From an uncultured Burkholderiales bacterium (lineage in GTDB: Bacteria; Pseudomonadota; Gammaproteobacteria; Burkholderiales; Burkholderiaceae_C), in NCBI GenBank assembly GCA_902825995.1, contig CADEDE010000014.1, positions 1 to 46,937 on the forward strand: a stretch of 46,937 nt of DNA, read 5' to 3'. A model generated the notes under the pieces. That model ran no database searches and was not told the DNA's origin. It saw only the letters and a program-made list of their open reading frames with translations. The translations under genes and the position numbers were made by a program. Position 1 is the stretch's first letter; the number at the start of each line of letters is the position of its first letter. This document shows positions 1 to 46,937 of this stretch, piece after piece.

Positions 1-55
1 GAGCACTGCCTTCACACGGCAGGGGTCGCAGGTTCGAACCCTGCACCGCCCACCA
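1..55 (+). tRNA. tRNA-Val (CAC), 3' part only
   Basis: The 5' part lies outside the window. The anticodon stem is 6-10 paired with 18-22, and its 7-base loop at 11-17 carries CAC at 13-15, which reads GUG valine codons. The T arm is 28-32/40-44 with a TTCGAAC loop. The 3' acceptor strand is 45-51, then discriminator A and an encoded CCA at 53-55. An integrase gene begins about 180 bp downstream, so this 3' end is probably the attachment site of the adjoining island (inference). Confidence 0.9.
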
Positions 56-86
56 GAACGGGCTCCGCAAGAGGCCGCATAAGACG

Positions 87-123
87 AAAAGCCCTAGAGA
101 ATCAACGCTCTAGGGCTTTTTTC
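87..123 (+). terminator. Rho-independent terminator after tRNA-Val
   Basis: A perfect 13-bp stem (87-99 with 108-120) encloses an 8-base loop and ends in a run of T to 122. It lies 31 bp after the tRNA CCA and should end the tRNA transcript before the integrase gene. Confidence 0.85.
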
Positions 124-167
124 ATGTCCGCATGGGAACGGACAGGGCCACTTGAATCTGCCCCCAC

Positions 168-220
168 TTGGGGGCAGGATTGGGGGCAACAGGGTTTTCC
201 GCCCAAATTGTTGCCCCCAA
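168..220. repeat. TTGGGGGCA repeats in the integrase leader
   Basis: The 9-mer TTGGGGGCA occurs at 168-177 and again at 180-188. An 11-base copy (180-190) is repeated in perfect inverted orientation at 210-220. The cluster sits between the tRNA and the integrase start at 233. Such placement fits arm-type integrase or excisionase binding sites, or an autoregulatory operator. This role is inferred from position only. Confidence 0.5.
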
Positions 221-232
221 CCGAGGTGCCCC

Positions 233-1519
233 ATGCCCACCGACAAGCTGACCGACGCCGCGATTCGCAAAGCCAAGCCGAGCGAGAAGCCACGCAAGCT
301 CGGCGATGGAGGGGGGCTGTACCTGGAACTGCAGCCCAGCGGCTCGCGCTGGTGGCGATTGAAGTATCGCCTTGGCGGCAAGGAGAAGCGCCTGTCCCTC
401 GGCGTCTATCCCGATGTGAGCCTGGCCGATGCGCGTGTCCGGCGCGAGGCTGCCCGAAGGCTGGTGGCCGCCGGCACTGATCCCAGCGACGAACGCAAGG
501 CCGACAAGGCCATGACCGACCGCAAGCACGAGAACAAGCGCCGCGCTGACGCTGGCCAGGCCTCCATCGGCAGCTTCGAACAGGTGGCGCGCGAGTGGCT
601 GGCCCAGGTTCACGGCCCTAAGGTCAGCGTGGGATACGCCAGGCGCAGCCGCATCCAGTTGGAAACCGATGTCTTCCCGTGGATCGGCAGCAAACCCATC
701 GCCAGCGTCACCGCGCCGATGGTGTTGGAGCTGCTGCGCAAGATCGAGGCGCGCGGCTCGCAGGACACGGCACACCGGGTCAAGCAGACCTGCGGGCTGG
801 TGTTCCGCTACGCCATCGCCACGGGCCACGCAGAGCGCGACCCAGTGCCCGACCTGCGCGAGGCGCTGGCGCACCCGATCAAGCGGCACTACGCCGCGAT
901 TGCCGACCCGCTCAAGCTGGGCGAGTTGCTGCGCGCGATCGAGAGCTACGGCGGTCATCCGGCAACACGGGCCGCGTTGAAGCTGGCCGCGCTGGTGTTC
1001 CAGCGGCCCGGCAACGTGCTGGCGATGCGCTGGGCCGACCTGGACCTCGACGCCGCCACCTGGACGATCCCGAGCGAGGACATGAAGCGCACCAGGCAAG
1101 CCAAGGCCACGGGCGCGGCGCATGTGGTGCCGCTGGCAGCCCAGGCCGTTGAGACGCTGCGCGCGTTGCAACCTTTGACCGGGGCCGGCCTGTACTGCTT
1201 TCCAAACCAACGCAGCAGAGGGCGCCCCATCAGCAATGTGACGATGAATGCGGCCATGCGGCGCATGGGCTTCGGCCCCGACGAGATGACGGCCCACGGC
1301 TTCCGCTCGACGGCGCGCACGATCATTGCGGAGCGCCTGCCCGCGATCGATCCCGAGTGGATCGAGGCCCAGTTGGCGCACGGCAAGGCCGGCCCGCTGG
1401 GCGCTGCCTACGACCGGGCGCAATACCTGGCGCAGCGGCGCGGCATGATGCAGACATGGGCCGACTACCTCGACACCCTGCGCGATGGTGCACAGGTGCT
1501 GCCGTTCAAGGTGGCGTGA
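233..1519 (+). CDS. P4-type tyrosine recombinase (island integrase)
   Basis: A site-specific recombinase of about 428 aa that would integrate and excise the element at the tRNA-Val 3' end. The N-terminal 90 residues form the DUF4102 arm-binding domain, starting with the typical LTDAAIRKAKP stretch. A core-binding domain follows, then the catalytic domain with RPGNVLAMRW (first Arg), H355-x-x-R358, a later His in AQLAHG and Tyr393 in AAYDRAQY. Length and motifs look intact. I chose ATG 233 over the upstream TTG at 152 because family homology begins at MPTDKLTD and the upstream frame runs through the repeat cluster. The gene sits directly beside a tRNA, as is usual for this family. Confidence 0.93.
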   Translation: MPTDKLTDAAIRKAKPSEKPRKLGDGGGLYLELQPSGSRWWRLKYRLGGKEKRLSLGVYPDVSLADARVRREAARRLVAAGTDPSDERKADKAMTDRKHENKRRADAGQASIGSFEQVAREWLAQVHGPKVSVGYARRSRIQLETDVFPWIGSKPIASVTAPMVLELLRKIEARGSQDTAHRVKQTCGLVFRYAIATGHAERDPVPDLREALAHPIKRHYAAIADPLKLGELLRAIESYGGHPATRAALKLAALVFQRPGNVLAMRWADLDLDAATWTIPSEDMKRTRQAKATGAAHVVPLAAQAVETLRALQPLTGAGLYCFPNQRSRGRPISNVTMNAAMRRMGFGPDEMTAHGFRSTARTIIAERLPAIDPEWIEAQLAHGKAGPLGAAYDRAQYLAQRRGMMQTWADYLDTLRDGAQVLPFKVA

Positions 1520-1577
1520 CCGGCCGCGACACGGGCGGCGCATACGGCCGGGTGTGGCCACATGCGGAGCCAAACAA

Positions 1578-1593
1578 TCACACTTTTGTGTGA
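1578..1593. promoter_or_regulatory. Perfect palindrome upstream of the mazEF-like pair
   Basis: TCACAC-TTTT-GTGTGA is a perfect 6-bp inverted repeat with a 4-base spacer, 41 bp before the antitoxin start. TGACAAT at 1591-1597 resembles a -10 element and overlaps it. MazE-type antitoxins usually repress their own promoter, so this is a likely operator. That role is inference. Confidence 0.5.
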
Positions 1594-1633
1594 CAATGGC
1601 GGCGTTCGATCCACCACTCCTGAGGACATCGCA

Positions 1634-1882
1634 ATGCACACCGCAACCCTCCGCGCCGTGGGCGGGTCCGTTTCCGTCACGCTGCCGCGCCAGATGCTGC
1701 GCACGCTGGGGCTGGCTGCCGGCGCATCGGTGGCAGTGACCCTTGAGGATGGGCGGCTGGTGCTTTCACCCGCGCGCCCCCGCTATGCGCTGGCCGAGTT
1801 GCTGGCCGGCATGAAGCCCGGCGACATGCCCACGGCCAAGGGCTGGAGCGATGCGCGGCCCGCTGGGCGGGAAGCCTGGTAA
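1634..1882 (+). CDS. AbrB/MazE-type antitoxin
   Basis: An 82-aa protein. Residues 1-45 have the swapped-hairpin AbrB/MazE pattern (VGGSVSVTLPRQMLRTLGL, then a VTLEDGRLVLSP strand). The C-terminal third is expected to be the disordered tail that threads into the toxin. ATG 1634 is preferred over a start at 1562, because the 1562 reading runs through the palindromic operator. The toxin gene begins 6 bp after the stop, so the two are probably translated from one message. It should neutralise the toxin and repress the promoter at 1578-1597. Confidence 0.85.
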   Translation: MHTATLRAVGGSVSVTLPRQMLRTLGLAAGASVAVTLEDGRLVLSPARPRYALAELLAGMKPGDMPTAKGWSDARPAGREAW

Positions 1883-1888
1883 GGCGCC

Positions 1889-2245
1889 ATGCCGACACGG
1901 CGCGCAAGCTACGTTCCGCGGCGCGGCGACATCATCCGCCTGGACTTCGACCCGAGCGCCGGGCATGAGCAGCAAGGCACCCGGCCGGCGCTGGTGCTGT
2001 CTCCCGAAGCCTTCAATCGTTTCGGCATGGCGCTGGCGTGCCCGATCACCCGCGGCGGCGCCTTTGCACGCGGGCAAGCCTGGGCGGTTGCGCTGTCCGG
2101 CGCTGGACTGGCAACCGATGGCGTTGCGCTGTGCAATCAAGTGCGCACGGTGGACTGGAAAGCGCGACGCGCGCAGTTCATCGAAGCCGTGCCGCCTGAA
2201 CTGATCGCCGACGTGCTGGCGCGAGTGGCAACACTGATCGAGTGA
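1889..2245 (+). CDS. MazF/PemK-family endoribonuclease toxin
   Basis: A 118-aa protein that matches the MazF/ChpB/PemK fold throughout. It has the N-terminal RGDIIRLDFDPSAGHEQQGTRP signature, a second strand (RPALVLSP), the CPITRG segment and a C-terminal QVRTVDW motif. Known members cleave mRNA and arrest growth unless bound by the antitoxin, here the gene 6 bp upstream. The length is normal and no key segment is missing, so it is probably active. In this context it may stabilise the island. Confidence 0.9.
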   Translation: MPTRRASYVPRRGDIIRLDFDPSAGHEQQGTRPALVLSPEAFNRFGMALACPITRGGAFARGQAWAVALSGAGLATDGVALCNQVRTVDWKARRAQFIEAVPPELIADVLARVATLIE

Positions 2246-2249
2246 GCGC

Positions 2250-2771
2250 ATGGGCAAGGCATTCGAGAGCGTCCGGCGCGGTTTGGCCGAGGCCATCGGC
2301 CACGCGAAGGGCAAGCAGGCAAGCGTGCGCACCATGCGCGCGCGAAGGTCGCTGTCAGCGCGAAACGATACGGCCGACTGCGCCATTGCCAACGCACTTC
2401 GCGAGAGAGCAGGCGAGTTGAAGCGGGGCGACGATACCTGCCAACGGGCCGCGCGCATCGTTGAGTGGGCAGCAACAGTTGATGGCAAGGCGTTACGCGA
2501 TTGGATGGTCGCTTTCAAAGATCAACAGACCGCCGCGCTGACGTGGGCACAGGTTGTCGACCAAGTGCAGTTCAGAGCCGGTTGGAAGCGGCAGCAATAT
2601 GAGGCTGCGCTGGACAGTGCGATTGCGCGGTGGGAATCCGAGGTGGTGTCGGACGGGGACGGTCACCCGGCAGAGATTGACGTTGTCGAGCACATCGACA
2701 TGCTGGCGTACTGGACAGCGAACGCAGAAATGCCGGCGCGTTGGGTGCGCCGACCAGAAATTGCTTTGTGA
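2250..2771 (+). CDS. Uncharacterised protein with a HigA-like N-terminus
   Basis: A 173-aa protein I do not recognise as a whole. The first 25 residues (MGKAFESVRRGLAEAIGHAKGK) resemble the start of HigA-type antitoxins, but the helix-turn-helix expected next is absent. The rest is charged and rich in Trp, Arg and Glu, with no membrane segment or signal peptide. It begins 4 bp after the mazF stop, so it belongs to the same transcript, and it ends 13 bp before a terminator hairpin. It may be a chimera of an antitoxin remnant and an unrelated domain, or a third member of the toxin-antitoxin operon. No function can be given. Confidence 0.6.
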   Translation: MGKAFESVRRGLAEAIGHAKGKQASVRTMRARRSLSARNDTADCAIANALRERAGELKRGDDTCQRAARIVEWAATVDGKALRDWMVAFKDQQTAALTWAQVVDQVQFRAGWKRQQYEAALDSAIARWESEVVSDGDGHPAEIDVVEHIDMLAYWTANAEMPARWVRRPEIAL

Positions 2772-2784
2772 ATCAACGAGATAT

Positions 2785-2806
2785 CGGCGCCCTCCGGCGC
2801 CGTTTT
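2785..2806 (+). terminator. Rho-independent terminator of the mazEF-like operon
   Basis: A 7-bp GC stem (CGGCGCC/GGCGCCG) with a 4-base loop is followed by TTTT at 2803-2806. It lies 13 bp after the stop at 2771. The group II intron remnant begins 4 bp after the T run, the insertion position typical of class C introns. Confidence 0.85.
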
Positions 2807-2810
2807 GCTT

Positions 2811-3356
2811 GTGCGCCCGGCACGGGCGCACTCTTGGAGGTGCAAGTCCTCCCGTGAGTTGATCACAGCGAACGAAGCGAAGCGCAACTGCATGAGGGCG
2901 ACCGAATGTGGGGAGGAAGCGTGGAGCGAAGCTGCGAGCCGATGAACAAGAACCGGATAGAAGGCGCTGCCAAGCAGGGCCAGCGGGCAAAGGACCGCGA
3001 AGCTCTCGTGATCAAGGCGAGGTGGCGTAGATCCGGCGGTTGTGCAACGAAGGAGTGCGTTCTTACCCGGGGAGATCTCGCCTCGCGCCTGAAAGGGCGA
3101 CGGCGCATGCCGGAGCGAGAAGTCAGCAGAGGTCGTAGTAGTCCGAGTCGGGGGCCGTTGAGGCAGGACCAAAAGGACGAAGGGCCGAACGAGAGTGAGT
3201 GACCGCGAAGACATGGGGATGTCAAAGGCCATGCGTCAGATGCCGGGGCAACCCGGGCGGGTGGGCGTAGCGCACGGTGAAGCCGGGCGGGAATCCATCA
3301 GTGACGAAGCCTGCGGCCCGCCCCATGAGCACCCGGGCACAGGGTCGGCAACGCTC
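2811..3356 (+). mobile_element. Group II intron remnant (5' domains), class C-like
   Basis: The segment starts with GTGCGCCCGGC, matching the GUGYG 5' end of bacterial group II introns, and folds at once into an 8-bp hairpin. Further conserved stretches follow: GGAGGTGCAAGTCCTCC (2836-2852), AGAACCGGATAGAAGG, CTTACCCGGGGAGATC, and the domain III-like GAGAAGTCAGCAGAGGTCGTAGTAG (about 3117-3141). The element stops at about 3356, just inside the maturase gene. Domains V and VI and nearly all of the reverse transcriptase are missing, so it cannot splice or move alone. Insertion directly after a terminator and the 5' sequence suggest class C. Class assignment is from memory of the family, not from a search. 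Confidence 0.8.
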
Positions 3357-3359
3357 TAG
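3213..3359 (+). pseudogene. N-terminal scrap of the group II intron maturase
   Basis: A 48-codon open frame begins ATGGGGATGTCA and reads MSKAMRQMPGQPG, then ends in an EHPGTGSATL-like segment before TAG at 3357. Intron-encoded proteins of this group often have such a leader before the reverse-transcriptase domain. Here the reading stops just before the first RT motif would begin. It is too short to have enzyme activity and marks the truncation point of the intron. Confidence 0.6.
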
Positions 3360-3422
3360 GCGACGATCAGCAGGCGCACGATCAAGCTCGACGACAGCAA
3401 GGTCACGCAAAACGATCTGCGC

Positions 3423-4583
3423 GTGGGCATGGTGGTGCGCGTCGATGGCTCGATCGACAACAGGCAGGCAGCGACGATCACGGTCGATGACGCCGTCAAG
3501 GGCCGCGTCGAGCAGGTGCTGGATGCGAGCCGCCTGGTCGTGATGGGCCAAACGGTGCTGATCGACAACCAGACGCGTGTGGCCAACGGCGCGCCGGCGA
3601 TCAATGACTACGTCGAAGTGCATGGCATGCCATCGGCCGACGGCGTGGTGACCGCCGGCTATATCGAGCGCAAGACGACGCCGGCCACGCCGCCGTTTGC
3701 CGTCAAGGGCTTCGTCAAGAACCACGACACCACGGCGCGGACCTTTGTCGTCGGCACTCTGACGGTCAACTACGGCAGCGCCACGGTCAACGACATGCCG
3801 GCCGGCTCGTGGAACGGCTTGATCATCGACGCCAAGGGCAGCGCCTGCGCCGGCCAACCGGTGTGCGGCACGCTCACCGCGAGCAAGGTCGAGCCCGGCG
3901 GCGCGCCGATCACCAGCATCGCCAAGGCCGAGGTCGAGGGCTTTGTCGCCAGCGGCACCGCAGCCAGCTTCGTGCTCGGCTCGCAGCGGGTGGTGACGAG
4001 CGCGAGCACGGTGTTCGAAGGTGGCTTGGCCGAAGACGTTGTCGTCGGCGTGAAGCTCGAAGCCGAAGGACCGATCAGCAACGGCGTGTTGAACGCGGTC
4101 AAGGTGTCGTTCCGCGACAACCTGCGCTTCGAGGCCGATGTCGCCAGCGTCAACGCCGGCGCCGGCACGCTCACGCTGGCCGGCTTGCCGGGCATCACGG
4201 TGCAGACCAATGCGCTGACCGAGTTCAAGGACGTGGCGTTTCTGGCGGGTTTGGCGTCGCCCAACCACCTGCGCATCAAGGCCCGGCCCGGCGCCAACGG
4301 CAGCATCCTGGCGCTCGAAGTCGAGCTGCGCTCGACGAGCAGCGATTCGCGTCTCATCCTGCAAGGCCCCGTCGGCTCGGTGACAGGCACGGCGAGCTTG
4401 ACCGTCCTGGGCGTCACGGTGGACACGACGACGATTGCCGACAGCGAGTTCAAGAACCTCGGCGACGCGCCGATCGGCCGCGCGGCTTTCTTCGCCGCCG
4501 CGACGCCGGGAATACTGGTCAAGGCGCGCGCCGACAGGCGCGGCGGCACGGCCGTGTGGGAGCAGATCGAACTGGAAGACTGA
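3423..4583 (+). CDS. DUF5666 repeat protein, 5'-truncated
   Basis: A 386-residue reading from GTG 3423. It consists of repeated beta-rich DUF5666 units, with recurring VRVDGSID, VEQVLDASRLVVMGQ, GFVKNHDTTARTFVVG and VEGFVASGTAASFVLG strands. Family members are normally exported and begin with a signal peptide or lipobox; none is present here. In-frame homology continues upstream of 3423 (IKLDDSKVTQNDLRVG) to the TAG at 3357, where the intron remnant abuts. The true N-terminus has therefore been lost, and GTG 3423 is only the first available start. The product is probably not exported and the gene is likely dead. The family's function is unknown. Confidence 0.75.
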   Translation: MGMVVRVDGSIDNRQAATITVDDAVKGRVEQVLDASRLVVMGQTVLIDNQTRVANGAPAINDYVEVHGMPSADGVVTAGYIERKTTPATPPFAVKGFVKNHDTTARTFVVGTLTVNYGSATVNDMPAGSWNGLIIDAKGSACAGQPVCGTLTASKVEPGGAPITSIAKAEVEGFVASGTAASFVLGSQRVVTSASTVFEGGLAEDVVVGVKLEAEGPISNGVLNAVKVSFRDNLRFEADVASVNAGAGTLTLAGLPGITVQTNALTEFKDVAFLAGLASPNHLRIKARPGANGSILALEVELRSTSSDSRLILQGPVGSVTGTASLTVLGVTVDTTTIADSEFKNLGDAPIGRAAFFAAATPGILVKARADRRGGTAVWEQIELED

Positions 4584-4801
4584 ACCGGCTGCGGTCGGTG
4601 CGGGTCCGGCTCCTGGTCGTTGAAGCACGGAAGCCGGCCGCCATGTCGATCGCCTTCGGCTCAGACCGCCAGCGACAGCGGTGCAAAGGGTTTGGGCGTG
4701 CTCTTGGACAGAGTGCACGAGCTAAGGGCGCCGATGGGTCGAAGAGATCCCGCCGTGACCGTCCGCTGTGAACACGCGGGAGCGCACAGATCACGGGCGC
4801 G

Positions 4802-5287
4802 TTACCGCCCGAACGGGAGATACAGGGTCCGCTTCGCGTCCAGGAAGGGCTTGAATCCGAAGTGCAGATAGAAGGCCGCGGATGCATCGTCCTTTGCATC
4901 GACGATCAGCGCGTACGCTGCGACTTGCTGTCGGGCCTTCAAACATCGGTCTACGGCGCAGCCGACCAGCAACTTGCCCAGTCCGTGGCCCTGCTGATCC
5001 GCTCGGCAGGCGAGCCGCCCCATGCGAAAGCAGGGCACCGGGGAGCGCGGCAGCTTCTTGCGCTCGACTTCGGCGAGCCTCTCGGCATCGACTTCGGCCG
5101 CGCTCAGGGTGTAGTAGCCGAGGATGCGTTCCGGCTGCGCGGAGTCGGTCAGCACGAAAATCGAACTGATGCCGCGGCGACGGTGTTGTTCGGCAAAGCG
5201 CTGTATGTGCTCGTCCAGCGCCGGAACGCCGCACTCGAATCCTCGCCGATCGTGGAGTGCGGGGTCGAGCGGCGAATCGTCAAGCAC
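4802..5287 (-). CDS. GNAT acetyltransferase toxin (TacT-like)
   Basis: A 161-aa GNAT-fold acetyltransferase. It has the family's early GFECGVPALDEHIQRFAEQ segment, a GYYTLSAAEV strand, the acetyl-CoA-binding loop QQGHGLGKLLVG and the C-terminal FYLHFGFKPF. TacT-type toxins acetylate aminoacyl-tRNA and stop translation. The start is GTG at 5287, overlapping the end of the antitoxin gene by 8 bp, so translation is coupled. It converges on the DUF5666 gene across 218 bp (4584-4801) in which I see no gene. Confidence 0.87.
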   Translation of the reverse strand: MLDDSPLDPALHDRRGFECGVPALDEHIQRFAEQHRRRGISSIFVLTDSAQPERILGYYTLSAAEVDAERLAEVERKKLPRSPVPCFRMGRLACRADQQGHGLGKLLVGCAVDRCLKARQQVAAYALIVDAKDDASAAFYLHFGFKPFLDAKRTLYLPFGR

Positions 5288-5552
5288 GCCGTACCTTGCG
5301 GCGTGCTTGGGTCAGCGCCTGCTTGAGGGCCGGGTTCGGTGCGAACGCCGAGTCCAGCGCACGGGCAAATGCCGTGAAGTCGCGGCCGGTCAAAGTGAGC
5401 CGCGTTTCACGTTCGAGCAACACCTGCGCTTTCTCCTTGGCTGCCGCGCGAACAAAGCCTGCCATTGTCGTGCCCATCAAGGCAGCGGCTTTGGCGACGA
5501 CGGCCTTCTCGTCGGCATTCATCTTGAGATCGAAGCGTTCAGCAGTGGTCAT
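5280..5552 (-). CDS. DUF1778 antitoxin (TacA-like)
   Basis: A 90-aa protein of the DUF1778/TacA family. It has an N-terminal ribbon-helix-helix (ERFDLKMNADEKAVVAKAAALMG) followed by a helical FVRAAAKEKAQVLLER segment. The C-terminal tail, with FAPNPALKQAL, should block the toxin's active site. It lies first in the pair, with an 8-bp overlap into the toxin gene. Ribbon-helix-helix antitoxins repress their own promoter, and a TACGG-N7-CCGTA palindrome stands 19 bp upstream. Confidence 0.87.
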   Translation of the reverse strand: MTTAERFDLKMNADEKAVVAKAAALMGTTMAGFVRAAAKEKAQVLLERETRLTLTGRDFTAFARALDSAFAPNPALKQALTQARRKVRRA

Positions 5553-5571
5553 GTCAGGCTCCAGGTGGAAT

Positions 5572-5588
5572 TACGGCATTTTACCGTA
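5572..5588. promoter_or_regulatory. Palindromic operator candidate of the DUF1778/GNAT pair
   Basis: TACGG-N7-CCGTA lies 19 bp upstream of the antitoxin ATG on the minus strand. Position and symmetry fit a ribbon-helix-helix binding site for autoregulation. No clear -35/-10 pair was identified. Confidence 0.45.
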
Positions 5589-5603
5589 CCGGGGCCTTGA
5601 TCG

Positions 5604-5830
5604 CTACAGCGCCAGCGTGGCCAGCGCTGGCGCCGCGTGTTCCGCTCTCAGGTGCCCGTAGTGCCGCTCGATCATCGCCACGCTGGTGCCGCTGAGCAGC
5701 GCAACGGTCAGCAGGTCGAGGCCGCCGGTGACGAGGTCGGTGATGACCGAGTGGCGCATCGCGTAGCACGTCGTATCGGCGGGCAGCTTGGCTGCCCGGG
5801 CGGCGTCCTTGATCTCATCGACACACTCGC
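5604..5830 (-). pseudogene. C-terminal remnant of a second tyrosine recombinase
   Basis: About 70 residues of the catalytic end of an integrase survive. They include a box-II-like MRHSVITDLVTGGLDLLTVALLSG stretch and the nucleophile region IERHYGHL. The reading upstream of about 5830 shows no recombinase homology, and no start codon with family context is present, so the catalytic Arg I and the N-terminal domains are gone. It differs from the intact integrase at 233-1519. It marks an older integration event and may sit near the former right edge of the accessory region. Confidence 0.7.
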
Positions 5831-6009
5831 AAGGGGAAGTCCATGTCCATTGTCCACGTTGGAATCGATCACGCCAAGAATACTCGCGCGCTCTTTCCGG
5901 CACGTCGAGAAACCCCGGCCCGCCATGCCCGAGCTTGCAGAAAACCCGCTTGGCGACGAATCTACAGTCACGCATTCGCCGATCCAGCACACGACAAGGG
6001 CCCGCCAGC

Positions 6010-7113
6010 ATGCAATTCACCCCCTGGGACAACCCGATGGGCAGCGACGGCTTCGAGTTCATCGAGTACGCGGCGCCGGACCCGGCGGCGATGGGCGCCT
6101 TGTTCGCGCGCATGGGCTTCAGGCCGATCGCGCGCCACCGGCACAAGAACGTGGTGCTGTACCGTCAGGGCGAGATCAATTTCATCGTCAATGCCGAGCC
6201 CGATTCGTTTGCGCAGCGCTTCGCGCGCCTGCACGGGCCCAGCATTTGCGCCATTGCGTTCCGGGTGCACGACGCGCGCGCCGCCTACGCGCGCGCGATC
6301 TCGCTCGGCGCCTGGGGTTATGCCGGCACCGCGGGGCCGGGCGAGCTGAACATCCCGGCCATCAAGGGCATCGGCGACAGCGTGATCTATTTCGTCGATC
6401 GCTGGCGCGGCAAGGGCGGCAAGCAACTCGGCGATATCGGCAACATCGGCTTCTTCGATGTCGATTTCGAGCCGCTGCCGGGTGTCGGTGTCGAACAGAT
6501 CAACCCGCGCGGCCACGGCCTGACCATCATCGACCACCTGACGCACAACGTGCACCGTGGCCGCATCGCCGAATGGGCCGACTTCTACGTGCGCCTGTTC
6601 AACTTCCGCGAAATCCGCTACTTCGACATCGAGGGCCAGGTCACCGGCGTCAAGAGCAAGGCCATGACCAGCCCCTGCGGCAAGATCCGCATCCCGATCA
6701 ACGAAGAGGGCAAGGAAAAGGCCGGCCAGATCCAGGAGTACCTGGACAAATACCACGGAGAGGGCATCCAGCACATCGCGCTCGGCTCGGGCGACTTGCC
6801 GCAGACCGTGGATGCGATGCGCGCCTGCGGCGTCAAGCTGCTCGACACCATCGACACTTACTATGATCTGGTGGACAAGCGCATTCCGGGCCACGGCGAG
6901 AACCTCGCCGAACTCCGAGAGCGCAAGATCCTGATCGATGGCAAGGCTGGCGAGCTGCTGTTGCAGATCTTCAGCGAAAACCAGCTCGGGCCGATTTTCT
7001 TCGAGTTCATCCAGAGGAAGGGCGACCAGGGTTTCGGCGAAGGCAACTTCAAGGCCCTGTTCGAAAGCATCGAGCTGGATCAGATGCGCCGCGGCGTGCT
7101 GGGCAAGACATGA
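6010..7113 (+). CDS. hpd: 4-hydroxyphenylpyruvate dioxygenase
   Basis: Converts 4-hydroxyphenylpyruvate and O2 to homogentisate in tyrosine catabolism; a non-haem Fe(II) enzyme of the cytoplasm. At 367 aa it has normal length, with two vicinal-oxygen-chelate domains. The iron ligands are visible as His176 (DHLTHNV), His255 (QHIAL) and Glu332 (FFEF). The C-terminal GFGEGNFKALFESIE is the family's signature helix. I chose ATG 6010 because homology begins at the FTPWDNPMGSDGFEF segment. Its stop overlaps the phhA start by 4 bp (ATGA), so the two genes form one operon. The promoter region upstream borders the integrase remnant. Confidence 0.96.
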   Translation: MQFTPWDNPMGSDGFEFIEYAAPDPAAMGALFARMGFRPIARHRHKNVVLYRQGEINFIVNAEPDSFAQRFARLHGPSICAIAFRVHDARAAYARAISLGAWGYAGTAGPGELNIPAIKGIGDSVIYFVDRWRGKGGKQLGDIGNIGFFDVDFEPLPGVGVEQINPRGHGLTIIDHLTHNVHRGRIAEWADFYVRLFNFREIRYFDIEGQVTGVKSKAMTSPCGKIRIPINEEGKEKAGQIQEYLDKYHGEGIQHIALGSGDLPQTVDAMRACGVKLLDTIDTYYDLVDKRIPGHGENLAELRERKILIDGKAGELLLQIFSENQLGPIFFEFIQRKGDQGFGEGNFKALFESIELDQMRRGVLGKT

Positions 7114-7994
7114 GCCTCGACAAGGCGCTCAACCGGGGCGTGGCGCCCGTCACCTACGGCCAGGGTACGCGAGCGCCGCGAGGCGACTATGGACGCGCGC
7201 ATCCCGACTACACCTGCGAACAGGCCTGGGCCGATTACACCGACGCCGACCACGACATCTACCGGCGCCTGGTCGCGCGCCAGTTGCAGCAGTTGCCGGG
7301 CCTGGCCTGCGACGAGTTCATCGCCGCGGTGCAGCAACTCGGCGCGCCGCAGCGCATCCCACGTTTCGACGCCATCTCCGAGCGCTTGATGCGTGCCACC
7401 GGCTGGCAGATCGTCGGCGTGCCGGGCCTGATCCCCGAAGAAGCCTTCTTCGCACTGCTGGCCGCGCGCAAGTTCCCGGTTACCGACTGGATTCGCCGGC
7501 CCGACGAATTCGATTATGTGGTCGAGCCCGATGTATTCCACGACCTGTTCGGCCACGTGCCGCTGTTGTTCAACCCGGTCTTCGCCGATTACATGCAGGC
7601 CTACGGCGCGGGTAGCCTGAAGGCCGGCCGGCAGGGTGTCTGCGAGCTGCTGGCGCGGCTGTACTGGTACACGGTCGAGTTCGGCTTGATCGCCACGCCC
7701 GCCGGACTGCGGGCCTATGGGGCCGGCATCCTGTCGTCGGCCGGTGAATTGCGCCACAGCATTGCCAGCCGCACGCCGCAGCGCATCGCCTTCGAGCTGC
7801 AGCGCCTGATGCGAACGAAGTACAAAATCGACAGCTACCAGGCCAGCTACTTCGTGATCGAATCCTTCGATCAGTTGTTCGAAGCGACGACGCCCGATTT
7901 CACGCCGATCTACCGCGCGGTGCGCGAGCGCATTACGACACAGGGCGAGGTCGATGCCGGCGTGGTCTTGCCCGCCGAGCGCACGTTCAGCTGA
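7110..7994 (+). CDS. phhA: Phenylalanine 4-monooxygenase
   Basis: Hydroxylates phenylalanine to tyrosine using tetrahydrobiopterin and Fe(II), feeding the pathway of the preceding hpd. At 294 aa it is a typical bacterial short form with only the catalytic domain. The iron ligands are His144 and His149 in FHDLFGHVP and Glu190 in YTVEFGL. The ATG overlaps the hpd stop by 4 bp, giving translational coupling. Its 3' end overlaps by 8 bp the end of the convergent hydrolase gene. Confidence 0.96.
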   Translation: MSLDKALNRGVAPVTYGQGTRAPRGDYGRAHPDYTCEQAWADYTDADHDIYRRLVARQLQQLPGLACDEFIAAVQQLGAPQRIPRFDAISERLMRATGWQIVGVPGLIPEEAFFALLAARKFPVTDWIRRPDEFDYVVEPDVFHDLFGHVPLLFNPVFADYMQAYGAGSLKAGRQGVCELLARLYWYTVEFGLIATPAGLRAYGAGILSSAGELRHSIASRTPQRIAFELQRLMRTKYKIDSYQASYFVIESFDQLFEATTPDFTPIYRAVRERITTQGEVDAGVVLPAERTFS

Positions 7995-8877
7995 GCCGGC
8001 GCAAGGCTTCTTGCCAAGGCTCGGCATGGCTGGCCATGTGCACATGGGCCACGCCGGGCAGATGGTGGTTGTCGGCGCCGGCCAGCGTGGCGGTCGTCGG
8101 TGGAAAGACGATGTTGTCGCAATGGCCGTAGAAGCAGGTGAAGTGCGCTGACCGGCCGGCCGGTTCGCGCGCCGCCAGTGCCTGCAGCCAGGGCGAATGG
8201 CGCTGCATCTGATGTCCGTTGGCCGTGAGCGCAAATCGCGCCAGCCAGGTGCCGTGGTGGGGTGTGCCGATGGTGATCACATGGTGCACGCCGGCGCCTT
8301 CACACTTGGCCCACCAGTGCCGCACCGCCAGGCCGCCCATGCTGTGGGCCACGACCAACGGCGCCAGACCGGTGGCTTGTTGCAGGCGCCGGATGCCGGC
8401 GTCGATGATCGCGGCATAGTCGTCGATCGAACCGAATACCGGCTCGAGGTTCACCGCCACGTAGGGCACGTCGCGCCCGCGCAGGCGCTCCATCCAGGCG
8501 TTCCACAAGCCGCGGTTGCAGACGAAGCCATGCACCAGCAGGACACCGCGTCGGCCCATCGCATGGGCCGGCAGATGGTCGGGCCAGCGCTGGCTTTGAA
8601 ACGGTTGGCGCCAACAAAATACCAGTGGCGCCGAGGCTGCCTCGCCGCACCAGGCGCGCAGCAGTTGCATCGAAGTGGCGCGCGCCGCAGGGTCAGCGCC
8701 GTGCGTCGCGCGCAGCAGCACGAACTCGATGGCCAGCACAAGCGCGTAGCCGAAGACGATCAACATCGCGCCGCCCAAGGCCCACGCAGCATGGCCGGCA
8801 CGCCAGGCCAGCATGGCCCAGACACCTGCCAGCACCAGCAGGCCCAAGGTGGTGAATCGTTGCAGCCGCGCCAGCAT
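7987..8877 (-). CDS. Membrane-anchored alpha/beta hydrolase (lipase/esterase-like)
   Basis: A 296-aa protein. Two hydrophobic helices in the first 50 residues suggest an inner-membrane anchor. The hydrolase domain has the oxyanion segment LLVHGF, the nucleophile elbow AHSMGG, the GTPHHGT motif typical of lipases and triacylglycerol hydrolases, an Asp in the HCDNIVFPP region and a catalytic His near the C-terminus (VAHVHM). ATG 8877 is used because the longer upstream reading lies inside the neighbouring gene's 3' end. It lies 4 bp after the GMC oxidoreductase gene on the same strand, so the two are probably co-transcribed. The substrate is unknown. Confidence 0.85.
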   Translation of the reverse strand: MLARLQRFTTLGLLVLAGVWAMLAWRAGHAAWALGGAMLIVFGYALVLAIEFVLLRATHGADPAARATSMQLLRAWCGEAASAPLVFCWRQPFQSQRWPDHLPAHAMGRRGVLLVHGFVCNRGLWNAWMERLRGRDVPYVAVNLEPVFGSIDDYAAIIDAGIRRLQQATGLAPLVVAHSMGGLAVRHWWAKCEGAGVHHVITIGTPHHGTWLARFALTANGHQMQRHSPWLQALAAREPAGRSAHFTCFYGHCDNIVFPPTTATLAGADNHHLPGVAHVHMASHAEPWQEALRRLS

Positions 8878-8881
8878 CAGG

Positions 8882-10507
8882 TCAGGCCATGAGCTTGACG
8901 TCGCGTCCGGCCAGGCGCCTGGCCAACTGCGTGGCCAGCTTGTTGGCCAGGCCATAGACCGAGAGTTGTGGATTGGCGCCGATGCTGGTCGGGAACAGCG
9001 AGCCGTCATGCACCGACAGGTTGTCGATCTGCCAATGCACACCGTCGGACTGCACGACGCCGCGCCTGTCGTCGGCGGCCATGCCGCAGCCGCCCATCAC
9101 GTGCGCGCTGACCACCTTGGTCAGCAGCGGCTGCATCGGCAGCTTGGCGATGGCATCGCGGGCCGCGACCCAGGTGGAGAAGGTCGGTGCGAGCTCATGG
9201 CCGACAGAGACTTGCTTGGCACCGGCAGCAAACTGCAACTCGGCCATGCTGAGCATGGCCCGCTGCGCGCCGTCCATGACGAACGGGGTGAGCGGATAGT
9301 CGAGTTCGGGTGAGCCGTCGCGGCGCAGTTTGACCCGGCCGCCCGGCGACTCGGCGTGGAAGCCGTCGCGCATCAGCGCCAGCAAGGCATGGGCCTTCGG
9401 GAATTTTGCGAATCGCGATGCCGCGTCGCGGCCGTAGCCGCTCATCGTGGTCGTGAAGATCAGGGGATGCAGCGGTGGCGCTTCGAGTTTGTAGCCGATC
9501 GGCCCATCGAGCGGATCGAGGTCGAGGAAGTGATCGCTGTAGATCGTCTGGGGTGCGCCCTGCCAGCCGGCGACGCGGTGGTCGAAGGTGGCCAGCGAGA
9601 TCACGACCGGATGCAAGAAGGTGCGCGTGCCGAGCCGCCGGTACGGGTCGGGTGCGGCGGATCGCAGCAGCAGCGCCGGCGAATTGATGGCGCCGCCCGC
9701 GAGTACGTAGTGGCGCGCGACAATGCGCGTCGTGCCGGCGCCGGCTGCCAGCGCGCCATTGGGCTGCACCGCCACGCAGTGCAGCGCCGCGATGCGCCCG
9801 GCCTGCAGATCGAATCGCTCGGCGCGCGTTTCGACCAACAGCGTGGCACCGCGGTTGAGGGCGGCGGGTATCGTGGTCACCAGCATCGATTGCTTGGCAT
9901 TGGTCGGGCAGCCCATGCCGCAGGAGCCGAGGTTCCAGCAGCCCTTGACATTGCGCTGGATCGCTGCAGCAGCGATGCCCAGCTCGAGCGCACCACGGCG
10001 CAGCAGGTCGTTGTTTTCGTTGGGCGGTGTGAGCCACGGGCCGATGTTCAATCGCCGCTCGGCCTGAAGGAACCACGGCGACATCGCGTCGTCGGTAAGC
10101 CCTGTCAAGCCGAAGTGCTCGCGCCAGTAGGCCAGCGTCGATGACGGCGTGCGGAACGAACTGGTCCAGTTAACGGTGGTGGAGCCACCGACGCAGCGCC
10201 CCTGCAGGATCGTGATGGCCTTGTCGGCCGTCTTGCGCGCGGCGCTTTCCTGGTACAGGCCGGGGTAGGCCTCGCTTTCGAGCTGGTGAAAATCCTGGCT
10301 CGATTTCAGCGGGCCTTCTTCGACGATGACCAGCTTCAGGCCGGCTGCGCTGAGCAGTTCGGCGCTGATGCCGGCACCGGCGCCGCTGCCGATGATGGCC
10401 ACGTCGCATTCGAGCATGGCCGGCGCTTCGGCGCGCGCGCCGCCGAAGACACGCCAGCCGCGGGCCAGGCCGTCGGCGATCGGGTCGGGCAAGCGTGGCG
10501 TTGTCAT
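8882..10507 (-). CDS. GMC-family FAD oxidoreductase
   Basis: A 541-aa flavoprotein of the glucose-methanol-choline family. Its N-terminal Rossmann motif is IIGSGAGAGISAELL, followed by a second FAD segment (GRCVGGSTTVNW). A Cys-rich CWNLGSCGMGCPTNAKQS segment is seen in cholesterol-oxidase-like and fatty-alcohol-oxidase-like members. The C-terminal HVMGGCGMA and ANPQLSVYGLANKLA cover the active-site His and the FAD/substrate end. It lies between the small partner gene (10 bp away) and the hydrolase gene (4 bp). The substrate could be a long-chain alcohol or sterol-like lipid, which would suit the linked lipase; this is inference. Confidence 0.88.
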   Translation of the reverse strand: MTTPRLPDPIADGLARGWRVFGGARAEAPAMLECDVAIIGSGAGAGISAELLSAAGLKLVIVEEGPLKSSQDFHQLESEAYPGLYQESAARKTADKAITILQGRCVGGSTTVNWTSSFRTPSSTLAYWREHFGLTGLTDDAMSPWFLQAERRLNIGPWLTPPNENNDLLRRGALELGIAAAAIQRNVKGCWNLGSCGMGCPTNAKQSMLVTTIPAALNRGATLLVETRAERFDLQAGRIAALHCVAVQPNGALAAGAGTTRIVARHYVLAGGAINSPALLLRSAAPDPYRRLGTRTFLHPVVISLATFDHRVAGWQGAPQTIYSDHFLDLDPLDGPIGYKLEAPPLHPLIFTTTMSGYGRDAASRFAKFPKAHALLALMRDGFHAESPGGRVKLRRDGSPELDYPLTPFVMDGAQRAMLSMAELQFAAGAKQVSVGHELAPTFSTWVAARDAIAKLPMQPLLTKVVSAHVMGGCGMAADDRRGVVQSDGVHWQIDNLSVHDGSLFPTSIGANPQLSVYGLANKLATQLARRLAGRDVKLMA

Positions 10508-10517
10508 CGGGGCCGGA

Positions 10518-11030
10518 TCAGTCGAACCTCAAAGGGCCAGGGTAGCCCAGTTGCACCCAGGTGGCGCTGTCGGCGAAGTAGGCCGCGTGGGTCAGATCGC
10601 GCAGCGCGTGATAGGCCTGCTGGCGCAGGGCCAGGCGCGAGCTGCGCATCGACTGCAGGGCGGCCTGGATTTGCGCCACGTCGGCCCGCGGCCAATCGGT
10701 CGCCAGGCCGGCCAGCGCGAGGCGGCCGGGCGGCATCGCCAGCAGGGCGAGGAGGTCGCCGATTTCGCGCTGCGTGGCAGGCGGCATCGCACGCAGCGTG
10801 CCATCCATGCGCTCGAGGTGGGAGGCCAGGGCCGCCTGCTGTGGACCGCTGTCGGCGGGCAGGCTGCCGTCGAGCACGGCACGTGCGACGGCGGCGAAAA
10901 CGCTGCGGCCGGTTTCGGTGAGTCGGCCAGCGCGCCAGGCGCGCTCGTAGAACAGCGCTGCGCCACCGCCCGCGAGCACCAGTGCAGCGCCGCTGGCGAG
11001 GCCCAGTTTGAGCAGAGTCCGACGTTGCAT
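10518..11030 (-). CDS. Small signal-bearing partner of the GMC oxidoreductase
   Basis: A 170-aa protein with a twin-arginine-like start (MQRRTLLKLGLASGAALVLAGG) followed by a helical domain. Its position beside a GMC oxidoreductase gene fits the small (subunit-3-like) partner found with many such dehydrogenases. The GMC protein lacks its own signal, so this subunit may carry it through the Tat system. ATG 11030 places the RR motif at the N-terminus; a start at 11078 would add 16 residues ahead of it. The 74-bp gap to the divergent gene at 11105 should hold both promoters, but I cannot identify them. Confidence 0.7.
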   Translation of the reverse strand: MQRRTLLKLGLASGAALVLAGGGAALFYERAWRAGRLTETGRSVFAAVARAVLDGSLPADSGPQQAALASHLERMDGTLRAMPPATQREIGDLLALLAMPPGRLALAGLATDWPRADVAQIQAALQSMRSSRLALRQQAYHALRDLTHAAYFADSATWVQLGYPGPLRFD

Positions 11031-11104
11031 CGAACGCAGTGTTGCATCATTGCGCAGTGACCCGCTAGAGATCGCCAACTAGGCATTGCCCAGACAAACC
11101 CGAG

Positions 11105-11809
11105 ATGAACCAGAGCGGCACAGCGATCCTGCATCACCTGGGCTCCGTGAGGGTGGAGCGGGCGGCTCGTGCTGCCGATCCGGCGTTGGCTGAGCGGGTC
11201 ACCCGGCTGAAGCGCTACCAGCAGGCCCGTTTTGCGCGCACCTACGCCGACCTGCTGGCCGATCCGCGCTACGCGGGCGCGGCGCGATTCTTCTTCGACG
11301 ATCTGTACGGGCCGGGCGACTTCAGCCAGCGCGATGCCCAGTTCGCGCGCATCGTGCCGGCCCTGGTGCGGCTGTTTCCGAGCGAAGTGGTTGGAACCGT
11401 CGAGGCGCTCACCGCATTGCACGCGCTGTCGGAACAGCTCGACAGCGAGATGGCCCGCCACGTTGACAAGTTGCCGGTGACGGCCAGCCTCTACGTTGCC
11501 GCGTGGCGGCGTACCGGGCAACCGGCCAATCGCCGGCGCCAGATCGGCTTGATGCTCGAGGTCGGGCACGCGCTCGATGTCTATACGCACCGCCCGCTGT
11601 TGCGCCACAGCTTGCGCGCCATGCGGATACCGGCGCGAGCTGCAGGCCTGTCGGCGCTGCAAACGTTCCTGGAAAGCGGCTTCGATACCTTTCGCGCGAT
11701 GCGCGGCGCCGACCAATTCCTGACGCAGATTGCACAGCGCGAAGCGTCGGTGGCGGCCAGCTTGTTCGGCGTCGGCTCTGCGCCCGATCCCCTAGGACAA
11801 CTGCCGTAG
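11105..11809 (+). CDS. FFLEE-motif-like protein of unknown function
   Basis: A 234-aa helical, Arg/Ala-rich protein with no signal peptide. The segment ARFFFDDLYGPGDFSQRDAQ matches the conserved core of the family annotated as FFLEE motif proteins, with FFDD in place of FLEE. No catalytic motif is apparent. It stands alone, divergent from the GMC cluster and convergent with the ilvE pair. A weak hairpin at 11825-11847 follows it. I can assign no function. Confidence 0.7.
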   Translation: MNQSGTAILHHLGSVRVERAARAADPALAERVTRLKRYQQARFARTYADLLADPRYAGAARFFFDDLYGPGDFSQRDAQFARIVPALVRLFPSEVVGTVEALTALHALSEQLDSEMARHVDKLPVTASLYVAAWRRTGQPANRRRQIGLMLEVGHALDVYTHRPLLRHSLRAMRIPARAAGLSALQTFLESGFDTFRAMRGADQFLTQIAQREASVAASLFGVGSAPDPLGQLP

Positions 11810-11902
11810 CGGTCGGCCACCGCCGGGCAACATCGCCGGCGTTGCCCTAGTCAAGCGCAATGGCCAGGGGCGGGGACCGGGCTGGATCGGTCGGCGCCGC
11901 GC

Positions 11903-12118
11903 TCAGTGGCTACTGGCCGCGCCGGCTCCTGCAGCCAGCCGATACACCGTACCGCAGTAGGGACACTTGCCTTCACCGCGGGTGTCCATGCCGATGAATA
12001 CACGCGGGTGGTTGCTCCACAGCGCCATCTTGGGGTTGGGACAGAAAACGACACCGGGGCCTTGCAGGTCGGCGCTGCCTACTTCGACTGCGGCTTGGAG
12101 GGGGAGGGTTGCGCTCAT
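11903..12118 (-). CDS. Zinc-finger CHCC-domain protein
   Basis: A 71-aa protein with the zf-CHCC arrangement: Cys in FCPNPKMALW, His in SNHPRVFI, then the CPYCGTVYRL pair. The domain is shared with the NDUFS6 subunit of complex I and occurs as small stand-alone proteins in Betaproteobacteria, commonly next to ilvE, as here. It starts 31 bp after the ilvE stop and is probably co-transcribed with it. The role is not established. Confidence 0.85.
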   Translation of the reverse strand: MSATLPLQAAVEVGSADLQGPGVVFCPNPKMALWSNHPRVFIGMDTRGEGKCPYCGTVYRLAAGAGAASSH

Positions 12119-12149
12119 GGCTGGAATTGTCGCTGGTTCCGCGCTGCAC

Positions 12150-13073
12150 TTAAACGCGGCTCAGCCATTCGGCGTACTTCGGATTGCGGCCATTGACGAT
12201 GTCGAAGAACGCCGCTTGGATTTTCTCCGTGATCGGCCCGCGCGATCCGCTGCCCAGTTCGATGCGATCGAGTTCACGTATTGGCGTGACCTCGGCTGCG
12301 GTTCCGGTGAAGAAGGCCTCGTCGCAGATATAGACCTCGTCGCGGGTGATGCGCTTTTCGACCAGCTTCAAGCCCAGATCCTGGCAGATGGCGAACACCG
12401 TGTTGCGGGTGATGCCGTTCAGCGCGCCGGCCGACAGGTCGGGTGTATAGACCACGCCCTTCTTGACGACGAACAGGTTCTCGCCCGCGCCCTCGCTGAC
12501 GAATCCCGATGCATCGAGCAGCAGCGCTTCGTCATAGCCATCGTCGGTAGCCTCCATGTTGGCCAGGATCGAGTTGGTGTAGTTCGACACCGCCTTGGCC
12601 TGGGTCATCGTGATGTTGACGTGGTGGCGGGTGTAGCTCGAGGTCTTGACGCGGATGCCGCGCTTCATCCCTTCTTCGCCCAGATAAGCGCCCCAGGCCC
12701 AGGCGGCGACCATCAAATGGATCGTATTGCCCTTTGGCGAGACCCCCAGCTTTTGCGATCCGATCCATGTCAAAGGCCGGATGTAACAGCTTTCCAGGCT
12801 GTTGGCTCGCACGACGGCGCACTGCGCCTGCATGACCTGCTCAAGCGTGAACGGGATTTTCATGCGCAGGATCTTGGCGCTGTTGAACAAGCGCTCGGTG
12901 TGCTCGTGGAGCCGGAAGATGGCCGTACCGCCGACGGAGTTGTAAGCACGCACTCCCTCGAATGCGCCGCAACCGTAATGGAGGGTATGGCTCAGGACGT
13001 GAATCTTGGCGTCACGCCAATCGACCATCTGGCCATCCATCCAGATCTTGCCGTCGCGGTCGGACATGGACAT
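12150..13073 (-). CDS. ilvE: Branched-chain amino acid aminotransferase
   Basis: A PLP-dependent class IV aminotransferase for the last step of valine, leucine and isoleucine synthesis, using glutamate. At 307 aa it has normal length. Family features include the N-terminal DGKIWMDGQMVDW, LHYGCGAFEGVRAY, the lysine region TMTQAKAVSNYTNS, the EGAGENLFVVK strand, and TGTAAEVTPIRELD near the C-terminus. ATG 13073 is chosen over 13067 because a GGGGAG ribosome-binding site lies 7 bases ahead. The zinc-finger gene follows on the same strand. Confidence 0.95.
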   Translation of the reverse strand: MSMSDRDGKIWMDGQMVDWRDAKIHVLSHTLHYGCGAFEGVRAYNSVGGTAIFRLHEHTERLFNSAKILRMKIPFTLEQVMQAQCAVVRANSLESCYIRPLTWIGSQKLGVSPKGNTIHLMVAAWAWGAYLGEEGMKRGIRVKTSSYTRHHVNITMTQAKAVSNYTNSILANMEATDDGYDEALLLDASGFVSEGAGENLFVVKKGVVYTPDLSAGALNGITRNTVFAICQDLGLKLVEKRITRDEVYICDEAFFTGTAAEVTPIRELDRIELGSGSRGPITEKIQAAFFDIVNGRNPKYAEWLSRV

Positions 13074-13443
13074 TTCGAGGCTCCCCGAGGTTTGCAAAGC
13101 CGCCATCTTATGCGGGCGATGCGCGGTCAAAGCGGATGGACAGCGCGCGCCATCCGACAAACCACCCAAAACTAAAACCCAATTAGCAGGCAACGGACGA
13201 TCGTCATAAATGCGAGAAATATTGCACTGACCGTCAAGGTGTGTTGCCGGAGGCGACACAAGCCACCCATCTCGGGGCTGGAAGCTTATGTTGCGGCCTG
13301 CTACAACCTCAAGGTCGCCTCGACAGGGGCCTGGTCGGTGAGGACAGGCAAACACCGCCGAGGCGCTGGACGATCCGCAAGTCATTGACGCCGGTTCTAG
13401 AGCCATAACAACGACAACGGCGCGCAGTACCCGGAGCTATTTC
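13074..13443. other. Divergent intergenic region, ilvE / XrtA locus
   Basis: 370 bp with no convincing gene. The ilvE ribosome-binding site lies at the left end, and a GGAG at 13433-13436, 7 bases before the ATG at 13444, lies at the right. I searched for a sigma-54 GG-N10-GC site for the left arm of the XrtA locus and saw none; no strong -35/-10 pair stands out either. Confidence 0.6.
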
Positions 13444-14823
13444 ATGATCCGTATCTTCAATCACTACATCAATGCGAATGTCATCTTGCAGATGATCTTC
13501 GATTTCGCGTTTGTCTTGCTGGCGATGGTCGGATTTGGCGCCTTCTATCTGCAGAGCCCGACACTCGTTTCAACGACCGCGACTCACAGCCTTTCACTCG
13601 CGACCTGGACTTTCGTTGTCGGCAGCGCGACCGGTATCTACCAAGCCTCGCCGACCCGCTCGCCGCAACAATCGGTGACGCGCGCGTTGGTTGCCGGGCT
13701 GCTGATGCTGCCCTTGGCCTATGGCATCTTCGGCCTGATCCCGCAGCACATCGCGAACTCGGCTGCGATGGCCTACGCAGCGATGGGTACGGTGGCGGCG
13801 GTCATTGCACACCGCTCGCTCGGGGGCCGTTTCGGCAAGCTCGCGGCGATGCAGTCGCGAATTCTCGTGCTCGGCACGGGGCCGGTCGCCAGGCAGGTCA
13901 GTGAGTCGCTGTTGGCATCGGATCCGCATGCGCGGATCGTCGGCTTCTTTCCGAGCCCCAATGAGCGAGAGCCTTCGGTGCCTGAATCTCAGATACTCGC
14001 GACCACGGCGTCCCTGGCTGCGGCCGCCGAACAGGCGGGTGTCGATGAAGTCATCGTGGCGCTTTCCGAGCGGCGCAGCGGCAGCATGTCCTTGCGCGAC
14101 TTGCTGGAATGCAAGATCAGCGGCATTCGCGTGTCGGACCTCTCCACTCACTTCGAGAAGCGGCTCGGCCAGATCAGGCTGGACTATGTCAATGCCGGCT
14201 GGCTGATCTTCGGCGACGGTTTCAACCAGGGTTTCCTGCGCACGGCCATCAAGCGGGTGTTCGATGTCATCTGCGCTGCGCTGCTGTTGGTGCTCACCCT
14301 GCCGCTGATGTTGGTCACGATGGTCGCGATTGCGGTGGAGAGCCGCGGCCCGATTTTCTACCGCCAGGAACGCGTCGGCCTCAATGGCAAGACCTTCAAT
14401 GTGATCAAGTTCAGGAGCATGCGCAGCGATGCCGAGCAGGACGGCAACCCGCGCTGGGCGCTGGCTTCCGACGATCGCGTCACCCGTGTCGGGCGCTTGA
14501 TTCGCCGTGTCCGCATCGACGAGCTGCCCCAGCTTTACAATGTCTTGAAGGGCGAGATGAGCATGGTCGGGCCGCGCCCCGAGCGCCCCTTCTTCGTCGA
14601 TTCGCTGACCAGGGACATTCCATACTACGCGGTTCGACACAGCGTCAAACCCGGTGTCACAGGCTGGGCCCAGGTGCGCTACGAATACGGTGCAACGGTC
14701 GAAGACGCCAAGCAAAAGCTGCAGTACGACCTCTACTATGTCAAGAACCACACCCTGTTTCTCGATATGTTGATCATGTTCGAAACGGTGTCCGTCGTCC
14801 TGACAGGCAAGGGCGCACGCTAG
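13444..14823 (+). CDS. XrtA-system initiating sugar transferase (EpsB type)
   Basis: A 459-aa polyisoprenyl-phosphate sugar-1-phosphate transferase that should load the first sugar onto the lipid carrier. It has four hydrophobic segments in the first 130 residues and a CoA-binding-like nucleotide fold ([14 protein letters not shown]). A further membrane helix near residue 280 leads into the catalytic domain: [48 protein letters not shown]-type signature, [12 protein letters not shown]. The layout matches the TIGR03013 family tied to PEP-CTERM loci. A GGAG lies 7 bases before the ATG. It heads a rightward group with prsK, prsR and prsT. Confidence 0.93.
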   Translation: [459 protein letters not shown]

Positions 14824-14835
14824 CGTGCGACAGCG

Positions 14836-16929
14836 GTGAGCCTGGCGGCCTACAGCCATGCGTTGGCGGCCGTTGCGTACAGCATCTTTGCGATTTCGCT
14901 GCTGCGCGGCGGTCTGGCGCAAACGAACAATACCGCTGCCCAGCTGAGTTTCACTGCGGCCGTCTTTATCAGCGCTGCATGGGCGCTGGCCAGTCTGGCC
15001 GCACAGTTGACCGGCAATGTGCCGCTGGTTATCGGCGGCGGCCTGCTCGATCTGGCGCGCTACGCGGCCTGGCTCGTCTTTGCCTTCATGCTGCTGCGCC
15101 CCGCCGGGCCGCGGCAGCGCTCACGCAGCATCACGTTGATCGGCCTGGGCGCGATTGCGGTCGTCGCGATCGGGGTCTTGGTGACCGCCGGCGCCCTGGG
15201 CACCGCCCGCCCTGGCGGGTTGGCGCGCAACGTGCCACTGGCATCGCTGGCGCTGCCCGTGCTCGGCCTGGTTCTGGTCGAGCAGCTGTTCAGGAATGCT
15301 GCCGAGGCGTCGCGCTGGCACACCAAGCCGCTGTGCCTGGGCCTAGCCTGCATCTTCCTGTTCGACATCTACCTGCATTCCAACGTCTTGCTGTTCGGGC
15401 GATTCGACGCCGATTCGGTGACGATTCGCAGCGCCGTGCATGCTGTGCCGGTGGCGCTGCTGTACATCGCGACCAAGCGGCATGCCGACTGGAGCGGATC
15501 GTTCCAGGTGTCGCGCGACGCCGCCTTCCACACCGCAACCCTGATGCTGGTCGGCGCCTACCTGCTCGTGATCTCGGCGATCGGCTACTACGTTCGCTAT
15601 GTGGGCGGCGATTGGGGCGGCGCGCTCGCGCTGGCATTGCTGTGCGTGGCTCTGGTGCTGTTGGCGCTGCTGCTGTTTTCAGGCACCTTGCGGGCCAAGC
15701 TCAAGGTCTTCGTCGGCAAGAATTTCTTTCGCTATCGCTACGACTACCGCAACGAATGGCTGCGTTTTACGTCGCGCCTGGCGGCCGACAGCTCGCCGCG
15801 CGAGGTCGGCGGGCTGGTCGTTCGCGGTCTGGCCGAGATTCTGCACAGTCCGGCGGGCGCGCTTTGGTATCGCGATACAAACGGCGCCCATTTGATCCAG
15901 GCTGCACGCTGGAACGCGCCGCGCTCCAGCGCCTCGGAGCCGGTGGATTCGCCCTTTGCGCGATTTCTGCACGAGCGCGAGTGGGTCGTCGATCTCGATG
16001 AATACCGTGCCCACCCCGATCGCTACGCAGGTGCACAGCCGCCGGCCTGGCTGGCAGACAACGCGCAGCATTGGTTGGCGCTGCCCTTGATCGTCGCTGA
16101 CCAGCTCACCGGCATTGTCGTGGTCGAGCGTCCGCATGCGGCGCTTCGAGTCGATTGGGAAGTCCGCGATTTGCTGAAGACAGCCGGCCGCCAGGCGGCC
16201 AGCTTCCTGGCCTTGATGCACGCCACCGACGCCTTGCTCGAGGCGCGCAAATTCGAGGCCTTCAACAAAATGTCGGCCTTTGTTGTGCACGATTTGAAGA
16301 ACATCGTGGCCCAGTTGTCGCTGATGATGCAAAACGCGCGGCGCCTCAAAGACAATGCCGAATTCCAGGAAGACATGCTGACCACTGTTGAAAACTCGCT
16401 CGACAGGATGCGGCGCCTGATGCTCCAGTTGCGCAGCGGCGAGACGCCGGCCGGCGTCTCATCGGGGGTGATCCTGCCCCCCATCGTCGAACGCATTCGG
16501 GCGGCGGCCTTTGCGCGCGGCCGGGCGATTGAGGTGCAGGTGATCGATCCCGTCGTCACGCGCGGTCATGCAGAGCGTGTCGAACGGGTGCTCGGCCACC
16601 TTGTTGACAACGCGCTCGACGCCACCCAGCCGACGGACAAGATCGTGCTGACGCTGGCGCGCGAGGGCAGCCACGCCAAAATCGTAATTCGCGATACGGG
16701 TCAGGGCATGAGCCCGGAGTTCCTCAACAACCGGCTCTTCAAGCCCTTCAGCTCGACCAAGGTCAACGGCATGGGCATCGGCGCCTTCGAGAGCCGCCAG
16801 TACATCCAGGAAATCGGCGGCAGCCTGGCGGTCGAAAGTGAACTGGGACGGGGCACCGTGGTGACCGTGCTGCTGCCGCTGATGGACAGCGCGCGCCATG
16901 GTGAGCCCGAGCTTTACAGCGCCAAGTGA
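14836..16929 (+). CDS. prsK: XrtA/PEP-CTERM sensor histidine kinase PrsK
   Basis: A 697-aa membrane kinase. About eight hydrophobic segments fill the first 300 residues, followed by a GAF-like domain (about 320-460). The kinase core has phospho-acceptor His485 in VVHDLKN, the N box VDNALDA, DTGQGM and GMGIGAF, matching PrsK (TIGR02916). The start is GTG at 14836, 12 bp after the preceding stop. The response-regulator gene follows after 9 bp. The signal sensed is unknown. With PrsR it is expected to control expression of PEP-CTERM and exopolysaccharide genes. Confidence 0.94.
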   Translation: MSLAAYSHALAAVAYSIFAISLLRGGLAQTNNTAAQLSFTAAVFISAAWALASLAAQLTGNVPLVIGGGLLDLARYAAWLVFAFMLLRPAGPRQRSRSITLIGLGAIAVVAIGVLVTAGALGTARPGGLARNVPLASLALPVLGLVLVEQLFRNAAEASRWHTKPLCLGLACIFLFDIYLHSNVLLFGRFDADSVTIRSAVHAVPVALLYIATKRHADWSGSFQVSRDAAFHTATLMLVGAYLLVISAIGYYVRYVGGDWGGALALALLCVALVLLALLLFSGTLRAKLKVFVGKNFFRYRYDYRNEWLRFTSRLAADSSPREVGGLVVRGLAEILHSPAGALWYRDTNGAHLIQAARWNAPRSSASEPVDSPFARFLHEREWVVDLDEYRAHPDRYAGAQPPAWLADNAQHWLALPLIVADQLTGIVVVERPHAALRVDWEVRDLLKTAGRQAASFLALMHATDALLEARKFEAFNKMSAFVVHDLKNIVAQLSLMMQNARRLKDNAEFQEDMLTTVENSLDRMRRLMLQLRSGETPAGVSSGVILPPIVERIRAAAFARGRAIEVQVIDPVVTRGHAERVERVLGHLVDNALDATQPTDKIVLTLAREGSHAKIVIRDTGQGMSPEFLNNRLFKPFSSTKVNGMGIGAFESRQYIQEIGGSLAVESELGRGTVVTVLLPLMDSARHGEPELYSAK

Positions 16930-16938
16930 CAGGCTAGG

Positions 16939-18306
16939 ATGAATGCAGTCAAGCGCGCCCAGGTATTGATCGTCGAAGACGACCTGGCCCTGCAAAAACA
17001 GATCAAATGGGCGCTCGACCGCTTTGAATCGGTCACGGCCCACGACCGCGACGGCGCCTTGGCGCAGTTCCGCCGTGCCGCGGCGCCGGTCGTGACGATG
17101 GATCTCGGCCTGCCGCCCGACGCCGATTCGGTGGGCGAAGGCTTCGCCTTGCTCGAGGCGCTGCTCGGCCTCGACCCGGCCGTGAAGGTCATCGTGCTGT
17201 CGGGCCAGAGCGATCGCGCCAACGCCTGCCGCGCGGTCGAGTTGGGTGCCTACGATTTTCTGGCCAAGCCGCTCGAGGCCGATCTGCTCAATATGACGGT
17301 CGAACGCGCGCTGCGCGTTTACGAACTGCAGGCCGAGAATGCGCGTTTGCGCGCGCTGGCGCCGAGCCAAGCGCTTGCGGGTCTGATCACCCGCGACGAG
17401 CAGATGCTGCGCGTGTGTCGCACGATCGAAAAAGTGGCGCGCAGCAATGCCACCGTGATGCTGCTGGGCGAAAGCGGCACCGGCAAGGAAATTCTGGCGC
17501 AGGGCGTGCACGGGGCATCGCGGCGCAGCGGCAAGTTCGTTGCCATCAATTGCGCCGCGATTCCGGAAACACTGCTGGAAAGTGAACTTTTCGGCTACGA
17601 AAAGGGCGCTTTCACAGGGGCCGCCAAGACGACTGTCGGTCGAATTGAAACCGCCGACGGCGGCACCCTTTTTCTCGACGAGATCGGCGACCTGCCGGCG
17701 CCGCTTCAGGCCAAGCTGCTGCGCTTCTTGCAGGAACGCAAGATCGAGCGCCTGGGCGGCCGCCAGGAAATCGCCATCGATACGCGGGTCGTCTGCGCCA
17801 CGCACCAGGATCTCGGCGCACTCATCAAGGAGGCGCATTTCCGCGAAGACCTTTACTACCGGCTGGCCGAGATCGTCGTCGATATTCCACCGCTGCGCGA
17901 ACGCCGCGGCGACGCCGTGCTGCTGGCGCACGCCTTCCTCAAGCGCAGCGCCGATGAACAGCGCAGCGCCTTGCGCTTCACCGAGGACGCGCTCGCGGCG
18001 ATCGAACGTCATCCCTGGCCGGGTAACGTGCGCCAGTTGCTGAACGTGGTCAAGCGCGCAGCCATCATGGCCGAAGGCAACCGCGTCGGGCGCGATGATC
18101 TCGGGCTGTCCGCCGACGAGGCGGCATCGCCGGTCGAAGAGTCGTTCGATCTGCGTACGGTGCGCGATGCCGCCGAGCGCGATGCCGTCGTGCGTGCGCT
18201 GGCGCATGCCAACGGCAATGTCGTCAAGACCGCCGAACTCCTTGGCGTCAGCCGGCCGACGCTCTACGATTTGATAAACCGCTTGGCGATACGCGCCGAC
18301 CGCTAA
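16939..18306 (+). CDS. prsR: PEP-CTERM-box response regulator PrsR (sigma-54 activator)
   Basis: A 455-aa NtrC-like regulator. The receiver domain has Asp55 (VTMDLGLP) as phospho-acceptor. The AAA+ domain has the Walker A GESGTGKE at 177-184 and the sigma-54-contacting GAFTGA loop at 223-228. The C-terminus holds a Fis-type helix-turn-helix (VVKTAELLGVSRPTLYDLI). All key motifs are present. It pairs with the adjacent PrsK and belongs to TIGR02915. It should activate sigma-54 promoters in this locus and at scattered PEP-CTERM genes. Confidence 0.95.
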   Translation: MNAVKRAQVLIVEDDLALQKQIKWALDRFESVTAHDRDGALAQFRRAAAPVVTMDLGLPPDADSVGEGFALLEALLGLDPAVKVIVLSGQSDRANACRAVELGAYDFLAKPLEADLLNMTVERALRVYELQAENARLRALAPSQALAGLITRDEQMLRVCRTIEKVARSNATVMLLGESGTGKEILAQGVHGASRRSGKFVAINCAAIPETLLESELFGYEKGAFTGAAKTTVGRIETADGGTLFLDEIGDLPAPLQAKLLRFLQERKIERLGGRQEIAIDTRVVCATHQDLGALIKEAHFREDLYYRLAEIVVDIPPLRERRGDAVLLAHAFLKRSADEQRSALRFTEDALAAIERHPWPGNVRQLLNVVKRAAIMAEGNRVGRDDLGLSADEAASPVEESFDLRTVRDAAERDAVVRALAHANGNVVKTAELLGVSRPTLYDLINRLAIRADR

Positions 18307-18327
18307 CCCAACCTGGGCAGCCAGTTC

Positions 18328-21105
18328 ATGAATACCCCCCTGCTTCGATGGACCCTGGTGCTCGCCCTCATGTCAGGTGTCGGCTTGATGGCCGCATGCG
18401 GCGGCGACGATCCCGAAAAATTGCTGGCCTCGGCCAAGACCTATCTGGCCAAGGGCGAGTTGCGGTCGGCAGTGATCGAGTTGAAATCGGCACTGCAAAA
18501 GAAACCCGATTCGCCGGAGGCCCGCTTCCTGCTCGGCAAGGCGCTGTTGGCCAGCGATGAGCCGGTGGGCGCGGCGCTCGAGTTGCGCAAGGCGCTGGAG
18601 TTCAAGCACCCGCGCGACATCGTCGTGCCGGAGCTGGTCCGAGCCCTGCTCGATCAGGGGCAGCACAAGGAAGTCATCGCCCAGTTCGGCGATGCCAGCC
18701 TCGATGACAAAGTGGCGCTGGCCAGCCTGAAGACAACGCTCGGCCTGGCGCATGCCCGCGGCGGCGCCGGGCCGGCTGCCATGGCGGCATTCAAGCAGGC
18801 GCTCGAAGCCGAGCCCACGCATGTACCAGCGCTGACCGGCATGGCCCGGCAACTGGCGGCCGATGGCGAGCATGAAGCCGCCATCAAGGCCACCGCCGAA
18901 ATCATTGCAGCGGGCAAGCCCGATGCCGACACCTGGTCGCTCCAGGGCGACCTGCTGGCCTTCGTCAAGAACGACAAGGGCGGTGCGATCGACGCCTACC
19001 GCAAGGCCATCGGTATCGTCAAGGACCACCTCCCGGCCCATGCCGGCATTGTGCAATTGCAGGTCGGCACCGGTGACACCCAGGGCGCGGCCGCGCAGGT
19101 GGCCGAGCTGCAAAAGGTGCGACCCGGCCACCCGACCACACGCTACTTCCAGGCCCAGGTGGCCTACCTACAGGGCGACCACAAGGCGGCGAAGGAGACC
19201 GTGCTGCAGTTGCTCAAGGGTGCGCTCGAGCAGCCGCAGCTGAACCAGTTGGCCGGCGCCATCGAGCTTGCGTCCGGCTCGAACGAGGCGGCCCGCACGT
19301 ACCTGAGCAAGGCGCTGCAAGCGGCGCCCAACAGCATCGTGGCGCGCCGCCTGTTGGCCAATGTGTCGCTCAAGGCCGGCGAGGCGAATAAGGCGCTCGA
19401 AGTGCTGCAACCCTTGCTGGCGCAGGCATCGCCCGACAGCGTGGCGCTGGCCGTCGCCGGCGAGGCCTATATGCAGCTGGGCGAGCTTGACAATGCGAGC
19501 GCGATGTTTGCCCGGGCTGCCAAGGCCAATCCGGCGAATACCAACAACCTCACGGCACTGGCGCGCACGCGCTTCCTGAAAGGCGATGCCGCTGGCGCAG
19601 TGGCCGACCTGCAGCAGATCGCGGCGTCCGACAGCGGCACCGTGGCCGACTTGGAGCTGATCAACACTCAGCTGCGCCGCCGTGATTTCCAGGCTGCGCT
19701 GAAGGCCATCGACGGCCTGGAGCGCAAGCAGGCTGGCAAGCCTTTGTCGGCACAACTGCGCGGTGCGGCGCACCTGGGGCTCAAAGAGCGTGCCCAGGCG
19801 CGTGCGAGCTTCGAGAAGGCGCTGTCGATCGACCCGACCTACTTCCCGGCGGTCTTCAACCTGGCCGCCCTCGACATTGCCGACAAGAAGCCGCAAGCGG
19901 CGCAAGAGCGCTTCCAGGCCATTCTGAAGCTGCAACCCGGGCACTTGCGCGCGCTCCTGACGCTGACCGATCTGCGGGTCCGCAACGGCGCCAGCAAGCA
20001 AGAGGTCGCCGAGCTGCTGGCGACGGCGGTGCGGCTCAACCCCAAAGAAGCGTCGGCCCACCTGGGCCTCGTCAACCACCACCTTGGCAACCAGCAGACC
20101 GAAGCCGCCTTGGCGGCCGCCCAGCAAGCGGATGCGGCCTTGCCCGGGCAACCGGCGATCCTCGACGCCCTCGGGCGGGCACAACATGCGGCCGGCCAAC
20201 CGAACCAGGCGCTGGCCACCTTCAACAAGCTCATGGCGTTGCAGCCCGGCCATCCGCTGGCCCACATGCGCATCGCCGAGATCAAGATCGCAGCGAAAGA
20301 CAACGATGCGGCTATCGAAAGTCTCAAACGCGCCGTGGCCGCAAAACCCGACGCTGTATTGCCCGTGCAGCGCCTGTTCGCCGTCGAAGTTCAGGCCGGT
20401 CGCTACGCCGAGGCGTTGAAGCTGGCGCGCGACCTGCAAAAGCGCCAGCCGGCACACAGCCTGGGATATGTCTTCGAAGGCGATGCGCAGCGCGCACAGA
20501 AGAATGACGCCGCGGCACTCGCCGCCTACAAGACGGCACTCGGCAAGACCGCGCCCGACATTGCCGCACCCCGGTTTCACAGCCTGTTGGCGGCAACAGG
20601 CCGGAAGGCCGAAGCCGACCAGTTCGCCAAGACCTGGGCCAAGGATCACGCCAACGACGTGCCGTTTGCCATCTATCTGGGTGACAACGCCCTGGCGCGC
20701 AAGGACTATGCAGGCGCCGAGGCGGCCTATCGGCGCGTCATCGAACTACAGCCTCACCACGTGGCGTCGCTCAATAACATTGCCTGGTTGATGGTCAAGA
20801 CCCAGCAAGCGGGCGCGCTGCCCTTTGCGCAGAAGGCCAACGAACTGCTGCCGAATCAGCCGGCCTTGATGGACACGATGGCCGTGGTGCTGGCGGCCGA
20901 AAATCGCATCGACCAGGCCATCGAGCTGCAGAAGAAGGCGCTGGCTCTCGCGCCCGACAGCAACACGCTGCGCTTGACCCTCGCGCGTTTGCATCTCCAG
21001 GCCGGGCAGAAGCCGCAGGCGCGCGAACTGCTCGAGGCGCTCGGCAAGCTGGGCGAGAAGCTGCCCGAACATGCCGAGGTCAAGAGCCTGTTGGCGGGTC
21101 TTTGA
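18328..21105 (+). CDS. prsT: XrtA/PEP-CTERM TPR lipoprotein PrsT
   Basis: A 925-aa lipoprotein: the signal helix ends in the lipobox LMAAC with Cys24. The remainder is a long solenoid of tetratricopeptide repeats, with recurring A-x-x-x-F/Y-x-x-A-L helices and PxxxxA turns. It matches TIGR02917 in length and layout. TPR lipoproteins of this kind are thought to scaffold polysaccharide secretion across the periplasm. It starts 21 bp after prsR and is the last gene of the left arm. It converges on the nucleotidyltransferase gene with only 10 bp between them and no visible terminator. Confidence 0.94.
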   Translation: MNTPLLRWTLVLALMSGVGLMAACGGDDPEKLLASAKTYLAKGELRSAVIELKSALQKKPDSPEARFLLGKALLASDEPVGAALELRKALEFKHPRDIVVPELVRALLDQGQHKEVIAQFGDASLDDKVALASLKTTLGLAHARGGAGPAAMAAFKQALEAEPTHVPALTGMARQLAADGEHEAAIKATAEIIAAGKPDADTWSLQGDLLAFVKNDKGGAIDAYRKAIGIVKDHLPAHAGIVQLQVGTGDTQGAAAQVAELQKVRPGHPTTRYFQAQVAYLQGDHKAAKETVLQLLKGALEQPQLNQLAGAIELASGSNEAARTYLSKALQAAPNSIVARRLLANVSLKAGEANKALEVLQPLLAQASPDSVALAVAGEAYMQLGELDNASAMFARAAKANPANTNNLTALARTRFLKGDAAGAVADLQQIAASDSGTVADLELINTQLRRRDFQAALKAIDGLERKQAGKPLSAQLRGAAHLGLKERAQARASFEKALSIDPTYFPAVFNLAALDIADKKPQAAQERFQAILKLQPGHLRALLTLTDLRVRNGASKQEVAELLATAVRLNPKEASAHLGLVNHHLGNQQTEAALAAAQQADAALPGQPAILDALGRAQHAAGQPNQALATFNKLMALQPGHPLAHMRIAEIKIAAKDNDAAIESLKRAVAAKPDAVLPVQRLFAVEVQAGRYAEALKLARDLQKRQPAHSLGYVFEGDAQRAQKNDAAALAAYKTALGKTAPDIAAPRFHSLLAATGRKAEADQFAKTWAKDHANDVPFAIYLGDNALARKDYAGAEAAYRRVIELQPHHVASLNNIAWLMVKTQQAGALPFAQKANELLPNQPALMDTMAVVLAAENRIDQAIELQKKALALAPDSNTLRLTLARLHLQAGQKPQARELLEALGKLGEKLPEHAEVKSLLAGL

Positions 21106-21115
21106 AGGCCCTGCG

Positions 21116-22225
21116 CTACGGACTTGCCGTGGCGGGCTCCTCATGCAGTCGCAGGGCCTTGACGGTCAAGTGCCGTAGCAGCAAGACCGGCGGCATGCGC
21201 AGCCAGTGCGCACGCACATAAAGCGCAAACAGGGCCAGCGGCGTCAACGCATCGGAGGCCGTGGCGTGCCGTGGGCGCAGGGCCCGCCCCCACAGCCAGT
21301 CGTTCAGTGCCGATACCAGCCGGCCTGGGCCGGCCTCGCTGGACACGTCCAGCGTATCGCGTGGGACGGGCGTCGCAAGCAATTTGCTCGTATAGCGCAA
21401 ACCGTAGTGCAGCGGGCGCGACAAGTCGAGCTCGCGGGCGCGCACTACCAGTTCGGACCAGAAGCCCGGCGTGCGACCGAGGTGGCGCAGCATCAGGTCG
21501 AGGTCCGACAGGTCGCGTAGGCTGTGACTCAGGTCGTCGTTGTGGAACAGATGCACCATGCTGTGCAGGATCATGTCAACCGGGTTCAGCACGGCAAAAC
21601 GCTGCAGGTTCGCCAGCGGGCGTGCGCTGGCCAGCAGCTTGGCCGAGCTGGGCTTGAGCCGCGCCGTCTCGGGCAGGATGGCGTGATGCACGTCGAGCAC
21701 GTTCTGGCGCTGGATGTGGCGCAGCGGCGGCAGCTCGTGCATCCACTCGCGGTAGTAGCGCTGGTCGTAGGCCGAGTGGTGCGTGGTGGCCCAGCCGTGC
21801 GCCATCAGCGCGGCCTCGACCTCGGCCAGCCGACTCTTGGGCACCATGATGTCGATATCCGTGAACACCCGCCCCATGGCCGGCAGCAGGCCGCCGGCGA
21901 CGTAGGCAGCGCCCTTGAGCAGTACGGGCCGCACGCCGATGGGCGCCAGCGCACGGTCGATGCAATCCAGCTCGCGCAGGGCTTCCGCGTGCTGGGCCTC
22001 AGCCAGTGCGATGGCTGCTTTCAGGTGCGCGCGTGGCGCGCCGGGCACCGTATCGATCGAGCCCTGTGCCTCCAGCATGCAGGCGATGCGGCCCAACAGC
22101 CCGGCCCGCCGCGCCTGGCGCACCAGGACATCCCAGCCGGCCAGCGTCAGCGCCGACAGCTGCTGCGGCTGGCGCAGCGCTGCGCAGACCAGATCCGCGC
22201 CGACGGGGCTTGCCGAGGCGGTCAT
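21116..22225 (-). CDS. Nucleotidyltransferase-family protein of the HPr-rel-A block
   Basis: A 369-aa protein of the nucleotidyltransferase family often found beside HprK-related kinase A. Residues around 115-145 (PVLLKGAAYVAGGLLPAMGR, then FTDIDIMV) give the Gly-rich helix and the D-x-D metal site of the polymerase-beta-like fold. A helical region follows with LHSMVHLFHNDD and LRDLSDLDLML. ATG 22225 overlaps the stop of the kinase gene by 4 bp, so it is translationally coupled. It is the last gene of a four-gene leftward block. It may transfer a nucleotide to a protein or small molecule; the target is unknown. Confidence 0.85.
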   Translation of the reverse strand: MTASASPVGADLVCAALRQPQQLSALTLAGWDVLVRQARRAGLLGRIACMLEAQGSIDTVPGAPRAHLKAAIALAEAQHAEALRELDCIDRALAPIGVRPVLLKGAAYVAGGLLPAMGRVFTDIDIMVPKSRLAEVEAALMAHGWATTHHSAYDQRYYREWMHELPPLRHIQRQNVLDVHHAILPETARLKPSSAKLLASARPLANLQRFAVLNPVDMILHSMVHLFHNDDLSHSLRDLSDLDLMLRHLGRTPGFWSELVVRARELDLSRPLHYGLRYTSKLLATPVPRDTLDVSSEAGPGRLVSALNDWLWGRALRPRHATASDALTPLALFALYVRAHWLRMPPVLLLRHLTVKALRLHEEPATASP

Positions 22226-23139
22226 CGCGCGTTCCGGGCGAGTTGGTCGAACGCGGCCACGGCCTCGGGCAGGCTGCTGTAGCTGAACTCGTGGCAATCG
22301 CTGCGGTCGATCACGTCGGCGAAGGCCGCGAACCCACCGCGGCCATGCACGTTGTAGTTGAAGGCATTCTCTACCAGGGTCATGAACGCGCGGGCTCGCG
22401 ACAAGGGCTGCCATTGCGCGGCGGCGCCCGCTGCATAACGCGGCAATACCACCCACGCCGGCAGGGCCGACCGGTCGGCGCGCAGCACAGCCTCGGCCGG
22501 CGGACGCACATGCGCGACGCGGCCTTTGACGGTTTCACGCACCACCTCGCCGAACAGCGCCGCCGGAGTGAACCCGCGTATCGCGTCGATCGACTCGTTT
22601 TTCAGGCTCACCGGCCTGGGCAGCGGCACCAGGTGGCCGTTGGCAGGGTCGATCAGTGCCAGTTCGTCGGACAACAAGCGCCAGCCGCCGCCAAATACCA
22701 GGCCGGCGCACAAGGTGCTTTTGCCCGAACCCGAGGGCGCCGGCAGGATCAGCGCCCGGCCACCGCGTTCGAGCACGGCGGCGTGGACGATCAGGTATTG
22801 ATGGCAATGGCTCGACACACACCAATTGAGCCCCCATTCGAGCATCGCAAATCCCTGGTCGCCGGGCAGCGGTGCAAACGGCACCGTGCCGTCGAAGCGA
22901 AAGACCACCTGCTTATCGATCCAGCGGCGGAGGCTGTGCGGGCGTTCCACGCTGACATGGAAATCGGCAAAGCCTTGCGCGGCCTCGACCGTATGCTGTG
23001 CGTAGTGCAGTGCAATACCGCGGCGCACGGCGAGAAGCGGCGAGCGGATGCGCGTGACCACCGGGCCGGTGCGCAGGCGCAAGCCACCTTGCCGCAAGCA
23101 CCTGTCCAGGGCCGGCGGTGCGAGATCCTCGACGATCAA
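22222..23139 (-). CDS. HprK-related kinase A
   Basis: A 305-aa protein related to the C-terminal domain of HPr kinase. It has the Walker A PAPSGSGKSTL, then LLSDELALID (the HprK-like strand after the P-loop) and the PLPRPVSLKN segment. In HprK the nucleotide-binding loop serves protein phosphorylation; no HPr gene is seen here. I infer a TTG start at 23139 that overlaps the stop of the PqqD-like gene (TTGA). The longer ATG reading would run through that gene. It belongs to the HPr-rel-A system named for this kinase, whose biological role is unknown. Confidence 0.85.
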   Translation of the reverse strand: MIVEDLAPPALDRCLRQGGLRLRTGPVVTRIRSPLLAVRRGIALHYAQHTVEAAQGFADFHVSVERPHSLRRWIDKQVVFRFDGTVPFAPLPGDQGFAMLEWGLNWCVSSHCHQYLIVHAAVLERGGRALILPAPSGSGKSTLCAGLVFGGGWRLLSDELALIDPANGHLVPLPRPVSLKNESIDAIRGFTPAALFGEVVRETVKGRVAHVRPPAEAVLRADRSALPAWVVLPRYAAGAAAQWQPLSRARAFMTLVENAFNYNVHGRGGFAAFADVIDRSDCHEFSYSSLPEAVAAFDQLARNAR

Positions 23140-23432
23140 GTGAGATTCGCCCGCGCCAAGCCCAGGGCTTCGAGCTCGCTCAGCACGGCCAGCAGGCTTT
23201 GGGTATCGGTGGGGGCATCGGAAAATGTCGCGGTCAAGGCCGCAGTCGCAGCGCTCGGCGGCGGGCAGTCGGCAAATACCCGCGCGGCAATTTGGTCGAT
23301 GTAGCCGGCACCGTCGCGAATGGCCTTCAGCGCTTCGCCCGCGAGCGCCGACAAAAGATAGGTTTGCGCCGTCGATTCCAGACGCGCGACAAACTCGCCG
23401 TTCCACTCGCGCCAATCTAGCTGTCCCGGCAC
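23136..23432 (-). CDS. HPr-rel-A system PqqD-family protein
   Basis: A small protein of about 98 aa with the PqqD-like pattern. An N-terminal WREWNGEFVARLES beta segment is followed by TYLLSALAGEALKAI and a winged-helix-like C-terminal helix (SLLAVLSELEALGLA). PqqD proteins bind peptide substrates for modifying enzymes. The start is uncertain: GTG 23432 gives family length, while the frame stays open upstream to about 23546, overlapping the upstream gene. Its stop overlaps the TTG start of the kinase. It lies between a secreted-looking protein gene and the kinase, which suggests it presents a peptide to them. Confidence 0.8.
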   Translation of the reverse strand: MPGQLDWREWNGEFVARLESTAQTYLLSALAGEALKAIRDGAGYIDQIAARVFADCPPPSAATAALTATFSDAPTDTQSLLAVLSELEALGLARANLT

Positions 23433-23470
23433 CGACCAGCGGCCGAACTCGGCCGCTGCGTCGAGCGGAC

Positions 23471-24097
23471 TCAGACCGGCATGGTGGACTTGAGCCACGG
23501 CGTGATGCCGCCCGTACCTGCCGGCACGGAGTAATCCGGGTACCACTTGATGCCCGCGGTGGGCTCATAGTAGCCATTGGTGACGAACGCGCGCCAAACC
23601 GCCTTGACGGTTGTTACGCTGAGCACATTGGCCGGCGTGAGGCCCTTCTTGGCATTCAGCAGCGCGGCAACAATGTGCCTCGCCAACGCATCGCGGCCCA
23701 TCGAATTTCCTTGCAACTCCAGCACTTGCAGCAGCGTTTTGCCGGCGTAGCCACCCGCAGAGCCAAACACATCATCGAACTTCGTGGCGCCGGAGCCGGT
23801 CGCCACGAAGGGCGCTGGCCATTGACCGAACCACCGAGGCTGCTTCCAATAGCCCGGCGTGCGGCCGGAGCAACTGAACAACAGATCAGGTCGGCTGGCG
23901 TTGATCGAAGCGAACGAGGACGCGGGAACACAAACGCCGCCACCGGCCATGACCGAGCGAGGCGTTGACACCATCAATACGGGCGCAGCACTCAGACCGC
24001 CGCGCAGCAGGCGACGGCGGGCAACCGAGGTCGCCTGCCGGCCTTCCGGTACACCACCACCCGTCGCGGGGACTGGCTGATTCGGCTTGTCATTCAT
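23471..24097 (-). CDS. Secreted GYWK-motif protein, first gene of the HPr-rel-A block
   Basis: A 208-aa protein I can only partly place. Residues 27-45 (ARRRLLRGGLSAAPVLM) look like a twin-arginine signal with a short hydrophobic core and an alanine-rich end near residue 51. The mature part has two cysteines, the motif CSGRTPGYWK followed by PRWFGQW, a helical ARHIVAALLNAKKGL segment and a Trp/Tyr/Pro-rich end. There is no PEP-CTERM sorting tail and no enzyme motif. Its stop lies 38 bp before the GTG start of the PqqD-like gene on the same strand. It is a candidate client of the downstream kinase or nucleotidyltransferase; that is inference. Confidence 0.75.
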   Translation of the reverse strand: MNDKPNQPVPATGGGVPEGRQATSVARRRLLRGGLSAAPVLMVSTPRSVMAGGGVCVPASSFASINASRPDLLFSCSGRTPGYWKQPRWFGQWPAPFVATGSGATKFDDVFGSAGGYAGKTLLQVLELQGNSMGRDALARHIVAALLNAKKGLTPANVLSVTTVKAVWRAFVTNGYYEPTAGIKWYPDYSVPAGTGGITPWLKSTMPV

Positions 24098-24601
24098 GGT
24101 GACGCGATTCTATCTAGTGCTTCCCTGGGCACAAGCGCTGCTTATCCCGCATTCGGTGGGGCCGGCGCGGTAGAAGTTGTCACTGGAATGCCGGTCATTG
24201 TGCCCGGGCACTTTGGAGCCTGGCGTCGATGGATTCAGGGGCTGCAGCTTGGCCACCCTCGCCCTCGCCGGGCCAATGCGCTGTCGCCAATCCTTGCAAA
24301 TCAATAACTTAACCGCAGCCTGCCACAAAACCCGGGTCGCCACAAAGCGCTTCGACACGGGGCCGAGACAAACCCTCCGGGTCAGTTTCGCAACGCTGCG
24401 GTTTTGCAGCAACTTTCGTTCATTAGTGCGCATGGCTGCTTCCAGCCCTCGATTTGCGGCATTGTGGCTTGCTGGCGTGAGCCCTTAATCTCTGCCAGTT
24501 GTGCCTAGAATGGCATTGGCGCTCAAGTCAGCGCGCACTCTGCGAAATCCGGCTCGTGCGCACAGGTACAGGTCTGCGAATCTGCTCATCGGAGGTTGGT
24601 C
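24098..24601. other. Divergent intergenic region, HPr-rel-A block / export operon
   Basis: 504 bp without a convincing gene; the short open frames lack start context and family features. It separates two divergent operons and should hold both promoters. A GGAGG at 24591-24595 serves the GTG start at 24602. A weak sigma-54-like site is at 24127-24142. The region is more AT-rich than its neighbours around 24290-24330. Confidence 0.6.
24127..24142 (+). promoter_or_regulatory. Weak sigma-54 (-24/-12) promoter candidate
   Basis: GGGCAC-N5-CTGCT places GG and GC exactly 10 bases apart, as sigma-54 requires, with 5 of 6 matches at -24 and a poorer -12 element. It faces the export operon, but its 460-bp distance from the GTG at 24602 is long. 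PrsR in this locus is a sigma-54 activator, which is why the site is recorded. Confidence 0.25.
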
Positions 24602-25237
24602 GTGCAACAAATTACCAGGGCCGCACTGCGCGGGGCTCGCAAATTTTTCGGGCTGGCGCTGGCTTTGTCGCTGGCCGCGTGCGCGGGACCCAACGCTAAC
24701 CTGCCGCCAGCGCCGACGAGCGCGGCGATTGAAAATTACTCCTACGTCATCGGCGCAGGCGACACATTGAATATCATCGTCGCGCGCAACCCCGAGTTGT
24801 CGATGGCGGTGCCGGTGCGACCCGACGGCAAGATCTCGGCGCCCTTGGTCGACGAGATGCTGGCCCAAGGCAAAACTTCGGTCCAGGTCGCTCGCGAACT
24901 CGAAGAGCAGCTCAAGAAGTATGTTCGCGACCCGGTGGTCACCGTGGTCGTAACGAACATCGTGGGCTCGTACAGCGAGCAGGTGCGGGTGGTTGGCGAA
25001 GCGGCCCGCCCACAGTTCCTGCCCTACCGCCAAAAGATGACTTTGCTGGATGTCATGATCGCCGTCGGCGGGCTGACGGATTTTGCCGCGGGCAACAAGG
25101 CGACCATCCTGCGCACCACCGAGGGCAACAAGCAATACTCGGTGCGCCTGAAGGACTTGATCAAGGGCGGCGATATCTCGGCCAATGTCGAAATGCGCCC
25201 CGGCGATGTCCTGATCATTCCGCAGAGTCTTTTCTGA
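24602..25237 (+). CDS. XrtA-system polysaccharide export lipoprotein (Wza-like)
   Basis: A 211-aa outer-membrane export protein. The signal helix ends in LAAC with Cys27 as the lipid-bearing residue. A polysaccharide-export (poly-export) domain follows: YVIGAGDTLNIIV, VRPDGKISAPLV, then an SLBB-type domain (VRVVGEAARP, TLLDVMIAVGGLTDFA) and the closing MRPGDVLIIPQS. It matches the PEP-CTERM export family TIGR03027. The start is GTG 24602, 6 bases after a GGAGG, rather than the TTG at 24596. It is the first gene of the right arm. Confidence 0.94.
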   Translation: MQQITRAALRGARKFFGLALALSLAACAGPNANLPPAPTSAAIENYSYVIGAGDTLNIIVARNPELSMAVPVRPDGKISAPLVDEMLAQGKTSVQVARELEEQLKKYVRDPVVTVVVTNIVGSYSEQVRVVGEAARPQFLPYRQKMTLLDVMIAVGGLTDFAAGNKATILRTTEGNKQYSVRLKDLIKGGDISANVEMRPGDVLIIPQSLF

Positions 25238-25333
25238 CCTGACTGGATCCGGCCCCGCCTTGCTTGCCGCCCGAGCTCGATCGCGCGGGGGCATCAGTTT
25301 CAGAACCTCGAACCAACATCAGGAACCATCGAC

Positions 25334-26914
25334 ATGCAGGAGCTGATTGTTCAGCTACAGGCCGCCGCCAGGGGCATGTGGAAATACCGCTGGTTCGGTG
25401 TGACCGTGGCTTGGGCCGTGGCGCTCGTCGGCGCCGTGGCGGTGTCCAGGATACCCAACCAGTACGAGGCCAGCGCACGCATCCACGTCGATACGCTGTC
25501 GATCCTGAAGCCGCTGATGGCCGGCCTGGCCGTGCAGCCCGACGTGGACCAGCAGGTTGCCATGCTCAGCCGCACCTTGATCAGCCGGCCCAACGTGGAA
25601 AAGCTCGTGCGCATGGCCGACCTCGACCTGAAGAACCAGTCCAAGTCGCAGCAGGAAGCCACGATCGACGAACTGACAAGGACGCTTCGCATCACTGGAA
25701 CGGGGCGCGACAACCTGTACACGCTGTCTTTCCGCGACGCTGACGCCGAGAAGGCCAAACGCGCGATTCAATCGCTGGTGTCGATCTTTGTCGAATCCGG
25801 GCTCGGCGCATCGCGCAACGATGCGGCCTCCGCCAAGGCTTTCATCAACGATCAGATCAAGAGCTACGTGGCCAAGCTCGAAGAAGCCGAGGCTCGGCTG
25901 AAGGAATTTCGACTGCGCAATGTTGACCTTCAGTTCGGCGAAGGCCGCGACACAGCCTCGCGCCTGGCTGAATTGAGCGGCCAGCTCGAGAAGGCCCGGC
26001 TCGAGCTTCGCGAGGCCGAAAACGCGCGCGACGCGGCCAAGGCCGCTTTGGCCAGCGAAAAATCGCAGGCCACCAACCTCTCGACACAAAGCTTGTTGCA
26101 GGAATCGGCGATCAGCGTGGCCACGCCGGAGATCGATGCGCGCCTGGACGCGCAACGGCGCCAACTCGACAATCTGCTGCAACGTTTTACGGAACTGCAT
26201 CCCGACGTGCTCAGCGCGCGCCGGCTGGTGAAGGATCTCGAAGACCAGAAACGCAAGGAAGTCCAAGTCCTGCGCAAAGCGGCCATGGCGGCGCCGCCCA
26301 GCGTGGCGATCGGGGCTGGTGGCAGCAGCCTGGCGGCGCAGGAGCTCAATCGCATGGCCGCCATGTCCGAAGTTCAGGTTGCATCGCTGCAGGCCCGTGT
26401 GAGTGAGTACACGGCGCGCTATAACCAGGCACGTGCGTTGCTCAAGACAGCGCCACAGCTGGAAGCCGAGGCCGCCCAGCTCAACCGGGACTATGCAATC
26501 CACAAGAAGAATTACGAAGACCTGGTCGCACGGCGCGAATCGGCGACCATGTCGGGCGACCTCGACGTGGCCTCGGGCATGGCCGACTTTCGCCTCATCG
26601 ACCCGCCGCGCGTATCGCCGCAGCCGGTGTCACCCAATCGCTTGCTGCTGTTGCCGCTGGTGTTGCTGGCGGCCGTGGCCGCCGGGCTGCTCGCTGCATT
26701 CGCGGGCAGCCAGTTGAGGCCCGTCTTCTTCCATACCGGTGAATTGCGCGCCAAGTTCGATGTGCCGATCCTGGGCATGGTATCGGCGGTGCTGGGCGAC
26801 GCCGATACGCGACGCCAGCGCAGCGATCGACTGCGGTTTATCGCGGCTTCGGGCAGTTTGGTGCTGTTGTTTGCCGCCGGCCTGACCCTGATGTCCATTC
26901 TTGCGAGCCGCTAA
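25334..26914 (+). CDS. XrtA-system chain-length determinant (Wzz/PCP-like)
   Basis: A 526-aa inner-membrane protein. One membrane helix lies near residues 20-38 and another pair near the C-terminus (about 430-450 and 500-520). Between them is a large periplasmic domain with long coiled coils (about 170-380) rich in Ala, Glu and Arg. The Wzz motif region and the Pro-rich PPRVSPQPVSPNR before the second helix set polysaccharide chain length. The kinase domain is separate, encoded 3 bp downstream. It matches TIGR03007. The gap to the exporter gene is 96 bp. Confidence 0.93.
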   Translation: MQELIVQLQAAARGMWKYRWFGVTVAWAVALVGAVAVSRIPNQYEASARIHVDTLSILKPLMAGLAVQPDVDQQVAMLSRTLISRPNVEKLVRMADLDLKNQSKSQQEATIDELTRTLRITGTGRDNLYTLSFRDADAEKAKRAIQSLVSIFVESGLGASRNDAASAKAFINDQIKSYVAKLEEAEARLKEFRLRNVDLQFGEGRDTASRLAELSGQLEKARLELREAENARDAAKAALASEKSQATNLSTQSLLQESAISVATPEIDARLDAQRRQLDNLLQRFTELHPDVLSARRLVKDLEDQKRKEVQVLRKAAMAAPPSVAIGAGGSSLAAQELNRMAAMSEVQVASLQARVSEYTARYNQARALLKTAPQLEAEAAQLNRDYAIHKKNYEDLVARRESATMSGDLDVASGMADFRLIDPPRVSPQPVSPNRLLLLPLVLLAAVAAGLLAAFAGSQLRPVFFHTGELRAKFDVPILGMVSAVLGDADTRRQRSDRLRFIAASGSLVLLFAAGLTLMSILASR

Positions 26915-26917
26915 GCC

Positions 26918-27880
26918 ATGAGCAGCCTGATCGAACAAGCGGCGCAGCGACTCGAACAACTGCGGCGCGCCGGCGCGGTGGTGGCCGATGCCAGGCCAGG
27001 CCAACGGCTGCCAGGGGGTGGGCGCGCGGCCGTGTCGCTGGAACCTGAAACGCGCCCGGCAATCCCAGCCGCGGCTTCACGGCAGGTCGAGCTCGATTTC
27101 GATGTCCTGTCGCGTGCGGGCCTGCTGGTGCCGAATGCGCCGCGCTCCTTGCTCGGAGACCAGTTTCGCGTGATCAAGCGGCCCCTGATTCGCAATGCCG
27201 TCGGCAAGGGGGCCGCCAAGATCGCCAATGGCAATCTGATCATGATTACCAGCGCCGTTGCGGGCGAGGGCAAGAGCTTCACAGCGGTCAACCTGGCGAT
27301 GAGCATCGCCACCGAACTCGACCACACCGTGATGTTGGTCGATGCCGATGTGGCGCGGCCTTCGGTGTCACGCATGCTCGGCCTGGTCTCGGCGTCGGAT
27401 ACCGACGTCGGGCCGGGCCTGCTCGACGTGCTCGACGGTCGCGCTGACATGGCGAGCGCGCTGCTCAAGACCAATATCGAGAAGCTGACCGTGCTGCCCA
27501 GCGGTACGCAGCACGCGCGTGCCACCGAATTGCTGGCCAGCGATGCCATGACCCGGCTGCTCGACGAGATGGGGCGCCGCTACGCCGACCGCATCATCAT
27601 TTTCGATTCCCCGCCGCTGTTGCTGACCACCGAAGCGCGGGTTCTGGCCACGCACATGGGCCAGGTCGTCATCGTCGTGCATGCCGGCAATACCTTGCAG
27701 GCCGACGTGCAGAGCGCCCTGGCCACCATCGAGGCCTGCCCGGTGCGCCTGATGCTGCTCAATCGTGCCCAGGCTGCGGCCGATGGCGGCTACGGCTACG
27801 GCTATGGCTATGGCTATGGCTACGGACAAGGTGAAGGCGCAGCGTCCGATACGAGCATCCTGGAAGCGCCAACAAACTGA
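26918..27880 (+). CDS. XrtA-system bacterial tyrosine kinase
   Basis: A 320-aa BY-kinase. Its Walker A is TSAVAGEGKS with Lys119, Walker A' is VMLVDADVARPS, and Walker B is IIIFDSPPLLL. The C-terminus is a tyrosine cluster of six Gly-Tyr pairs, the expected autophosphorylation tail. Such kinases act with the chain-length protein, encoded 3 bp upstream, and cycle phosphorylation to control polymerisation and export. It matches TIGR03018. The outer-membrane protein gene follows after 6 bp. Confidence 0.94.
   Translation: MSSLIEQAAQRLEQLRRAGAVVADARPGQRLPGGGRAAVSLEPETRPAIPAAASRQVELDFDVLSRAGLLVPNAPRSLLGDQFRVIKRPLIRNAVGKGAAKIANGNLIMITSAVAGEGKSFTAVNLAMSIATELDHTVMLVDADVARPSVSRMLGLVSASDTDVGPGLLDVLDGRADMASALLKTNIEKLTVLPSGTQHARATELLASDAMTRLLDEMGRRYADRIIIFDSPPLLLTTEARVLATHMGQVVIVVHAGNTLQADVQSALATIEACPVRLMLLNRAQAAADGGYGYGYGYGYGYGQGEGAASDTSILEAPTN
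27788..27823 (+). repeat. GGCTAY hexamer repeat coding the kinase tyrosine tail
   Basis: Six tandem GGC-TAC/TAT units encode Gly-Tyr six times. The unit is 6 bp, so slippage would add or remove one Gly-Tyr pair without shifting frame. The number of phosphorylatable tyrosines could therefore vary between strains (inference). Confidence 0.85.
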
Positions 27881-27886
27881 GCAAGC

Positions 27887-29440
27887 ATGATGAACAAGCA
27901 AACTCCCGTTCATGGTCGGTGCGCGGCGTTCCTGCCGACGCGGGATGCGCTGGCACCCGCGCTGATGGCCCTCGCCCCTTGCCTGGCGCTCGCGCAAGAT
28001 GCCGCGGGTCCGGCGCGAACCTGGGCTATCGAGCCCAGCGCGACGCTGCGCCAGATCTTCACCGACAACTCGGGCCTGAAGACGCTGAAAGAGTCCGACG
28101 CCATCACCGAGGCCGGTGCGGCCATTCACTTGTCGAGCAAGAGTGGCCGGCTGCGCGGTTTTCTGGACTATTCGCTGACCGGCTCGGCCTATGCGCGCAA
28201 CACGGACGCGAACGACCTGCGCCATTTTCTGAGCACCAATGCCACGGCCGAACTCATCGATGGGCAGGCCTTCGTTGACCTGCGCGGCAGCTATACACGG
28301 CAGTCCGTTTCGGCTTTCGGCAGCCAGTCGCCGGTACCGGGTCTGACCGACACCAACCAGAGCGACGTCGCCAGCCTGTCGATTTCACCCCACATCCGTG
28401 GCCGCCTGGGCGGCGCGGCGCGCTACGAAGCGCGCCTGTCGCACGAGGTCGTGCGGGCCAAGGATACGGACGCCGGCGACGCCGACCACAGTGCTGCATC
28501 GCTGCACGTCGATAGCGGCGCCGGTGGGGCGGGGCTGGGTTGGTTTGCGGACGCCTCCTACAACGCCAGCGATTTTCGTGCCGGCCGGCGCACCTTCGAC
28601 AGCCTGGCGCGCGTGGGCCTGAGCTACGTGGTCAACAGCGATCTGAAGCTCGGTGTCAGTGCCGGTACGGAGCGCACCGACCTGGTCACGTCCGCCGGCG
28701 AGTCCAATGCCACCTATGGCGTGCAGGCCGAGTGGACGCCCACCGAGCGCACCTCGCTGTCGGCCAACGCCGAGAAGCGATTCTTCGGTACTGCGCATGC
28801 GCTGCGCTTTGCGCACCGCACGCCCAGCACGGTCTGGACCCTTTCCGACTCGCGCGACATTTCGAACAAGAGTGGGTCGGACAATGCCAGTCTCGGCAGT
28901 GTCTATGACCTCTTGTTTCGCCAGTTTGCATCGGCCGAGCCCGATGCTGTGAAGCGCGACGTGTTGGTGCGCAACCACCTGCAAACCAGCGGCATCGATC
29001 CGAGCGCCGTCGTGGTTGGCAGCTTCCTGGCGTCGGCCGCAACGCTCCAGCGCACGCAGTCGGCGGCCTTCGCGATCATCGGTGTGCGCAATACCATCAC
29101 CGTGCAGTTGTCGAACACCCGCAGCGAGCGGGCCGACAAGGTGGTTTCGGTGCTTGACGATCTATCGACCGTCCAAGCGGTGCGCCAGCGCGGCCTGACC
29201 CTCGATTGGGCGTATCGACTCACGCCGCAATCGAGCTTCAACGTGGCCGGTTCGTACCAACGCTCCGACGGCGACCTGGCCGCGCAGCAGACCACGCTGA
29301 AGACGATCACCGCAACCTGGACCAGCACCCTGGGGCCCAACGCCAGCGTATCCGCCGGCGCCCGTCACGCTGACTTCGACAGCAGCACCGCACCCTACGA
29401 CGAAAACGCCTTGTTCGCCGCCGTCCGCTGGTTCTTCTGA
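27887..29440 (+). CDS. PEP-CTERM-associated outer-membrane beta-barrel protein
   Basis: A 517-aa protein of the TIGR03016 family. The N-terminus has a signal peptide with cleavage expected after CLALA, before QDAAGP. The mature part alternates polar and hydrophobic residues in amphipathic strands separated by short turns, and ends in an aromatic residue (VRWFF), the usual mark of an outer-membrane barrel. Its place between the tyrosine kinase and the ATPase is the typical XrtA order. It probably forms or assists the outer-membrane passage for the polysaccharide. The start is the first of two adjacent ATG codons. Confidence 0.9.
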   Translation: MMNKQTPVHGRCAAFLPTRDALAPALMALAPCLALAQDAAGPARTWAIEPSATLRQIFTDNSGLKTLKESDAITEAGAAIHLSSKSGRLRGFLDYSLTGSAYARNTDANDLRHFLSTNATAELIDGQAFVDLRGSYTRQSVSAFGSQSPVPGLTDTNQSDVASLSISPHIRGRLGGAARYEARLSHEVVRAKDTDAGDADHSAASLHVDSGAGGAGLGWFADASYNASDFRAGRRTFDSLARVGLSYVVNSDLKLGVSAGTERTDLVTSAGESNATYGVQAEWTPTERTSLSANAEKRFFGTAHALRFAHRTPSTVWTLSDSRDISNKSGSDNASLGSVYDLLFRQFASAEPDAVKRDVLVRNHLQTSGIDPSAVVVGSFLASAATLQRTQSAAFAIIGVRNTITVQLSNTRSERADKVVSVLDDLSTVQAVRQRGLTLDWAYRLTPQSSFNVAGSYQRSDGDLAAQQTTLKTITATWTSTLGPNASVSAGARHADFDSSTAPYDENALFAAVRWFF

Positions 29441-29444
29441 GTCT

Positions 29445-30524
29445 ATGTACGAAGCGTTCTACGGGCTGACCAGCAAGCCGTTTCAGCTCAATCCCGACCC
29501 GGCGTTCTACTTCAACAGCAAGCAGCACCGCCGCGCCAAGGCCTACCTCGAATACGGCGTTGCGCGCAACGAAGGCTTCATCGTCATCACCGGCGAAATC
29601 GGCGCCGGCAAGACCACCATCCTGAGTGGCCTGCTCGACAGCCTGAACAACAGCAATGTCAACGTCGGCCAGCTGGTCACGACCCAGCTCGACGCCGAGG
29701 ACACCCTGCGTATGGTCGGCGCGGCCTTCGGCGTCAACGTCACCGGCGTGGCCAAGGCGCAGTTGCTGATCACGCTGGAGGCCTTCCTGATCGACCAGGC
29801 CAGCCAGGGCATGCGCTGCCTGCTGGTCGTCGATGAAGCGCAAAACCTCTCGCCGCGCGCGGTCGAAGAGCTGCGCATGCTCTCCAACTACCAACTCGGC
29901 ACGCAGGCGCTCTTGCAGAGTTTCCTGGTCGGCCAGCCCGAATTCAAGCGCATCCTGCAGCGCCCCGAGATGGAGCAATTGCGCCAGCGCGTTGCGGCCA
30001 CCTGCCACATCGGGCCGATGGACCTCGAAGATACGCAGCACTACATCGAACATCGGCTCAAGTGCGCCGGCGCCGTCAACGGCACGCCGTTTTCGTCGGA
30101 AGCGATCGGCCTGATTTTCAAGGCCAGCAAGGGCATTCCGCGGCGTATCAACTCGTTGTGCGACCGCCTGCTGCTGGCCGGGTTTCTGTCGGCCAAGGCC
30201 GCGATCGGCGCCGAGGATGTCAACGAAGTCGTCAATGAGCTGGCCGTCGAAGGCACGATGGGCACCATGCCCGGCGCACGCAGCGAACAGGCCGGCGGGT
30301 CGATGTCGTTGGATGTGGACGTCGCGCGACTGTCGCTCGATGCCGGCGCCGCCGACGCGATCTCTCAGCATCTGGGCAGCCTGGCCGATGCGCAGCACGG
30401 CGACCGGCTGCAGCGCCTCGAGCGCGGCCTGCAGCGCCTCGAACAAATCAATCTCGACACGCTGGAAACGCTGAAGAAGCTGGTGAATGCCGTGCGCAAA
30501 CCGCCCGCCGGAGACGCTTCGTGA
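29445..30524 (+). CDS. XrtA/PEP-CTERM-associated ATPase (ExeA/GspA-like)
   Basis: A 359-aa AAA+ ATPase. It has Walker A GEIGAGKTT with Lys56, Walker B LLVVDEAQNL, and the family start MYEAFYGLTSKPFQLNPDP seen in ExeA/GspA proteins. The C-terminal 100 residues include a short coiled-coil (LQRLERGLQRLEQINLDTLETLKKL). It matches TIGR03015. It may power assembly of the envelope export apparatus. It starts 4 bp after the barrel gene and overlaps the deacetylase gene by 4 bp. Confidence 0.93.
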   Translation: MYEAFYGLTSKPFQLNPDPAFYFNSKQHRRAKAYLEYGVARNEGFIVITGEIGAGKTTILSGLLDSLNNSNVNVGQLVTTQLDAEDTLRMVGAAFGVNVTGVAKAQLLITLEAFLIDQASQGMRCLLVVDEAQNLSPRAVEELRMLSNYQLGTQALLQSFLVGQPEFKRILQRPEMEQLRQRVAATCHIGPMDLEDTQHYIEHRLKCAGAVNGTPFSSEAIGLIFKASKGIPRRINSLCDRLLLAGFLSAKAAIGAEDVNEVVNELAVEGTMGTMPGARSEQAGGSMSLDVDVARLSLDAGAADAISQHLGSLADAQHGDRLQRLERGLQRLEQINLDTLETLKKLVNAVRKPPAGDAS

Positions 30525-31369
30525 GCCTGGCGCCAACGGTCAATGCACTCACCATCGATGTCGAGGACTATTTCCAGGTCTCGGCCTTTGCGCCCTTCAT
30601 CGCGCGCAGCGAATGGCCGCAGCGCGAGTGCCGGGTCGAGCGCAACGTCGAGCGCATCCTGGCCATGCTGGAGCGGCGCGGCACGAAGGCCACGTTTTTC
30701 ACCCTCGGCTGGATTGCCGAGCGCTACCCGCAACTGGTGCGTCAGATCGTCGCGCAGGGCCACGAGCTGGCCAGCCACGGTTATGGCCACGAGCGCGCCT
30801 CTGACCTGAGCGAAGCCGCATTCTTCGCCGATATTGAGCGCGCCAAAAAACTGCTGGAAGACGTTGGCGGTGTCGCGGTGCAGGGCTATCGCGCCCCGAG
30901 CTTTTCGATCGGCGGCGGCAACCTGTGGGCCTTCGACAGCCTGGCGCGCGCCGGCTATCGCTACAGCTCGAGCATCTACCCGATTCACCACGATCACTAT
31001 GGCATGCCTGAGGCGCCAAGATTCGCGCACCGGGCGCGCGCAGGCGTGCTCGAGATCCCGATCAGCACATTGCGCTGGGGCGGCCGCAATTTCCCGTCCA
31101 GCGGTGGCGGCTATTTCAGATTGCTGCCCTATGCCCTGTCGCGCTGGATGCTGCGCCAGGTCAATCGGCGCGACGGCCAGCCGGCGATCTTCTACTTCCA
31201 CCCCTGGGAGATCGACGCCGAACAACCGCGCGTGGCCGGCATCGACGCCAGGACGCGCTTTCGCCACTACGTGAATATCGACCGCATGCCCGGCCGCCTG
31301 GAGCAGTTGCTCGGCGACTTTGCCTGGGGCCGCATGGATCACATCTTCCTGCGCCAGGCGCTGCACTGA
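30521..31369 (+). CDS. XrtA-system polysaccharide deacetylase
   Basis: A 282-aa NodB-type deacetylase (TIGR03006). The motifs are TIDVEDYFQ (catalytic Asp and metal Asp), ATFFTLGW, ELASHGYGHE (metal His pair), GYRAPSFS and YFHPWEID. It would remove acetyl groups from the growing polymer. It has no signal peptide, as is usual for this family. The start is a GTG overlapping the ATPase stop (GTGA). The FemAB-like gene starts 4 bp after its end. Confidence 0.93.
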   Translation: MSLAPTVNALTIDVEDYFQVSAFAPFIARSEWPQRECRVERNVERILAMLERRGTKATFFTLGWIAERYPQLVRQIVAQGHELASHGYGHERASDLSEAAFFADIERAKKLLEDVGGVAVQGYRAPSFSIGGGNLWAFDSLARAGYRYSSSIYPIHHDHYGMPEAPRFAHRARAGVLEIPISTLRWGGRNFPSSGGGYFRLLPYALSRWMLRQVNRRDGQPAIFYFHPWEIDAEQPRVAGIDARTRFRHYVNIDRMPGRLEQLLGDFAWGRMDHIFLRQALH

Positions 31370-31373
31370 GCCG

Positions 31374-32411
31374 ATGGCCCAGGTTCTGCGCCTCCAGCCG
31401 AATGACGGGCCGACAGCCGCGCGCTGGGACGAATTCGTCTTGTCATGTCCCGGCGCGACCTTCTTTCACCGCGCCGGTTGGCAGCGCGTGCTGCGCGAGT
31501 GCATGCGCCATGACACGCACTTCCTCTATTGCCAAACCGACGGCCGCATCGAAGGCGTGCTGCCGCTGGCGCATGTGCGCAGCCTGCTCTTCGGCAGCTC
31601 GCTGGTCAGCCTGCCTTTTGCGGTCTATGGCGGCGTGGCGGCCACCAGCCCGGCGGCTGCCGACGCGCTTGAAGACGCAGCGCAGCGCCTGGCGCAACAG
31701 CTCGGCGTGGCGCATCTGGAGTTGCGCAACGTACAAGCCCGCCATGCCGATTGGCCGGCGCAGGATTTGTACGTCACCTTTCGCAAGCCGATCCTGCCCG
31801 ACGTTGAGGCCAATATGCTGGCCATTCCGCGCAAGCAGCGGGCGATGGTGCGCAAGGGCATCAAGAACGAGTTGCGCGGCGAGATCGATGCGGGGGTCGA
31901 GCGCTTCTTTCCGCTGTATGCCGACAACGTGCACCGCCACGGTACGCCCGCGCTGTCGCGGCGCTACTTCGAAGCCCTGCTGAGCGAGTTTGGCCGCGAC
32001 GCCGAAGTCCTCACCGTGGTTGCCCCCGACGGCCGCGCCTTGAGCAGCGTGCTCAGCTTCTACTTTCGTGACGAAGTGCTGCCCTACTACGCCGGCGACC
32101 ATGTCGATGCGCGCGAGCTGGCCGCCAACGATTTCAAATACTGGGATCTGATGCGCCGCGCCTGTGCGCGCGGCATCAAGCTCTTCGATTACGGCCGCAG
32201 CAAGCAGGGCACCGGCCCCTACTCATTCAAGAAAAACTGGGGCTTCGAGCCGACACCCTTGCGCTACGAATACTGCCTCTACAAGCGCGACGCCGTGCCG
32301 CAGAACAACCCGGCGAATGCGAAGTACAAGTTCTTGATCGAATCGTGGCGGCGCATGCCGCTGGGCTTTGCGAATTGGCTCGGGCCCTATGTGGTTCGCA
32401 ACCTCGGTTGA
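31374..32411 (+). CDS. FemAB-family XrtA-associated protein
   Basis: A 345-aa protein with two GNAT-like folds of the FemAB type (TIGR03019). Recognisable parts are FFHRAGWQRVL near the N-terminus, PRKQRAMVRKGIKNELRGEID in the middle, and KYWDLMRRACARGIKLFDYGRSKQGTGPYSFKKNWGFEP near the C-terminus. FemAB proteins transfer an amino acid from aminoacyl-tRNA to a precursor, so it may decorate the polysaccharide. ATG 31374 is used because the upstream reading lies within the deacetylase gene. Confidence 0.9.
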   Translation: MAQVLRLQPNDGPTAARWDEFVLSCPGATFFHRAGWQRVLRECMRHDTHFLYCQTDGRIEGVLPLAHVRSLLFGSSLVSLPFAVYGGVAATSPAAADALEDAAQRLAQQLGVAHLELRNVQARHADWPAQDLYVTFRKPILPDVEANMLAIPRKQRAMVRKGIKNELRGEIDAGVERFFPLYADNVHRHGTPALSRRYFEALLSEFGRDAEVLTVVAPDGRALSSVLSFYFRDEVLPYYAGDHVDARELAANDFKYWDLMRRACARGIKLFDYGRSKQGTGPYSFKKNWGFEPTPLRYEYCLYKRDAVPQNNPANAKYKFLIESWRRMPLGFANWLGPYVVRNLG

Positions 32412-32424
32412 CCGTGGCGACGCC

Positions 32425-33984
32425 ATGAACCGTGGCGGCGCAAATCCCGCGCGCCGGGCCTGGGGTCCGACGGCCACTGCCATCGTCACGCTCATCTTGG
32501 CGACGATCTGGCTGTACCGCGATACCGCACTTGGATTGGTCACGCTCTGGGGCCAATCGGAAACATTCGCGCATGGCTATATTGTTCCGTTCATCACGCT
32601 GTGGTTGCTGTGGCGGCAGCGCGCAACCCTGGTGGCTCTCGCGCCCACGTTCAGGCCTGCGCCGTCGGCACTGATTGCCATGGCTGCGGTGGCGGCGATC
32701 TGGCTTGTCGGCGACGTCGCCGAAGTCAATCCGCTGCGTCAATTCGCATTCGTCGCATTCATCGCCCTGTCCGTTCCAGCGTTGGCCGGCTGGCCGGCGG
32801 CGCGCGTCCTACTCTTCCCGCTCTGCTTTCTGTTTTTCGCCGTGCCGTTCGGGGAGTTCCTGCTGCCCTGGCTGATGGAGCGCACGGCCGACTTCACTGT
32901 GTTCGCGCTGCGCTTATCCGGGATTCCGGTGTACCGCGACGGCTTGCAGTTCGTCATTCCCTCGGGAACCTGGTCGGTGGTCGAAGCCTGCAGTGGCGTG
33001 CGCTATCTGATCGCATCGCTGATGGTCGGCGCGCTGTATGCCTATCTCAACTACCGCTCGACCCGGCGCCGCATGCTGTTCATGCTGGTGGCACTGGTCG
33101 TGCCGATCGTTGCCAATTGGCTGCGCGCGTACATGATCGTGATGATCGGGCACCTTTCGAATAACAAGCTGGCGGTCGGTGTCGATCACCTGATTTACGG
33201 CTGGTTGTTCTTCGGCGTCGTCGTGGGCCTCATGTTTCTGATCGGTGCGCGCTGGTCCGAAGCGCCTGTCGATGCAGTCCCGGTCGTGCCAGCGCAAGAC
33301 CATCCAATCCGACCCGGCGGCGGCCGAGGCCTATGGGCGATGTCGGCAGCCGTATTGGCCTTGCTTGTCCTGCCTGGGCTCGTGCTTCAGGCCCTGGATA
33401 CAGGTAAAGACCACGGTACGCCACAACTGGCCGCGCCCGCCATCGCCGGCGATGGCGTGGTCGGCGACGGTGTGTTGCCGGCCTGGACGCCAGCCTTTGC
33501 GAACCCATCGGCCACTGTGGAGCGCCGCTACCGCCTGCGCGGGCAACCGGTGGGCTTCTTTATCGGCTACTACCGCGGCCAGGATCCGGAGCGTAAATTG
33601 GTGAGCTCCAACAATGCCCTGGTGCGCGCCGGCGATCCGTTCTGGGTGGTGGCCGATTCGGGCAGCCGCAGCGTCGATATGGGCAAGCACGATCTCGTCG
33701 TCGGAACGGCGCGCCTGCGCCGCCCCCTGTCGTCGTCCGACACCACCACGCTGGCCGTGCGCCAGATCTACTGGGTCAATGGCCGGTTCGAGGCGAGCGA
33801 CGTTCGCGCCAAGGCCTGGGGCGCCTGGTATCGCCTGCTGGGCCGTGGCGACGACGCTGCGGTGGTCATCGTCTATGCGACCGAGCAGCGCCCGGGCGAT
33901 GCCGATGCGCGGCTCGACGCCATCCTGCGCGAGCACCTCGCGGCCATCGATCTTCAGTTGAGGCAGGCGCGCGATGGCGACTGA
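32425..33984 (+). CDS. xrtA: Exosortase A fused to an EpsI domain
   Basis: A 519-aa membrane protein. Residues 1-280 form the exosortase: about eight membrane helices carrying the transpeptidase-like triad Cys189 (EACSGVRYL), Arg234 (NWLRAY) and His255 (VDHLIYGW). After a linker and another helix, residues about 330-519 are an EpsI/DUF3485 domain (RYRLRGQPVGFFIGYYRGQ, RQIYWVNGRF). Exosortase A recognises PEP-CTERM tails, cuts them and passes the protein to an envelope acceptor. ATG 32425 lies 13 bp after the FemAB stop. The glycosyltransferase gene overlaps its end by 11 bp. Confidence 0.96.
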   Translation: MNRGGANPARRAWGPTATAIVTLILATIWLYRDTALGLVTLWGQSETFAHGYIVPFITLWLLWRQRATLVALAPTFRPAPSALIAMAAVAAIWLVGDVAEVNPLRQFAFVAFIALSVPALAGWPAARVLLFPLCFLFFAVPFGEFLLPWLMERTADFTVFALRLSGIPVYRDGLQFVIPSGTWSVVEACSGVRYLIASLMVGALYAYLNYRSTRRRMLFMLVALVVPIVANWLRAYMIVMIGHLSNNKLAVGVDHLIYGWLFFGVVVGLMFLIGARWSEAPVDAVPVVPAQDHPIRPGGGRGLWAMSAAVLALLVLPGLVLQALDTGKDHGTPQLAAPAIAGDGVVGDGVLPAWTPAFANPSATVERRYRLRGQPVGFFIGYYRGQDPERKLVSSNNALVRAGDPFWVVADSGSRSVDMGKHDLVVGTARLRRPLSSSDTTTLAVRQIYWVNGRFEASDVRAKAWGAWYRLLGRGDDAAVVIVYATEQRPGDADARLDAILREHLAAIDLQLRQARDGD

Positions 33985-35155
33985 GCACCCCCCGCGCGAC
34001 GACAGGCCACTGGTCATGCACGTGATGCACCGCTTCGACACCGGCGGCCTCGAAAACGGCATCGTCAACCTGATCAACCACCTGCCGGCCGAGGCCTACC
34101 GGCACGCCGTGGTGGCGTTGACCGAGGTGACCGATTTTCGCCAGCGTATTCGCAAGAACGATGTCGAGTTCATCGCCCTGCACAAGGGCCCAGGTCATGG
34201 CGTGTGGCTCTATCCGCGTTTGTTCGCGCTGATGCGCCGCTTGCGCCCGGTCATCGTTCACACCCGCAACCTGGCTGCGCTCGAGGTCGTCGTGCCGGCC
34301 TGGCTGGCCGGTGTGCCGGTTCGTCTGCACGGCGAGCACGGCCGCGATGTCGGCGACCTCGATGGCCGCAACCGCAAATACCAGTGGCTGCGCCGCCTGT
34401 ACCGCCCCTTCGTCACGCATTACGTGGCGCTGTCGCGCGATTTGGCCGGCTATCTGGCCGAGCGCATCGGCGTTGCCGCACACAAGGTGACGCAGATCTA
34501 TAACGGCGTCGATACCACGCGCTTTCGCCCGCAAGCGGCACCAGCGCTCATCGCAGGCTGCCCGTTCGATCCGGCTCAGCATTGGCTGTTGGGTACGGTC
34601 GGGCGCATGCAAGCGGTGAAGAACCAAGTCAGCCTGGCGCAGGCTTTCATTCGCGCGCTGGCCTCGAACCCGGCACTGCGCGAGCGCCTGCGCCTGGTGC
34701 TCGTCGGCGACGGCCCACTGCGCGCGCAGTGCCTGGCCGTGCTCCAAGCCGCAGGCGTGGCCGACCTGGCCTGGCTGCCGGGCGAGCGCAGCGACGTGGC
34801 CGAACTCATGCGCGGCCTGCACTGCTTCGTGCTGCCCTCGCTGGCCGAGGGTATCTCCAATACCATCCTCGAAGCCATGGCCAGCGGCTTGCCGGTCATC
34901 GCCACCGATGTCGGCGGCAATGCCGATCTGGTGGCCCACGGCAAAACCGGCATCGTCGTGCCCGCAGCCGACGTGGCCGCGATGGCCGACGCGCTGGCCA
35001 GCCTGGCGCTCGCACCCGAACGCGCCGCCGCGATGGGCGCGGCCGGCCGCACGGCCGTCGAAGCACGCTTCAGTTTGTCGGCGATGGTCGCGGCCTATCG
35101 AAATCTCTACGACGAAAACCTCGCCCGCGCGCGTCCGCAGCTCCAGGGAGTCTGA
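33974..35155 (+). CDS. XrtA-system glycosyltransferase (TIGR03088-like)
   Basis: A 393-aa GT4/GT-B glycosyltransferase. The N-terminal domain has VMHRFDTGGLENGIVNLINHL. The donor domain has LGTVGRMQAVKNQ, the LVGDGPLR strand and the retaining E-x7-E region SLAEGISNTILEAMASGLPVIATDVGGN. It matches TIGR03088, a glycosyltransferase of exosortase A loci. It would add a sugar to the lipid-linked repeat unit on the cytoplasmic face. It overlaps xrtA by 11 bp; the amidotransferase gene begins 8 bp later. Confidence 0.92.
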   Translation: MATEHPPRDDRPLVMHVMHRFDTGGLENGIVNLINHLPAEAYRHAVVALTEVTDFRQRIRKNDVEFIALHKGPGHGVWLYPRLFALMRRLRPVIVHTRNLAALEVVVPAWLAGVPVRLHGEHGRDVGDLDGRNRKYQWLRRLYRPFVTHYVALSRDLAGYLAERIGVAAHKVTQIYNGVDTTRFRPQAAPALIAGCPFDPAQHWLLGTVGRMQAVKNQVSLAQAFIRALASNPALRERLRLVLVGDGPLRAQCLAVLQAAGVADLAWLPGERSDVAELMRGLHCFVLPSLAEGISNTILEAMASGLPVIATDVGGNADLVAHGKTGIVVPAADVAAMADALASLALAPERAAAMGAAGRTAVEARFSLSAMVAAYRNLYDENLARARPQLQGV

Positions 35156-35163
35156 ACAAAACC

Positions 35164-37113
35164 ATGTGCGGCATCACCGGCATCTTCGACACCCGCTCGG
35201 CGCGCACGATCGACCGCGCGGTGCTGCATCGCATGAACGAATCGCAGCATCACCGCGGCCCCGACGAAGGCAGCCTGCATCTCGAGCCCGGCCTGGGCTT
35301 CGGGCATCGGCGCCTGTCGATCATCGATGTGGCCACCGGCCAGCAGCCGCTGTTCAATGAAGACGGTACGGTGTGCGTGGTCTTCAATGGCGAGATCTAC
35401 AACTACCAGGAATTGATTCCCGAGTTGCAGGCCCTGGGCCATATCTTCCACACCAAGAGCGATACCGAATGCATCGTGCATGCCTGGGAAGCGTGGGGCG
35501 AAGCCTGCGTCGAACGCTTTCGCGGCATGTTCGCCTTTGCGCTGTGGGATCGCAACCGCGGCTCGCTCTTCCTCGCGCGCGACCGCCTGGGCGTGAAGCC
35601 GATGTTCTACGCCCTGCTCGACGATGGCCACCTGGTCTTCGGCTCGGAGTTGAAATCGCTGATGGCGCATGGCGGCTTGAAACGCGATATCGACCCGCTG
35701 GCGGTCGAAGAATATTTCGCCCTCGGCTACGTCGCCGAGCCGCGCTGCATCTACCGCCAGGCACGCAAGCTGCCGCCGGCGCACACCCTGCTGATCCGCC
35801 GCGGCGAGTCGGTGGGCGAGCCGCGCGAATACTGGGACGTGCGCTTCACCACCAACGCCACGATTGGCCTCGAAGAGGCCTGCGCCACGCTCGCCACCAA
35901 GCTCGAAGAATCGGTGCGTCTGCGCTTGATTTCCGAAGTCCCGCTCGGCGCCTTCCTCTCCGGCGGCGTCGATTCGAGCGCCGTGGTCGCCACCATGGCC
36001 GGCCTGTCGAACGAGCCGGTCAATACCTGCTCGATTGCCTTCGACGACCCGGCCTTCAACGAAGCCGCGTTCGCGCAAATGGTCGCCGACCGCTACCGCA
36101 CCAACCACCGCGTCGAGATGGTGAAGAGCGACGATTTCGACCTGATCGATACGCTGGCGCACCTGTACGACGAGCCCTATGCCGACAGCTCGGCGATCCC
36201 CACCTACCGCGTCTGCCAGCTCGCGCGCAAGCATGTCACGGTGGCGCTGTCGGGCGATGGCGGCGACGAAAGCTTCGGTGGCTACCGCCGCTACCGCCTG
36301 CATATGCTGGAAGAGGGCCTGCGCGCGGCCATGCCGCTGGGCCTGCGCCGGCCGCTGTTCGGCGCCCTGGCGCGCGCCTACCCGAAAGCCGATTGGGCGC
36401 CACGCGTCTTTCGCGCCAAGACGACCTTTGAAGGTCTGGCACGCACTTCGGTCGAAGCCTATTTCCATTCGATGTCGATCCTGCGCGGCCCGATGCGCGC
36501 GCAACTCTTCAGCCCGCGCCTGCTGACTGAGCTCGGTGGCTACGACGCGCAGGAGGTCTTCGAGCGCCACGCGGCCAAGGCCAATACCGACGATGCACTG
36601 GCGCTGATCCAGTACCTCGATACCAAGACCTACCTGGTCGGCGATATCAATACCAAGGTCGATCGCGCCAGCATGGCGCATTCGCTCGAAGTCCGCGAGC
36701 CGCTGATGGACCACAAGCTCGTCGAGTGGCTGGCCACGCTGCCGTCGTCGCTCAAGTTGCGTGGCGGTGAAGCCAAGTTGCTGCTGAAGAAGGCCATGGA
36801 GCCCAAGCTGCCCGACGCGGTGCTGTACCGACCGAAGATGGGATTTGCCGTGCCGCTGGCGCGCTGGTTCCGCGGCCCGCTGAAAGCGCGAGTGCGCGAG
36901 GCCGTGCTCGGCGAGCGACTGGCCGGCACCGGCTGGTTCAACCGGCGCTACCTGGAACACCTGGTCGATGCCCACCAGGCCGGCACGCGCGACTACAGCG
37001 CGCCGCTGTGGACATTGCTGATGTTCGAGGCCTTCCTGCGCAACGGCGGCGAAGGCGGCATGCCCGCCGCGAGCGGCGTGCCGCAGGACCGGCGCGAAGT
37101 GGCCTTGCAGTGA
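35164..37113 (+). CDS. XrtA-system amidotransferase 1 (asparagine synthase-like)
   Basis: A 649-aa class II glutamine amidotransferase fused to an asparagine-synthase domain. Cys2 after Met1 (MCGITG) is the glutaminase nucleophile. RLSIID, FNGEIYN and DRLGVKPM complete that domain. The synthase half has the PP-loop SGGVDSSA from residue 266 and the SGDGGDESFGGYRRY segment. It matches TIGR03108. It probably amidates a uronic acid on the polysaccharide rather than making free asparagine (inference from context). It meets the next gene in a TGATG stop-start overlap. Confidence 0.92.
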   Translation: MCGITGIFDTRSARTIDRAVLHRMNESQHHRGPDEGSLHLEPGLGFGHRRLSIIDVATGQQPLFNEDGTVCVVFNGEIYNYQELIPELQALGHIFHTKSDTECIVHAWEAWGEACVERFRGMFAFALWDRNRGSLFLARDRLGVKPMFYALLDDGHLVFGSELKSLMAHGGLKRDIDPLAVEEYFALGYVAEPRCIYRQARKLPPAHTLLIRRGESVGEPREYWDVRFTTNATIGLEEACATLATKLEESVRLRLISEVPLGAFLSGGVDSSAVVATMAGLSNEPVNTCSIAFDDPAFNEAAFAQMVADRYRTNHRVEMVKSDDFDLIDTLAHLYDEPYADSSAIPTYRVCQLARKHVTVALSGDGGDESFGGYRRYRLHMLEEGLRAAMPLGLRRPLFGALARAYPKADWAPRVFRAKTTFEGLARTSVEAYFHSMSILRGPMRAQLFSPRLLTELGGYDAQEVFERHAAKANTDDALALIQYLDTKTYLVGDINTKVDRASMAHSLEVREPLMDHKLVEWLATLPSSLKLRGGEAKLLLKKAMEPKLPDAVLYRPKMGFAVPLARWFRGPLKARVREAVLGERLAGTGWFNRRYLEHLVDAHQAGTRDYSAPLWTLLMFEAFLRNGGEGGMPAASGVPQDRREVALQ

Positions 37114-38351
37114 TGTCCTTGCGCATCCTCCACGTCCTCGACCACTCCACGCCGCTACACAGCGGCTATACGTTTCGCACGCTTTCGATCCTCGCCGAGC
37201 AACGGCGCCTGGGCTGGCAGACCTTTCACCTCACCAGCCCCAAACACACCGCGGGCCTGGCGAGCGAAGAGGAAATCGACGGTTGGCACTTTTTTCGCAC
37301 CCCGGGTGCTGCGGTCGGCGGCGCGCGCCTGCCCGGCATGGCCGAGTTCGATCTGATGCGCGACCTCGAGCGTCGCCTGCAAACGGTGGTCGAACAGGTG
37401 CGACCGAACATCCTCCACGTGCACTCGCCGGTGCTCAACGCCCTGCCCGCGCTGTGGCTGCGGCGGCGCCTGAATGTGCCGGTGGTCTATGAGATGCGCG
37501 CCTCGTGGGAAGACGCTGCCGTCGATCACGGCACCACCCAGGAGGGCAGCCTGCGCTACCGCCTGTCGCGCGCGGTCGAATCGTTTGCGCTGCGCCGCGC
37601 CGACCAGGTGACCACGATCTGCGAGGGCCTGCGCAGCGATATCGCCGTGCGCGGCGTCGCCGACGACAAGATCACCGTGATCCCGAATGCCGTCGATGTG
37701 GCCAGCTTTCGGTTCGGCGTCGCGCCCGACCACGGCCTGCAACAACGCCTGGGCCTGCAGGGTGCCACCGTGCTCGGTTTTGCCGGCTCGTTCTACCACT
37801 ACGAAGGCTTGCACCTGCTCATCGAAGCCGTGCGCCGGATGCGGCCACGCCACCCGCAACTGCGCGTGCTGCTGGTCGGCGGCGGGCCGCAGGACGCGGC
37901 GCTGAAGGCGCAGGTGGCGCAGGCCGGGCTGGAGGGTTGCGTGGTCTTCACCGGCCGTGTGCCGCATGCCGAGGTGCAGCGCTACTACGAACTGATCGAC
38001 CTGCTGGCCTACCCGCGCTTGCCGAGCCGGCTGACCGACCTGGTCACGCCACTCAAGCCTCTGGAAGCGATGGCCCAGGGCCGTATCTTCGTGGCCAGCG
38101 ACGTGGGCGGCCACCGTGAGCTGATCGGCCACGGCCAGACCGGTTTTCTGTGCCCGGCCGGCAATGCGGTGGCGCTCGAGGTGGCGCTCGAAGACGCGCT
38201 GGCCCGCCGCAGCGAGTGGCCGGCGATGCGCGCGCAGGCGCGGCGATTCGTCGAGCAGGAGCGCACCTGGGGCAACAGCGTGGCGCGTTATGCCGGCGTC
38301 TATCAACGCGCCTTGCAGGCCCGCGGCCAGCCCGTGCCGGCGGTGGGCTGA
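37113..38351 (+). CDS. XrtA-system glycosyltransferase (TIGR04063-like)
   Basis: A 412-aa GT4 enzyme. Near the N-terminus it has LRILHVLDHSTPLHSGYTFR, a phrase typical of the TIGR04063 family of exosortase A loci. The middle has PVVYEMRASWEDAAVDHGT, and the C-terminal domain has VIPNAVDVASF, GFAGSFYHYEGLHLLIEA and RLTDLVTPLKPLEAMAQGRIFVASDVGGH. It starts in the TGATG overlap with the preceding amidotransferase and ends 8 bp before the second one. Its donor and acceptor sugars are unknown. Confidence 0.92.
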   Translation: MSLRILHVLDHSTPLHSGYTFRTLSILAEQRRLGWQTFHLTSPKHTAGLASEEEIDGWHFFRTPGAAVGGARLPGMAEFDLMRDLERRLQTVVEQVRPNILHVHSPVLNALPALWLRRRLNVPVVYEMRASWEDAAVDHGTTQEGSLRYRLSRAVESFALRRADQVTTICEGLRSDIAVRGVADDKITVIPNAVDVASFRFGVAPDHGLQQRLGLQGATVLGFAGSFYHYEGLHLLIEAVRRMRPRHPQLRVLLVGGGPQDAALKAQVAQAGLEGCVVFTGRVPHAEVQRYYELIDLLAYPRLPSRLTDLVTPLKPLEAMAQGRIFVASDVGGHRELIGHGQTGFLCPAGNAVALEVALEDALARRSEWPAMRAQARRFVEQERTWGNSVARYAGVYQRALQARGQPVPAVG

Positions 38352-38359
38352 CAGCGGCC

Positions 38360-40288
38360 ATGTGCGGCATCCACGGCCTGATCCACTTCGACGGCAAGCC
38401 CGTCGAGTCGGCACTGCTGTCGGCGATGGGCGAGCTGACGCGCCACCGCGGCCCCGACGACGAAGGCCTGCATATCGACGGCGCCTGCGGCATTGCGATG
38501 CGCCGCCTGTCGATCATCGACTTGGCCGGCGGCCACCAGCCGCTGTCCAATGCCGACGATTCGATCTGGCTGGTCTGCAACGGCGAGATCTACAACTACC
38601 GCGAGTTGCGCGCCGAACTGCAAGCCAAGGGCTATCGCTTCAAGACCGGCTCCGATAGCGAAGTGCTGCTGGCGCTGTACGAACTCGAAGGCGACGATTT
38701 CGTGCAACGCCTGAACGGCATGTTCGCATTTGCGCTCTGGGATGCGCGGCGCCGCCGCCTGCTGGTCGGCCGCGACCGCCTCGGCATCAAGCCGCTGTAT
38801 GTGATGCAGGATGTGCGCCGGCTGGCCTTCTCCACCGAGGCCAAGGCCCTGCTCGGCTTGCCGGGTGTGAATACCGAGATTGAGCGCACGGCACTGGCCG
38901 ACTACCTGCACCTGGGCTACGTCGCCGCGCCGCATTGCCTGTTCAAGGGCCTGCGCAAATTGCCGCCGGCCACGCTGCTGGCGGTAGAGGGCGGCCAGGT
39001 GCGCGAATGGCGCTACTGGCGCATCAGCGAGCGCATCGATCGCGAGGCCACCGAAGCGCAATGGATCGAGCGCGCGCGCACGCAGATGCAAGCTTCGGTG
39101 GCGATGCAGATGGTCAGCGATGTGCCGATTGGCGCCTTCCTCTCGGGCGGCGTCGATTCGAGCGCCGTGGTCGGCTATATGGCGCGCCACTCGCAGCAGC
39201 CGATCCGCACCTACGCCATCGGCTTTGAAGGCGGCGAGGCCGAAGCGCTGTACAACGAACTGCCCTACGCCCGGCGCGTGGCGCAACTCTTCGGCACGCA
39301 GCACCGCGAAATCGTCGTCAAGCCCGATGTGGTCGGCCTGCTGCCGCGCCTCTTGTGGCACCTGGACGAGCCGATCGCCGATACGGCCTTCATCACGACT
39401 TACCTGGTCTCGGAATTTGCGCGCCAGGATGTCAAGGTCATTCTCTCCGGCGTGGGTGGCGACGAACTCTTCGGAGGCTACCGGCGCTACCTCGGCGGCC
39501 ACTACGCGCAGCGTTTCCAGGCTTTGCCGAACTGGGCGCGGCGCGCGGCTTCGGTGGTGGCGCGGCGCCTGCCCGCCGATCGTCACACGAAACTGCTCAA
39601 CGTCATGCGTCTGGCCAAGGGCTTCGTGGCCAGCGCCGAAATGGGCGCCGACGAGCGCTACCGCAGCTACCTGCAGGTGATCGGCCGCGAGGCCGTGGCC
39701 GCCATGTTGCTCGATGCACCGCTGGCGGGCGACGACCTGCTCGCGCGGGCCTTTCGCGGCGCCGGCACAACGGACGAATTGAACCGCCTGCTCGCGGTCG
39801 ACGCTGAAACCCAGTTGCCCGACGATCTGCTGCTGCTCACCGACAAGATGAGCATGGCCGTCTCTCTCGAATGCCGCGTGCCGCTGCTCGATCACCAACT
39901 GGTCGAGATGGCCGCTGCGATGCCGGCGAGCATCAAGATCAAGGGCGGCCAGCTCAAGCACATCATGAAGGCCGCACTCGCGCCGATGCTGCCCCGCGAC
40001 ATCCTGCACCGCAAGAAGCGTGGCTTCGGCACGCCGATGGGCGCCTGGTTGAAGAAGGAACTGGCGCCCGTGCTGAAGGCCCTGCTGGCTCCCGAGGTGG
40101 TGCGCGCGCGCGGGCTGTTCAACGCGCCCACGATCAGCGGTTTGATGGCCGACCACGCGGCCAACCGCAGCGACGGTACCGACGCCTTGCTGGCGCTGAT
40201 GAACCTCGAAATCTGGAGCCGGGTCTATCTCGACCGGCGCGAGCCGGCCGATGTGGCCGACGAGCTCAAGCACCACGTCGCCGCATGA
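38360..40288 (+). CDS. Second asparagine synthase-like amidotransferase
   Basis: A 642-aa paralogue of the gene at 35164, with the same architecture: Cys2 (MCGIHG), RLSIIDL, CNGEIYNY and DRLGIKPLY in the glutaminase half. The PP-loop SGGVDSSA starts at residue 262, followed by SGVGGDELFGGYRRY. The two proteins differ clearly in the synthase half, so this is an old duplication. Keeping both suggests two different amidated positions or substrates (inference). Its stop overlaps the start of the next glycosyltransferase gene by 4 bp. Confidence 0.92.
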   Translation: MCGIHGLIHFDGKPVESALLSAMGELTRHRGPDDEGLHIDGACGIAMRRLSIIDLAGGHQPLSNADDSIWLVCNGEIYNYRELRAELQAKGYRFKTGSDSEVLLALYELEGDDFVQRLNGMFAFALWDARRRRLLVGRDRLGIKPLYVMQDVRRLAFSTEAKALLGLPGVNTEIERTALADYLHLGYVAAPHCLFKGLRKLPPATLLAVEGGQVREWRYWRISERIDREATEAQWIERARTQMQASVAMQMVSDVPIGAFLSGGVDSSAVVGYMARHSQQPIRTYAIGFEGGEAEALYNELPYARRVAQLFGTQHREIVVKPDVVGLLPRLLWHLDEPIADTAFITTYLVSEFARQDVKVILSGVGGDELFGGYRRYLGGHYAQRFQALPNWARRAASVVARRLPADRHTKLLNVMRLAKGFVASAEMGADERYRSYLQVIGREAVAAMLLDAPLAGDDLLARAFRGAGTTDELNRLLAVDAETQLPDDLLLLTDKMSMAVSLECRVPLLDHQLVEMAAAMPASIKIKGGQLKHIMKAALAPMLPRDILHRKKRGFGTPMGAWLKKELAPVLKALLAPEVVRARGLFNAPTISGLMADHAANRSDGTDALLALMNLEIWSRVYLDRREPADVADELKHHVAA

Positions 40289-41511
40289 ATATCCTCTACG
40301 TCTGCCACCGCTTTCCCTACCCGCCCAAGCGCGGCGGCAAGATCCGGCCGTTCAACATGATCCGGCACTTGCAGGCGGTGGGGCACCAGGTCACGGTGTG
40401 CTCGCTGGTGCGCTCCGAAGCCGAAGCCGAAGAAGGCCGCGGTATCGCGCCGCACTGCACGGCCTTCGAGATGGGGCGTGTGAACGAGCCGGTGCAGTGG
40501 GCGCGCATGATCGCGCGCCTGCCGCTGCTCACGCCGTCGTCGATGGGCTACTTCTACTCGAGGGAACTGGCCGCCAAGGTGCGGCGTCTGCTGGCCACGC
40601 AGCGCTGGGATTTGATCTTCGTGCACTGCTCGTCGGTAGCGCAGTACGTCGAGCATGTCACCGAGGTACCCAAGATCCTCGATTTCGGTGACATGGATTC
40701 GCAGAAGTGGCTCGAATACGCGAACTACAAACCCTTGCCGCTGTCGCTGGGCTATACGCTCGAAGGCCGCAAGATGCAGCGCGCCGAAAAGCGCCTGGCC
40801 AAACGCTTCGATCTTTGCACCGCCACCACGCGCGCGGAATGGCAGACGCTCGACGGCTACGCCACCGGCGCGGCGACCGACTGGTTTCCGAACGGCGTCG
40901 ATGCCGATTTCTTCTGCCCGACCGATGGCGCCTACGACGCCGACACCATCAGCTTCATCGGCCGCATGGATTACTACCCGAACCAGGAGTGCATGGCGCG
41001 CTTTTGCAGGGAAGTCTGGCCGCTGTTGAAGGCAAAGCGGCCGACGATGAAGCTGCTGATCGTCGGCGCCGACCCCTCGCCCGCGATGCGCGCACTCGGT
41101 GAGCTGCCGGGTGTCACCGTCACCGGCTCGGTGCCCGATGTGCGCCCGTTCATCCGCGGCTCGGCCTTGATGGTTGCGCCGCTGGCGATCGCGCGCGGCA
41201 CGCAGAACAAGATTCTCGAAGCCATGGCGATGGGCGTGCCGGTAGTCACCAGCAGCGCCGCGGCCGGCGGCGTCGATGCCGAAGCCGAGCAGCACTTCCT
41301 GGTTGCCGACAGCGCGGCAGATATCGCGCGGGCCGTGCTGCGCATCGTTGAGAGCCCGGCCGAACGAGCGCGGCTGGCAACGGCCGGCCGTGCACGAATG
41401 CTCAGCCACCACGCTTGGCCGCATTCGATGCAACGGCTGGACGCTATCATCGAAAACGCTTGCCTCGCCTTCGCGCCGCGGCGTGCCAACTCCCTCGAAA
41501 GCGCCGCATGA
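40285..41511 (+). CDS. XrtA-system glycosyltransferase (TIGR03087-like)
   Basis: A 408-aa GT-B enzyme opening with MNILYVCHRFPYPPKRGGKIR, the hallmark of the TIGR03087 glycosyltransferases of exosortase A loci. Other features are VPKILDFGDMDSQKW, TDWFPNGVDADFF, ISFIGRMDYYPNQE and VAPLAIARGTQNKILEAMAMGVPVV. Both ends overlap neighbours by 4 bp (ATGA), which implies tight translational coupling within the operon. Confidence 0.93.
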   Translation: MNILYVCHRFPYPPKRGGKIRPFNMIRHLQAVGHQVTVCSLVRSEAEAEEGRGIAPHCTAFEMGRVNEPVQWARMIARLPLLTPSSMGYFYSRELAAKVRRLLATQRWDLIFVHCSSVAQYVEHVTEVPKILDFGDMDSQKWLEYANYKPLPLSLGYTLEGRKMQRAEKRLAKRFDLCTATTRAEWQTLDGYATGAATDWFPNGVDADFFCPTDGAYDADTISFIGRMDYYPNQECMARFCREVWPLLKAKRPTMKLLIVGADPSPAMRALGELPGVTVTGSVPDVRPFIRGSALMVAPLAIARGTQNKILEAMAMGVPVVTSSAAAGGVDAEAEQHFLVADSAADIARAVLRIVESPAERARLATAGRARMLSHHAWPHSMQRLDAIIENACLAFAPRRANSLESAA

Positions 41512-42824
41512 AGATCAGCATTTTCGGCCTCGGCTATGTGGGCGCCGTATCCTGTGCCTGCCTGCCCGAGCTGGGCCATCGCGTCATCGGCGTCGATACC
41601 AACTCGACCAAAGTTCAGATGATCAACGCCGGCGCATCGCCGGTGGTTGAGGTGGGCATCAACGAACTGATCGACGCCGCCGTCCGCAGAGGCGTGCTTC
41701 GCGCCACCGACGACGTCGAGGACGCGGTGCTCAATTCCGAGGTATCGCTCATCTCTGTAGCCACGCCGGCCAAGGCCAACTTCGCGCCCGACCTCAGCGC
41801 CGTCGAGAATGTCATTCGCTCCATCGGCAAGGTGCTGCGCAGCAAGGCGGGCTCTCACACCGTCGTACTGCGCAGCACCATTCCGCCAGGCACCACCGAA
41901 GACAGCCTGTTGCCGGTCCTCGAAGCCAGCGCTGGCCGCAAGGTGGGCGACCGCCTGTCGCTGGTATTCAACCCTGAATTCCTGCGCGAAGGCTCGTCGG
42001 TGAAGGATTTCCACCACCCGCCGCAAACCGTGATCGGCAGCCTCGACGACGCTGGCTATGCCGTTGTGGAAGCCCTGTACGCCGGCATTCCAGGGCCGAT
42101 GGTGCGGACATCGTGCCGCGTGGCGGAGTCGGTCAAGTACCTGTGCAATGTTTTCCACGCGATGAAGATCGTCTTCGCCAACGAGGCCGGCTCGGTGCTG
42201 AAAAGCTACGGCCTGGATGGCCGCGAGGTGATGCGAATCTTCTGTCAGGACACGCAGCTCAACATCTCGTCCGCGTACCTGCGCCCAGGCTTCGCGTTCG
42301 GCGGCTCCTGCCTGCCCAAGGAGGTCAAAGGCTTCCTCACGCTCGCGCGCCAGGCCGACGTGCCGATTCCTGCGCTGGCCGGCCTGCTCGACAGCAATGC
42401 GGCCCACATCGATCGGGCCTATTCGATGATTGCTACAGGCGGGCGCAAGCGAGTCGCACTGTTCGGCCTGGCCTTCAAGCCCGGCACCGACGACATGCGC
42501 GACTCGCCCCTGGTCACACTGGCCGAGCGGCTGATCGGCCGCGGCTTCGACATTGCGATCTACGACGGTTTCGTCCGCCTCAGCCGGTTGCTCGGCAAGA
42601 ACAAGGAGTACATCGACCGCGAAGTGCCGCACCTGGAGCGGCTGCTGAAGCCGACGCCCGAGCAGGCTCTGGAGGAGGCGGAAGTCATCGTGGTCGGCCA
42701 TGCCGACGCCGAGGCGCGAAAGGCGATCCGTGCGCATGCCGCGGGGCGCCGGATCGTGGACCTCTCCGGTTACGAAGAGCTTCGCCATTGCGGCGCTGCG
42801 TCCTATGAGGGGATCTGCTGGTGA
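41508..42824 (+). CDS. Nucleotide-sugar dehydrogenase, AlgD-like
   Basis: A 438-aa UDP-glucose/GDP-mannose dehydrogenase. The NAD-binding start is MKISIFGLGYVGAVSCACL. The middle has FNPEFLREGSSVKDF, and the catalytic thiol is Cys268 in FAFGGSCLPKE, the same position as in GDP-mannose dehydrogenase AlgD. The C-terminal domain has LAFKPGTDDMRDSP. It oxidises the sugar nucleotide twice to a uronate, most likely GDP-mannuronate. That makes the polymer acidic and supplies a carboxylate the amidotransferases could use (inference). It starts in a 4-bp overlap. Confidence 0.92.
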   Translation: MKISIFGLGYVGAVSCACLPELGHRVIGVDTNSTKVQMINAGASPVVEVGINELIDAAVRRGVLRATDDVEDAVLNSEVSLISVATPAKANFAPDLSAVENVIRSIGKVLRSKAGSHTVVLRSTIPPGTTEDSLLPVLEASAGRKVGDRLSLVFNPEFLREGSSVKDFHHPPQTVIGSLDDAGYAVVEALYAGIPGPMVRTSCRVAESVKYLCNVFHAMKIVFANEAGSVLKSYGLDGREVMRIFCQDTQLNISSAYLRPGFAFGGSCLPKEVKGFLTLARQADVPIPALAGLLDSNAAHIDRAYSMIATGGRKRVALFGLAFKPGTDDMRDSPLVTLAERLIGRGFDIAIYDGFVRLSRLLGKNKEYIDREVPHLERLLKPTPEQALEEAEVIVVGHADAEARKAIRAHAAGRRIVDLSGYEELRHCGAASYEGICW

Positions 42825-42897
42825 AGACTGGCAGCGTATGGCCTGCATCGGTCCGTTGGCCAGGTTTGCACACGAAGTGGACCAGCGCGCCGCTGCA

Positions 42898-44199
42898 ATG
42901 ACCATGGCACGCCCGATTCGCACGCTGCTCTACTCGACGCTGTATCCGAGCAGTACGAGGCCGGGGCACGGCATCTTCGTCGAGACTCGGCTGCGCGAGT
43001 TACTGCGCACGGGCGGCGTGGAAACCAAGGTGATGGCGCCCGTACCGTGGTTCCCGTCCAGGCATCCGCGCTTTGGCCAGTACGCGCGCATTGCCGCCAC
43101 GCCGAAACGCGAAATGCGCAATGGCATCGACGTGCTGCATCCGCGCTACCTTTCGATTCCGCGGGTCGGCATGAGCGTTGCGCCGTTGCTGCTCGCCGCG
43201 GGTTCGATCGGACCGCTGCGCCGGCTGGCCGCAGAGGGTTTCGAGATCGACGTTATCGACGCACACTATTTCTATCCCGATGGCGTTGCCGCGGTGATGC
43301 TTGGCCGCATGCTCGGCAAACCGGTCACGATTACAGCGCGCGGAACCGACCTGAACCTGATCCCAAAGTACTGGCTGCCCCGGCATATGATCCAGTGGGC
43401 CGCGCGGCGAGCCGACGCGTCGATCGGTGTATGCGCCGCCCTCGTTGACGTGCTGCGCGGCTGGAATGTTGACCCGGCGCGGCTGCATGTCTTTCGCAAT
43501 GGTGTCGATCTGGAGCGCTTCCGGCCATTGCCGCAGGACCAGGCAAGGCGCGAACTTGGGCTCGAAGGATCGCCGCTGTTGCTGTCGGTTGGCAATCTCG
43601 TCGAACTGAAGGGACACCACCTCGTTATCGACGCACTGCCCCTGCTCGCCGAACGCCATCCGCAGGTGCGACTCGTCGTTGTCGGCAGTGGCGAGGAGCG
43701 GGTACGGCTCGAGCAGCGCGCCAGGGAGCGGGGCGTGCTGGCACGTGTTAGCTTCGCCGGGACCGTCGCCAACGAACAACTCGCCCGTTGGTACAGCGCT
43801 GCCGACGCGCTGGTGCTCGCGTCGAGTCGCGAGGGTTGGGCCAACGTGTTGCTCGAGTCGATGGCCTGCGGCACGCCGGTGGTCGCAACGCGGGTCGGTG
43901 GTACGTCCGAGGTGGTCATCGACCGTGTCGGCGTGCTCGTCGAGGAACGCAGTGCAGCGGCGATCGCGATGGCCATTGGCCGGCAGCTCGATGCGGCGCC
44001 GCCGCGAAGCGCCGTGCGCATTTACGCCGAAGGATTCGGCTGGGAACAGACGAGTCGCGCGCAGCTCGATCTTCTGTCGCGGCTTGCGGGTGCGCGGGGA
44101 GGATCCGGGTTTGCCGAAGGCCCGCCCGCAGGGGGCGGCATGGTGCGTCCGGGCGCGCATGCGGCCGAGGTTCCCGAAGACCGCCTGAGTCGCGGCTAG
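42898..44199 (+). CDS. GT4 glycosyltransferase
   Basis: A glycosyltransferase of about 433 aa. Family homology begins at RTLLYSTLYPSSTRPGHGIFVETRLREL. A GT-B donor domain has FRNGVDLERF, LLSVGNLVELKGHH, LVVVGSGEERVRL and SSREGWANVLLESMACGTPVVATRVGG. The start is uncertain: ATG 42898, 42904 or the nearer 42838 (14 bp after the algD-like stop); none has a clear ribosome-binding site. The last 35 residues form a Gly/Pro-rich tail unlike the fold. It belongs with the other three transferases of the locus. Confidence 0.87.
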   Translation: MTMARPIRTLLYSTLYPSSTRPGHGIFVETRLRELLRTGGVETKVMAPVPWFPSRHPRFGQYARIAATPKREMRNGIDVLHPRYLSIPRVGMSVAPLLLAAGSIGPLRRLAAEGFEIDVIDAHYFYPDGVAAVMLGRMLGKPVTITARGTDLNLIPKYWLPRHMIQWAARRADASIGVCAALVDVLRGWNVDPARLHVFRNGVDLERFRPLPQDQARRELGLEGSPLLLSVGNLVELKGHHLVIDALPLLAERHPQVRLVVVGSGEERVRLEQRARERGVLARVSFAGTVANEQLARWYSAADALVLASSREGWANVLLESMACGTPVVATRVGGTSEVVIDRVGVLVEERSAAAIAMAIGRQLDAAPPRSAVRIYAEGFGWEQTSRAQLDLLSRLAGARGGSGFAEGPPAGGGMVRPGAHAAEVPEDRLSRG

Positions 44200-44214
44200 G
44201 CAGCGAAGCCCGGC

Positions 44215-45531
44215 ATGCGCGATATTGTTGTCACATTGATGGTCGGCGGGCTCATCGCCGCCGCACTGTTCCGACCCCACATCGGTGCGTATGCGTGGGC
44301 ATGGTTGTCGCTGATGAATCCCCATCGGGGGACATGGGGTTTCGCGTACGCAATGCCGTTTGCCTCGATGGTCGCCGTCGCGACGCTCGTCGGTGCGTTT
44401 TTCACGCGCAAGCGGCATCCGTTTCCAACCGGTTCGATCACGACGGTTTATCTAGCCTTCCTGGCGTGGATGTCGCTGACCAGCCTGTTCGCGATGAATA
44501 CCCCCGAGATCGTCTATGAGCGTTGGATATTCGTGGTCAAGATCCACATCATGATGTTCGTCACCCTGCTGCTCATCAGGGGCAGGCTGCAGATCGAGAT
44601 GCTGGTCTGGACCGTCACCGTGTCGATCGGGTTCTACGGCGTCAAGGGCGGTGTCTGGACCGTGGCCACCGGCGGGTCGAACCGTGTGTGGGGCCCTCCG
44701 GACAGCATGGTCGAAGGCAACAATGAGTTGGCCGTCGCGCTCACGATGCTGATCCCGCTGATGGTTTACCTAGTGCGAACCGCCCGTGCAAAGTCTGTCC
44801 GTTGGTTGATGTACTTCAGCACTTTCGCGACGGGCGCCGCCATCCTCGGAACCTACTCGCGCGGCGCGCTCATCGCGCTGGCGGCGATGCTCCTGGTACT
44901 GGGTCTGAAAGGAAAACGCCCTGTGTTATCAACGGCGGTCCTTGCCTGCGTGCTTGCCGGGGGAGTTGCTTTCATGCCCGATAAGTGGAGTTCTCGCATG
45001 GAGACGATCGGCACCTATGAGCAGGATAATTCGGCGATGTCTCGACTCTATACGTGGCGAACCCTTTGGAACCTCGCACTCGACCGGCCGATCACTGGTG
45101 CGGGCTTCGCAACCGACACTGAGGCGGTTTTTTCGCGTTATGCACCGTCTGGCGACAACCCCATTGAGGGATTCACACCGGTGGCACACAGCATCTACTT
45201 CCAGGCCTTGGGCGAGCACGGCTTTCCGGGCCTGGCGCTGTATCTGCTGCTCGGCGTGCTGACATGGCATACCGCAGGCCGCTTGGCGAAGGACACTAGG
45301 GACGATGCCGAGTTCGGGCCTTGGGTACCGATGCTCATGAAAAGCGTTCAGATCAGCCTGATCGGCTTTGCCGCCGGCGGCGCATTTCTCACCCTCGTGC
45401 ATTTCGACATGCCCTACTACTTCGTCGCCTTTGTCGTCTTGGTCGATGCGACAGTCCGTGAGCGGTCGCGTGCCAAGGGATCCGCGAGCCCGCCAATGAT
45501 CCAGGCGCTGACAAAAGGATCCGGGCGATGA
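44215..45531 (+). CDS. XrtA-associated O-glycosylation ligase / Wzy-like membrane protein
   Basis: A 438-aa protein with about eleven membrane helices and a large periplasmic loop (about residues 250-320). Features of the putative O-glycosylation ligase of exosortase A loci (TIGR03097) include LSLMNPHRGTWGFAYAMPF, GNNELAVALTMLIPL, the LGTYSRGALIAL motif and the loop end TPVAHSIYFQALGEHGFPGL. It probably polymerises or transfers the polysaccharide at the periplasmic face. It starts 15 bp after the preceding gene. Confidence 0.92.
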   Translation: MRDIVVTLMVGGLIAAALFRPHIGAYAWAWLSLMNPHRGTWGFAYAMPFASMVAVATLVGAFFTRKRHPFPTGSITTVYLAFLAWMSLTSLFAMNTPEIVYERWIFVVKIHIMMFVTLLLIRGRLQIEMLVWTVTVSIGFYGVKGGVWTVATGGSNRVWGPPDSMVEGNNELAVALTMLIPLMVYLVRTARAKSVRWLMYFSTFATGAAILGTYSRGALIALAAMLLVLGLKGKRPVLSTAVLACVLAGGVAFMPDKWSSRMETIGTYEQDNSAMSRLYTWRTLWNLALDRPITGAGFATDTEAVFSRYAPSGDNPIEGFTPVAHSIYFQALGEHGFPGLALYLLLGVLTWHTAGRLAKDTRDDAEFGPWVPMLMKSVQISLIGFAAGGAFLTLVHFDMPYYFVAFVVLVDATVRERSRAKGSASPPMIQALTKGSGR

Positions 45532-45621
45532 GCGAAGTGGCGCAACGCCCACCTCGAATTGGGCCGCGTCGCCGTTGCGCCGCAACCTGCCGCCGCGGAT
45601 TCGTGGCCTGAGAGGCCCGCG

Positions 45622-46596
45622 ATGCGCTGGCTGTTCAATGCGTTTGCACCCGGCGGTGATCGCGGCCGCCTGTCGATACTGATCTTCCACCGCATTCTCG
45701 CGGTGCCGGACCCGTTGCTGCCCGGCGAACTCGACGCGGCGCGGTTCGACGAGGTCTGTGGCTGGTTGGGACGCTGGTTCAATGTGTTGCCGCTCGACGA
45801 AGCGGTGCGCGGCCTGGCCGAGCGCCGCCTCCCGGCGCGTGCGCTTGCCATCACCTTCGACGACGGCTACGCCGACAACCACGATGTTGCGCTGCCGATT
45901 CTTGCCCGCCACGGACTGTGTGCGACCTTCTTCGTCGCGACCGGGTTTCTCGATGGTGGCCGCATGTTCAACGACACGGTGATCGAGGCCGTGCGCCGCA
46001 CGCCGCATGCGCTTCTCGACCTGCGTGGCGTACAAGATGCGGGGCCGATCGCCACCGTCCACCGCGTTGGCGACGCCGCCGCCAAGCGGGACGCGTTCAC
46101 TGCCATCATCAACGCGGTGAAGTACCTGCCGCAGGCACAGCGCGACGCCACGGTCACGGTGATCGCGACTCGTTCGGGCGCGCTACTGCCGAACGATCTG
46201 ATGATGCGCAGCGATCAAGTGCTTGCGCTGCACCGGGCCGGCATGCAGATCGGTGCGCACACGGTGTCGCATCCGATCCTGGCGCGGATGGCGCCCGACG
46301 ACGCACGTCGGGAGATGAGCGAAAGCCGGCGCATCCTCGAGGCCCTGATCGGTGCGCGGGTCGGCCTGTTCGCTTACCCCAACGGTCGTCCGGGGCAGGA
46401 CTACGGCCCCGCACACGCGGCGATGGCGCGCGATCTGGGTTTCGACGCTGCGGTGTCCACCGCACCGGGCGCCGCCGACTCACGTTGCGATCCATTCCAG
46501 CTGCCTCGGTTTACGCCTTGGGATCGATCACGGTTGCGCTTCGGGCTGCGCATGCTCGCGAACTATCGAACCCGACACCTCACAGCGCCGGCCTGA
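45622..46596 (+). CDS. Polysaccharide deacetylase-family protein
   Basis: A 324-aa NodB-fold protein. The motifs are ILIFHRIL, AITFDDGYADN (catalytic and metal Asp), CATFFVATGFL, QIGAHTVSHPILA (metal His) and GLFAYPNGRPG. It differs from the deacetylase at 30521 and belongs to a second type common at the end of XrtA loci. ATG 45622 is the start I support. The 90-bp gap upstream holds a 27-codon frame that overlaps the ligase stop and could be this gene's original start after a frameshift. It lacks a signal peptide. Confidence 0.87.
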   Translation: MRWLFNAFAPGGDRGRLSILIFHRILAVPDPLLPGELDAARFDEVCGWLGRWFNVLPLDEAVRGLAERRLPARALAITFDDGYADNHDVALPILARHGLCATFFVATGFLDGGRMFNDTVIEAVRRTPHALLDLRGVQDAGPIATVHRVGDAAAKRDAFTAIINAVKYLPQAQRDATVTVIATRSGALLPNDLMMRSDQVLALHRAGMQIGAHTVSHPILARMAPDDARREMSESRRILEALIGARVGLFAYPNGRPGQDYGPAHAAMARDLGFDAAVSTAPGAADSRCDPFQLPRFTPWDRSRLRFGLRMLANYRTRHLTAPA

Positions 46597-46762
46597 GCCG
46601 GTCCAGTCACAGGATCGGTTGACATGGGTCAGCCGACCATCAGTTTGTTACAGAACTTATGGCTACTTTTGGACTTTGCCTTGGGTTGGACCAAGATCGA
46701 ATTGAAAATCGGGGTGAGTCATGTTTATTGCGCATTGGCGCTGAGTACTGAGGATCCAGATC

Positions 46763-46937
46763 ATGTTGACCAATCAGGTAGCTAACCGTGCGATGCTGGC
46801 GTTCGCCATTGCATCCGTCAGCGCGTGCGGCGGTAGTTCGGCAGATGGCACGTCACAACAGCCAACGGGTTCCTCGTCCGCCGCACCTGCGCCTGCGCCT
46901 GCGCCGTCCGGAAGCCAGGACTTTGCGACCCGCTGCG
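46763..46937 (+). CDS. Secreted lipoprotein, 3' end outside the window
   Basis: 58 codons are visible. A short hydrophobic stretch (MLAFAIASVSAC) ends in a lipobox-like Cys, followed by GGSSADGTSQQ and a Pro-Ala linker (APAPAPAP), then SQDFATRC. This is a lipoprotein with a flexible linker before an extracellular domain. The final segment resembles the start of some polysaccharide-lyase-like or surface proteins, but too little is present to name it. It begins 166 bp after the deacetylase and could be a separate transcription unit. Confidence 0.7.
   Translation, partial: MLTNQVANRAMLAFAIASVSACGGSSADGTSQQPTGSSSAAPAPAPAPSGSQDFATRC

Follow-up and report, generated by a model that had tools for sequence, protein, structure and literature searches.

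Two described systems lie closest to the locus examined here. In the biosynthesis of paeninodin and pseudomycoidin, according to the portions of the report used here, B1 is an RRE, an HprK-like kinase phosphorylates the C-terminal Ser of the lasso precursors, and the nucleotidyltransferase PsmN is needed for placing a hexose on the phospho-Ser (PMC9266682). In the LPP system of Bacillota, the part of the account on which we draw describes an RRE, an HprK-like kinase and an NTP transferase that act on a leader-bearing precursor of 35-200 amino acids with a conserved N-terminal region and variable C termini; LppK is reported to phosphorylate S3 of the LPP core, and the clusters also encode an SpI-type peptidase and an MsbA-like transporter (PMC13381572). 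A third point of reference is the HPr-rel-A system, whose NCBIfam models (TIGR04352, HprK_rel_A; TIGR04353, PqqD_rel_X) name enzymes only; our literature search found no paper naming the gene set, its substrate or its function. The partner, its leader, the Ser motifs and their N/C split described below come from the present analysis.

In the window, by which we mean the whole stretch of 46,937 nucleotides analyzed, four minus-strand genes (24097-21116) lie where the sequence-only reading had placed them, between plus-strand genes for PrsT (18328-21105; TIGR02917, 724.7 bits) and an XrtA-type export protein (24596-25237; TIGR03027, 234.9 bits). The first (23471..24097) is an ORF for a 208-residue protein of the GYWK type, hereafter the partner, which belongs to class N as defined below, has homologs adjoining the other three genes (the trio) and is our proposed substrate. 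It is followed by the gene for a PqqD-like protein, the proposed leader reader (23136..23498, with a GTG start at 23498 and an alternative CTG at 23474), by an HprK-related kinase A of 305 residues with a TTG start (22222..23139), and by a nucleotidyltransferase family protein (NTP_transf_5) of 369 residues with an ATG start (21116..22225). The kinase reaches 386.1 bits on TIGR04352 (cut-off 200) and the nucleotidyltransferase 187 bits on PF14907 (cut-off 31); with the kinase over its cut-off and the PqqD-like and nucleotidyltransferase genes adjoining it, the set is that of HPr-rel-A. These four genes alone make up the window operon. The 4-bp stop/start overlaps pointed out earlier are real, TTGA (23139-23136) joining the PqqD-like and kinase genes and ATGA (22225-22222) the kinase and nucleotidyltransferase genes, and the partner stop overlaps the PqqD-like reading frame too.

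On TIGR04353 the window PqqD-like protein scores 18.4 bits, below the cut-off of 35, and at E<=0.1 the model matches all 57 aligned PqqD-like members, including that of the window; the PF05402 (PqqD) profile finds no match in the window's genome because this gene is too divergent. The solved folds nearest to its AlphaFold model (pLDDT 83.5) are the leader-bound lasso RREs 5v1v, 5v1u and 6jx3, and its predicted fold is an RRE. In the kinase, H119, K140, D158 and E159 are invariant in 25 of 25 aligned sequences, and the best PDB profile matches are HprK structures (1jb1, E 0.0016); as we read the alignment, Glu159 occupies the second Asp place of the His-Lys-Asp-Asp motif. The nucleotidyltransferase residues K104, G105, R119, D123-x-D125 and D178 are conserved in 139 of 139 sequences.

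The association of these genes across the 140 kinase loci surveyed is not due to chance. The PqqD-like gene adjoins the kinase in 139 of the 140, and the nucleotidyltransferase is likewise present in 139 (in a wider set it was matched in 142 of 143 loci, the sole miss, L165, lying on a short contig). A partner with a twin-arginine-like leader was found at 136 of the 140 loci, and three of the four loci lacking one are contig ends. A leader HMM places the partner upstream in 129 of the 140 loci and downstream of the trio in five more, which lay outside its training set, with no match of at least 12 bits on the opposite strand or far upstream in the fetched stretches; the partners of L040 and L108 were accepted by eye after the HMM, and the RR of L090 is not seen because the contig start cuts that locus. 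A Tat-like ORF lies directly upstream of PqqD in 122/136 loci versus 5/136 on the opposite strand and 9/123 at 2 kb further up. A regex-based partner finder was replaced by the leader HMM because it picked up spurious partners at L133 and L044 and overlooked those of L038, L043, L144, L161 and L172.

The sequence-only reading proposed the Tat-like GYWK protein as a possible client of the trio and staked this on the two occurring together. Across 150 genomes from the order, a GYWK profile, built partly from the same kinase loci as were tested, matches 23 of 25 genomes with the kinase versus 1 of 125 without it (Fisher p about 1e-23, a statistic that ignores kinship), and the sole kinase-less match (G108) is a GYW domain only, inside a 1046-aa frame with neither leader nor Ser motif. 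Thus the expected co-occurrence is found, and a partner does sit at nearly every locus, but the GYWK domain is not what defines it: in 17 of the 23 positive kinase genomes a partner match extends beyond the leader/motif region, whereas in the other six it covers that region only, the two kinase genomes without a match (G092 and G118) both have class C partners, and GYWK is only the largest of the 25 types into which partner mature parts fall in the 140-locus survey. Judged from sequence, it is the leader and the Ser motif that define a partner.

The leader occupies the N-terminus of the window partner (23945..24097, minus strand); RRRLLRGGLSAAPVLMVSTPRSVMA ends at residue 51, at an inferred cleavage site, and the partner has RRR at residues 27-29. 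In an alignment of the family of 97, the first Arg before the hydrophobic stretch is kept in 93/96 members and the second in 96/96. A TatC gene is present in the window's own genome, and the partner is probably exported via Tat. The Tat model TIGR01409 gives no match to the window partner and, at E<=0.1, matches 1 of 57 family members, most of these rows having been cut to begin at RR; the pattern RRxF[LIFM]K occurs in 7/137 partner leaders versus 13/29 generic Tat signals. When a leader-only profile was run over the 150 genomes, the best 20 matches were all partners of kinase genomes, representing 20 of the 25; at E<=2.1e-5 it separates partners from other Tat proteins, but 5 of the 25 kinase genomes then go undetected. 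The leader HMM alone cannot make this separation because generic Tat signals (29 sequences, two apparently misread) score up to 15 bits on it.

After the leader lies the conserved Ser motif that the earlier reading had proposed seeking, C56-x3-S60-x3-S64-x-N66-x-S68 (23894..23932, minus strand). S60 and S64, the proposed modification site, are each kept in 96/97 members and rank with the best-conserved positions in this highly divergent family; the corresponding counts are 95/95 for C56, 72/97 for N66 and 81/97 for S68. Residues 51-70 are possibly flexible, since model confidence there is 66-69. The conservation of the motif could instead come about through folding or binding. The mature folded part, the GYW domain (C76-x-G-x-TPGYWK ... 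LNA; 23471..23872, minus strand), is modeled by AlphaFold with confidence from about residue 75. It has no Foldseek match among solved structures in the PDB (best E 2.1); the window partner falls in no NCBIfam family and has just one, chance-level, Pfam match, and a Pfam/NCBIfam scan of the partner family named nothing consistently. The GYW domain also occurs in giant surface proteins.

Across the survey, partners carry a Ser motif at one of two ends. In class N (106 sequences, including the window GYWK type, and nine remote relatives assigned by their N-terminal motif), C-x3-S-[GA]-x2-S-[GA]-N-x-S follows the leader; in class C (29 sequences), a motif of roughly [ST]-[CA]-[WFYL]-x-S-[FILV] stands at the C-terminal end. 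Fixed patterns cover 92/106 of class N and, for class C, 25/29 in loose and 13/29 in strict form. The C motif was found by an unsupervised Gibbs run, which left out the low-complexity L046, in partners without the N motif across 17 unrelated groups. Its information content is 12.6-12.7 bits versus a maximum of 10.5 over 92 shuffles and values of 9.9-10.5 in a mid-protein control, with equal restarts for real and control runs; with one sequence per group it is 12.9 bits versus at most 11.3 in 92 shuffles. By these comparisons of sequence the C motif is a motif in its own right. Over 40 partners outside the main family, a class N PSSM has 19 best matches in the first 25 residues versus 8.4 expected, which are N-terminal copies in remote relatives, and 13 C-terminal best matches versus 11.1 expected. 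A single identical motif at both ends is not supported, the PSSM showing no C-terminal excess; the N and C motifs may be different sites, since the N-trained profile detects the C motif no better than chance.

Could the motif be modified by other chemistry, such as nucleotidylation by the nucleotidyltransferase alone or a reaction on the motif Cys, with the kinase domain being regulatory? Such a scheme would be in line with the retention of D123-x-D125 and D178 in all 139 nucleotidyltransferases and with the motif Cys, which never varies next to the N motif and is common in the C motif. However, H119, K140 and D158 are invariant in all 25 kinases, and in the portions of the two reports used here (PMC9266682, PMC13381572) the related systems that share these three enzyme types begin with phosphorylation of Ser; we regard this scheme as very unlikely.

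Gene trees, labeled without L046 and L114, link the enzymes to the motif position. The kinase tree is split exactly by motif position, with 1 change versus at least 22 in 50 shuffles and a support of 99 for the C clade, and the nucleotidyltransferase tree likewise has 1 change; the PqqD tree has 9, versus at least 21 in shuffles. This is as expected if the motif is recognized by the kinase and nucleotidyltransferase and the shared leader by the RRE, although simple joint inheritance of partner class and kinase clade may also explain it. Among 54 further loci, many of them close kin, 38 of 41 candidates in clade C have the C pattern and all 6 in clade N the N pattern (44 of 47 together), in a test that was not blind because the patterns were written after the sequences had been displayed. 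The three clade C candidates without a motif (L249, L258 and L284) look spurious as partners. Of the 54 loci, 42 have a recognized PqqD and 36 a recognized nucleotidyltransferase, many of these stretches being short, and 7 yielded no partner candidate. Two plasmid copies also fit the rule relating clade to motif. Of five matching plasmid records, three were viewed, and among these a Methylosinus kinase match (31.6% identity, 61% covered) lacks an annotated trio in its surroundings.

We favor, as the probable explanation, that the four genes constitute a protein-modification cassette guided by an RRE and devoted to one exported partner. The PqqD-like RRE would bind the twin-arginine-like leader, and the HprK-related kinase would phosphorylate a Ser in the short motif that lies close to a terminus of the mature partner (S60 or S64 in the window). 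The PF14907 nucleotidyltransferase would then add a nucleotidyl or sugar group to the Ser phosphate, a step we put forward more tentatively because deletion of lppN, in the material from the LPP report, changed nothing visible in a heterologous host (PMC13381572). We infer that the marked partner, already folded, leaves via Tat and has its role at the cell surface, in many cases in producers of XrtA exopolysaccharide. The L157 and L259 partners, in which hardly anything besides leader and motif is left, speak for this cassette.

The sizes of the partners bear on a different reading, a true RiPP pathway whose product would be a short modified peptide, excised from the partner and released to serve as a signal or antimicrobial, the large mature domains being carriers. 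In its favor are the same L157 and L259 partners, which amount to little beyond leader and motif, with about 12-20 residues remaining after the leader; class C mature parts, too, are highly variable and mostly mutually unrelated, and a cluster of trypsin-like peptidases (representative Trypsin_2) lies near the operon in 26/140 loci. Partner mature parts span 13-245 residues overall, however, and those of class N measure 136-245 (median 168), that of the window being predicted to fold; furthermore, the 14 largest neighbor clusters contain no dedicated transporter or leader peptidase, and neither an SpI-type leader peptidase nor an MsbA-like transporter occurs in these clusters or in the window operon. 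A released peptide therefore seems distinctly unlikely to us.

Of the 25 kinase genomes, 22 have XrtA above cut-off, versus 18 of the 125 others, a count that ignores kinship, and epimerase-, PrsK-, PrsR- and PrsT-like genes, of each of which one representative was checked, recur near the trio. HprK-like and NTP-transferase folds act on small molecules too, and these observations would all suit a trio whose target is some glycan or small molecule in the exopolysaccharide pathway, the exported protein being a co-regulated surface protein and not a substrate. Such an arrangement leaves an RRE-fold leader reader without a role, and it sits poorly with a leader and Ser motif conserved in partners that otherwise vary, with the tracking of motif position by the kinase and nucleotidyltransferase trees, and with G015 and G107, where the trio and XrtA sit far apart on one chromosome-size contig. 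We consider it unlikely, and retain the cassette acting on the partner as our preferred reading. A bolder extension, which we regard as improbable, is that HPr-rel-A serves general cell-surface tagging: the leader would double as RRE tag, phosphoserine would form at one of the two termini, and the nucleotidyltransferase would make a phosphodiester-linked sugar joining the protein to, or priming, XrtA-type exopolysaccharide.

With these results, a gene set named in NCBIfam gains a dedicated partner at nearly every locus and a short predicted modification site, the kinase clade predicts which end of the partner carries that site, and the minimal partners are small enough for direct testing. If the cassette works as proposed, phosphorylation of Ser under RRE guidance, hitherto linked to small peptides, would reach folded exported proteins of Pseudomonadota, and a single leader would serve modification enzyme and export machine alike.

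Compared with HPr kinase/phosphorylase, the kinase here is also a P-loop kinase that keeps the catalytic H, K and D, but it has DE in place of the DD of HprK-like kinases, and detectable sequence similarity is confined to a stretch of about 60 residues surrounding the P-loop (E 0.0016). Class C motifs, like the phosphorylated Ser of the lasso precursors in the portions of that report used here, lie near the C-terminus, whereas the window operon has neither lasso cyclase nor B2 peptidase and the substrates here would mostly be proteins. An AsnB-like gene (38150-40288) does lie about 16 kb off in the exopolysaccharide arm; it scores best on the XrtA amidotransferase model TIGR03108 (542.6 bits, below that cut-off), is above cut-off for asparagine synthase only, and reaches 240 bits on the lasso cyclase model against 525. 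Relative to LPP as presented in the sections cited above, the window cluster likewise brings together a discrete RRE, an HprK-like kinase and an NTP transferase, and the conserved Ser of class N stands at a place similar to the LPP Ser near the core start; the differences are a twin-arginine-like leader, mature parts of 13-245 residues, an occurrence nearly confined to Pseudomonadota, and two motif positions. By analogy, the best reading of the cassette is as a Gram-negative, whole-protein counterpart of the paeninodin-type lasso peptides and the LPPs of Bacillota.

The operon occupies the minus strand of the window and comprises four adjacent genes, encoding an exported-looking 208-aa partner protein (24097-23471, no family of note), a PqqD-like RRE protein (23498-23136; TIGR04353 at 18.4 bits, under cut-off), an HprK-related kinase A (23139-22222; TIGR04352, 386 bits) and a nucleotidyltransferase (22225-21116; PF14907, 187 bits). 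The coupling of the last three, which the sequence-only reading had described, is present as 4-bp overlaps, TTGA between the PqqD-like and kinase genes and ATGA between the kinase and nucleotidyltransferase genes. Both flanking genes, for PrsT and an XrtA-type export protein, lie on the plus strand. Two starts can be read for the PqqD-like gene within 23474-23498: GTG 23498, which falls inside the partner gene, and a CTG that would create a third 4-bp overlap, CTGA.

TIGR04352 scores over its cut-off in 25/150 genomes of the order, 41/369 of the class and 61/398 of the phylum, samples that overlap one another. We compared 143 kinase loci. The window and 24 more loci came from the order sample, 38 were added by the class sample, and 80 were the best among 153 relatives on GTDB contigs; three were duplicates with an identical kinase, leaving 140 loci. 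The PqqD-like gene adjoins the kinase gene in 139/140 loci, the exception being L054, where it lies 3.2 kb downstream, and the nucleotidyltransferase is found in 142/143, L165, on a short contig, being the one miss. L054 is rearranged, with the partner and PqqD-like genes downstream of the kinase and nucleotidyltransferase genes.

Several lines of evidence tie the partner to this trio of enzymes. First, of the 136 loci whose upstream stretch reaches 900 nt or more, 122 have a Tat-like ORF that ends just before the PqqD-like gene, compared with 5/136 and 9/123 in two controls. Second, an HMM trained on the Tat-like leaders found upstream of PqqD detects a partner upstream in 129/140 loci and downstream of the trio in five more (L042, L044, L054, L095 and L103), and neither the opposite strand nor the region far upstream in the locus stretches has a match at 12 bits or above. 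The partners of L040 and L108 were recognised by eye, and the four loci without one are three contig ends and L133. Third, the GYWK protein, the window's type of partner, had been proposed as a possible substrate, to be checked by its co-occurrence with the kinase, and the co-occurrence is borne out: among the 150 genomes of the order its profile matches 23 of the 25 with the kinase and 1 of the 125 others, and the top 20 matches of a leader-only profile (E ≤ 2.1e-5; next match 5e-4) are all partners in kinase genomes, 5 of the 25 being missed at that threshold, with both profiles including rows from the searched kinase genomes, which inflates sensitivity and leaves the near-absence elsewhere unaffected. 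The second half of L095 carries a tandem pair of partners with the Ser motif just after the leader (class N), downstream of one trio. L133, from Phycisphaeraceae, has the kinase, RRE and nucleotidyltransferase outside Pseudomonadota, and a transposase-like gene, identified by eye, stands at the partner's place.

Across 137 partners, the mature regions form a single family of 97 plus 24 smaller groups, with no similarity between them at E ≤ 1e-3. The conserved Ser looked for in the GYWK family is found twice over in the alignment of 97, at S60 and S64 (96/97 each, window numbering). Other best-kept mature positions include C56 (95/95), N148 (93/97), C76 (90/96) and W93 (89/95), and S68 (81/97) and N66 (72/97) are less strictly kept. 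The predicted model of the window partner is confident from about residue 75 and weaker across the leader and motif. Other partners carry a Ser motif at the C-terminus instead (class C). For 30 partners from 17 unrelated groups, a set that excludes L046 and nine remote members of class N, an unsupervised motif search over the final 40 residues found approximately [ST]-x-[SAG]-[CA]-[WYLFM]-[TA]-S-[LIFV]. When the controls are given equal effort, the information of this motif is 12.6-12.7 bits, versus 9.3-10.5 for 92 shuffles and 9.9-10.5 for a mid-protein control; taking a single sequence from each group gives 12.9 bits, versus 10.2-11.3 for 92 shuffles. As fixed patterns, the N motif matches 92/106 class N and 1/29 class C partners, the strict C motif 13/29 class C and 0/106 class N, and the loose C motif 25/29 class C and 4/106 class N. 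The L157 partner (leader plus GSACISCNASLI) and the L259 partner consist of hardly more than leader and motif.

Motif position tracks the enzymes. With 105 loci labelled N, 29 labelled C and 6 unlabelled, the FastTree kinase tree needs a single change between classes, compared with at least 22 in 50 shuffles (mean 26.3), and its C clade holds 29 C and 0 N loci with support 99. The nucleotidyltransferase tree likewise needs 1 change (at least 22 in 30 shuffles), and the PqqD tree, built from short sequences, needs 9 (at least 21 in shuffles). Among the named loci, both classes occur across Beta- and Gammaproteobacteria. Two plasmid copies new to the analysis agree: that of Vibrio alfacsensis has a leader followed by CSITSCMSGNASHP and a kinase outside the C clade, and that of Sphingomonas parapaucimobilis has a partner ending in SGYTCFLSVQNPRT and a kinase inside it. 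Of 54 further loci, many of them close kin, 47 have a candidate partner, and with patterns written after viewing those sequences, the strict C pattern occurs in 38/41 candidates of clade C (the N pattern in one) and the N pattern in 6/6 of clade N (the C pattern in none). The Vibrio copy (L232, pVa1) adjoins 2-aminoethylphosphonate uptake genes, and the Sphingomonas copy (L233) adjoins pst phosphate transport and glmU/glmS genes.

The enzymes of the trio look active. Kinase residues H119, K140, D158 and E159 are invariant among 25 aligned, and HprK structures are the best matches in a profile search; nucleotidyltransferase R119, D123, D125 and D178 are kept in 139/139. The nearest structures to the predicted PqqD-like model (pLDDT 83.5) are crystals of lasso RREs together with their leaders (5v1v, E 5e-4; 5v1u; 6jx3). 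A TatC gene is present in the window's genome, but the partner leader is distinct from generic Tat signals in three features: its end is S-x-P-V-[LMW]-[GA]-like in 60/137 partners versus 0/29 generic signals, P-x-[LIVMF] in 92/137 versus 7/29, and RRxF[LIFM]K in 7/137 versus 13/29.

XrtA, encoded at 32482-33261 in the window, scores over cut-off in 22/25 kinase genomes versus 18/125 others. Of those 22 genomes, 8 have XrtA on the kinase contig at a distance of about 10-57 kb, two (G015 and G107) have it far away on the kinase contig, and 12 have it on a different contig. Neighbour clusters in the 140 loci, named from NCBIfam with one member per cluster checked, include PrsK (17), PEP-CTERM response regulator (17), PrsT (15) and XrtA-type export protein (8). 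Giant surface proteins that contain SdrD_B or DUF11/DUF7507 repeats (L231:3519-12182, 2888 aa; L229:302-3439, 1046 aa) also have the GYW domain, the mature part of the window partner that is predicted to fold, but lack the leader and the Ser motif; no Pfam or NCBIfam model reported there covers the domain. This occurrence suggests an extracellular role. A trypsin-like peptidase cluster lies near the operon in 26/140 loci (L118, L172, L100 and others; the L100 representative is Pfam Trypsin_2), and in L118 and L172 a similar sequence, seen by eye, ends just upstream of the partner. The peptidase could be a processing enzyme.

We consider a pathway from RRE to kinase to nucleotidyltransferase to export most likely, all of its chemistry being drawn by analogy. 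The partner's leader would be bound by the RRE, the motif Ser would be phosphorylated by the kinase, the phosphorylated Ser may be elaborated by the nucleotidyltransferase, and the partner would be exported in a folded state. Full-text searches by model names and the system name, with most subscription journals outside their scope, found no paper. Those on PqqD, HprK, exosortase and PEP-CTERM gave exosortase papers, none pairing them with PqqD or HprK among the matches listed, and those on GYW peptide strings and RRE/HprK/Tat combinations gave nothing relevant except a paper on the LPPs of Bacillota (PMC13381572). Searches on lasso peptides yielded that paper and a review (PMC9266682). In the LPP paper, core S3 is phosphorylated by LppK, and in the host used there nothing visible changed when lppN was deleted. 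In paeninodin-type lasso peptides, according to the review, the C-terminal Ser is phosphorylated by an HprK-like kinase, and a hexose on the phosphorylated Ser requires PsmN. Paeninodin-type lasso peptides and LPPs are the closest tested systems, and they share the same three enzyme types with the trio.
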